39,759 nucleotides of DNA from an uncultured Spartobacteria bacterium. Lineage in GTDB: Bacteria; Verrucomicrobiota; Verrucomicrobiia; Chthoniobacterales; UBA6821. The stretch covers positions 1-39,759 of the forward strand of contig CAIKFI010000003.1 of NCBI GenBank assembly GCA_903826635.1, written 5' to 3'. A model generated the notes under the pieces. That model worked only from the letters and a program-made list of their open reading frames with translations. It had not been told where the DNA came from and searched no databases. This document shows, piece by piece, positions 1 through 39,759 of this stretch. A program made the translations under genes and the position numbers. Within the stretch, counting starts at the first letter, position 1. Each line of letters opens with the position of its first letter.

Positions 1-565
1 AAAGAAGCGGATCTCCTCCGGATAGGAGCACATCGCGGATCTCGGTGTGATCGCGGAGATAGGCTATTGCCTCATCGAAGTCAGTCTGCAGTTCCTGTTC
101 TCCGGCACCGCTAACAACTCGGGACCTCGTGCAATACCGGCAATAGGAGGCACAACGATCCGTGATGAGAAACAGAGCCCGGTCGGGGTAACGGTGCACC
201 AATCCGGGAACAGGCATATGGGCATCTTCACCACAAGGATCAGCCATTTCAGCCGGGGAAATGTTTCCCTCGCCGACGTGAGGGATGATTTGACGGCGAA
301 TCGGGCAGTCGGGATTATCCCTCTCGATCAGATTAAAATAATGGGGGGTAACAGCCAATGCCAGCTTATGCCCCGAAAGAATGACCCCGGCTCGCTCCTC
401 GGGAGTGAGTTGGAGATGTTTTTCAAGACCTTCAAGCGTCGTGATCCTGTTCTTGAGTTGCCACTTCCAGTCACTCCACACATCAGGATTCAGATCAGGC
501 CAGTAACCGGGAGCGGGTGTGCTGAACTCAATCTCCACACGGGGATCGGTGTTTTTTAAATCCAT
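1..565 (-). CDS. kamA: L-lysine 2,3-aminomutase, N-terminal part (runs off left edge)
   Basis: This gene is absent from the ORF track because it has no stop inside the window; the listed 47..559 plus-strand ORF is its shadow. Reading the minus strand from the ATG at 565 gives 188 residues. They contain the family's N-terminal region rich in Trp and charged residues (WSDWKWQLKNRI, about residues 30-41) and then the radical SAM cluster motif C138-ASY-C142-RY-C145, followed by a GGD segment (LLSGGDPLL). This order matches lysine 2,3-aminomutases, which use a 4Fe-4S cluster, S-adenosylmethionine and pyridoxal phosphate to turn lysine into beta-lysine. The related EF-P lysine mutase EpmB is usually shorter at the N-terminus, so KamA is preferred. 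The PLP-lysine and the C-terminus lie outside the window. An in-frame TTG 9 codons upstream is possible but less likely. Confidence 0.9.
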   Translation of the reverse strand, partial: MDLKNTDPRVEIEFSTPAPGYWPDLNPDVWSDWKWQLKNRITTLEGLEKHLQLTPEERAGVILSGHKLALAVTPHYFNLIERDNPDCPIRRQIIPHVGEGNISPAEMADPCGEDAHMPVPGLVHRYPDRALFLITDRCASYCRYCTRSRVVSGAGEQELQTDFDEAIAYLRDHTEIRDVLLSGGDPLL

Positions 566-581
566 TGTCTGCAAGATGTAG

Positions 582-609
582 AGCGTAGTTTCGGGAGCAG
601 AATTGTCAA
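582..609 (-). promoter_or_regulatory. Candidate sigma-70 promoter of kamA
   Basis: On the minus strand a perfect -35 hexamer TTGACA (604-609) is followed after 16 bp by TACGCT (582-587), which keeps the three most conserved -10 positions. It sits about 16 nt before the kamA ATG, so the leader would be very short. The call is by eye; the -10 match is moderate. Confidence 0.4.
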
Positions 610-749
610 CGGATCAGCCCGCCAGTATCAGGCGTTAGAAAATCAATCAATGCCACAATCATCCATGATGACCGCTTGACCCGAATCAAAACATCGGGCA
701 CATCTAATCAAGTTGTTACCTCGCAATAAGCCTCAATCTATCCGTTCTT

Positions 750-1490
750 ATGAAAGTTCTCTCCATCGATATCGGCGGCACCCATGTCAAGATTCTCCTG
801 TCTGGAGAAATGTCGCCCCGTAAAACTGCTACGGGTCATGACTACACTCCGGATCAACTGATCAAGGATGTGGCCTCTCTGGCGAAAGGTTGGGACTTTG
901 ACGTGATCTCAATCGGCTTTCCTGCTCCGATTCACAATAACCTTCCCGTAGCTGAGCCGATTAATCTTGGAGGAGGATGGGTCGGTTTTGACTATGAGAA
1001 GGCTTTTATGCGCCCTGTCAAAATGATCAATGACGCCGCCATGCAGGCCCTAGGAAGTTACAAGGGTGGTAAGATGTTATTTCTCGGATTAGGCACTGGG
1101 CTTGGAAGTGCGGTAGTGACTGATCAGGCTCTTCTGCCACTGGAATTAGGGCACCTCCCCTTCAAGAAAAAAACTTTTGAAGATTATGTGGGTAATCGCT
1201 CACTCGAAAAAAAAGGGAAAGGCACTTGGAAAAAATATGTTTTTGAAACTGTTGAACTCTTCACGGCAGCGATCCTACCGGATTATGTCGTGCTGGGTGG
1301 AGGGAATGCAAAGGTCCTTAAGAAACTCCCTCCTGCATGTATCGCAGGAAACAATGACAATGCTTTCGAGGGAGGTTTCAGAATGTGGTCCGGACCGGCA
1401 GATTGTAAGACCCCGGTTGATCCTGAAGTCCTGAAGTCGACTCCAGTCGTGCGTAAAAGAAACCCATCAAGAGATTCTTCAAAAAAATAA
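750..1490 (+). CDS. ROK-family kinase, polyphosphate-glucokinase-like
   Basis: A 246-residue sugar kinase of the ROK family. The start carries the phosphate-binding loop DIGGTHVKI (residues 7-15). A GFPAPI segment, the NDAAMQALG motif (about 95-103) with the likely catalytic Asp, the second phosphate loop LGLGTGLGSAV and the ELGHLPF motif follow in order. The Cys-rich zinc motif of most ROK glucokinases is absent, and the total length and the sequence after ELGH resemble polyphosphate glucokinases (PPGK), which phosphorylate glucose with polyphosphate and/or ATP. Phosphate donor and exact sugar are inferred, not shown. The last 20-25 residues are basic and low in complexity. It is transcribed away from kamA across a 184-bp gap and converges on vapC. 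Confidence 0.8.
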   Translation: MKVLSIDIGGTHVKILLSGEMSPRKTATGHDYTPDQLIKDVASLAKGWDFDVISIGFPAPIHNNLPVAEPINLGGGWVGFDYEKAFMRPVKMINDAAMQALGSYKGGKMLFLGLGTGLGSAVVTDQALLPLELGHLPFKKKTFEDYVGNRSLEKKGKGTWKKYVFETVELFTAAILPDYVVLGGGNAKVLKKLPPACIAGNNDNAFEGGFRMWSGPADCKTPVDPEVLKSTPVVRKRNPSRDSSKK

Positions 1491-1519
1491 TGCCTCTGAT
1501 TGCCTGTGCCTCTGAGAGT

Positions 1520-1927
1520 TTAAGTCAGTCTATTCAACGCCTCATCGATTGAGAAACAACGCTGAGGCACCAGTTCTCTAAGTTTTCGATCTTCCGTCAC
1601 TAACGGGAGCTTGAGTTGTTCAGCCAGGGCCAGGTATTGCCCATGAACCCCGGAGATTTGAAGTTCTACGGCGATGCGCAGCGCTAACAGTGGATCCGGA
1701 ACCTGCTGGCGCGGCCCGATCAGGGATCTGATATGTCGCCAGACTTCCTCCAGGGGCTCCACAACTTGATCAGCAGAACCGACGACGGCCAGGATAGAGA
1801 GCATTTCATGATTGAGAATTGGAGGCGTTACCCACTCCGCATCCCTTTGAAAAAGCTTCTTTGCGGATTGTGTCATTTCTCCCTCAATGAATAAAAAAGG
1901 TACCACCGTGGCATCAACGACGATCAT
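1520..1927 (-). CDS. vapC: VapC-like PIN-domain toxin
   Basis: A 135-residue PIN-domain protein, the expected size for VapC ribonuclease toxins. Acidic residues fall where PIN catalysis needs them: Asp5 in MIVVDATV, Glu41 in NHEML and Asp113 in VTEDRKL. The third position, usually Asp in a YDAxYLALA-type helix, is His95 here (VHGQYLALAEQ), so metal coordination may be altered. The start overlaps the upstream antitoxin stop by 4 nt (ATGA), the classic arrangement for coupled translation. PIN toxins of this kind cut tRNA or rRNA when freed from VapB; the target cannot be read from sequence. Confidence 0.82.
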   Translation of the reverse strand: MIVVDATVVPFLFIEGEMTQSAKKLFQRDAEWVTPPILNHEMLSILAVVGSADQVVEPLEEVWRHIRSLIGPRQQVPDPLLALRIAVELQISGVHGQYLALAEQLKLPLVTEDRKLRELVPQRCFSIDEALNRLT

Positions 1928-2148
1928 TGAGCGGATTCCTTTCTTAACTTTAAGATCAAAGAATTGCTGATCTCTAATGTCGAGCGGTATGGAATTGGAG
2001 CCACTAAGGGTTTCATGGGATTCTGACGAGCTTTTAAGCCAGCACGAAGTAGCTCATGGAGCACTTCTTTTAGTGTAAGTCTTTCCTGTGCAGCTAGAAC
2101 CTTTATTTCAATTAGAAGTTCATCCTGCAAATCCAAGGTTGTTCTCAT
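1924..2148 (-). CDS. vapB: VapB-like antitoxin
   Basis: A short antitoxin directly upstream of vapC. The second ATG (2148) was chosen over the ORF-track start at 2172 because the protein then begins MRTTLDLQDELL, a typical ribbon-helix-helix opening strand, and because the extra eight residues lie inside the palindromic operator. The N-terminal 40 residues fit a VapB/AbrB-independent RHH fold (strand, helix with LLIEIKVLAAQ, helix with LKEVLHELLRAGL). The C-terminal part, with PIPYRSTLEISN, would wrap the toxin. The protein should repress its own operon together with VapC. Confidence 0.8.
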   Translation of the reverse strand: MRTTLDLQDELLIEIKVLAAQERLTLKEVLHELLRAGLKARQNPMKPLVAPIPYRSTLEISNSLILKLRKESAQ

Positions 2149-2179
2149 ATTTATGTTTTTATGTTTATACATAAATATG
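2146..2179 (-). promoter_or_regulatory. Perfect inverted repeat, probable vapBC operator
   Basis: CATATTTATG (2146-2155) and CATAAATATG (2170-2179) are perfect reverse complements separated by 14 AT-rich bases. The proximal arm covers the vapB start codon. Position and symmetry fit an autoregulatory site for the VapB RHH domain. Confidence 0.65.
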
Positions 2180-2515
2180 TCAATAGGGAATATGGATTTC
2201 TTTGAACTCTGTAATGATCTTTCTTAATTTTCTCTCTCTTGCGGCGTTTAAACATGCTCGGTGTCAACTAGGATGACTTCCAGTTAAGAGTTGGGGTGAT
2301 TCTGTGATCAGAGGAATAAGGAGTTCTGTCAACAGGGGCATCGGGCGAACCCCCGGTTCTCTAAAAACACAACTCGGAGTCATTGACTTTTTAATGAAGG
2401 AAGCAAACACCTTCTTCACATCTGAGTTAAAAGAGTATTTTAGGATGGTGTTTTTTCCTTAACAGCATTAAGGATCAACCCCCTGCAAGTTTGGCTTCAC
2501 TAAAGGTTTTTAATC
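2180..2515. other. Intergenic region between divergent vapBC and the efflux operon
   Basis: About 336 bp without a convincing ORF. It should hold both promoters. It contains the inverted repeat listed at 2457-2473, a looser one (GAAGG near 2396, CCTTC near 2410) and a TTGACT hexamer near 2384 without a good -10 partner. No RNA family was recognised. Confidence 0.5.
2457..2473. repeat. Inverted repeat upstream of the RND efflux genes
   Basis: CCTTAA (2457-2462) and TTAAGG (2468-2473) are perfect reverse complements around a 5-nt centre, preceded by a run of six T on the plus strand. It lies 43 bp before the adaptor start. It may be an operator for an unlinked repressor or a small leader hairpin; there is no U tract after it on the plus strand, so termination is unlikely. 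Confidence 0.35.
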
Positions 2516-3730
2516 ATGAGCGACGAAGTTACCCCAATTCCAAAATCATTCACGATCCCATCAGGCACGATCTCGATCCCTGATGAGACAGCCCCGAAGC
2601 GCCCCAAACTCGTCCTTCTTCTAGCGATCATCATGATGGTCCTTATTATTACGGGACTGGGAGCCTTAAAAGCGCTCCAGATTTCCCAAGCCATCGCAAT
2701 GGGCAAGGCCTTCAAAATGCCGCCCGATGCGGTCACCTCCCTCAAAGTCTCCGAAGAGACGATCTCACCCGTTCTCGAAGCAGTGGGTTCGATCTCTTCG
2801 CCTCAGGGAGTCATGCTAAGCGCCGATTTGCCGGGCACTCTGACCAAAATCAGTTTTGAATCGGGTTCCCACGCTACAAATGGTCAATTGCTGGTTCAAC
2901 TCGACACCCGTCAGGAAGAGGCTCAACTGCGCACGGCCAAAGCAAAACTTGAACTCGCCCTTCAGAACCTTGATAGGGCCAAGGATCTGAGCTTAAAACG
3001 GGTCATTGCTCAATCAGCATACGATGAGACGAAGAGTCAATACGACGCCGCCCTGTCTTCGGTGGAAGAGACGCAGGCGACGATTGATCGCAAAACGATT
3101 CGATCCCCATTCGCCGGTGATCTGGGAATACGCCAGGTCAATGTTGGTCAATACCTCAAAAGTGGTGATGCCATCGTCCAACTGGAATCCCTAGATCCCA
3201 TTTACGTCAATTTCGCCCTGCCCCAGCAGAATCTGGGTCAACTCACGGTTGGGCAGACAATCCATATCCAGGCGGATGGTTTTCCGGACAAGATCTTCAC
3301 GGGAACGATCACCGCGATCAATTCAGCTGTCGACACATCAACACGCAACATCCAGATCCAGGCTACCGTGCAGAATCCTGATCATATTCTGAGATCTGGC
3401 ATGTTTGCAGGAGTTCAAGTCCTCCTGCCACAAAAGGCAAAAATCATCCTAGTTCCTTCCACTGCGCTTCAATACGCACCCTATGGCAACTCTCTCTATG
3501 TCATCGAAACCATGAAGGATCCAGAAGGCAAAGAGTATCTCGGGGTTAGGGAACAACAGGTGACATTGGGAAAAACACGGGGGGATCAAGTCAGTATCGT
3601 GAAAGGGCTCAAGCCCGGTGACGAGATTGCAACCTCCGGAATTTTCAAACTCAGGCAAGGAAGCGCAGTGAAAATAAACAACTCCGTCCAACCTGGAAAC
3701 AATCCGAACCCAAAGCCGACCGACAGCTAG
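2516..3730 (+). CDS. RND efflux periplasmic adaptor (membrane fusion protein)
   Basis: A 404-residue AcrA/MexE-type adaptor. After a cytoplasmic N-terminus of about 30 residues a single membrane segment (LVLLLAIIMMVLIITGLGAL) anchors it in the inner membrane. Next come the lipoyl half-motifs (GVMLSADLPGTLTKI; DLGIRQVNVGQYLKSGDAIVQLE), a helical hairpin between them (about 135-190), and a beta-barrel part (DPIYVNFALPQQNLGQL). The protein links the inner-membrane pump encoded 23 bp downstream to an outer-membrane channel. An AAAGG element precedes the ATG. The sequence type suggests drug or solvent export rather than heavy metals, but the substrate is unknown. Confidence 0.9.
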   Translation: MSDEVTPIPKSFTIPSGTISIPDETAPKRPKLVLLLAIIMMVLIITGLGALKALQISQAIAMGKAFKMPPDAVTSLKVSEETISPVLEAVGSISSPQGVMLSADLPGTLTKISFESGSHATNGQLLVQLDTRQEEAQLRTAKAKLELALQNLDRAKDLSLKRVIAQSAYDETKSQYDAALSSVEETQATIDRKTIRSPFAGDLGIRQVNVGQYLKSGDAIVQLESLDPIYVNFALPQQNLGQLTVGQTIHIQADGFPDKIFTGTITAINSAVDTSTRNIQIQATVQNPDHILRSGMFAGVQVLLPQKAKIILVPSTALQYAPYGNSLYVIETMKDPEGKEYLGVREQQVTLGKTRGDQVSIVKGLKPGDEIATSGIFKLRQGSAVKINNSVQPGNNPNPKPTDS

Positions 3731-3753
3731 AAGGCCTCCTGCCGACGTCATTC

Positions 3754-6700
3754 ATGAAACTTACTGATCTCTTCATCAGGCGCCCTGTTCTTGCGCTGGT
3801 GGTCAACCTAGTGATCCTGCTTGCCGGATTTCAAGCCATCAGGACACTGAACATTCGTCAGTATCCGCGCAGTGACATTGCGGTCATTCAGGTCACGACG
3901 AACTATGTCGGCGCCAACGCCGACCTTGTGCGTGGCTACATCACCACCCCGCTTGAGCGCGTAATCGCGGCGGCGGAGGGCATCGATTACATTGAAAGTG
4001 CAAGCTCCCAAGGTATCAGCACGATCACTGTTCACCTAAAGCTTAACTATGACCCGAACATCGCCTTGACCCAGATCCAGGCGAAACTGGCCCAGGTGCG
4101 CAATGACCTTCCTCCGGAAGCGGAGAGTCCGATGATCGCCCTGCAGAACGCGGACGAACTCCGGGCGGCCATGTATCTGGGATTCTCGGCACCCGGAATG
4201 CAGGACAACCAGATCACTGATTTCCTGGCGCGTGTCATTCAGCCAAAACTCACTGCGATTCCGGGTATCCAGCGCGCCGATATCCTTGGCGGACGAGTCT
4301 ATGCGATGCGCATCTGGCTCAAGGCCGACCGACTCGCCGCACTCGGACTCTCTGCCAGTGACATAAGCCGCGCCCTGCAGGCCAACAATTACCTCGCGGC
4401 CGTAGGCAAAACCAAAGGCTCGATGACTTCGATCAATTTGATTGCCAATACTAATCTAAAAACTCCCGAGGAGTTCAAGGAATTGGTTGTTAAGGAGAAA
4501 GGAGGGGTTCTCGTTCGCCTCAGAGATGTTGCGGATGTGGAGTTGGGTGCCGAGGACTACGACTCAAACATCCGCTTCGATGGAAAAACCGCCAAATTCA
4601 TCGGGATATGGTGCCTGCCCACGGCAAACACCCTTGACGTCTGCTCCATGGTGAACAAGCAGATTCCGGAACTTCGCAAACTTCTCCCGCCGGGAATGTC
4701 GCTTGTTGTTCCCTATGACTCCACCGAATTCATCCGCGATGCGATCAGTGAGGTCTTCAAGACCCTCTCCGAAACCCTCGGCATCGTGGTGCTTGTTATT
4801 TTTCTCTTCCTTGGATCAGTACGCTCGGTGCTGATCCCCGTCATCGCCATTCCCATTTCATTGATAGGCGCTGCCTTTATCATGACAATCTTGGGCTTTA
4901 CGATCAATCTGCTCACCCTTCTGGCCGTGGTGCTGGCGGTGGGCCTGGTCGTTGACGATGCCATTGTCGTCGTGGAGAACGTTGAGCGGCATCTCCACGA
5001 GGGCATGACCCCCTTCAATGCAGCGCTGGCAAGTGGTCGTGAACTGCTAGGACCGATCATTGCGATGACAATCACGCTGGCAGCAGTCTATACACCGATC
5101 GGTCTCCAGGGGGGATTAACGGGCGCGCTTTTCCGAGAGTTTGCGTTCACACTCGCAGGGGCGGTCATCATCTCGGGCATTGTCGCACTGACCCTCTCGC
5201 CCATGATGTCATCCCGGCTCCTTCGTCGCGGAGATGATCAAAAGGGATATGCCGGCTGGGTGAACCGCCGATTTACGTCGATTCAGAAAGGGTATGTCAC
5301 ACTGCTCGGATCGATGCTTCGTCACCGCTGGGCTGTGATTTCCGTAGCGGGTCTTTGGATCCTGATTCTTCCCGTGCTGTATCTCTTTTCTCCAAAAGAG
5401 TTATCGCCAAAAGAGGATCAGGGCATTGTCTATTGCATTGTTCAGACCTCTCCGTTCTCCACAATCGACCAGACGGTCCTCTATGCGGATCTGGTCTACA
5501 ATGCCATGGCCTCGCTTCCTGAAACAGGTCATACGTTCCAATTTTCCTATCCGAGCAGCGGATTTGGAGGAATCCGCACCAAACCCTGGAAGGAACGAAC
5601 CCGGAGTTGCGATCTTCTGGCAAATATCATGAGTGGCAAGTTCTCAGAAATCCCCGGATTGAGGATCATCGCAACCACTCCGCCGGCGCTACCCGGTGGA
5701 AGTAATTTTCCCGTAGAGTTCATCATTTCCTCCACGGCCGAACCATTTCAACTTTTGGAAGCGGCAAACACGCTTGTGAAAACCGCTTTTGCCAGCGGCA
5801 TCTTTATCTTTGCTGATACGGACCTGAAATATGATCAACCTCAGGTCGAAATCACCTTCGATCGTAACAAAGTGGCCGCACTGGGTCTGGATTTACAGAA
5901 AGTGGGATCGGACCTCGGCACTCTTCTCGGCGGCAACTATGTCAATCGCTTCAGCATTCAAGGTCGAAGCTACAAGGTGATCCCTCAACTCAAGCGCGAA
6001 AGCAGGTTGGATCCCGAGGCCCTTGGCAAACTCTACGTCAGCGGACCCGGCAACTCCCTCGTGCAACTCTCGACGTTTGCAACACTGACTTCAACCACGG
6101 AGCCGCGTCAGATCAACCGCTTCCAGCAACTCAACTCGGCCAAGATTTCAGGGATTCTTCCTCCTGGGATCACCGTGGATCAGGCACTTCAAGTCCTCGA
6201 AAAACGTGCCGCGGAAATCCTGCCGCCGGGCTTCGTCATCGATTATTCGGGTGAGTCGCGCCAACTCCGAGCCGAGGGCAATACCTTGGTGGCAACCATG
6301 ATCGTCTCTTTTATCCTGATCTTTCTTGTTCTAGCGGCACAGTTTGAGAGCTTCCGTGATCCATTTATCATTCTCTTCGGTTCAGTTCCGCTAGCCCTTT
6401 CGGGGGCCTTGGTTTTCACTTGCCTTGGAGCCACATCGATCAACATCTATAGCCAGGTCGGACTCATCACTCTGGTTGGACTTGTCGCCAAGAACGGAAT
6501 CCTGATTGTCGAGTTTGCCAATAATTTACAGGAAGGCGGCTTGGATAAGTGGCATGCAATCCTTGGAGCTTCCGGAACGCGACTACGACCCATCCTGATG
6601 ACCACGGCCGCCACTGTCGTCGGCCACACCCCTCTTATTCTGGCAACCGGCCCGGGCGCCGGAGCACGCAATAGCATCGGCATCGTCTTGGTCTCGGGCA

Positions 6701-6840
6701 TGGTTATCGGAACCCTCTTCACTCTCTTTGTGGTTCCTTCGATCTACCTTCTCGTATCAAAACCGAAGAGGGGAAATCCTTCGATCGAGGCTCACCATGC
6801 TCTCTTGGGAGACAGTCCCGCCCATCTATCCCTTGCCTAA
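3754..6840 (+). CDS. RND multidrug efflux pump, inner-membrane permease (HAE1 type)
   Basis: A 1028-residue pump of normal family length. It starts MKLTDLFIRRPVLALV, the amphipathic helix and first membrane helix of AcrB-like pumps, and shows two repeats of one plus five helices separated by large periplasmic loops. The proton-relay residues are present: the Asp-Asp pair in GLVVDDAIVVVEN (around residue 400) and the Lys in GLVAKNGILIVEF (around 913). The loss of substrate-binding loops seen in pseudogenes is not apparent. It forms a two-gene operon with the adaptor; no TolC-like channel gene is nearby, so it probably borrows one encoded elsewhere. The C-terminus carries a short tail after the last helix. 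Confidence 0.93.
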   Translation: MKLTDLFIRRPVLALVVNLVILLAGFQAIRTLNIRQYPRSDIAVIQVTTNYVGANADLVRGYITTPLERVIAAAEGIDYIESASSQGISTITVHLKLNYDPNIALTQIQAKLAQVRNDLPPEAESPMIALQNADELRAAMYLGFSAPGMQDNQITDFLARVIQPKLTAIPGIQRADILGGRVYAMRIWLKADRLAALGLSASDISRALQANNYLAAVGKTKGSMTSINLIANTNLKTPEEFKELVVKEKGGVLVRLRDVADVELGAEDYDSNIRFDGKTAKFIGIWCLPTANTLDVCSMVNKQIPELRKLLPPGMSLVVPYDSTEFIRDAISEVFKTLSETLGIVVLVIFLFLGSVRSVLIPVIAIPISLIGAAFIMTILGFTINLLTLLAVVLAVGLVVDDAIVVVENVERHLHEGMTPFNAALASGRELLGPIIAMTITLAAVYTPIGLQGGLTGALFREFAFTLAGAVIISGIVALTLSPMMSSRLLRRGDDQKGYAGWVNRRFTSIQKGYVTLLGSMLRHRWAVISVAGLWILILPVLYLFSPKELSPKEDQGIVYCIVQTSPFSTIDQTVLYADLVYNAMASLPETGHTFQFSYPSSGFGGIRTKPWKERTRSCDLLANIMSGKFSEIPGLRIIATTPPALPGGSNFPVEFIISSTAEPFQLLEAANTLVKTAFASGIFIFADTDLKYDQPQVEITFDRNKVAALGLDLQKVGSDLGTLLGGNYVNRFSIQGRSYKVIPQLKRESRLDPEALGKLYVSGPGNSLVQLSTFATLTSTTEPRQINRFQQLNSAKISGILPPGITVDQALQVLEKRAAEILPPGFVIDYSGESRQLRAEGNTLVATMIVSFILIFLVLAAQFESFRDPFIILFGSVPLALSGALVFTCLGATSINIYSQVGLITLVGLVAKNGILIVEFANNLQEGGLDKWHAILGASGTRLRPILMTTAATVVGHTPLILATGPGAGARNSIGIVLVSGMVIGTLFTLFVVPSIYLLVSKPKRGNPSIEAHHALLGDSPAHLSLA

Positions 6841-6853
6841 AATACTCAGAGGA

Positions 6854-7309
6854 TCAAATGCGGAATTTGATCACTACCTTGTGAACGTCGGCGGGACGTT
6901 CCATCATCACGCCTGGTTGGTGACCGTCCTGGGGTAAAAAGATGACAAAGGACCCCTCATTTAACGTGAAGCGAGAGAGAGGGGGATTGGGCGCTTCATA
7001 AAATTCCACATCCCTTGCCCCGTCATAGGGTGTATGAATCTTCAAGCGTTCGCGCTGCTCATACCCAATGAGTTCGGCTCCCGAAACCATATATTGGATG
7101 TCGCCGTGGACCCGATGAGACTCCCATTTTTTTTCGGAAGCCGGAGCCGTTTTATAACGACTGACGATGGCGACAAGCGCGGAACCATCGATCTCATGGG
7201 GTCCGTTGGGAGTTGTTGGATCGTAGGAAGAAAGCCAGGCGAAGCCCTTCACCAGGGAAGGGTGCACCCCCCTGTAACAGGAAGCGTTGGGAAGAAGATC
7301 GAGGATCAT
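6854..7309 (-). CDS. YhcH/YjgK/YiaL family protein
   Basis: A 151-residue single-domain protein of the YhcH/YjgK/YiaL (EbgC) family, which adopts a cupin-like barrel. Conserved segments are WESHRVHGDIQYMVSG (about 62-77), the FLPQDGHQPGV segment (about 124-134) and VHKVVIKF at the end; their His, Glu and Asp residues fit the metal site of the family. Family members are tied to sugar or sialic-acid handling and some are suspected anomerases, but the role here is unproven. The ATG overlaps the stop of the upstream DUF2156 gene by 4 nt, which puts it last in the queD operon. It is convergent with the RND operon, 13 bp away. Confidence 0.85.
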   Translation of the reverse strand: MILDLLPNASCYRGVHPSLVKGFAWLSSYDPTTPNGPHEIDGSALVAIVSRYKTAPASEKKWESHRVHGDIQYMVSGAELIGYEQRERLKIHTPYDGARDVEFYEAPNPPLSRFTLNEGSFVIFLPQDGHQPGVMMERPADVHKVVIKFRI

Positions 7310-8982
7310 GAGAGCAGCATGTGAAAAAGCCCTTTCGGGGCATGGAGTCGCACCAAGGCAGCGCAGAGGGATGGCAGATGTGCATGTCGCTCATACACAA
7401 GATCCCTCCCCTGCCAGTCAGGATGATACTTCCGCTTGAACTCAAAAAGAGATTTGTATCCGTAGACCTGATTGAAGTGCTCAAAGAGAAAATCAACCAC
7501 TCTTTCACCACCCTGCGCTTTTTCGTCTTTGGATTCAATCCGAGCCAGAGGAGCATTTCCAAGCGAAACCTCTGTGATCCCGAGTGACCTGAACCGGGCG
7601 ACACTTTCGAGGATCAGAAAATCCATCACTCCGCGCACCCCCTCGGCGGAACGCATGAGATCAATCAATCTGCCGCTTCCCTGTGCATAGGAGGGCCAGT
7701 TGGCAAAAGCCAGCAAACGCCCTTCCTTGTCCATGACGCATCCGCTTCCATGGAGCCTAACGGTTTCCGGGGAGAACGATCCGAGATCAAAACCCATCTC
7801 CATCCCGCCTTTTGCGGCAAGCCAAGAGTCAGAAAGAAGTTGCATCTGTGCTTCCAAACCATAGTCGATCGGCACCCCCTCATACCAACGGAAACACCAG
7901 CCAACCTTGCGGGCGTGATTGATGGCGGTTCTTAGCCCCTGAAAGTCCGCACCCTTGAGTTCATAACCAATCAAATGCAACCGAGCATCCTCGGCAATAT
8001 GGAGACCTTGCCATCCAGACCCCTCCCATTCCCACCTGTTCTTCTCATGGCAGCAGTAGAAAGCTGTATGCCAGTCCTGTCTGGTTGCAAAATCACGAAA
8101 GGCATCCATCGTTTGCTGTCGCGCTCCTTCCGGGCCAATCGGCTCGGCCAAAGCCACCGCATAGTTTCTCCAGAGTCCGTAAGAAACAACACTTTCACTC
8201 CCATCCTGTCCGGTGTGGAAAAACCATCGTTTGTCGGGAAGAAGGGCAAAACAGTCCATCGGATCACGGCCATAAAGCTGGATCAGATTCATCACTCGCT
8301 CCCTCTCCCCATCAACCGCGCGATGACGATGTGCTAGAACTGGTCGAAATATCAGGAGCAGTGTTCCAAAAATCACGATTGCGGAAGCAAGTTGAACCCC
8401 CTGAAAAGACCTCAGTGCACGTTTTGATTGATGACCTTCAGCCGCCAGATTTTGAAAAAGCACAAGACCTGCTGAGGCACGAGCGATCACCCCCGGTTCA
8501 CGTTGAAGGTGAGCTTGCGGTGCGTAATGCCAGACTGTGGAGTATGAATAGATGAGCAAGGCTCCCATTGCACTCCCGCCGATCAGGAAGCCCCATCGGG
8601 AGGAAGCAGCATCGGAATCGGCCGTGAAATCAGCGTGTCGCCAGAGTAAAATAGTAAAAAACAACAAGGACCAGGTTGCATGCTGCCAGTCCCACGCCCG
8701 CCCGAGATGAAGAAGAACCGTGACCCCCATGGCGGAAGCGGCCACCATCCAGGCCGTCCTTTTGCCGCGAAAGATTCCCCGACTCACCATGATCTGAATC
8801 AGTCCAAAAAGCAGGATAAGCAGACGACTTCCCTGGGAGACCTCCAGCGGAACCCATTGTTCCATCCAATCCGCAACTGTCTGGGACTTCGGAATAATGG
8901 CCTCGATCACATTCGCCAGTCCCGCAATTAGCAGCATCCAGGCAAGGGATTGACGGGCAATACGTGAAGGAATCACTTTCAT
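7306..8982 (-). CDS. DUF2156 membrane protein, aminoacyl-phosphatidylglycerol synthase (MprF/LpiA)-like
   Basis: A 558-residue protein. The start at 8982 was chosen over the ORF-track start at 9024 because it follows an AAGGAA element at good spacing and forms an ATGA overlap with the preceding stop. About six hydrophobic segments occupy the first 235 residues, fewer than the 14 of full MprF. The C-terminal 320 residues form the DUF2156 acyltransferase-type catalytic domain (LYGRDPMDCFALLPDKRWFF, NHARKVGWCFRWYEG and GVRGVMDFLILESVARF segments). In MprF/LpiA this domain moves lysine or alanine from aminoacyl-tRNA to phosphatidylglycerol, lowering the negative surface charge. Amino acid and lipid acceptor are inferred. 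The partner upstream resembles the AcvB/VirJ hydrolase. Confidence 0.83.
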   Translation of the reverse strand: MKVIPSRIARQSLAWMLLIAGLANVIEAIIPKSQTVADWMEQWVPLEVSQGSRLLILLFGLIQIMVSRGIFRGKRTAWMVAASAMGVTVLLHLGRAWDWQHATWSLLFFTILLWRHADFTADSDAASSRWGFLIGGSAMGALLIYSYSTVWHYAPQAHLQREPGVIARASAGLVLFQNLAAEGHQSKRALRSFQGVQLASAIVIFGTLLLIFRPVLAHRHRAVDGERERVMNLIQLYGRDPMDCFALLPDKRWFFHTGQDGSESVVSYGLWRNYAVALAEPIGPEGARQQTMDAFRDFATRQDWHTAFYCCHEKNRWEWEGSGWQGLHIAEDARLHLIGYELKGADFQGLRTAINHARKVGWCFRWYEGVPIDYGLEAQMQLLSDSWLAAKGGMEMGFDLGSFSPETVRLHGSGCVMDKEGRLLAFANWPSYAQGSGRLIDLMRSAEGVRGVMDFLILESVARFRSLGITEVSLGNAPLARIESKDEKAQGGERVVDFLFEHFNQVYGYKSLFEFKRKYHPDWQGRDLVYERHAHLPSLCAALVRLHAPKGLFHMLLS

Positions 8983-9803
8983 GGACAGTTCCTTTTGGAA
9001 GAGGAGAAAGAGGCCTGAGAGCACTGCAGCAACCAGTCGGCAGCTTTACAGACTTCCACCTGAAAGAATTCGTCGGCATTGCCGAAAAAGTGACCATTCC
9101 CTTGGATCATAATAATTCGGTGATGGATCTGATTTTTTCCGCTCCCTTCAAACCACTTGGTTGAGTCTAGAGGGTCTAAGGTCCCGTGAATCTGTGCAAT
9201 GGGTATTTGTCCGAGCGATGACGCCAAATCCGCAAGCCCAAAACTCCCAACTCCATGAGGCGTCATACCGATCAGATCGGCCTCCGTGATGCCATACCTC
9301 CCTCTCTCCCCGGGAGCGACGAGCAGCAAACCTCTTGGCAGGCATTCCGAAGCCCCTTGTCGGGAAAGCATCCATGCAGAGCCTGAGACAGCCTGTTCGG
9401 CACCTGTCGAATATCCGCCATAGAAAACAGGTTTGCCTTGCGACCTCCCGCCGATCCCAACAGAGACCATGGTTTGCAAATCCCGGCCCAAGATTTGAGC
9501 GCCATAAGGAACAAAGCGGTCCGACGCATACTGCCGGCAATCCCAACCGATCACGCGCCACCCATCCAACGCAAGGGATCGGCAGGCACGTTCTTCCCAG
9601 ATTTTCCAGCCCCCATCTCCCGACCCAAAGAGCAGGGTGCCTTTGATTTCACCCTTCGGTTCATAAACAAGCACTGGGAAATTCCCACGAGAAAGCCTCA
9701 AGACAATTGTTTGAGGATCCGAAGTTCCCCGCGGCAGGGAATTGTTTGCACACCCCGTGCTGATAAGCATCAAAATCAGCAACAGGCGCTGGGGACGCCT
9801 CAT
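8979..9803 (-). CDS. AcvB/VirJ-like alpha/beta-hydrolase lipoprotein
   Basis: A 274-residue exported protein. The N-terminus is a lipoprotein signal (MRRPQRLLLILMLISTGC, lipidated Cys18). The body reads as a serine hydrolase of the VirJ type: the strand LLFGSGDGGW (GDGGW at 62-66), GWRVIGWD, the nucleophile elbow GYSTG with Ser132, and a late GNGHFFG segment carrying the likely catalytic His. AcvB and VirJ of Agrobacterium belong to this family, and AcvB is known to hydrolyse lysyl-phosphatidylglycerol. Here the gene is followed at a 4-nt overlap by the synthase-like DUF2156 gene, as in lpiA-acvB loci, which supports a lipid-related role. The N-terminal extra domain of AcvB is missing. Activity is inferred. 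Confidence 0.75.
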   Translation of the reverse strand: MRRPQRLLLILMLISTGCANNSLPRGTSDPQTIVLRLSRGNFPVLVYEPKGEIKGTLLFGSGDGGWKIWEERACRSLALDGWRVIGWDCRQYASDRFVPYGAQILGRDLQTMVSVGIGGRSQGKPVFYGGYSTGAEQAVSGSAWMLSRQGASECLPRGLLLVAPGERGRYGITEADLIGMTPHGVGSFGLADLASSLGQIPIAQIHGTLDPLDSTKWFEGSGKNQIHHRIIMIQGNGHFFGNADEFFQVEVCKAADWLLQCSQASFSSSKRNCP

Positions 9804-9816
9804 GAATTGAAAGGCG

Positions 9817-10179
9817 TTACTTGCCGCGATAACTGCAACGGGCGGTCGGGGTCTCGTGGATCACGATTTCGGCCAAGCCCGGAAGATAAGGTAGGAGCCT
9901 CTCCCAAAACCACTCGCACATATTCTCGATCGTCGGATTCTCCAGTCCTGGAATATCGTTGAGATAGGAATGGTCAAGTTGCTCCATCAAAGGGTCCATC
10001 GCCCTACTGATCCTAGAATGATCATAGAGCCATCCCGTCATAGGATCCTTCTCACCCTCGACAGAGATCTCCACCTTGAAGCTATGCCCATGCATTCTAC
10101 CGCACTTGTGATCGGCAGGCACTCGTGGAAGAGTCTGCGCAGCTTCAAATGTGAAATCCTTGGTTAATCGGACATGCAT
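9817..10179 (-). CDS. queD: 6-carboxy-5,6,7,8-tetrahydropterin synthase
   Basis: A 120-residue QueD of normal length. The ATG at 10179 was chosen because AAGGAG precedes it and the protein then begins MHVRLTKDFTFEAA like E. coli QueD; the longer ORF-track form runs back into the upstream gene. Motifs: HKCGRMHGHSFKVEI with the catalytic Cys and two zinc His, LYDHSRI, LDHSYLNDIPGLENPTIEN and the C-terminal ETPTARCSYRG. The first zinc ligand, His in FEAAH of E. coli, reads Gln here (FEAAQTLP). The enzyme converts dihydroneopterin triphosphate to carboxytetrahydropterin for queuosine synthesis. It lies 13 bp before the AcvB-like gene; no other queuosine gene is in the window. Confidence 0.9.
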   Translation of the reverse strand: MHVRLTKDFTFEAAQTLPRVPADHKCGRMHGHSFKVEISVEGEKDPMTGWLYDHSRISRAMDPLMEQLDHSYLNDIPGLENPTIENMCEWFWERLLPYLPGLAEIVIHETPTARCSYRGK

Positions 10180-10252
10180 GGTCTCCTTGTGACTACAGAA
10201 GACTGACTGGTTTTGCAAATCGAGATGAGGCGGTCCGACGCGAATGAGAAGC

Positions 10253-10444
10253 TCACCGACCTTGAGAGGCCTGATTTTCGCTCTTGCCTCCATCCTCCTG
10301 AAACGAGTCTGGATTACCGCTTCGTGATTTCAGATCGTGCTCCACAAGTCGTCTCAGGTATTCGGAAATACCGATGCCCTCTGTATCAGCAATTTGACGG
10401 ACGGCATCTAAAAGAAACGGCTCAATTCTCGTTTGAATATGCAT
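10253..10444 (-). CDS. Ribbon-helix-helix (CopG/Arc-like) small DNA-binding protein
   Basis: A 63-residue protein when started at the ATG at 10444; the ORF-track extension upstream is basic, lacks family features and overlaps the promoter. The core MHIQTRIEPFLLDAVRQIADTE then ISEYLRRLVEHDL is a strand plus two helices of an RHH repressor. The tail is polar and probably disordered. It could be an antitoxin or an orphan regulator; no toxin-like ORF is adjacent. It lies 73 bp upstream of queD and is divergent from a second RHH gene, so it may regulate both directions. Confidence 0.6.
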   Translation of the reverse strand: MHIQTRIEPFLLDAVRQIADTEGIGISEYLRRLVEHDLKSRSGNPDSFQEDGGKSENQASQGR

Positions 10445-10456
10445 GTGACTTATTTT

Positions 10457-10486
10457 ATTAAACTTAACATAACGCTTAAGTATCAA
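10457..10486 (-). promoter_or_regulatory. Candidate promoter of the minus-strand RHH gene
   Basis: On the minus strand TTGATA (10481-10486) and TTTAAT (10457-10462) are separated by 18 bp; both hexamers match consensus at five of six positions. The site lies in an AT-rich stretch just before the start codon. Confidence 0.5.
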
Positions 10487-10546
10487 ATAACGATTTTTTA
10501 AAAAACCTTGTTTGCGTTTTGAGAACAAACTTTCTAGTTTTTAGAA

Positions 10547-10717
10547 ATGAAAAAGAAAGTCACAAAAATCCTCACTGGTTTTCGCTTAGACCCTCGATTG
10601 AAGTCCCTCGCTGTCCAAGCTGCATTGCAAGAGAATCGCTCGCTTTCCAACTATATAGAAAACTTGATTCGTAAGGATGTCGAAGCAAAAGGGATTCTCC
10701 CAGCCACCAGCATCTAA
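10547..10717 (+). CDS. Second small ribbon-helix-helix protein
   Basis: This 56-residue ORF is too short for the ORF track. It reads MKKKVTKILTGFRLDPRL, then LAVQAALQENRSLSNYIENL and ends DVEAKGILPATSI. The pattern (FRLDPRLKSLAVQAA, ENRSLSNYIENLI) is the strand-helix-helix of Arc/CopG repressors, and the gene has normal codon use. It is divergent from the RHH gene at 10444 over 102 bp that carry the TTTCTA/TAGAAA inverted repeat just before its ATG. No clear Shine-Dalgarno is seen. An orphan antitoxin or a transcriptional regulator are both possible. Confidence 0.6.
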   Translation: MKKKVTKILTGFRLDPRLKSLAVQAALQENRSLSNYIENLIRKDVEAKGILPATSI

Positions 10718-10720
10718 AAA

Positions 10721-10781
10721 TAAGCAATTTGCTTAGACGGTAGAACTCGTTGAGTTCTGATCAGGAAAGGACATGCCTGAT
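10721..10781. repeat. Cluster of three consecutive inverted repeats
   Basis: Immediately after the 56-residue RHH gene come three perfect hairpins: TAAGCA/TGCTTA (10721-10735, 3-nt loop), AGAACTC/GAGTTCT (10742-10758, 3-nt loop) and ATCAGG/CCTGAT (10760-10781, 10-nt loop). No U tract follows, so a simple intrinsic terminator is unlikely. They may be a structured 3' end, a small RNA or protein-binding sites. Confidence 0.45.
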
Positions 10782-10888
10782 GGTGTGATTTTTGATAGAG
10801 AACGTCATGCGGCCTGAATCCCAATTTTAGGGCTCATGAAATCTCGGGTCCGGTCGGAGCCCGTCACCCGCCATTCCTTTGGTTAGAA

Positions 10889-10914
10889 AATTCTACTGCG
10901 AAAAGAATTCTACT
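10889..10914. repeat. Short direct repeat
   Basis: AATTCTACT occurs at 10889-10897 and again at 10906-10914, a period of 17 bp, in the gap downstream of the photolyase gene. Function unknown. Confidence 0.35.
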
Positions 10915-10952
10915 CCAAATTGGTATGGAGGGGTGTTGAGGCTCTCTTTGAA

Positions 10953-12365
10953 TTACGTTCGCAGAGCCTTGTGTTTTGAAAAACACTCCAAGGTGCGATC
11001 TCGTTCCGTCGAGTGATCAAGGAGTGGCGCAGGATAACCGGGCGCGATGGACTGACCGTCGGAGGGGGGATCGAGTAGAGCGGCATTGGCGACATTTTTC
11101 AGTTCCGGAATCCACTTGCGAATATATAGCCCTTGAGGATCATAACGCTTGGTCTGGCTCCAGGGGTTCTGGATTCGAAAATAGGGCGCTGCATCCGCTC
11201 CGGTGCCCGCGCTCCACTGCCAACCCCCGTTGTTTGATGCGATCTCACCATCGACAAGAGAACGCATGAAGAAGGATTCACCGAGTCTCCAGTCCAGATG
11301 AAGATCCTTGGTTAGGAACATTGCGGTGATCATCCTCGCCCGATTATGCATCCAACCTGTGGCGGACAACTGTCGCATCGCAGCATCGATAATGGGAAAT
11401 CCGGTTCGCCCCCGGCACCAACGCTCGAAGGCATCGGGTGTATCTGCCAATCCAGGCCACTTCATACCCCTCCAGGTCGGGTTAAACTCCTGATTCATCA
11501 CCTCGGGATAGTGCCAGAGAAGTTGCATGTAGAATTCCCTCCAGACAATTTCTGTCAGAAATTTCATGGAATTCTTTCGGCCCTCCGAAGGGAGCTCCTC
11601 CTCTACCTTTTTGGCCGCCGTAAAGACCTGCCTTGGTGAAATCAGTCCGAAACGCAGATCTTGAGAAAGATGCGAGGTTCCCACCACTGAAGGAGTATCA
11701 CGATTACCTCCATACTCCTTCATGGGCCCGGCTATAAATCGCTTGAGCCTTTCCCTTGCGGCTCTTTCTCCCGGTTCCGGAATAGAAGCCGTTGGAACCA
11801 ACCCCCAATCGGAGAGCTGCGGTGGAGGAAGTGAAGCGATGCCGGGCGGTGTGATGAGTTGCTTGATGGAGGATCCTGGCGACGGTTTCGGCAGACTGAA
11901 CCAGACTTTTGAGTAGGGTGTAAAAACGCGGAAAACCGTCCCCTGACCAGTCAAAACCTCATGCCTCTCGTGGACACAGACATCCTTGTGAAGGGAGAGC
12001 CCTATTCCCCTCGCCTCGGTCATGACAGCCAATCTTGTCTCCACGCCACGACCAAATGGGTCCGGGTCACGATTTGCAAAAATTGTTGAGGCACCGGTTT
12101 CGGCGGCAAGTTTTTCGAGTTCCTCGACCGCATCCCCTTTGCGGAAGATGAGTCGTCCACCAATGCTCTCTAGATTTTTTGAAAGGGCATGCAGTGAACC
12201 GCAGAGAAACTCCTGCCTTGGAGCACCGGTCCAATCATGCAATGACTTCCAGTCGCTCAAAATATAGACGGGAATGACCTCCTGCGTTGACTGCAGGGCT
12301 GCCGTAAGCGCGGTGTTGTCAGTGATCCTGAAGTCGCGGCGAAACCAGTGGATAACCCTTTTCAT
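10953..12365 (-). CDS. phrB: Deoxyribodipyrimidine photo-lyase (class I)
   Basis: A 470-residue photolyase of standard length. The N-terminal antenna domain starts VIHWFRRDFRITDNTAL. The C-terminal FAD domain shows WREFYMQLLWHYP, GRTGFPIIDAAMRQL, GWMHNRARMITAMFL and the ASNNGGWQW motif typical of CPD photolyases, then PYFRIQNPWSQTKRYD. The enzyme uses blue light to split cyclobutane pyrimidine dimers. A cryptochrome is less likely because the Asn in NNGGW is kept. The ATG overlaps the stop of the upstream inhibitor gene by 4 nt, so both are probably translated from one mRNA. Confidence 0.95.
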   Translation of the reverse strand: MKRVIHWFRRDFRITDNTALTAALQSTQEVIPVYILSDWKSLHDWTGAPRQEFLCGSLHALSKNLESIGGRLIFRKGDAVEELEKLAAETGASTIFANRDPDPFGRGVETRLAVMTEARGIGLSLHKDVCVHERHEVLTGQGTVFRVFTPYSKVWFSLPKPSPGSSIKQLITPPGIASLPPPQLSDWGLVPTASIPEPGERAARERLKRFIAGPMKEYGGNRDTPSVVGTSHLSQDLRFGLISPRQVFTAAKKVEEELPSEGRKNSMKFLTEIVWREFYMQLLWHYPEVMNQEFNPTWRGMKWPGLADTPDAFERWCRGRTGFPIIDAAMRQLSATGWMHNRARMITAMFLTKDLHLDWRLGESFFMRSLVDGEIASNNGGWQWSAGTGADAAPYFRIQNPWSQTKRYDPQGLYIRKWIPELKNVANAALLDPPSDGQSIAPGYPAPLLDHSTERDRTLECFSKHKALRT

Positions 12366-12760
12366 TCCTTCACGCTAACAGGCCATGCAATCGTGCGGGC
12401 AGGAACCACGCCGATTTCCCATGGGCGGGTAGAGACAAAGAGAATTTTTGTTTTTCCTGAACGCATGGCTCGGAAGAACCAATCTTGATTGCCCCCCGCT
12501 CCTACAATCCTCCTCTCTGATCCTTGCAAAGGATATTGAATCTCACCCGCTTTCCCGGGTGTCAGAATATCGGGCTTCGTGAACGTGAAACTCCAACTGT
12601 AGCCAGTCGAGGGATTCGAGGGGAGGTGAACTGTCAGGGAATCGCCACGCCTCAGGATCAACTCCTTTCCCACGTCCAGTTCCGCAAGCTCAAAATGAGC
12701 CCCGAGGGCCGACCCTGAAAGAGCCAACCCGAGAAAAACAACAAGGATTCGGAATCTCAT
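12362..12760 (-). CDS. Chagasin-family (I42) cysteine protease inhibitor, exported
   Basis: A 132-residue protein with an N-terminal signal peptide (about 1-20, ending SALGA). The three inhibitory loops of chagasin are recognisable: NPSTGYSW at 49-56, GAGGNQ at 87-92 and RPWE at 112-115. Chagasin-like proteins block papain-family cysteine proteases; in bacteria the natural target is usually unknown. It is the first gene of a two-gene unit with the photolyase. The gap to the divergent lpxI start is 99 bp. Confidence 0.85.
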   Translation of the reverse strand: MRFRILVVFLGLALSGSALGAHFELAELDVGKELILRRGDSLTVHLPSNPSTGYSWSFTFTKPDILTPGKAGEIQYPLQGSERRIVGAGGNQDWFFRAMRSGKTKILFVSTRPWEIGVVPARTIAWPVSVKE

Positions 12761-12859
12761 TGCCTAGAATAGTGAACGCCCTGCCTCGTTGCTAAAAGAG
12801 CTTTTCTAGCTGTTGGGAACCGGGAGTTACAGGTAGTATGCGCGGATCATCCTGAATCC

Positions 12860-13669
12860 GTGCAGAACCCCGAGACACTCTTTTTGATCGCTGGCAACGG
12901 CTTCTATCCCAGACTTGCAGCCCAAGGGGCACGGGATGCAGGGGTGTCCTGTGTTATTGCAGCGGCTTTTGAGAATGAAACCGACCCGGCCTTGGCTGGA
13001 TTTGTCGACGGGATCCATTGGATGAAGGTCGGCCAACTCGGTAAGTTGATCCATGCCGCGAGACAAAGCGGAGCGACTGCCTCCATGATGGCGGGTCAGA
13101 TAGCCCCTGAAAATCTTTTTGATCTTCGGCCCGATTTTTACGCTTTGATACTGCTTGCCAAGCTACGTGAACGAAATGCGGAGACTCTTTTTGGAGCGAT
13201 TGCAGGTGAATTGGAAAAGGCGGGCGTCCCCTTGCTGCCGGCCACCTCTTTTTTGGAAAAACACCTCGCCTGCGCTGGGCTTATTGCGGGGCCAAAACCA
13301 AAACCCCGGGTGCTTGACGATATTTTCTACGGCCTAGGCATTGCGAAGGAAGTGAGTCGCCTTGATATTGGCCAGACAGTGGTTGTAAAGAAAGGGACGG
13401 TCCTTGCAGTAGAAGGATTTGACGGAACGGATGCCACCATCCGACGGGGAGGGGAACTTGGTCGTGGTGATGCCGTGGTGATCAAGGTTTCAAAACCTCG
13501 ACAGGATATGAGATTCGATGTCCCCGTGATCGGTCCTCGCACCTTGGAGGCGGCTGCTTCCTCCGGAGTGACGGCAATCGCCATCGAGGCGGGACACACT
13601 CTTATTCTCGAAAGCGAAAGGCTATTTGAGCTAGCAATACAAAACCACATCACACTCTGGGGGACATGA
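12860..13669 (+). CDS. lpxI: UDP-2,3-diacylglucosamine pyrophosphatase, LpxI type
   Basis: A 269-residue LpxI with a GTG start; no Shine-Dalgarno is obvious and no in-frame ATG lies upstream. Typical segments are FLIAGNGFYPRLAAQGARDAG at the start, DGIHWMKVGQLGKLI (about 52-66) and the C-terminal domain with KPRQDMRFDVPVIG. LpxI cleaves UDP-2,3-diacylglucosamine to lipid X in lipid A synthesis and replaces LpxH in many bacteria. It is coupled by a short overlap to the Gfo/Idh gene and lies one gene before lpxB, the next enzyme in the pathway. Confidence 0.93.
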   Translation: MQNPETLFLIAGNGFYPRLAAQGARDAGVSCVIAAAFENETDPALAGFVDGIHWMKVGQLGKLIHAARQSGATASMMAGQIAPENLFDLRPDFYALILLAKLRERNAETLFGAIAGELEKAGVPLLPATSFLEKHLACAGLIAGPKPKPRVLDDIFYGLGIAKEVSRLDIGQTVVVKKGTVLAVEGFDGTDATIRRGGELGRGDAVVIKVSKPRQDMRFDVPVIGPRTLEAAASSGVTAIAIEAGHTLILESERLFELAIQNHITLWGT

Positions 13670-13671
13670 TC

Positions 13672-14622
13672 ATGAGAACCATACGTGCAGGCGTCGTAGG
13701 CCCCGGCAGCATAGGCATTAACCATGCTCGCATTTACAGTGAACTTACTGATTGCGAACTCGTCGCAATTTACGACGCCGATAGATCCCATGCCGAGCGC
13801 GCCGCCTCAAAATACGGAGGCAAAGCCTGCACATCCCTGGAAGAGTTCTCTTCGCTCGTGGATGTTGCTTCGGTCGCCACGCCAACGGAATCCCATCATG
13901 AAGTCGGTTTGTTCCTGCTCAATCGTGGAAAACACCTCCTGATTGAGAAGCCTATCGCCACGAATACGGCTCAGGCTCTGGACCTTGCCTCGATTGCCTC
14001 AGCCAATAACTGCATCCTTCAGGTGGGCCATATCGAACGCTTTAATCCGGCCCTCGAGGCACTTGAGAAGCAACTTGCCAACCCTCGTTTTCTCGAAGTC
14101 ACCAGGCTCTCACCCTATCCAAACCGTAGCATGGACATCGGCGTGGTTCTCGACGTCATGATCCATGATCTTGAAATCCTCCTGCATCTTGTCCGATCTC
14201 CCGTCATCAGTGTGGATGCAGTTGGCATAGCCGTGCTGAGCAAGGGCGAGGATATTGCCAATGTGCGCATTCGTTTTGAGAATGGTTGCGTAGCCAATCT
14301 CACGGCCAGTCGCATCAGTCGTGATAAAGTCCGCAAGATCCGTATCTTTCAGGAGGATAGCTATCTGTCGCTCGACTATCAAAAACAGAGCGGTTACATC
14401 CTTCGTCTCAACAAGGGATCCATCAAACGGGAAAGGGTGAAAGTCGTGAAGGGCGAACCTCTCCAACGCGAGCTTTTAGCTTTCGTGACCTGCGCCAGGG
14501 AAGGTTTGATTCCACGCGTGACCGGACGCGAAGCTGCAGCAGCTCTCGAACTTGCAATTAGAATTACGAGGCAGATCGAAGAGGCAGACCCCCGCAAAAA
14601 GCCCTCTCAGATCCCTGCATGA
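13672..14622 (+). CDS. Gfo/Idh/MocA-family NAD(P)-dependent oxidoreductase
   Basis: About 316 residues. The second ATG (13672) is preferred to the one at 13666 because GGGGGA lies 8 nt before it; the upstream ATG overlaps that element, although it would give the ATGA junction seen elsewhere. The Rossmann motif GVVGPGSIGINHARIY opens the protein, EKPIATNTAQAL is the conserved EKP motif, QVGHIERFNPA and VLDVMIHDLEILLHLV carry the catalytic region. Its place between lpxI and lpxB is a recurring arrangement in several phyla and suggests action on a UDP-sugar or lipid A precursor; the reaction is unproven. Its stop overlaps lpxB by 4 nt. Confidence 0.85.
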   Translation: MRTIRAGVVGPGSIGINHARIYSELTDCELVAIYDADRSHAERAASKYGGKACTSLEEFSSLVDVASVATPTESHHEVGLFLLNRGKHLLIEKPIATNTAQALDLASIASANNCILQVGHIERFNPALEALEKQLANPRFLEVTRLSPYPNRSMDIGVVLDVMIHDLEILLHLVRSPVISVDAVGIAVLSKGEDIANVRIRFENGCVANLTASRISRDKVRKIRIFQEDSYLSLDYQKQSGYILRLNKGSIKRERVKVVKGEPLQRELLAFVTCAREGLIPRVTGREAAAALELAIRITRQIEEADPRKKPSQIPA

Positions 14623-15794
14623 GTCATTTGAACAGACATCTTGCAATCATTGCCGGAGAGTCAAGCGGCGATACCCATGGAGCCGCGCTGATGCGTTCCC
14701 TTAGGGATTTGGATCCTAAAATCTGTTTTATCGGGAAAGGCGGCCCAAAAATGGAAAAGGAAGCCCTCGCCACGGGGGGCCGTCTCGACAACTGGATTGC
14801 CGAAGCCGGAGTTCTCGGCCTATGGGATGTTCTCCGACATTACGGATATTTTCGGAGCAAGTTTCACTTACTTTTGGCTGAACTCACGGCGACCCGACCG
14901 GAGGCCGTGATCCTGGTCGACTATCCCGGTTTTAACCTGCGACTTGCCAAGGCTCTCCGCAAGAGGGGTCTTAAAACAAAGATCATCTACTACATCAGCC
15001 CCCAGGTCTGGGCTTGGAACAGAAGGCGTATTCCTGAAATGGCCCGCACCCTTGATTTGATGATCTGCATCTTCCCGTTTGAAAAAAGGCTCTACGAGTC
15101 GTCGGGACTCCGGACCGTCTTCGTCGGTCACCCAATGGCCAAGGAGCTGCAAACAGTCCCTAGGTCCGAACGTGACGAAGCCCTTCTCGGTCTTTTTCCG
15201 GGAAGCCGTGAACGTGAAGTGAGAAAGATATTCCCTTTGATGATGGATGCCGCTCGACTCATCCATCGATCAAGACCCGAAATCCGGTTTGAAGCGGCAG
15301 CCGCCTCGCCAACACATGCCGCACTCATGGAGGAAATGGCAAAGGATGAGAGTTTCACCGTCACGATAACCACAGGCACCTCGCGTAAGCTTATGAGAAG
15401 GGCGTCAGCTGCGCTTGTTTGCTCCGGCACGGCAACCCTTGAAGCAGCCTGTCTGGGACTTCCCCATGCACTTGTGTATAAGGTAGCGACATTGACCTAC
15501 GAAGTCGGCATCAGAGTCATTCAAATCCCTTACCTTGGAATCGTGAACATCCTTGCCAACCGCCCAGTGGTCCGTGAGTTCATTCAGCACAATGCCACCC
15601 CAGCGGCCTTGGCCGATGAATCCCTTCGACTCCTGAATAATACCGAGGCACGCGACCGATTGGTTGCGGATCTGGCGCAAACCGTTGAATTATTGCGAAC
15701 CCCTGAAGGCGACCCCGCCCATTCACCTTCCAATCGCACCGCCAGTGCGGTGATGGAATGTCTCGAAACATCCCCACTGTCCCCGCTTGAATGA
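14619..15794 (+). CDS. lpxB: Lipid-A-disaccharide synthase
   Basis: A 391-residue GT19 glycosyltransferase. Landmarks: IIAGESSGDTHGAALM at the N-terminus, DYPGFNLRLAKALRKRG, YYISPQVWAWNRRRI, VGHPMAKEL, LFPGSREREV and the nucleotide-sugar site CSGTATLEAACLGLPHALVYKV. It joins lipid X with UDP-2,3-diacylglucosamine to the lipid A disaccharide at the inner membrane. It follows the Gfo/Idh gene with an ATGA overlap and is nearly contiguous with the HIT gene. Confidence 0.95.
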   Translation: MSHLNRHLAIIAGESSGDTHGAALMRSLRDLDPKICFIGKGGPKMEKEALATGGRLDNWIAEAGVLGLWDVLRHYGYFRSKFHLLLAELTATRPEAVILVDYPGFNLRLAKALRKRGLKTKIIYYISPQVWAWNRRRIPEMARTLDLMICIFPFEKRLYESSGLRTVFVGHPMAKELQTVPRSERDEALLGLFPGSREREVRKIFPLMMDAARLIHRSRPEIRFEAAAASPTHAALMEEMAKDESFTVTITTGTSRKLMRRASAALVCSGTATLEAACLGLPHALVYKVATLTYEVGIRVIQIPYLGIVNILANRPVVREFIQHNATPAALADESLRLLNNTEARDRLVADLAQTVELLRTPEGDPAHSPSNRTASAVMECLETSPLSPLE

Positions 15795-15798
15795 TTCC

Positions 15799-16311
15799 AT
15801 GGAGAACTTGAAAGAACACCTTGAGATGCTATGGGCACCTTGGAGAGTGGAGTATTTTCAGCGGGAACGCACTACCCATGAAGACTTCCTTGCTGAAGCC
15901 GCCGCCTCCAGTGATGACGCAGCCCACCTTGTGGTGACACGGCGTAAACATGCCTTCCTGATCCTTAACAAATACCCCTATGCTTCCGGACATGTGATGA
16001 TCGTCCCTTACCACCGCACGGCAACAATGGAGGATCTGAGCGATGAGGAGATCCTCGATCTTTGGCGTCTCTCAACCCACGCTCAACGCCTGCTGCGCGA
16101 AGTGATGAAGGCAGAGGGATTCAATGTTGGATTTAACCTTGGGAGCGCTGGCGGAGCAGGCTTTCAGGATCATCTTCACCTTCATGTGGTTCCCCGTTGG
16201 ACGGGAGACCAGAATTTCATGCCGATGATTGCGGGAACCAAAATCATTCCCGAGGGACTTTATCCTCTTTACGAAAGGCTTGTCGTCGCGGACAGGCATC
16301 TAAAGTCATGA
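15799..16311 (+). CDS. HIT-family nucleotide hydrolase/phosphorylase
   Basis: About 170 residues from the ATG at 15799; the ORF-track start is a TTG four codons upstream, and a later Met (EMLWAPWRVEYF) is also possible. LWAPWRVEYF is the signature opening of bacterial Ap4A-phosphorylase-like HIT proteins. The catalytic His triad is DHLHLHVVPRW. The NKYPYASGHVMIVPYHR segment supplies the substrate pocket. It likely acts on dinucleotide polyphosphates or nucleotide adducts. It sits 4 bp behind lpxB, so the same mRNA probably carries it. Confidence 0.85.
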   Translation: MENLKEHLEMLWAPWRVEYFQRERTTHEDFLAEAAASSDDAAHLVVTRRKHAFLILNKYPYASGHVMIVPYHRTATMEDLSDEEILDLWRLSTHAQRLLREVMKAEGFNVGFNLGSAGGAGFQDHLHLHVVPRWTGDQNFMPMIAGTKIIPEGLYPLYERLVVADRHLKS

Positions 16312-16369
16312 GAAAGAAGAAAGCTTCTGACTCTTTTGAGAAAATACAACCCATCAGGTTTTTCCTCCC

Positions 16370-17230
16370 ATGATCATAGCTTTTGGAGCACTTGGCGCAG
16401 CACTCCTTTACGCTCTGGGCTACCTTGAGTTAAAGGGATCGATCCATCACGGAGCCACCAGCAAACGGGTCAATATCTTTTCCAATTATGCGATGGCGGC
16501 CTGGTCCTTACCGCTTGTCCTACTTCCATTTTTCTTCCCGAAGCAATTCCATTTTCATCCAAATTGGCAGGCCGCGCTTGCGGCAGCCATGGCAGGGATT
16601 TCCCTTTTTATCGGCCGGATCTGCACTGTCAAGGCTCTTGCCAAGGCCGATCTTTCCATCAGTGCCCCATTGCTTGGAGCTAAGACGGTGCTCGTGGCTC
16701 TTTTTTCCATCCTCCTGCTTCATACTCCCATTGGGTGGAAACTCATGGGAGCGGCTGCGCTGACCGTGGCTGCACTGACACTCCTCCAGGCCGGTCCCGA
16801 TCAGAACAGACACCATCGCCGCTCTGCAGTCGGATGGGCCCTGGGGGCCAGCATTTTATTTGCTTTTGTCGATGTCCTGACTCAGGGATACGCAAGAACT
16901 TGCGGAATAGCGTTCTTTCAACCCGTTATGTTTGTGATTCTTGCGTTAATGACACCGCTCCTTGGTTCAACTCCACCAGCCCCCCTTATCGCAAAGAAGC
17001 GCCTCCTTATCGGGGGTGCTGTCATCGGATTCCAGGCCCCGCTTGTGATCCTGCTGATCGGACTATTTGGCGAGGCAACTTTGATCAATATTCTCTACTC
17101 CACACGAACGATCTGGTCTGTCGGAGTAGACGCCTGGAAGGGCGAGGGGAATGCCCGTGAATTCTGGCTGGCGCGACTGGCTGGCGCGTTACTGTTGATG
17201 GGGGCCATTGTGCTTGCCTTGGTCAAATAA
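16370..17230 (+). CDS. EamA/DMT-superfamily transporter
   Basis: A 286-residue membrane protein with about ten hydrophobic helices in two half-repeats, as in drug/metabolite transporters of the EamA type. The LSISAPLLGAKTVLVALFSILLL region of helices 3-4 is typical of the first repeat. The polar loop QNRHHRRSAVGW separates the halves. The substrate cannot be assigned. The gene follows the lipid A and HIT genes by 58 bp on the same strand, so lipid or amino-sugar movement is conceivable, but that is guesswork. Confidence 0.78.
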   Translation: MIIAFGALGAALLYALGYLELKGSIHHGATSKRVNIFSNYAMAAWSLPLVLLPFFFPKQFHFHPNWQAALAAAMAGISLFIGRICTVKALAKADLSISAPLLGAKTVLVALFSILLLHTPIGWKLMGAAALTVAALTLLQAGPDQNRHHRRSAVGWALGASILFAFVDVLTQGYARTCGIAFFQPVMFVILALMTPLLGSTPPAPLIAKKRLLIGGAVIGFQAPLVILLIGLFGEATLINILYSTRTIWSVGVDAWKGEGNAREFWLARLAGALLLMGAIVLALVK

Positions 17231-17267
17231 AAGAGGCTTAGCTCATCCGGTGAAACAAGGTCTAGCA

Positions 17268-18047
17268 ATGTCCCTAGAACACTCCCTAGTCGCCAACTTT
17301 GAGCCGCACCAGTTGATCCTTGTCTGCGTCATCAGCCCGATCCTGTTTGCCGTCTTCGGGCTTTTTCTTCTGCGTAAGGTGATCTCACCCGATACCCTCA
17401 AGCAATATCACGACATTGCCGGTCCCTTCTTCAATACGATCGGAGCCCTCTACGGCATCTTTCTTGCTCTGATCGTAGCGAGCACGTGGCAGTTCTTCTC
17501 CACCACCGCAGGCAATGTCATCGAGGAGGCACGTTGCCTCCAGAGTCTCTACCTTGATTCCGAGGCATTCCCTAATGCTTTCCGTGACGAGGCACGTCAG
17601 ATCATGCGCGATTACCGCGACTCCCTCGTTAACCGCGAATGGAAGAGCGTCAAGATGGGCGAGGCCGACCCTCAAACCACCGCATTGCTTCAGAAACTCA
17701 CGGAAGATTATGCCCACTTCAAGGTCGGTGATGCCTCGGAAGCAGCCTACTTCAACGAGTCGTTAAAGAACATCAACATGCTCCAGTCTTTGCGTGCCTC
17801 CCGCATTGAGGATTCGGGTAGCGGGCTCATTCCTTTCCTCTGGGGGGTTATCATCGCGGGAGGGGTGGCAACCATCAGCTTTTCCTACCTCTTCGGGGCT
17901 CGGAAGCTTCATGCACACGCCGTCATGACCGCCCTGCTGACTGGCGTAGTCTGCCTCGCCCTCTACACCATCGTGAATCTTGATTTTCCATTCACCGGAC
18001 TCGTTGCGATAGGACCTCAGGCCTTCGAGCGCCTTATGCTAAAGTGA
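17268..18047 (+). CDS. DUF4239 (bestrophin-like domain) membrane protein
   Basis: A 259-residue protein starting at the ATG at 17268, which has AAGG 8 nt upstream; the ORF-track start at 17208 lies in the previous gene. Two membrane helices near the N-terminus (LILVCVISPILFAVFGLFLL and IGALYGIFLALIVAS), a long soluble helical middle (EEARCLQSLYLDSEAFP to LLQKLTEDYAHF), and two C-terminal helices fit DUF4239, distantly bestrophin-like. Function unknown. The C-terminal motif IVNLDFPFTG is repeated in the remnant immediately downstream. Confidence 0.75.
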   Translation: MSLEHSLVANFEPHQLILVCVISPILFAVFGLFLLRKVISPDTLKQYHDIAGPFFNTIGALYGIFLALIVASTWQFFSTTAGNVIEEARCLQSLYLDSEAFPNAFRDEARQIMRDYRDSLVNREWKSVKMGEADPQTTALLQKLTEDYAHFKVGDASEAAYFNESLKNINMLQSLRASRIEDSGSGLIPFLWGVIIAGGVATISFSYLFGARKLHAHAVMTALLTGVVCLALYTIVNLDFPFTGLVAIGPQAFERLMLK

Positions 18048-18087
18048 TTCCCTACGTGCCTGTGGAAACTTCACTGAGCACCGAACA

Positions 18088-18228
18088 ATGGATTGCTTTT
18101 CGATCATGATCCTTCTCCTGACAATGGTCATCGCCCTTGCGTTCTACAACATTGTCACCATCGACTTCCCATTCACCGGCCCAGCAGCCACCAGCCCGGA
18201 TGCGCTGATAAAAGTGAATCTACAATAA
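18088..18228 (+). pseudogene. C-terminal remnant of a second DUF4239 copy
   Basis: A 46-codon open stretch (MDCFSIMILLLTMVIALAFY, then NIVTIDFPFTG) that aligns with the end of the gene just upstream (ALYTIVNLDFPFTG). Only the last membrane helix and the tail are kept, and the rest of the domain is gone. It is too short for the ORF track. It could still be translated as a one-helix peptide. The best reading is a decayed tandem duplicate. Confidence 0.6.
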
Positions 18229-18350
18229 CGGAAAAAAAGGTTAACTTATCTCTAGTTGGCTAATAGGGATAGTTTTGTGGGAGCAATCTAATAGCCGCAC
18301 TTCAACGCTACTATCAGCCGAAAGGCTTAAACCGGAATAATTTAGCCCAG

Positions 18351-18914
18351 TTAAGCTTTCTCGACCTGCCAGTATTCCAATTCCACAGGAGTGTCCCGTC
18401 CGAAGATGCTGACAGAGACTCGCAACTTTCCGCGAATAGGATCCACCTCTTCAACAATTCCCTGCTGGTTTTGGAACGGTCCATCCGCAACCTTGACCTT
18501 GTCACCGACCTCATAGCTGATCTTGGACGTCACGGTATCCTCACGTTCCTTGAGTTGCGCAAGCATGCCATCGACCTCTTTTTTACGCATGGGGATCGGC
18601 TTGTCTTTGGTTCCCGCAAACCCAATGACACCTGTCGTATCCTTGATAAAATACCAGGTCTTCTCGATCAGTTCATTCTTGTCGTCAAGAAGGTGCATAT
18701 TGACGATGATGTATCCAGGGAAAAATTTACGGGTTGTTTCAGTCTTCTTTCCACGCTTGATCTCCTGAACCCTTTCCGTGGGAATCAGCACTTCGAAAAT
18801 TTGGTCCCCAAGTTCCTCGGTCTTAATGCGCTTGACGATATTATCGTGGATTTTCTGTTCCTGTCCCGCGAGGACATGAACGACAAACCATTGTTCTTTT
18901 GGGGTGAGAGGCAT
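18351..18914 (-). CDS. nusG: Transcription termination/antitermination factor NusG
   Basis: A 187-residue NusG. The NGN domain covers WFVVHVLAGQEQKIHDNIVKRI through FFPGYIIVNM and VIGFAGTKDKPIPM, and the C-terminal KOW domain covers YEVGDKVKVADGPFQNQQGIVEEVDP. It binds RNA polymerase and links it to Rho and the ribosome. It follows secE by 31 bp. The usual next genes, rplK and rplA, are absent; instead the DUF4239 genes converge on it. Confidence 0.97.
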   Translation of the reverse strand: MPLTPKEQWFVVHVLAGQEQKIHDNIVKRIKTEELGDQIFEVLIPTERVQEIKRGKKTETTRKFFPGYIIVNMHLLDDKNELIEKTWYFIKDTTGVIGFAGTKDKPIPMRKKEVDGMLAQLKEREDTVTSKISYEVGDKVKVADGPFQNQQGIVEEVDPIRGKLRVSVSIFGRDTPVELEYWQVEKA

Positions 18915-18945
18915 GATGAAAGATTACTGAGGTATGAGTGAAAAA

Positions 18946-19161
18946 CTAGGGACGGGTCAGAAATCCCACCACGTTGATGGTGATGAAATCAAAGAATGAA
19001 ATGTAACCCCCTACCAGAAGCATGGCAATGATTACGACAATGGTGGAATCCCAAAGTTCCTTGTAACGCTTGAACCCCCGCTCGCTGCCATCCCAAGGCC
19101 ACTGCACCTTCGCAAGTTCTGCACGCACCTCACGGATGTAGGTTGTGATCTTATTGGACAT
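18946..19161 (-). CDS. secE: Preprotein translocase subunit SecE
   Basis: A 71-residue SecE of the short single-helix type: a cytoplasmic amphipathic helix (ITTYIREVRAELAKVQWP) and one membrane helix (STIVVIIAMLLVGGYISFFD). It stabilises SecY in the translocon. Position between tRNA-Trp and nusG is the canonical context. Confidence 0.93.
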   Translation of the reverse strand: MSNKITTYIREVRAELAKVQWPWDGSERGFKRYKELWDSTIVVIIAMLLVGGYISFFDFITINVVGFLTRP

Positions 19162-19187
19162 AATACGAAAATGCGAAGTATGCAGAG

Positions 19188-19260
19188 CAGGCCAGGAGGG
19201 ACTCGAACCCCCAACAAACGGTTTTGGAGACCGCTACTCTACCAATTGAGCTACTGGCCT
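19188..19260 (-). tRNA. tRNA-Trp (anticodon CCA)
   Basis: On the minus strand acceptor AGGCCAG pairs with CTGGCCT, the D arm is GCTCAATTGGTAGAGT, the anticodon loop CTCCAAA gives CCA, and the T loop is GGTTCGAGTCC. Discriminator base G; the 3' CCA is not encoded. It lies between tuf and secE as in many bacteria. Confidence 0.96.
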
Positions 19261-19273
19261 AGGCTTGGATGTG

Positions 19274-20458
19274 TTAGTCGAGGATCTCGGAGACACGACC
19301 AGCACCAACGGTGCGCCCGCCTTCGCGGATAGCGAAGCGGATGGTCTTTTCCATGGCGATCGGGCTACCAAGCTCGACCTCAATGGAAACGTTGTCACCT
19401 GGCATCACCATTTCGACTCCCTCTGGGAGTTTCACAGAACCGGTGACGTCCGTCGTGCGGAAATAGAACTGAGGCCTATAGTTCGTGAAGAACGGGGTAT
19501 GACGGCCGCCTTCCTCCTTGCTGAGAACATAGATCTCGGCCTTGAACTTCTTGTGCGGCTTGATCGAACCGACCTTAGCAATGACCTGACCGCGCTCAAT
19601 GTCCTCTTTCTTCACACCACGAAGAAGAATGCCGACGTTGTCGCCGGCCTCTGCGGTGTCAAGGAGCTTGCGGAACATTTCGATGTCGGTGACCGTGGTC
19701 TTCTGGGTGTCACGGAGACCAACGATCTCGACTTCCTCACCCTTCTTAAGGATACCACGCTCGACACGGCCTGTAGCCACGGTGCCGCGACCTTCGATGT
19801 TGAACACATCCTCAACAGGGAGGAGGAACGGCAGATCCTTCGGACGCTCGGGCATCGGGATGTAGTTGTCGACGGCTTCGATGAGGGCGAGAATCTGCTT
19901 CTCCTGCTCGGCATCACCTTCGAGTGCCTTCTTGGCGCTTCCCTTGACGATGGGAATCTCATCTCCGGGGAAGTCGTAACTGGTGAGAAGATCACGGACC
20001 TCCATCTCGACGAGGTCGAGGAGTTCAGGATCGTCAACGAGGTCCACCTTGTTCATGAAGACAACGATGGAAGGGACTCCGACCTGACGGGCAAGCAGGA
20101 TATGCTCGCGGGTCTGGGGCATCGGGCCGTCTGCAGCGCTCACAACAAGGATCGCTCCGTCCATCTGGGCGGCTCCGGTGATCATGTTCTTCACATAATC
20201 AGCGTGTCCCGGACAGTCGACGTGTGCGTAGTGACGCTTGTCGCTCTCGTATTCGACGTGAGCGGTGGAAATGGTGATGCCTCGGGCCTTCTCCTCGGGG
20301 GCTGCATCGATCTGATCGTATGCACGTGCCTGTGCTTTTCCCGATTTTGCCAGCACGGTGGTGATGGCGGCGGTGAGGGTTGTCTTGCCGTGATCCACGT
20401 GTCCGATCGTTCCGATGTTCACGTGGTCTTTTTCGCGTTTGAATGCTTCTTTAGCCAT
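19274..20458 (-). CDS. tuf: Elongation factor Tu
   Basis: A 394-residue EF-Tu. The G motifs are [30 protein letters not shown] and the switch I segment [18 protein letters not shown]; domains 2 and 3 follow to [15 protein letters not shown]. It brings aminoacyl-tRNA to the ribosome. It lies between tRNA-Thr and tRNA-Trp. Strong codon bias produces a 410-residue open frame on the opposite strand, which is not a gene. Confidence 0.99.
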
Positions 20459-20507
20459 ATGGTTGGGTTGTGCTGGTTGTTTTTGTTTTTTTGGTGATTC
20501 GTTCTTC

Positions 20508-20583
<76 letters not shown>

Positions 20584-20587
20584 CTGC

Positions 20588-20603
20588 CCGGTCCGAGGAC
20601 CGG
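20588..20603 (-). repeat. Perfect palindromic hairpin abutting the tRNA-Thr 5' end
   Basis: CCGGTC and GACCGG flank a 4-nt loop and end 4 nt before the mature tRNA. It would form a stable hairpin in the precursor RNA. It may guide processing or affect readthrough from upstream; function unknown. A second, shorter palindrome (ACTTCTT/AAGAAGT, 20656-20670) lies further upstream. Confidence 0.5.
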
Positions 20604-20831
20604 CCAAGTTATGAAAAGAACAGAGGCCTTCGGGGTTGCTTCAGGCCGTTCCGCAACTTCTTTAAGAAGTCACCGACCACAGCACGAGCCAGATCATCCG
20701 GCGGCGGCGCAACGATGCTTTCCGAGAAAAAGCGGATTGAAAGAATGCTGCCTGAAACTTCTTCTGTCAAAAGCAATTTACGGGCAATTTTTGGGTGTCA
20801 TGCGAACGCCACCTGTTGCATGATCGGTTTC

Positions 20832-21497
20832 ATGAACAAAGAGGAGCGCCCGGACCTACTCGACGTGGCCGCCTTCAGGAGGGATTACCTGCACGCAGCA
20901 CTCCGCAGGATCGATCTCCCGCAGGATCCTTTTACCCAATTCCACACATGGCTGGAGGAGGCTGAAAAGTGTCCCGCCATCCTTGAATCCACGGCCATGG
21001 CACTCTCCACAGCCTCTTCTGGCGGCAGCGTCTCCTCGAGGATGGTCCTGCTCAAGGGGTATGATGAGAGAGGTTTCCGCTTTTTCACGAATTCCGGAAG
21101 CAGAAAAGCTTCGCAACTTGCGGAGAATCATTCCGCATCGTTACTTTTTTACTGGGAGGTTTTGGAGCGGCAGATCCAGATCAATGGAAAAGTTTCTCAG
21201 GTCACCCGTGCCGAAACCGAGGCCTACTTTGCCAGTCGCCCCCGGGGCAGTCGCATCGGTGCCTGGGCCTCGCGCCAGAGCGAGATCGTTCCCGACCGGG
21301 CAATACTTGAGCGTCAGGCCGAGGAATTCGAACGACGGTTCGAGGGTGGGGAAGTTCCTGCACCCGAGTTTTGGAGTGGGTATCTGCTGGTTCCCTCAAC
21401 GATCGAATTCTGGCAGGGACGCCCCAATCGTCTTCATGACCGTTTTCTCTATTCACGCACGGGTGATGGTTGGTCCATCGACCGCTTGAGTCCCTGA
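20832..21497 (+). CDS. pdxH: Pyridoxamine/pyridoxine 5'-phosphate oxidase
   Basis: About 221 residues from the ATG at 20832; an alternative ATG lies four codons upstream, and the ORF-track start at 20715 adds 39 residues without family similarity. PdxH motifs: [19 protein letters not shown] at the start, [52 protein letters not shown] and [15 protein letters not shown] with IDRLSP at the end. It is an FMN enzyme making pyridoxal phosphate. Expressed alone or with the YihY gene 39 bp downstream. Confidence 0.93.
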
Positions 21498-21536
21498 CCT
21501 TGCGATCCATCAAGTCACAATGTTCCAGGATGCAAA

Positions 21537-22514
21537 TTGCACTCCTTACCTAAAAAACTCTCCAATCATTTTCCCCAGTTGAATCTCCATTTCCTGAAAC
21601 AGCGTCTCTTCTATTACTGGAGACTCTTGCGCGAAACCGCTCTCATCTACCAGCGCATCGGGGGAGAGCAGTGCGCAGCAGCCTTTGCCTACTACGCGCT
21701 TTTTTCCTTGGTGCCGCTGGTAGCCCTGTTACTGACCCTGGGCTCGTATGTCTTCCCCTCGGACTCTGTCCTCATTACCATCCACCGGTTTGCCCCCATC
21801 GGGGAGCAGCAGCAGGAGCTCCTCTGGACCATGGTGCAAGGGCTGGAAAAAGCACGCGGAAGCGTGAGCATCCTCTCCATCCTGATCCTGATTTGGGCAT
21901 CCCTGCGGTTTTTTCATTCGCTCGTCCTTTCGATCAACCACGCATGGGGAACCCGTCGCTTACCATGGTGGGAAATGCCCGTCAAAAATTTCACGATGAT
22001 CCTGGCAATGAGCGGGGCTCTTCTTATCGGAACCGTGGTCCCGGCGATCCTTCAAGGTATCGCCAGGGCACTTCACTCCTTTGAATCAATGTTCAACCAA
22101 CATTTCCCATTCATGAACGTTGGACGATTGCTCACCCTGGTCGATCTGAGCCGCTACGTCGTCGGCACGCTGGTTCTCTTCTACTCCTTCTCCGTTCTTT
22201 ATATGCTGGCCCCTAGAAACCATGTCCGCTTTATGCAGATCTGGGGCCCGGCTCTGCTTGTTTCCTTACTCTTGCAGATAGGACAGGCGTTCTTCGTGAA
22301 TCTCGCCCCGAAATTGATCAACTACAGCGCTATCTACGGCACCATGGGCAGCATGATGTTTTTGCTTCTCTGGGTCTTTATTGCGGGGATTATCATCATC
22401 AGCGGGGGATGTCTTTGTGCTGCGTTGGCGCATCTGCGTGGTCACTCCTACATCAATCACTCTCGGATCGGATCACACCCGGAAGATGGTCTGCAAAGTC
22501 ATCCGCAGCCTTAG
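21537..22514 (+). CDS. YihY/BrkB family inner-membrane protein
   Basis: A 325-residue membrane protein with a TTG start (AGGA 8 nt upstream; the nearby ATG at 21530 is out of frame). About six hydrophobic helices follow. Family landmarks are GGEQCAAAFAYYALFSLVPLV near residue 42 and the late YSAIYGTMGSMMFLLLWVFIAGIIIISGG segment. YihY proteins were once called ribonuclease BN; a transport role is more likely, and the substrate is unknown. Confidence 0.85.
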   Translation: MHSLPKKLSNHFPQLNLHFLKQRLFYYWRLLRETALIYQRIGGEQCAAAFAYYALFSLVPLVALLLTLGSYVFPSDSVLITIHRFAPIGEQQQELLWTMVQGLEKARGSVSILSILILIWASLRFFHSLVLSINHAWGTRRLPWWEMPVKNFTMILAMSGALLIGTVVPAILQGIARALHSFESMFNQHFPFMNVGRLLTLVDLSRYVVGTLVLFYSFSVLYMLAPRNHVRFMQIWGPALLVSLLLQIGQAFFVNLAPKLINYSAIYGTMGSMMFLLLWVFIAGIIIISGGCLCAALAHLRGHSYINHSRIGSHPEDGLQSHPQP

Positions 22515-22585
22515 AAAAGCTAAGGAGAAAAAAGACGGAAGGCTAAAGCAGATCAAACATCGCCCCCTAGGCCGTCTCACGGCGC

Positions 22586-22765
22586 CTACTCCACCCAGTT
22601 GAAAAGATTAAAGTTGGCGGACATAAGCGCCGCCACGATGGCAAGAGCACCTAGCAGATGACCTGCCAGAATGACCGGCAACGCCACGACGATCCAACGT
22701 CCGATGGCACCCTCGATGACATTCTGCTTCTCGGAAGGCTCCGTGGGAAAAGGAAAACTGTTCAT
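22586..22765 (-). CDS. Small single-helix membrane protein, unrecognised
   Basis: A 59-residue ORF starting MNSFPFPTEPSEKQ, with one long hydrophobic helix (WIVVALPVILAGHLLGALAIVAAL) and the end NFNLFNWVE. It lies 55 bp after der on the same strand. No Shine-Dalgarno stands out, and the ORF-track form starting at TTG 22819 is also possible. No family recognised. Location suggests co-transcription with pgsA-der. Confidence 0.5.
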   Translation of the reverse strand: MNSFPFPTEPSEKQNVIEGAIGRWIVVALPVILAGHLLGALAIVAALMSANFNLFNWVE

Positions 22766-22819
22766 GTGGGTTCTGAAGTATCGGGAGCCTTCCTTGGAGT
22801 CAATGCCTCTCGATAACAA

Positions 22820-24391
22820 TTAACGGCGGGGAGCCCGCCCCTTGCGTGGCGCGGCGGTTTTTTTCCCCCCAAGTCGCTTCTGCGGTTTGTGGGATGGGGC
22901 TCGACGGCGGGGCGTTGGTTTTGCAACCGGTCGTCTAGGGGCTTTTTTAACGATCTCCTCTTCCACAGCAATGGAATCCCTCCCGATATTGACAAGGATT
23001 GCGGCATCATTGGCCGAACGACTTTCCTTCTTTCGATCCTGGACTTCACGACTCTCGCGTCCCTTCATGCGCAAGCGGATCGGCAATCCCGGGTAGGGCC
23101 AGCGTTCACGGAATTGGTTGAAGAGATACTCGCGGTAGGCGTCGGGAATGAGATCCGGGTCGTTGACGAAGAGCAGGAACTCGGGCGGGTGAAAAGGCCT
23201 GACGCGCTCGGACACAACTTGTGTGGCGTAAAGGAGCTTGAAACGCTTACCCGCTTTGTTCGGAGGGGGATGTTGCTCGAAGACATCCTTGAAGAAACGG
23301 TTGAGTTCTCCCGTGGCAATCCGGGTTTGACTCTCCTGACGCACGCTTTGCAGTGCCGTAAAAATACGACTGAACCCTTGTCCCGTTTTGGCAGAGATAC
23401 AAACCACGGGGGCATAGTCGAGAAAGAAGAGGTTTTTGCGAATCACATCGGCCTGCTCCCCTTGGGAGGCACGTCCCCCATCCTCCTTGCGTACAAGATC
23501 CCATTTATTCAGCAGGATAATGCAGGCTTTCTGGGACTCCTGAAGCATTCCCGCAATTCTTTTGTCCTGACTTGTGACACCGCTCTCCGCATCGATCACG
23601 AGAAGACCGGCATCCGCGCGACGGATGGCCTCCTCCGAGCGCATAGCGCTGAAAATCTCAACGGATGTATCGGGACGAGATCGGTGACGCAGCCCCGCCG
23701 TATCGACCAGCACATAGTGCTCGCCAGCGAGTTCGCATTTCACGTCAAGCGCATCACGCGTGGTTCCGGAAATATCACTGACAATGCTACGCTCCTCTCC
23801 CAGCAAACGATTCAGGAGGGAGGACTTCCCGACATTCGGTCGCCCCACGATGGCCAGCCTGGGAGCCGATAGTTCCTCGGAAACCTCACTTCCATCGTTG
23901 CCACCCAGCATCTCTCCAATCCTGGAGAGAAGGTCAAGCGTTCCTCGACCATGGGCCGCGCTCACGGTCATCACCTCGGGCAAGCCAAGCTCGAAGAAAT
24001 CGGCTACCATGGACTCGTGCATCTCCTGGTCGATCTTATTGATGATCAAAATCAACGGACGGCCTCCCGTCCGGAGCATGTGAGCAAGCTCACGGTCAAG
24101 GGGAGTGAGGCCCGCACGTCCATCAACCACGAAGAGAAGAAGGTCTGCACTGGCAATGGCAGCCTGGGCGGCCACATGGGTTGCTTCGGCAAAGTCAGGA
24201 TCAGGAGCATCCCCGATTCCTCCGGTATCGATGATCTCGAAGGGAATCTGACCTGTCTTGCAAATCCCTGCCAATCGATCACGGGTCACCCCCGGTTGGT
24301 CATGGACAATCGCAACCCTCCGACCCATGAGCCTGTTAAAGAGGGAGGACTTACCCACATTGGGGCGACCGACAATGGCGACGCGTCTCAT
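22820..24391 (-). CDS. der: Ribosome-associated GTPase Der (EngA)
   Basis: A 523-residue protein with two tandem G domains: GRPNVGKSSLFN, DTGGIGD and NKID in the first, GRPNVGKSSLLN, DTAGLRHRS and NKWDLV in the second, followed by a KH-like domain (FPEFLLFVNDPDLIPDAYREYL region). It assembles the 50S subunit. An unusually long basic tail of about 60 residues (RRPVAKPTPRRRAPSHKPQK onward, rich in Lys/Arg/Pro) extends past the KH domain and may bind rRNA. It starts 5 bp after pgsA. Confidence 0.95.
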   Translation of the reverse strand: MRRVAIVGRPNVGKSSLFNRLMGRRVAIVHDQPGVTRDRLAGICKTGQIPFEIIDTGGIGDAPDPDFAEATHVAAQAAIASADLLLFVVDGRAGLTPLDRELAHMLRTGGRPLILIINKIDQEMHESMVADFFELGLPEVMTVSAAHGRGTLDLLSRIGEMLGGNDGSEVSEELSAPRLAIVGRPNVGKSSLLNRLLGEERSIVSDISGTTRDALDVKCELAGEHYVLVDTAGLRHRSRPDTSVEIFSAMRSEEAIRRADAGLLVIDAESGVTSQDKRIAGMLQESQKACIILLNKWDLVRKEDGGRASQGEQADVIRKNLFFLDYAPVVCISAKTGQGFSRIFTALQSVRQESQTRIATGELNRFFKDVFEQHPPPNKAGKRFKLLYATQVVSERVRPFHPPEFLLFVNDPDLIPDAYREYLFNQFRERWPYPGLPIRLRMKGRESREVQDRKKESRSANDAAILVNIGRDSIAVEEEIVKKAPRRPVAKPTPRRRAPSHKPQKRLGGKKTAAPRKGRAPRR

Positions 24392-24396
24392 GGAAA

Positions 24397-25014
24397 TTAT
24401 TGAATTTTACCCGATCGACCCGACCGAGGATCTGATCCTGTCACGGGAACGGTATGACCGCCATCCTTGAGTTGACGGATTCCGGCGGAGACGTAACCGA
24501 TTCCACTCAAAAGCGTCACCACACCGGAAACCCAGACAACAGGATCACAATGACTCCACTGGAGCATCACGACGGCAACCGTTAGCATCTGCAAAAAGGT
24601 GGACGCCTTGCCGAGGAGGGAGGGATGCACCTCAAGATGATCGTTCAGCAAACGAAGCACGCCGCAGCCGCCTAAAATGATGACATCGCGGGAAATCACC
24701 AGCACGGGATACCAGACAGGAAGTTCATAAGGCCATTTGGTGATACTCAGCGTGATGATGGCAGTCAGCATTAGTCCTTTGTCAGCCAAAGGATCAAGGA
24801 CGGCTCCGAGCCGTGATTTCAGATGAAAGCGTCGTGCCAGCCAACCATCAACACCGTCACTCAGGGAGGCGATCAGAAAAACACCGATGGTGGCCATTCT
24901 GAGGGATTCGTTTGGGTGTCCGGTCACGGCCGTCTTGCCATAATAGATTGCAAGCACGACAAAGACCGGAATCAAGAGGATCCTGGCGATGGTGATCTGG
25001 TTGGGAAGGGTCAT
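24397..25014 (-). CDS. pgsA: CDP-diacylglycerol-glycerol-3-phosphate 3-phosphatidyltransferase
   Basis: A 205-residue CDP-alcohol phosphatidyltransferase. The active-site motif DGVDGWLARRF..GAVLDPLADK (about residues 53-79) has the spacing D-G-x2-D-G-x2-A-R-x8-G-x3-D-x3-D. It starts MTLPNQITIARILLIP, as PgsA proteins do. About six membrane helices. It makes phosphatidylglycerol phosphate, so it supplies the likely lipid substrate of the DUF2156 protein encoded elsewhere in the window. A polar C-terminal tail is specific to this protein. It is divergent from the prenyl synthase gene (gap 90 bp) and leads into der. Confidence 0.92.
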   Translation of the reverse strand: MTLPNQITIARILLIPVFVVLAIYYGKTAVTGHPNESLRMATIGVFLIASLSDGVDGWLARRFHLKSRLGAVLDPLADKGLMLTAIITLSITKWPYELPVWYPVLVISRDVIILGGCGVLRLLNDHLEVHPSLLGKASTFLQMLTVAVVMLQWSHCDPVVWVSGVVTLLSGIGYVSAGIRQLKDGGHTVPVTGSDPRSGRSGKIQ

Positions 25015-25104
25015 CAGGTTTCAACCATCAGCAGGGAACCGACTTCTGTAAAGCTCGGGCAAGCATTGCCTGCCGAGGCAACAAGAGCTAGGAATGCCGG
25101 GTCC

Positions 25105-25959
25105 ATGGATCTCCCTTTAGAAAATAGACTGCCCGAAAAGATCGCCTCTCACGGCAAGACTTGGGGATCAACGATGGCCTGGGCTCTTCTGATGGTTCCA
25201 AGAGATCGGCGGAAAGATGCCTTTCTTTTTCATGATTTCTGCAGATACGTGGATGATATCGCCGATAACGTTGTGTTGGAAAACACACGCAAACAGCAAC
25301 TTCTCGACCTTTGGCTTCGGGCTCTTGAGATGCCCGACCCCGGAGATCTACCCGAAGACTTACAACAGATGGTGGAGCGAAGGGATCTCGATCGAAATCT
25401 TTTGAATGAAATCATCCTGGGCGTCCGGATGGATACCGAGCGCAACCGCTATCCTTTTTTTGACGATCTCAAGGCCTATTGCCGAAGGGTCGCCTCCGTG
25501 GTGGGAATCCTCAGCGCCTCCATCTTCGGGGCACGTGGCGAGGACGTTTATCTCTACGCCGATTCGCTTGGAATTGCACTGCAGCTCACCAATATACTCC
25601 GAGATGTCAAAGAGGATGCCGCCATGGGCCGCATCTATCTGCCGCTGGAGGATCTAGAACGCTTTGGAGTCCGTGAGTCAGATATTCTCGAGTCCCGCCA
25701 CACACCCCAAACGACCCACTTGCTTAACCATCAGGCAGAACGGGCCGACTCGTATTTCGCCAAGGCCGAAATCGCATGGTCAGAAATGTCCGCGAACCAG
25801 CGACGCCTGATGCGTCCGGCGCGACTGATGAGCGCCGTCTATCGTGATCTCCTGCTTCAGATGAACCGTGATCGGTATGATGTTTTTGAGAAACGGTATC
25901 GGGTGGCAGCTTTCAGAAAATTCGCACTCCTGTTACGGGTCATGACTGCTAGAAAATGA
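25105..25959 (+). CDS. Squalene/phytoene synthase family protein (HpnD/CrtB-like)
   Basis: A 284-residue trans-isoprenyl diphosphate synthase starting at the ATG 25105; the ORF-track start at 24823 is a run through the promoter region and over the pgsA 5' end. The two metal-binding motifs are RYVDDIAD (first DxxxD) and NILRDVKEDAAMGRIYLP (second DxxED). The sequence FCRYVDDIADN and GRIYLPLEDLERFGV fit the HpnC/HpnD and CrtB group, which joins two farnesyl or geranylgeranyl diphosphates head to head. Squalene/hopanoid versus carotenoid use cannot be decided, since no partner gene is nearby. Confidence 0.85.
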   Translation: MDLPLENRLPEKIASHGKTWGSTMAWALLMVPRDRRKDAFLFHDFCRYVDDIADNVVLENTRKQQLLDLWLRALEMPDPGDLPEDLQQMVERRDLDRNLLNEIILGVRMDTERNRYPFFDDLKAYCRRVASVVGILSASIFGARGEDVYLYADSLGIALQLTNILRDVKEDAAMGRIYLPLEDLERFGVRESDILESRHTPQTTHLLNHQAERADSYFAKAEIAWSEMSANQRRLMRPARLMSAVYRDLLLQMNRDRYDVFEKRYRVAAFRKFALLLRVMTARK

Positions 25960-26099
25960 TGTTGCAGGTTGGAAGCTGGAGAGGAGGAGGAAGGAATGAC
26001 CAAAAGGTCTCGCATGGAGTCGCAAAACGCTCAGGGGGGATTTTCTCTATGCTCCAATCCCTGTTCTCACCTTCATCCCGGTGATTTGCTTCCCACAAC

Positions 26100-27560
26100 C
26101 TATCCCCGAAACACATCCGCCCACGCCTTTACCGAGGGATCCATCTTTACTAACTCAGGCCAACCACGGGTGTAACCCTCGCCGGGGATTTTTTTTGTGG
26201 CGTCAAAGCCCATGTGACCGCCCATGTTTGGAACAGTTGGGGCATGGTCGAGGCTATCCAACGGATTCTTGGTGAGAATGCTATCGCGCTGGGGGTCAGT
26301 ATTAGCCATCCAGCGGAAAAGAACCTCGGAGGAGTTCTGCACGTCGCAATCATGGTCGACCACGACAATATACTTTGCGAACATCATCTGTCCCATTCCC
26401 CAGAGACCATGCATGACCTTGAAGGCCTGCCACGGATACTGCTTTTTGATCGAAACAAAGACCAGGTTGTGGAATGTGCCCTCCGCCGGAAGAGCCATGT
26501 CCACGATCTCGGGAAAGTTCATCTTGAAAATCGGCAGGAATATCCGGACGCTCGCCTCCCCCATGTAGAAGTCCTCCATCGGGGGGATACCCACGATCGT
26601 GCAGGGATAGATCGCCTCCTTGCGATGCGTGATCGCCGTGACATGGAAGACCGGATACTCATCAATCGGCGTGTAGAAGCCGGTGTGGTCGCCGAAAGGC
26701 CCTTCTGCCCTAGTTTCGCCAGGCTGGACATATCCCTCGATCACGAAATCACTCTCAGCCGGAACCTCCAGCGGTTGAGTCACGCACTTGACCAGATCGA
26801 CCGACTTCTTGCGTGCGAATCCGGCGAAGAGAATCTCGTCGATTCCGTCCGGCAGTGGAGCCGTTGCCGCCAGAGTGAATGCGGGATCGCCACCGAGGCA
26901 GATGGCGACGGGCATCTTCTCACCTCGCTCATAGTAGCGCTTGCCGTGGCGGGCTCCGACCTTATGAACCTGCCAGTGCATCCCGGTGGTCTTGCCGTCG
27001 TAGATTTGGATGCGGTACATGCCGACATTCCTCTCTCCGGTGTCGGGATCCTTGGTGTATACGGTTGGAAGCGTTATGAAACGGCCGCCATCTTGAGGCC
27101 AGCACTTCAGAATCGGCAGTTGATCCAAGGAAAAAGGCTCCCCCTCCCCCATCCGATTCACGACTTCCTGACAGGCCGCGCTCTTTACGGAGCGAGGGCG
27201 GGCATGAATTAGATCGATCCCGTTGCGCAGGAGCTTCAAGGCATCCTTGAAGCTCTTGGGAGGCTTCGCTTTCATCAGAAACTCAAGCTGGGAAGCCAAT
27301 TCATCAACGGATTCAAGTCCGAGGGCCATGGCCATGCGGCGCTTCGATCCCAAGGCATTGATCGCCACGGGAAATGCGGAGACCCTGCCATTGATCGTCG
27401 GTTTTTCGAAGAGCAAAGCCTTCCCTCCCCCCGGCGACTTCATCTCGCGGTCGGCAAGCTCGGTGATCTGGAGTTCGGTGGCAACGGGTTCGCTGACTCG
27501 CCGAAGTTCTCCTGCCTCTTCGAGGGCCTTCAGAAAGGCAGCATAGGATGAATAAGCCAT
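26100..27560 (-). CDS. ubiD: UbiD-family prenylated-FMN decarboxylase
   Basis: A 486-residue UbiD-type decarboxylase of normal length from the ATG at 27560 (the ORF-track start adds five residues from a TTG). Motifs: IQIYDGKTTGMHWQVHKVGARH for prFMN binding, FVIEGYVQPGETRAEGPFGDHTGFY with the catalytic Glu region, YPCTIVGIPPMEDFYMGEA and HDCDVQNSSEVLFRW. It decarboxylates 4-hydroxy-polyprenylbenzoate or a futalosine-pathway intermediate with prenylated FMN made by UbiX; quinone type cannot be told. Single gene, with a short leader before a divergent tRNA-Asp. Confidence 0.9.
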   Translation of the reverse strand: MAYSSYAAFLKALEEAGELRRVSEPVATELQITELADREMKSPGGGKALLFEKPTINGRVSAFPVAINALGSKRRMAMALGLESVDELASQLEFLMKAKPPKSFKDALKLLRNGIDLIHARPRSVKSAACQEVVNRMGEGEPFSLDQLPILKCWPQDGGRFITLPTVYTKDPDTGERNVGMYRIQIYDGKTTGMHWQVHKVGARHGKRYYERGEKMPVAICLGGDPAFTLAATAPLPDGIDEILFAGFARKKSVDLVKCVTQPLEVPAESDFVIEGYVQPGETRAEGPFGDHTGFYTPIDEYPVFHVTAITHRKEAIYPCTIVGIPPMEDFYMGEASVRIFLPIFKMNFPEIVDMALPAEGTFHNLVFVSIKKQYPWQAFKVMHGLWGMGQMMFAKYIVVVDHDCDVQNSSEVLFRWMANTDPQRDSILTKNPLDSLDHAPTVPNMGGHMGFDATKKIPGEGYTRGWPELVKMDPSVKAWADVFRG

Positions 27561-27646
27561 GGTGTTGTGATTCAAGAATGACCGGCAATCTAAGGAAAGT
27601 CACAAAAAAGATTGATCATCGCTCAATTGCATAGAAGATTACTCAC

Positions 27647-27664
27647 CCTCGGAGTTCTCCGAGG
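27647..27664 (+). repeat. Perfect palindromic hairpin just upstream of tRNA-Asp
   Basis: CCTCGGAG and CTCCGAGG are exact reverse complements around TT (effectively a 7-bp stem with a GTTC loop). It ends 7 nt before the mature tRNA, like the hairpin before tRNA-Thr. Confidence 0.5.
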
Positions 27665-27671
27665 CATCCTT

Positions 27672-27745
27672 GGAGTTGTAGCTCAATTGGTCAGAGCACC
27701 GCCCTGTCACGGCGGGGGTTGCGGGTTCGAGCCCCGTCAACTCCG
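27672..27745 (+). tRNA. tRNA-Asp (anticodon GTC)
   Basis: Acceptor GGAGTTG pairs with CAACTCC, D arm GCTCAATTGGTCAGAGC, anticodon stem CCGCC/GGCGG around CTGTCAC (GTC), T loop GGTTCGAGCCC, discriminator G. CCA is not encoded. A run of six T (27752-27757) soon after could help end transcription and overlaps the end of the convergent methyltransferase gene. Confidence 0.97.
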
Positions 27746-27755
27746 GTGGGATTTT

Positions 27756-28487
27756 TTAAGAATTGTGAAATGCCATCAAGGCATAGAAATCCGTAGGGTC
27801 CGTGAAGAGCACGTCTGCCAGTTTCAAGCCCGCACCGACAGCCATCCCGTTAAGGGACGTGATCTCTTCCGGGAAGTCTGAGGTCGTCACGTGTTCCACC
27901 GCTTCGGAAACTTCGTCCATCGTGAGGGCGTTCCATGAACTCCGTGTATGATCGACCCACCTTCTCATGTAGGATTCCCGCGATTCACCGGGCATCAGGA
28001 CGGGATCAAAAATTAGCAACACCCCTTCCGGATTCAGCTTGCGGCGCAATTCCCCGAAAAAGAATTCCTTCTCTCTCCGTTGAAGATGATGGAGGGAGAG
28101 TCCGATATATATGATGTCATACCTACCGGGAAGACGTCCGAGCCCCGTCATGAAATCGCCCGTGATCAGACTGCATGGCACCCCTAGCAATGAGGTCTTC
28201 TGATGCGCAAGGTCAAGTGCCACAGGGGAAAGATCTATCCCGGTGTAGGATTGAAGAGACCTGCCCCTTAAGATCCCCGAACTGAAGTCGGCGTCGCCAC
28301 AACCAAGATCCAAAAAGGAAAAGGGGCGCCCTAGGTCATCCAACCATCGGGAGAGAGCCTCTCGAACCGAGCGATGGTAGAGGTAATCATTGTCGACGAT
28401 GCGGCGGTAGAGCGACCAACCGTTGAAAAAGTCGCGGACGGAAGAGGCATCGCGATCGCTTATGATTAATGTCCCCGGATTCTCCAT
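27756..28487 (-). CDS. Class I SAM-dependent methyltransferase
   Basis: A 243-residue methyltransferase with SAM motif [17 protein letters not shown] (about 58-73), the Asp of motif II in YTGIDLSP, and [32 protein letters not shown] for motifs IV-VI. The LGCGDAD and the HHL stretch resemble Methyltransf_11/25-type enzymes acting on small molecules or lipids; the substrate is unknown. It ends next to tRNA-Asp and begins 24 bp after the OprB-like gene ends, so it may be read with that gene. Confidence 0.8.
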
Positions 28488-28511
28488 CTGCCAAGAATAG
28501 CCACCATCTTT

Positions 28512-29888
28512 CTAGAAATCCACCACCGCGCGAAGACCAACAACAAGAGCGTTCCCATCCTGTTGGCTTCCTCCCGGATGCAGGATATACTGAAGATCGG
28601 GTTGCAGGGCGATTGCCGGGGCGACACGGATGGAGTAGGTCAACTCCGCAACAGCCTCAAAAGAGGCACCGGGAATACCACCATCCGTCATTTTGTTCTT
28701 CAGATAACTGCTTACGTCTGCGTAACCAAAAGAGACCCCGAGCTTGTCGGCTTCGCGGGAAGGAATCAGCCCCGTGTAAACAAAACCCACATCAGCATAG
28801 AAGGAGCTCACGCAGACCTGCTGGGGATCAAATCCCATCTGAACAAAGGAGGAAAGCCCCTTTGTTGATGCGGAATTCCCCGGCGGTTGTGCATCTTTTC
28901 CAGAAGAGCCAGAATTCTTTCCGGATCCCGCATCGGTCGCTTTTATAGAAGGCACATAAATCTGCTGGTCAAGGATACCATAGAATCCACTGCTGTAGGC
29001 AACGGCAGTTGGTGATCCGTAGGAAAAGGTCTCTTCCCCCCGGGGCCCCTCCCCCGTCTGGAACCAGCAGCCGAATTTTGCCGTGCCCGGAAGCCCCTTG
29101 GATCCGGGGTCCTTGTTCCAAATTACCGCAGCCTCATTGATATTAAGCAGTCCGCCAGACTTTCCAAAGTTCCAGTTAAAGTTGTGAAGGTTGTTCTGCT
29201 GTTCAAAGGGATTGGCTTGAGTGAATGCCGTTCGCAAGGTCAACCAGGAATAGGGTTCAAAGGCGAAACGAAGGCCAGGAGTCGACATTGGAAAAGCAGG
29301 CCCTCCATTGGGCACGTTCAAAACGAAGATGGGAAGTAAACTGAATGCACTGTTCACGAAAAGGTTGCCCGTGTCGCACACCATGAACTCGGTATCCACT
29401 CCGATTAAACCACCACGGAGCGAAACTGCATTGTTAAGAAAATTCTGCTGAAACCAGAGCTCGGAACAGCGGAAAGCAGGGTATCCCCCGACACTACTCG
29501 CCGTTAGTGCATTATGGATATATTTTTGGGAAAGATCGTTTCCATAGAGCCAAATCCAGCTGTTCTTAAAGGAAGCCCCCTCCCACCCCACGGCCTTTTG
29601 CAGATCGATGGCAAGGCCAGCGTTCAACAGTCCGGAGTATGTGCCGCCTTGTGAGGCTCCACCAGTCGTGTTTCCGAGCATATCGGAAATCGACTGCAAG
29701 GTGAGAACGACTCCGTTGGTCTCAGCTTTTGGCCTGTATCCCAGAAACTCTCCCGCAAGGCGCTGTTGGTTTAACAGATTGTAGGGATCCGGGATGTTGA
29801 GCGGATCGGCACGAAGGAGCTGTTGTCCAGTTGCTAAAAGAAACAAGAGCAAAACAAGAGTGATGAGATGCCGGATCATGGCTTTCAT
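28512..29888 (-). CDS. OprB-family outer-membrane porin
   Basis: About 458 residues from ATG 29888 (29879 is also possible; the ORF-track extension to 29945 has no signal features). A signal peptide (MIRHLITLVLLLFLLATGQQ, cut near LRADP) precedes an OprB-like body: NLLNQQRLAGEF, LAIDLQKAVGWEGASFKNSWIW, TPGLRFAFEPYSWLTLRTAFTQ, PGTAKFGCWFQTGEG and a C-terminal strand ending in Phe (LRAVVDF). A Ser/Gly/Lys-rich insert (near SGKNSGSSGKDAQ) probably sits in a surface loop. OprB porins are sugar-selective in Pseudomonas; here the gene follows metal transporter genes by 89 bp, so ion uptake is possible. Confidence 0.82.
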   Translation of the reverse strand: MKAMIRHLITLVLLLFLLATGQQLLRADPLNIPDPYNLLNQQRLAGEFLGYRPKAETNGVVLTLQSISDMLGNTTGGASQGGTYSGLLNAGLAIDLQKAVGWEGASFKNSWIWLYGNDLSQKYIHNALTASSVGGYPAFRCSELWFQQNFLNNAVSLRGGLIGVDTEFMVCDTGNLFVNSAFSLLPIFVLNVPNGGPAFPMSTPGLRFAFEPYSWLTLRTAFTQANPFEQQNNLHNFNWNFGKSGGLLNINEAAVIWNKDPGSKGLPGTAKFGCWFQTGEGPRGEETFSYGSPTAVAYSSGFYGILDQQIYVPSIKATDAGSGKNSGSSGKDAQPPGNSASTKGLSSFVQMGFDPQQVCVSSFYADVGFVYTGLIPSREADKLGVSFGYADVSSYLKNKMTDGGIPGASFEAVAELTYSIRVAPAIALQPDLQYILHPGGSQQDGNALVVGLRAVVDF

Positions 29889-29977
29889 GATGTTTAGAGA
29901 GATAAAGTCCTGGCTTTTAACTTTCCAAAAAAACCCCAAGAACAATTACTAAGCAGACTTCTGTTTTTCAACACCTA

Positions 29978-30802
29978 TCACCTCTCCAAGCGAAGAACAT
30001 ACCGACTTAGAGTTTCTCCAAAAAGATAGAGGACAAAAATCATTGCAGTAATCCAAAAACTTGGAGGCCAGTTGGAAACACAGGCAAGCAGGATCCCAAC
30101 CCATACGGAGCCAAGCCCGATGAGAATGGAGAAGAAGATCGAACCCCAGAAACCTCGGCAGAATCGAGCCGCGATTCCAGCGGGTCCGATCACCAGAGTG
30201 AAAACAAGCAGGATCCCGACGACTTGACTGGCGAGAGTCACGGCGATAGCAAGAATAACCATAAAGGCCGTCGAGAGGGCCGTCAGGGAGATCCCCCGAG
30301 ACTCGGCGAGATCAGGCTGAAGGCTGGCGAAGAGTAGCCGACGTGAGAAGATGGCCAGCGCGGCAAGACTCAGAATGGCAAGCACCATCGTGGCCACGAT
30401 CTGGGATTGGGAGACACCGAAAATATTCCCAAAAAGAATGGAGGACGCCTGTCCGACGAAGCCCTTGTAGAGGGCTAGAAAAAGAGTTCCGATACCAAGT
30501 GCAAAGGAGAGAACCATGCCAATGGCCAATTCACTGCGATGGAGTTTGTTCCCCGAAATTCCCATCATCGTGCCGGCCACACAGCTGATCACAAGCATTC
30601 CCTGAAGGGAGGAGAGCCCCAAGAGGGCCGCACCGGTTGCCCCGGTAAAACCGATATGAGCGAGTGCGTGGGCGGCAAATCCGACATTGCGAATGATCAC
30701 GAAATAGCCGACCACTGCACCGAGGATTGCAGCGATGGACCCTGCCAGCAGTGCGTTGCGGACAAAGTCGTAAGCCAGAATATCGTTCACCTTATCAAGC
30801 AT
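29978..30802 (-). CDS. Metal (Zn/Mn-type) ABC transporter, membrane permease
   Basis: A 274-residue ABC-3 family permease from the ATG at 30802, which overlaps the ATPase stop by 8 nt; the ORF-track start at 30862 lies inside the ATPase gene. It has about eight membrane helices, with the family segments GYFVIIRNVGFAAHALAHIGFTGAT near residue 40 and ASQVVGILLVFTLVIGPAGIAA. It pairs with the ATPase and the binding protein encoded upstream to import zinc or manganese across the inner membrane. Confidence 0.9.
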   Translation of the reverse strand: MLDKVNDILAYDFVRNALLAGSIAAILGAVVGYFVIIRNVGFAAHALAHIGFTGATGAALLGLSSLQGMLVISCVAGTMMGISGNKLHRSELAIGMVLSFALGIGTLFLALYKGFVGQASSILFGNIFGVSQSQIVATMVLAILSLAALAIFSRRLLFASLQPDLAESRGISLTALSTAFMVILAIAVTLASQVVGILLVFTLVIGPAGIAARFCRGFWGSIFFSILIGLGSVWVGILLACVSNWPPSFWITAMIFVLYLFGETLSRYVLRLER

Positions 30803-31586
30803 GGCAGGCGGTTTCGGTGACGTTGCTCTCGGAATTAACGATAAAAACACGGTTGGCGGCACGAATCACATCGACCTCCATACCGTAAAGAGCACTTAAA
30901 ACGGGGCCGGTGATCACCTCGTCGACAGCACCCAGCGATGCACCCCCTCCGGCCATATAGAGCACACGATCCATAACTCCGAGAAGAGGGTTGACATCGT
31001 GCGAGATGAAGAGGACCGTCGCGCCGGTCTCTTTCCGGATTTGCGCGATCCGCTCCACCAACAGCATTTGATTTTTCGGATCAAGTCCGGCCAAGGGCTC
31101 GTCCAAAACCAAAAGCCGGGGCTTTTCGATCAACGACTGTGCAAGCATGACCCGCCTCTTCTCACCGCCGGAAAGGAGAGAAAAGGGACGATCCGCATAG
31201 GAGGAGGCACCGGACAGTTCCAAAGCCCGGGAGACCTCTCCCGACGCCGAAGATGAGATCCATGGGATCCCCCAACGTTCGCCACGGAGCACAGCCGAGA
31301 CAAGCGATCTGGCACTCAGGCCGGTGCCATCAGGACAGCCGGGGTGCTGCGGCATGTAACCGAGGGCATGTTTTGTCTTACCGGGTGGTTTTCCGAAAAC
31401 AAGAAGCTCGCCACAACTGATCGGACAGAGTCCCAACAGCGCCCTCAGCAAAGTCGTCTTCCCGGCACCATTGGGTCCGAAAATCCCAATGAATTCCCCT
31501 TCCTGAATTTCCGCCGAGACCCCGTGCAGGATTTGCCGCCCCCCAAGACGAATCCCAAGATCACGGATTGAGAGTATGGAGTTCAT
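30795..31586 (-). CDS. Metal (Zn/Mn-type) ABC transporter, ATP-binding protein
   Basis: A 263-residue ABC ATPase: Walker A GPNGAGKTTLL, the Q-loop YMPQHPG, signature LLSGGEKRRVMLAQ, Walker B RLLVLDEPLAGLD and H-loop FISHDVN. Sequence context (permease of the ABC-3 family, TroA-type binding protein) makes it the energy subunit of a zinc/manganese importer. It starts 22 bp after the binding-protein gene. Confidence 0.92.
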   Translation of the reverse strand: MNSILSIRDLGIRLGGRQILHGVSAEIQEGEFIGIFGPNGAGKTTLLRALLGLCPISCGELLVFGKPPGKTKHALGYMPQHPGCPDGTGLSARSLVSAVLRGERWGIPWISSSASGEVSRALELSGASSYADRPFSLLSGGEKRRVMLAQSLIEKPRLLVLDEPLAGLDPKNQMLLVERIAQIRKETGATVLFISHDVNPLLGVMDRVLYMAGGGASLGAVDEVITGPVLSALYGMEVDVIRAANRVFIVNSESNVTETACHA

Positions 31587-31608
31587 CGGAGGCGGTAATT
31601 TTGAGGCA

Positions 31609-32454
31609 TTATTTTAACACGGATTCGACAACCTCAAGCTGCGAGAGCATCCACTGCACGTAGTTCTTCATATCGGCGGGCTGTGTTTCCGTCACACCAA
31701 CCACCGACACCCCGTTGTCCCGCGCCAACTCCTGCATCCGCTTTGTTGTGGGATTAATCACCTGACTATTATAAAAGAGAATTTTAACCGTTTTGGTGGT
31801 CAGGCTATTCTCAAAGGCCGCTGTCTGAATGAAGCTTGGTTCCGTGTCATTCATCACGGCAACCTGGAAAGGATCGTTCAGTGTTTCAAATCCCAAGGCT
31901 GTGGCCATAGAGCCGAAGATTGGCTCCGTGGCAGTGACTTTGACCCCCGCAGACTTGGATTGAAGCCTGGCAATCTTATCGAGCAGGGGCTTCATCGAGT
32001 GCGCAAACTTCGTAACGGCCTCCGGCTTATTGAAAACCACGGCAAGCTTTGCAACCAGCGCCGGCATTGTCTTGGGATTATACCAGATGTGAGGATTCTC
32101 TCCATCCTTCGCACCGATCAGATCCGAGACCTTGATCACGACACGCCCGGACTTGGCCTGCGCATCAATCAACTTCTCCATCCAGTCGTCGTAACCGATG
32201 CCGGAATAGATCACGATATCGGCATTGGCCACGGCTTTGGCTGTGGCGGCATCTGTCTGGAACTCATGGGGATCCTGATTGGGATTGCTCATGATGCTGG
32301 TCACCTTGGCTGAAGAGCCTGCCACTTGGGCCGCAACTCCCCCGTAGAAGTTTTCAGCGGCAACAATGCTCACCGATTGCGCGCGCAGTTGAATAACACC
32401 GGGCAAAAACATGACGGCCAGCAAGAGCATGATGTTCTTTTGCATCGGATTCAT
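31609..32454 (-). CDS. Metal ABC transporter substrate-binding protein (ZnuA/TroA-like)
   Basis: About 281 residues from the ATG 32454, chosen for the AGGA at 5-nt spacing and the signal peptide (MQKNIMLLLAVMFLPGVIQL); the ORF-track start at 32511 is upstream of the promoter-like sequence. Metal ligands fit the cluster A-I fold: His in DPHEF, His in NPHIWYNP, Glu in ATEPIFGSM where ZnuA has His, and a late acidic site in VTETQPADMKNYVQWM. No His-rich loop is present. This is the TroA_b-type subgroup, so manganese, zinc or iron are all possible; the adjacent Fur-family regulator does not decide it. Confidence 0.88.
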   Translation of the reverse strand: MNPMQKNIMLLLAVMFLPGVIQLRAQSVSIVAAENFYGGVAAQVAGSSAKVTSIMSNPNQDPHEFQTDAATAKAVANADIVIYSGIGYDDWMEKLIDAQAKSGRVVIKVSDLIGAKDGENPHIWYNPKTMPALVAKLAVVFNKPEAVTKFAHSMKPLLDKIARLQSKSAGVKVTATEPIFGSMATALGFETLNDPFQVAVMNDTEPSFIQTAAFENSLTTKTVKILFYNSQVINPTTKRMQELARDNGVSVVGVTETQPADMKNYVQWMLSQLEVVESVLK

Positions 32455-32458
32455 GAAA

Positions 32459-32487
32459 ATCCTAAGCAGACGATACTGATATGTCAA
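32459..32487 (-). promoter_or_regulatory. Candidate promoter/operator of the metal transporter operon
   Basis: On the minus strand TTGACA (32482-32487) and TAGGAT (32459-32464) are 17 bp apart. The -10 overlaps the AGGA Shine-Dalgarno, which would make transcription start at or next to the ATG, so either the promoter or the assigned start may be off. The spacer sequence TATCAGTATCGTC loosely resembles GATAAT-type Fur-box repeats, so a Fur-family protein could bind here; tentative. Confidence 0.4.
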
Positions 32488-32578
32488 TCTCATTAAAGAA
32501 ATGCTCACCACCCCATCCGGTTACCAACTTCTTTGCTGATGACTTGAAATAGGAGTCTTATCGGATCAAGTTGCCATC

Positions 32579-32956
32579 TTGTCACTCGAACGTCGCACCA
32601 CAAAACAGAAGGAAGCCATCAGGGCCGTCCTGGCAACCCAGGAAGGTCCCCTGATGCCTGACGAAATCCATGCCATGGCGTTGAAGGCCGTCCCTTCGCT
32701 TGGAATTGCGACCGTCTATCGTTCACTAAAGACCCTGCAGGATGAGGGCATGGTTCGATGCGTTGAAATACCGGGACAGTCGCCTCGCTACGAACGCTCT
32801 GACAAGGGCCATCACCATCACTTCCTTTGCCAGAAATGTCACACGGTCTTTGACCTCGAAAAATGCGTGGAGGGAATCAAGAAATTAGTTCCCCCCGGAT
32901 TCCGAATCACAGATCATGAAATTATCCTTCATGGTCTTTGCAAATCTTGCGTCTGA
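32579..32956 (+). CDS. Fur-family metalloregulator (Zur-like by context)
   Basis: A 125-residue Fur-family repressor with a TTG start. The winged-helix DNA-binding part (KQKEAIRAVLATQEGPLMPDEI; GIATVYRSLKTLQDEGMV) precedes the metal part GHHHHFLCQKCHTVFDLEKC and the closing GLCKSC, giving two CxxC pairs for structural zinc. It is shorter at the C-terminus than typical Fur. Divergent placement against a metal importer suggests Zur or Mur; Fur or PerR remain possible. Confidence 0.88.
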   Translation: MSLERRTTKQKEAIRAVLATQEGPLMPDEIHAMALKAVPSLGIATVYRSLKTLQDEGMVRCVEIPGQSPRYERSDKGHHHHFLCQKCHTVFDLEKCVEGIKKLVPPGFRITDHEIILHGLCKSCV

Positions 32957-33039
32957 TCGCGTTATCAAGGCAGCGAACCTGATTTCTCGGATGGTCAGAG
33001 CAACACTTTTGCCGCACTGATTCCCCTCCTGCCCCTGAC

Positions 33040-34095
33040 TCAACTCCTCGCTTCAAGGCGATCGAATCCCTTGAACCGATAAATAGCCAACGAGAGAGCC
33101 CAACTCACTGCGAAGATTCCGATGATGAGATAACCGATCGTACCGAAGTTATCATTCAAGGATCCAATCGCACTCCAAACAGGTCCTTCCAATTTGAGTT
33201 GGTCCCCTATGAGTCCCAAAGCCTCAATACCACCGATGACAACGGCGACGACAACCGAGACAAGGGTAATCGTCATGTTGTAGTAGAGTTTTCGGATTGG
33301 CTTGATGAAGGCCCATCCATAGGCTCCCAGCATCATGATTCCATCGATGGAATCAATCAGACTCATCCCCGCCGTGAAGAGCATGGGGAAGACAAGAATC
33401 GACCAGACGGGTAGGCCCTTTGCAGCTTCCGTTGCCGAGATCCCAAGCAGGCTGATTTCCGTGGCCGTGTCAAATCCCAGGCCAAAAAGAAAACCTAGGG
33501 GATACATGTGCCAGCTTTCTGAGATCAATCCGAACAAAGGACGGAAAAGACGGGAGAGGAGCCCTCGGTTTGCCAGCAGCATGTCAAAGTCATCCTCGGA
33601 GTAAGGTTCGCCGTTACGGACACGTTGAAAGGCCTTCGCAATCGAGGAGAAAATCACCAGATTCATGATGGCGAGAAGCAGCAAGAATGCCGCCGAAATC
33701 AACGTCCCGATCACTCCACCCATGTGATGCAATGCATCCAACTGGCTCTTAAAAGAGTTTGCTGTTACGGCAACGGCGACACTTGCAAGAACCACAACCG
33801 TGGAATGTCCCAGCGAAAATAGGAATCCAACGGCGACGGGACGCTTCCCCTGCTGCATCATTTTACGGGTCACGTTGTCGATGGCCGCAATGTGATCCGC
33901 ATCCACCGCATGACGCAGACCGAATCCATACGCAAGAAGCGCCGTCCCCAGCAGCACCGGGAACGAGTGAAAAGAGGCTAACGCCCATCCCCAGGCAACG
34001 AGATTAAAACCCACAAGCAGGATCAGCATTGCAGCGATCTTACCGCGAAGATCGCTGGGTGAATCATTGAAAAACCGAGCAAAGAAAGAACTCAT
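33040..34095 (-). CDS. NiCoT-family nickel/cobalt transporter
   Basis: A 351-residue membrane protein with the family signature RHAVDADHIAAIDNVTR (HX4DH), then LFSLGHSTVVVLASV and LGFDTATEISLL, and about eight membrane helices. NiCoT permeases import Ni2+ or Co2+ at low concentration; which ion cannot be told. It converges on the Fur-family gene (84 bp between ends). No urease or hydrogenase gene is in the window. Confidence 0.93.
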   Translation of the reverse strand: MSSFFARFFNDSPSDLRGKIAAMLILLVGFNLVAWGWALASFHSFPVLLGTALLAYGFGLRHAVDADHIAAIDNVTRKMMQQGKRPVAVGFLFSLGHSTVVVLASVAVAVTANSFKSQLDALHHMGGVIGTLISAAFLLLLAIMNLVIFSSIAKAFQRVRNGEPYSEDDFDMLLANRGLLSRLFRPLFGLISESWHMYPLGFLFGLGFDTATEISLLGISATEAAKGLPVWSILVFPMLFTAGMSLIDSIDGIMMLGAYGWAFIKPIRKLYYNMTITLVSVVVAVVIGGIEALGLIGDQLKLEGPVWSAIGSLNDNFGTIGYLIIGIFAVSWALSLAIYRFKGFDRLEARS

Positions 34096-34186
34096 GCCTC
34101 TTTCACATTAGAAAAAAAACTCTTCCTTGAAAGGTTAAAGAAACCCGGAGGCGCTGAGGAAAGCCCCCATTATCTTGTAGGAAAGG

Positions 34187-35611
34187 TCAGCGGCGACCGA
34201 AGCCGAGGAACCTGCCGATCCCTCCTTTTTTTGCGGACCCGCCTGCGGTCTTACCCGGTTCCCCACTCATCGAAAGATTGCGGGGCTTGCCATCGCTTCT
34301 TCCCCTGGATCGAGATTCGCGGGGGCCTCCCTGAGAAGCCTCGGACCTTCCATCTCCTCGAGATGGAGTTTCCTCAGTGGAACGCTCCTGCCTGTTCCCG
34401 CGCTGAATATTCGGACGCGGTGTTCGGACTTCACCCGGCCTGCGGGGCGGACGACGCCCTCCATTGGGATCTCTCGGCGGCGCGGGGGCCGTGTAGTCAA
34501 AGCCCTCGGCCTTCACTCGAGGGATGCCACGGCGAGTGAAGCGCTCAAGTGCCCGAAGGGCATCTTCATCCTCTCGGCTTACGAAACTCACCGCCTCTCC
34601 AACAGCTTTCGCCCGGCCGGTGCGACCGATGCGGTGAACGTAGTCTTCGTGGTTTGGGGGGAAGTCGTAGTTCACGACATGCGAGATGCCGTCGACATCG
34701 ATGCCGCGTGCTGCGATATCGGTCGCCACAAGGACTCGGATCTTACCCTCGCGGAATTCATTAAGAGCGCGCAGACGTTGATTCTGGGATCGGTTGGAGT
34801 GGATCGTACCGGTCGTGATTTTTGCCTGTTCCAAGCGACGAGCAATCCTGTCGGCCCCGTGCTTGGTTCTGGTGAAGACAAGGACCATTGTGAACTTAGG
34901 ATCCTGCAGAAGGTGCAGGATCATTCCTGGCTTGAGGTGCTGGGGAATCTCGTAGACCGACTGGGAGACAGTGTCCGCCGGATTGGAGCGGCGACCGATC
35001 TCGACGGTCTCGGGCTCCTGCAGAAATTCTCCGGTAAGCTTCTCGATTTCGCGGGAGAGTGTTGCCGAAAAGAAGAGCGTCTGGCGCTTCCGTGGCAACA
35101 ACCTGACGATCTGCCGGATAGCCGGGACGAATCCCATGTCGAGCATCCTGTCAGCTTCATCGAGGACAAGAAATTCAATGCCGGCGAAAGCTTTCTCCCT
35201 TCCCCTGATGATATCAAGCAAGCGTCCCGGAGTGGCGATGACGATGTCCACGCCATGCTCCAACGCCTTGATTTGCGGCTTTTCACTTACTCCGCCATAG
35301 ATCGTGGCCATGGAGAGTTGGAGATGCTTCGCGTAGGCACGGACATTCTCCTCGATCTGAACTACGAGTTCACGGGTCGGGGCGATCACGAGCGCCCGGA
35401 TACCGGGAGTCGGCGTCGCAGCAAGAATAGAAAGGATGGGGAGGGTGAAAGCCGCCGTTTTCCCTGTTCCGGTCTGCGCGATGCCGATCAGGTCACGTCT
35501 CTGAAGAATCAACGGAATCGCAGCAGTCTGGATCGGGGTCGGTTCGGTATATCCCGTTTCCTGAACGGCTTTAAGAATGGCGGCATCGAGGCCGAGCGAG
35601 CGGAATGGCAT
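34187..35611 (-). CDS. DEAD-box RNA helicase, RhlE-like
   Basis: A 474-residue helicase. All core motifs are present: Q motif (GYTEPTPIQTAAIP), I AQTGTGKTAAF, Ia PTRELVVQ, II LDEADRML, III SATLS, V RGIDVDGISHVV and VI HRIGRTGRA. The C-terminal 120 residues are rich in Arg, Gly, Pro and Ser (RRPPRRPGEVRTPRPNIQRG onward), an RNA-binding tail common in RhlE-type helicases. Likely roles are ribosome assembly or RNA decay. Very GC-biased codons give a 330-residue shadow ORF on the plus strand. Confidence 0.93.
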   Translation of the reverse strand: MPFRSLGLDAAILKAVQETGYTEPTPIQTAAIPLILQRRDLIGIAQTGTGKTAAFTLPILSILAATPTPGIRALVIAPTRELVVQIEENVRAYAKHLQLSMATIYGGVSEKPQIKALEHGVDIVIATPGRLLDIIRGREKAFAGIEFLVLDEADRMLDMGFVPAIRQIVRLLPRKRQTLFFSATLSREIEKLTGEFLQEPETVEIGRRSNPADTVSQSVYEIPQHLKPGMILHLLQDPKFTMVLVFTRTKHGADRIARRLEQAKITTGTIHSNRSQNQRLRALNEFREGKIRVLVATDIAARGIDVDGISHVVNYDFPPNHEDYVHRIGRTGRAKAVGEAVSFVSREDEDALRALERFTRRGIPRVKAEGFDYTAPAPPRDPNGGRRPPRRPGEVRTPRPNIQRGNRQERSTEETPSRGDGRSEASQGGPRESRSRGRSDGKPRNLSMSGEPGKTAGGSAKKGGIGRFLGFGRR

Positions 35612-35733
35612 GGGAGAAATAAGTAAGATAGCAGTGCACTATGACCCAATGCAGGGGAATTGCACGGGATTAGATCAAAGCAAAACCCGACTCCTGCGAA
35701 CAATCCGCAAAAAGGACACAACCTGACCGTCTG

Positions 35734-36033
35734 CTATTTTTTCAAAATATCGATAAGGGATTTGCTCGCATCTCTTGCACCATCATGGAGTTGCTTGTAT
35801 TCCAACCCGATAAAGATCACTGCGGCAACAAAGAGGGCAACCAGCCCCAATTTCACATTTCTAAGATCATTGGGATTGGAGGGTAGTTTGAAACTAAATC
35901 CCCGTGACCGAGGAACGGGAGTTTCTGACTGCTGCCTGAATCCTGGGTCAATCATGGCCACTTTACGAATTTTTGTTTGGGCCTCCTTACTTTGATTCCC
36001 ATCAACTGAAAGCTTGCCTTCTGTCGGTTTCAT
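35734..36033 (-). CDS. Hypothetical single-helix membrane protein
   Basis: A 99-residue protein: a basic, polar N-terminal half (MKPTEGKLSVDGNQSKE onward), a single membrane helix (LGLVALFVAAVIFIGLEY) and a short tail (DASKSLIDILKK). No family recognised. It lies between the helicase and an exported OB-fold protein on the same strand with clean spacing, and its codon use is like its neighbours. Confidence 0.6.
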   Translation of the reverse strand: MKPTEGKLSVDGNQSKEAQTKIRKVAMIDPGFRQQSETPVPRSRGFSFKLPSNPNDLRNVKLGLVALFVAAVIFIGLEYKQLHDGARDASKSLIDILKK

Positions 36034-36110
36034 AATTCAGGGAATCATCAAGAAGCCAATTGAGTCTCGTGTTATAGGGACCGGTTTGATTCAAAAAATC
36101 TCAACCCCCA

Positions 36111-36674
36111 TCAATGTTTGCCGTGTTTCAATTTGCAATCAGTCAAAACGATATCCCCGACATTAAGATCCTTGAAAGATCCGGAGATCTCGACTTTCTG
36201 CCCCACGGACAGATAAGGAGTTCGACTGAGAATCATGCCGTAACGATCCCGTCTCAGAAGGGTTGCCTCACCACCTTCTCCGGAAACATCCAATTCACTA
36301 TTTTCAGGGAGGGAGCCAGAGAGAAACTCTGCTTTCACAGCAGGGAGCGATGCCGTGCGGCCTTGCAGAGTGACGATAAGAGCCTTGCTATATCCATGCC
36401 CCTTTCGCAGGGATTGGATACGTCCGGAGACGGTAATACGCCGTCCCGAGTATTTGCCGGTTGCGGCGACAGCATTCGTAAAAAAATCTCCCGCTATTGT
36501 TTTTAGCGGCACAATACCATCCTTTGGAAAGGGACTCAGAACTGAGTTCGCCTCCATAACGGAACTGCCGGTCGGGGCGAACGTATCCTGTGCCTTAAGT
36601 TGACCTGATCCCAAGGGGATTCCTACAACATACAGCGCAAGGGGTAGCAAAAAAACTCTGGGGGGGAAATTCAC
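36111..36674 (-). CDS. Exported protein with OB-fold (tRNA_anti-like) repeats
   Basis: A 187-residue protein with a signal peptide (about 1-28, LGSGQLKAQ). The remainder reads as OB-fold strands: TNAVAATGKYSGRRITVSGRIQSL (about 67-90) and YLSVGQKVEISGSFKDLNVGDIVLTDCKL at the end, which resemble the tRNA_anti-like periplasmic domain. Function unknown; such proteins are often exported and of unknown role. The start site and signal peptide agree. Confidence 0.65.
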   Translation of the reverse strand: MNFPPRVFLLPLALYVVGIPLGSGQLKAQDTFAPTGSSVMEANSVLSPFPKDGIVPLKTIAGDFFTNAVAATGKYSGRRITVSGRIQSLRKGHGYSKALIVTLQGRTASLPAVKAEFLSGSLPENSELDVSGEGGEATLLRRDRYGMILSRTPYLSVGQKVEISGSFKDLNVGDIVLTDCKLKHGKH

Positions 36675-36793
36675 TTTTCAAAGAATAGCAATTCAAGTTC
36701 GGAATTCAACTTCCAATGCTATCAATCTCGGGATCCATGAGTTAATCCATCAACGGCTTGACCCTCGACATGGTATCCTGCTCAACATTTCGT

Positions 36794-37201
36794 ATGTCTT
36801 TCTTTGTATCTCTCCTCAAGCATCCTTATATCCTGGCAGGGATCGGCGGTGCGATTGGTTCGATAGGACGCATCGGGATGACGGATTTGGTTGCCAAGTG
36901 GCTCGGTAATGATTTCCCGTTCGGAACCATCATGGTGAATTTTACGGGTGCACTCTTCATGGGGCTGCTTGCCGGATACGGTGAGGCAGACCCAGGCCAA
37001 CTCCTCTTTGCTCCCGCGACGCGCACTTTACTGATGATCGGCGTCTTGGGTGGCTACACCACCTTTTCATCATTCAGCCTCCAGACCTTTCTCCTCATTG
37101 AGCAGGGTAATCTGCTCGGTGCTTTTCTAAATGTCTTTCTCTCCATTGCTCTCTGCATTTCCGGAGTGTGGTTGGGGTTTTTTACAATCAGATCCCTCTG
37201 A
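36794..37201 (+). CDS. crcB: CrcB/FluC fluoride channel
   Basis: About 135 residues from the ATG at 36794; the longer ORF-track form starts at a TTG and adds 12 unlikely residues, and an ATG at 36770 is also in frame. Four membrane helices with GIGGAIGSIGRIGMT, VNFTGALFMGLL (pore Asn) and GVLGGYTTFSSFSLQT (the TFSSFS track). CrcB exports fluoride as an antiparallel dimer, so one gene suffices. I saw no fluoride riboswitch in the leader. Confidence 0.92.
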   Translation: MSFFVSLLKHPYILAGIGGAIGSIGRIGMTDLVAKWLGNDFPFGTIMVNFTGALFMGLLAGYGEADPGQLLFAPATRTLLMIGVLGGYTTFSSFSLQTFLLIEQGNLLGAFLNVFLSIALCISGVWLGFFTIRSL

Positions 37202-37344
37202 TTCCTTCAGGATTAGGATCCCGAAAATGACAATGCAGGAATTAAAAGGTTTCCAATGCTTTCATCTCCATTTCAGAAAACCGAACCCAGGAAATTCCTC
37301 CGCTCCATCAACCATTTTGGTGTTCCTATGAGCAAACATCTCTC

Positions 37345-37899
37345 GTGAAAGATTCCTCTGGGTTCACCCTGATCGAATTGCTGGTAGCCATCGCACTCAT
37401 AGTGGTCCTTGCGTCCGTGCTCGTTCCTTCCTCGAAGGCCCTCTCCCGGGCTCATGCTAGGAGAGCGGCAATCAGCATCGTCATGGACTCCATGGAGGGA
37501 GCCAAAAGATCGGCCCAGGTCTCAAAAAAGAACGTCTGGGTTATTTTCAGACACACTGGAGGCAAAAAGCCTGATTCACTTCGTGTCGTTACCATGGATG
37601 GGATCTCTCCCGTTGCGCAGGGAACATGGCTGAAACTTCCCGAAGGCATTTTCTTCAAGGTTGAGGACGAAAGCCTCATGGGCGAACCACCCCCGAAAAA
37701 CATTCTTCTTGCAGGCTTGAATGACCTGCTTCCGCTCGAAGGGGAAAGTTTTGGATCTCTAATGTTCTCAGGTTCCGGACGGATTCTCATTCCAAAGCCA
37801 GGCGGCAGGAGTCTTAAAATCGATTTTTCATCGACCATTGGCCCCTCCCCCGGCTCGATCACGATTTCGCGCGGCACGGGACGCACCTCCTATCAATGA
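37345..37899 (+). CDS. Prepilin-like protein, Verru_Chthon cassette type D
   Basis: A 184-residue protein with a GTG start and a type IV prepilin leader: MKDSSG|FTLIELLVAIALIVVLASVL, cut after Gly6, mature Phe with Glu at +5. The rest is mostly beta-rich (GEPPPKNILLAGL, GRILIPKPGGRSLKIDF). Size, leader and position first in a chain of four match what I recall as Verru_Chthon cassette protein D; a GspH-type minor pseudopilin is the generic alternative. It ends with an ATGA overlap into the next gene. Confidence 0.75.
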   Translation: MKDSSGFTLIELLVAIALIVVLASVLVPSSKALSRAHARRAAISIVMDSMEGAKRSAQVSKKNVWVIFRHTGGKKPDSLRVVTMDGISPVAQGTWLKLPEGIFFKVEDESLMGEPPPKNILLAGLNDLLPLEGESFGSLMFSGSGRILIPKPGGRSLKIDFSSTIGPSPGSITISRGTGRTSYQ

Positions 37900-38396
37900 G
37901 ATACAAGCTCTCCGGGTTTACCCTCATAGAAGTTCTGATCGCAATGCTCCTATTTGTCATTGCAGCGGCAGGGCTCCTCACGCTGTTTCCAGTGGCCCAC
38001 AGGACAGAACGCGAGAGCGTTCAGGAAACGAGAGCCTCCCTCATCGCATCAGGCATCATGGAATCCCTAGGTCCAACCGATCAAACTGCAAACGCAAAAA
38101 TACCCTGTGGAGTCAGTCACGGAAGCACAATCTGGGAACCGGTCGATCCATCGGCAAGATCCTCTCACACTTTATTATACAATTCCGCCTGCCAGCCAAT
38201 TCGCCCGGTAGATGCTGAGGACACAGCTTCTGGCGTGACTGAACCCGACGCAGTTGCAGTCGCAACCCTTGATTTGGAGCCTTTGGCATCGATTCCTCAC
38301 CTGACGAGAGCAGAGGTGAGTGTGGCTTCCCCGGCATCTGCACCAGCTCCACGCAGGGTCATTCATCGCTACGTCACACTACTTTTTGTCCCATAA
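37896..38396 (+). CDS. Prepilin-like protein, Verru_Chthon cassette type B
   Basis: A 166-residue protein with the prepilin leader MRYKLSG|FTLIEVLIAMLLFVIAAAG. The body is short, Ala- and Glu-rich, and ends in a Pro/Ala-rich stretch before IHRYVTLLFVP. Comparable to the GspI/PilV class of minor pilins and to Verru_Chthon cassette protein B by position and size; that letter is from gene order, not a search. The next start codon is 1 bp after its stop. Confidence 0.72.
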   Translation: MRYKLSGFTLIEVLIAMLLFVIAAAGLLTLFPVAHRTERESVQETRASLIASGIMESLGPTDQTANAKIPCGVSHGSTIWEPVDPSARSSHTLLYNSACQPIRPVDAEDTASGVTEPDAVAVATLDLEPLASIPHLTRAEVSVASPASAPAPRRVIHRYVTLLFVP

Positions 38397-38397
38397 A

Positions 38398-39186
38398 ATG
38401 ATCACGGAGCACTCCTCGAACAGAACTCCGAAGCCAGCCTTCGTCGCTGGATTTACGCTCCTTGAGGTGCTGGTTTCCACCGTCATTCTTTCCATTCTCG
38501 TTCTGATTCTTATTGGCATGAGTGACGGAGCTTCTCGCCTCTGGCGTGATGGGGAACACCGTCGGGAATCCCTCACGGAGGGTATGGGCGGATTGCAGAT
38601 CATCTCGGATGATCTGCGTTCAGCGGTGGTCACGAGCAATCCCGAAACCTTGATTATAGAATCCCAGTCACCCGAGGACCCATCGTCTTCTGAGGAGCAA
38701 GACGAACGTTCCAGTGACTGCCTCTTCTTTCTTGTTTCGCATACCACTGAACAGCGTGAACAAGACTCATCCGGGGATCTCTGCGCTGTCGGTTATTTTA
38801 TCGCCCCGGAGCCCACCCAGAAAGGGAAAGGGAGTGATAACCTCTACCGTTTCCACGCTTCGGGTCGGGAAGTATGGGAAGCCCTCAGGAGCGGCTCACT
38901 TCGGAAACTTTATGAACGAGCTTCTCCATCGAACGGCCTCTGCACCGAGTTATTGGCAAGAAACATCATCGGCCTGCAAGTCTCACCGATGGATCATGAA
39001 CTTCCCGGTCAACCTCCCCAAGCCCTTTGCATAACCATTGAAGCAATCAACGGTGATACAGCACGCCATATCTCCAACAATCCCACGGCAAAGAAAAGTA
39101 ACGATCGGCTCATTCTGCGGCATCTCCAGAAGTTCTCAACGATTGTTCACCTGCCGCCGCTGAGAGAATCTTCCGAGGGTCTATGA
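38398..39186 (+). CDS. Prepilin-like protein, Verru_Chthon cassette type C
   Basis: A 262-residue protein from the ATG at 38398; the ORF-track start at 38320 reads through the previous gene. The leader is unusually long (18 residues, ending AFVAG) before FTLLEVLVSTVILSILVLIL, with Glu at +5. The periplasmic part is larger than in the other two and contains many charged residues. GspJ-like size; matches Verru_Chthon cassette protein C in order. Its stop overlaps the next start (ATGA). Confidence 0.73.
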   Translation: MITEHSSNRTPKPAFVAGFTLLEVLVSTVILSILVLILIGMSDGASRLWRDGEHRRESLTEGMGGLQIISDDLRSAVVTSNPETLIIESQSPEDPSSSEEQDERSSDCLFFLVSHTTEQREQDSSGDLCAVGYFIAPEPTQKGKGSDNLYRFHASGREVWEALRSGSLRKLYERASPSNGLCTELLARNIIGLQVSPMDHELPGQPPQALCITIEAINGDTARHISNNPTAKKSNDRLILRHLQKFSTIVHLPPLRESSEGL

Positions 39187-39759
39187 AATCCATCCGCCTG
39201 CGTAAGCCTCGATCAGCCAAAGCACTGCCCTGTGGCTCGGCTATTGTGGCGGTTCTGAGTGTTCTTGCACTTTTAAGCCTATTGCTTGTTTCCATGCTCC
39301 TTAGCGTTCGCATGGAGCGAAGCAACGCTGCCAACCGTTCCGCCTCGGAGCAGGCGCGTTTGGCTGCGGAATCCGGAGTATCCGCCGCCTCGACCCTGCT
39401 TCTTATGGTGACATCCAATAGACCGGCATATCTGGTCGGATACTGTCCGGAATCAGGCAACGAAGACACCCCGCCCGCCCTGATGATTGGAGCAACCAAC
39501 CTTGTGTCCAAATCCCAGATGATCCCCCTGATGTCATCGGATCTGAAATCTTTTCTCTCTTTTCCAAAACTTCCCGAGGATCTGCTCCCCAATATTTTGG
39601 AAAAACGCCTCTCTCATGACCCGGATGAGGCTGTCGATCTGAACGCCCACCGACTCCTTGGCTCTGAAGACACCGAAAACGCTCATGGGGTAATCGCTTC
39701 GACCGGCCACTATCCGACTCTCTGGCAATCCATCAAGGACAACGAAGGCAAAACGATCG
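39183..39759 (+). CDS. Verru_Chthon cassette type A protein, N-terminal part (runs off right edge)
   Basis: This ORF is missing from the track because it has no stop in the window; the minus-strand ORFs at 39110..39592 and 39534..39728 are shadows. It begins MKSIRLRKPRSAKALPCG, then a long membrane segment (SAIVAVLSVLALLSLLLVSM) and NAANRSASEQARLAAESGV, the pattern of PilX/GspK-like proteins that cap a pilus rather than a GFTLxE pilin. 192 codons are present. The order after three prepilin genes suggests Verru_Chthon cassette protein A, which I recall as a large protein. Name from context and resemblance. Confidence 0.7.
   Translation, partial: MKSIRLRKPRSAKALPCGSAIVAVLSVLALLSLLLVSMLLSVRMERSNAANRSASEQARLAAESGVSAASTLLLMVTSNRPAYLVGYCPESGNEDTPPALMIGATNLVSKSQMIPLMSSDLKSFLSFPKLPEDLLPNILEKRLSHDPDEAVDLNAHRLLGSEDTENAHGVIASTGHYPTLWQSIKDNEGKTI

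Follow-up and report, generated by a model that had tools for sequence, protein, structure and literature searches.

The window, a stretch of 39,759 nt from an uncultured freshwater Spartobacteria bacterium (Verrucomicrobiota), carries a run of four tightly packed genes on one strand (Table 1), in which queD is followed after a gap of 13 nt by a gene for a VirJ/AcvB-type hydrolase, a gene for a predicted aminoacyl-lipid synthase and yhcH. The hydrolase/synthase junction reads CATGAAAG, its ATGA being common to the TGA stop of the hydrolase and the ATG start of the synthase, as the initial annotation had described, and the synthase/yhcH junction (CATGATCC) overlaps in like manner. The ATGA overlap between hydrolase and synthase is also present at a relative's locus (L006, positions 4980–4983).

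Table 1 Features of the hydrolase–synthase locus and its neighbours in the window.
Feature	Position	Strand	Basis
queD; upstream neighbour, host operon, outside the lipid module	9817..10179	(-)	PTPS/QueD match
VirJ/AcvB-type alpha/beta hydrolase, 274 aa, predicted to be exported and to act on an aminoacyl lipid	8979..9803	(-)	Pfam, phmmer, profile
N-terminal export segment MRRPQRLLLILMLISTGC of the hydrolase, imperfect lipobox, Cys18	9750..9803	(-)	sequence
ATGA stop/start overlap, hydrolase/synthase	8979..8982	(-)	sequence
Predicted aminoacyl-lipid (phosphatidylglycerol) synthase, 558 aa	7306..8982	(-)	PF09924; MprF 7f47 alignment
ATGA overlap, synthase stop/yhcH start; downstream edge of the cassette	7306..7309	(-)	sequence
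yhcH (DUF386); downstream neighbour	6854..7309	(-)	Pfam match

While the location of the pair in a queD–yhcH operon had initially been taken as meaningful, this operon exists without the pair in most of the genus. All 16 genomes of the genus encode queD, yhcH follows it directly in 13 of them (empty sites, L137–L149), and the remaining three, the window genome among them, have the pair between the two genes. Since queD leads straight into yhcH in these 13 congeners, the pair is a cassette with ATGA joints that either entered an older operon or dropped out of it, and we rejected queD–yhcH as its functional context.

The hydrolase carries the motifs GSGDGGW and GGYSTG and matched the Pfam VirJ family (PF06057) at 25.4 bits, against a curated cut-off of 22. 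It also matched the solved AcvB structure (9xhm; phmmer E 4.5e-5), and a profile built from 16 family members did so at E 1.4e-19, which puts AcvB some 13 orders of magnitude (E-value) ahead of the next solved structure; other alpha/beta hydrolases matched this profile too, weakly. Profile–profile comparison pointed (97.6%) to a verrucomicrobial AcvB-like protein adjoining a full MprF. These searches uphold the VirJ-type identity proposed earlier and, where placement in an unrelated esterase family had been set beforehand as a test, point to AcvB/VirJ instead. The narrow Pfam margin and the weak profile matches could still speak for an unrelated esterase or lipase merely co-transcribed with the synthase and without functional link to it. 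We consider such a coincidence extremely improbable given the lead of AcvB, as well as the repeated adjacency, the nine gene fusions and the catalytic decay in a genus without the synthase that are described below. An AlphaFold2 model of the window hydrolase, with two relatives in the input, had a pLDDT of 32, and our fold assignment comes from sequence profiles only.

The operon encoding AcvB and LpiA in Agrobacterium tumefaciens (9XHM, PMC13197417) likewise sets an alpha/beta hydrolase, periplasmic in this case, beside an MprF-type synthase, and GDGGW, GxSxG and the equivalents of AcvB Ser336, His433 and Asp271 are kept in the window family. AcvB differs in being soluble, in having two domains and in carrying Asp370, an Arg in the window family. 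Pfam assigned a single domain to the 274-aa window hydrolase, from which the N-terminal non-catalytic alpha/beta domain of AcvB is absent. The initial annotation was correct on this short form, though not in treating it as unusual: Agrobacterium VirJ is single-domain as well, and the catalytic domain alone suffices (PMC13135905). VirJ, encoded on the octopine Ti plasmid, is an exported protein with a length near 250 aa, and its Ser and His recur in the window hydrolase, but it sits between virA and virB with no adjoining synthase and cleaves Lys-PG (PMC13135905).

Rule-based prediction placed a hydrophobic N-terminal segment in the window hydrolase and nearly all of its relatives. Compared with the lipobox pattern [LVI][ASTVI][GAS]C, the window copy (LISTGC) is borderline, with an off-pattern Ser at -3, whereas V-T-G-C in the hydrolases of two close relatives (LTLIVTGC) and V-S-A-C in that of G617 fit it. 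The earlier description of the hydrolase as a lipoprotein is likely to hold for the close relatives and uncertain for the window copy. Elsewhere in the family, hydrolases paired with full MprF have a basic and hydrophobic N-terminal anchor, fused ones are tethered through their own helices, and others begin with what resembles a plain signal peptide. AcvB is soluble and binds the membrane via a loop (PMC13197417); tethering appears to be a frequent, though not universal, difference from it.

Outside one degenerate genus (g30), every one of the 29 members keeps the triad of the hydrolase (Ser132, Asp210 and His238). Ser132 aligns to the AcvB nucleophile Ser336, and His238, compared with AcvB His433, is conserved as well. 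Asp271 and Asp340 of AcvB touch the alpha-amino group of the substrate. The former corresponds to Asp63 of the window and is kept in 28/29 intact members; the latter is Glu136 in the window and Val, Ala, Thr or Gly in the fusions. Asp370 of AcvB, which is tied to lysine recognition and is Thr or Ser in Ala-PG species (PMC13197417), falls on Arg169 of the window hydrolase in two independent alignments, and an Arg occupies this column in 32/32 members, within the motif RGR[YF]G. Because this Asp is replaced by an invariant Arg, the amino acid on the lipid is probably not lysine, and we rejected the lysyl-PG reading of the initial annotation; the residues suggest an amino acid that is most likely neutral and possibly acidic. 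Given also the replacement of Asp340 in the fusions, the difference in substrate may be larger than assumed.

A rival reading is a relay, in which the hydrolase domain would move the aminoacyl group from a lipid carrier to some other molecule in the periplasm, such as a glycan, lipid A or a protein. The invariant Arg169 is not shared with AcvB and might allow such an acceptor to be used, and the fusion of donor-making and donor-using domains would suit such a role. Ser-type alpha/beta hydrolases are able to act as transacylases. We nevertheless regard a relay as unlikely, as all characterised relatives (AcvB, VirJ and PA0919, the last as cited in PMC13197417) are hydrolases, and no acceptor-pathway gene lies beside the pair in the window, where queD and yhcH form an unrelated host operon. 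As cited in PMC13197417, PA0919 of Pseudomonas aeruginosa is a VirJ-type protein from an Ala-PG-making species in which the Asp370 position is also replaced, though by Thr or Ser rather than by the Arg of the window family.

The initial annotation had called the partner a DUF2156 aminoacyl-lipid-synthase-like gene, and our searches agree. The synthase scored 199.8 bits against PF09924 (LPG_synthase_C; cut-off 27.5) and aligned to residues 337–839 of MprF (7f47; E 1e-38), giving an architecture of the last six MprF membrane helices and the LPG_synthase_C catalytic domain. Pfam found no flippase half (PF03706) in its 558 aa, while full-length MprF is near 850 aa and LpiA, by contrast, keeps this half. 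Against the NCBIfam MprF equivalog model it scored 309.6 bits (cut-off 600) over profile positions 318–838 only, and against the LysX model 115 bits, matched over the whole length (10–544). The lysyl-tRNA synthetase domain that is the hallmark of LysX is absent from it by Pfam and NCBIfam models. We know of no hydrolase partner of LysX.

In LysX and other short MprF homologues (PMC10580965), as in the window synthase, a short membrane region precedes the synthase domain and the flippase half is missing; LysX differs in its C-terminal lysyl-tRNA synthetase. LysX of Corynebacterium and mycobacteria yields lysyl-diacylglycerol (PMC10580965). This precedent, the whole-length match to LysX and the flippase half missing from both raise the possibility that the short synthase makes aminoacyl-diacylglycerol or a similar lipid, which the hydrolase then cleaves. 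That substrate seems doubtful, however: the score against MprF far exceeds that against LysX, the synthase is without an attached lysyl-tRNA synthetase domain, and the window genome encodes PgsA (contig C54), so that phosphatidylglycerol can be made. As for the flippase, a single stand-alone PF03706 protein (C34) is encoded in this genome and none was found in G120, another genome with the pair; the lipid may cross the membrane through the six helices of the synthase or with the help of a different scramblase. A second PgsA-like phosphatidyltransferase is encoded within the window (24397–25014, minus strand, 112 bits).

The pairing is conserved well beyond the window. Four of 38 relatives encode the hydrolase, and the same four encode the synthase, in each case as its direct neighbour (Fisher 1.4e-5, a value that ignores shared ancestry), and among 388 genomes of the phylum a VirJ match occurred in 17, of which 16 also had PF09924 (Fisher 6e-7, likewise ignoring shared ancestry). 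Across 384 genomes sampled from the class, the hydrolase profile scored above 70 bits in 28: seven with the fused form, nine with a short synthase adjoining, seven with a full-length MprF adjoining, one with the hydrolase apart (G581), three with degenerate copies and one wreck (G445). One hydrolase next to a full-length MprF is frame-broken (G302). The synthase adjoins or is fused in 22 of the 23 class genomes with an intact hydrolase, the exception being G581 (66% complete), where the hydrolase lies away from any complete synthase; a second, unpaired copy occurs in G656.

Several individual loci vary this arrangement. Members of the same hydrolase family with an N-terminal membrane anchor accompany full-length MprF at L071 (4373–5176), L110, L111, L113, L116 and L120, and two tandem hydrolases precede one short synthase at L115 (3362–5147, G478). 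Remnants of both genes lie side by side at L123 (3523–4364, G445), either decaying together or misassembled. In genus g30 (G113, G473 and G560), all three triad residues of the hydrolase (Ser, Asp and His) are gone, and no PF09924 gene was found in these genomes; since loss of the partner goes with catalytic loss, this one lineage supports a shared pathway. The VirJ-like proteins of g30 (L073 3586–5370, L121 2200–4143 and L122 2367–3317) keep the Arg motif and are possible pseudoenzymes.

In nine genomes, hydrolase and synthase form one polypeptide (eight intact frames and one cut at contig ends). Seven fused ORFs of 843–877 aa exceed the cut-offs for both VirJ (fusion scores of 26–39 bits) and LPG_synthase_C, and the window hydrolase and synthase align nearly end to end with the two parts of the fusions. 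The eighth is in G583; in the ninth, G252, the halves run off two contig ends and the linker sequence matches. An assembly artefact was rejected as their source, as the nine genomes are spread over two classes (three families, five genera) and members of a lineage have similar linkers. The coupling of an AcvB/VirJ-like hydrolase to a predicted aminoacyl-lipid synthase in Verrucomicrobiota, which the initial annotation had put forward from a single locus, is conserved across the class and extends to this fused form.

All eight intact fusions, and none of 11 unfused short synthases, carry an extra helix before the first transmembrane helix of the synthase, mostly of the form SPLWPAAAL...LIFLF followed by basic residues. 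With six helices alone the fused hydrolase would lie in the cytoplasm; a seventh would place it in the periplasm with the synthase still inside, and this is the orientation suggested by hydrophobicity and the known topology of MprF. We found no report of a VirJ–MprF fusion in the open-access literature. AcvB and LpiA are separate proteins, and in the papers searched no fusion of PA0919 to a synthase is reported. The module of aminoacyl-lipid synthase and hydrolase is known; the main novelty is its fused form.

Trees of the two proteins agree only in part. In the synthase tree, the 20 rows of short synthases, whether fused or not, are separated from full-length MprF as a single group (100/100), within which the unfused ones cluster together (99/98) and fused ones fall on both sides of them, with weak support (87/72). 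An ancestral fusion that was later split would fit this weakly supported topology. The hydrolase tree unites the fused hydrolases (97/95) and places the window copy with G617 and with those hydrolases that accompany full MprF. This partial disagreement may reflect an exchange of partners or an error of reconstruction, and we claim no direction of change.

Taken together, our data suggest, with a probability of about 0.78, that the gene pair forms a module that both makes and breaks an aminoacylated lipid of the membrane. On the cytoplasmic side, the synthase would take the amino acid from aminoacyl-tRNA and attach it by an ester bond to phosphatidylglycerol, or to a similar glycerolipid, within the inner leaflet of the inner membrane. 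Lipid reaching the outer leaflet would then be cleaved by the membrane-tethered periplasmic hydrolase via Ser132-Asp210-His238 into lipid and free amino acid, setting the steady-state surface charge. We infer that both enzymes act on the same lipid and that the second reaction is hydrolysis rather than transfer. ATGA coupling would hold hydrolase and synthase near a fixed ratio, and fusion would achieve the same in relatives.

Since the genes are fused into one membrane-spanning protein in related bacteria, the two opposing reactions very probably constitute one unit. We also lean toward a more specific proposal, that Verrucomicrobiota possess a transmembrane make-and-break enzyme in which the hydrolase replaces the flippase half of MprF N-terminally and opposes the synthase on the same non-lysyl aminoacyl lipid, with the overlapping gene pair of the window as its two-gene form.

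In the literature we found, the characterised AcvB/VirJ-type aminoacyl-lipid hydrolases are proteobacterial, and there the synthase is a protein of its own. That the two occur fused in nature strongly indicates that the opposing steps belong together, outside Proteobacteria and away from virulence. Fusion fixes a one-to-one ratio across the membrane and offers a single construct for testing the control of membrane charge. From the Asp-to-Arg swap at the position that recognises lysine, we would expect this hydrolase family to have a new range of substrates.
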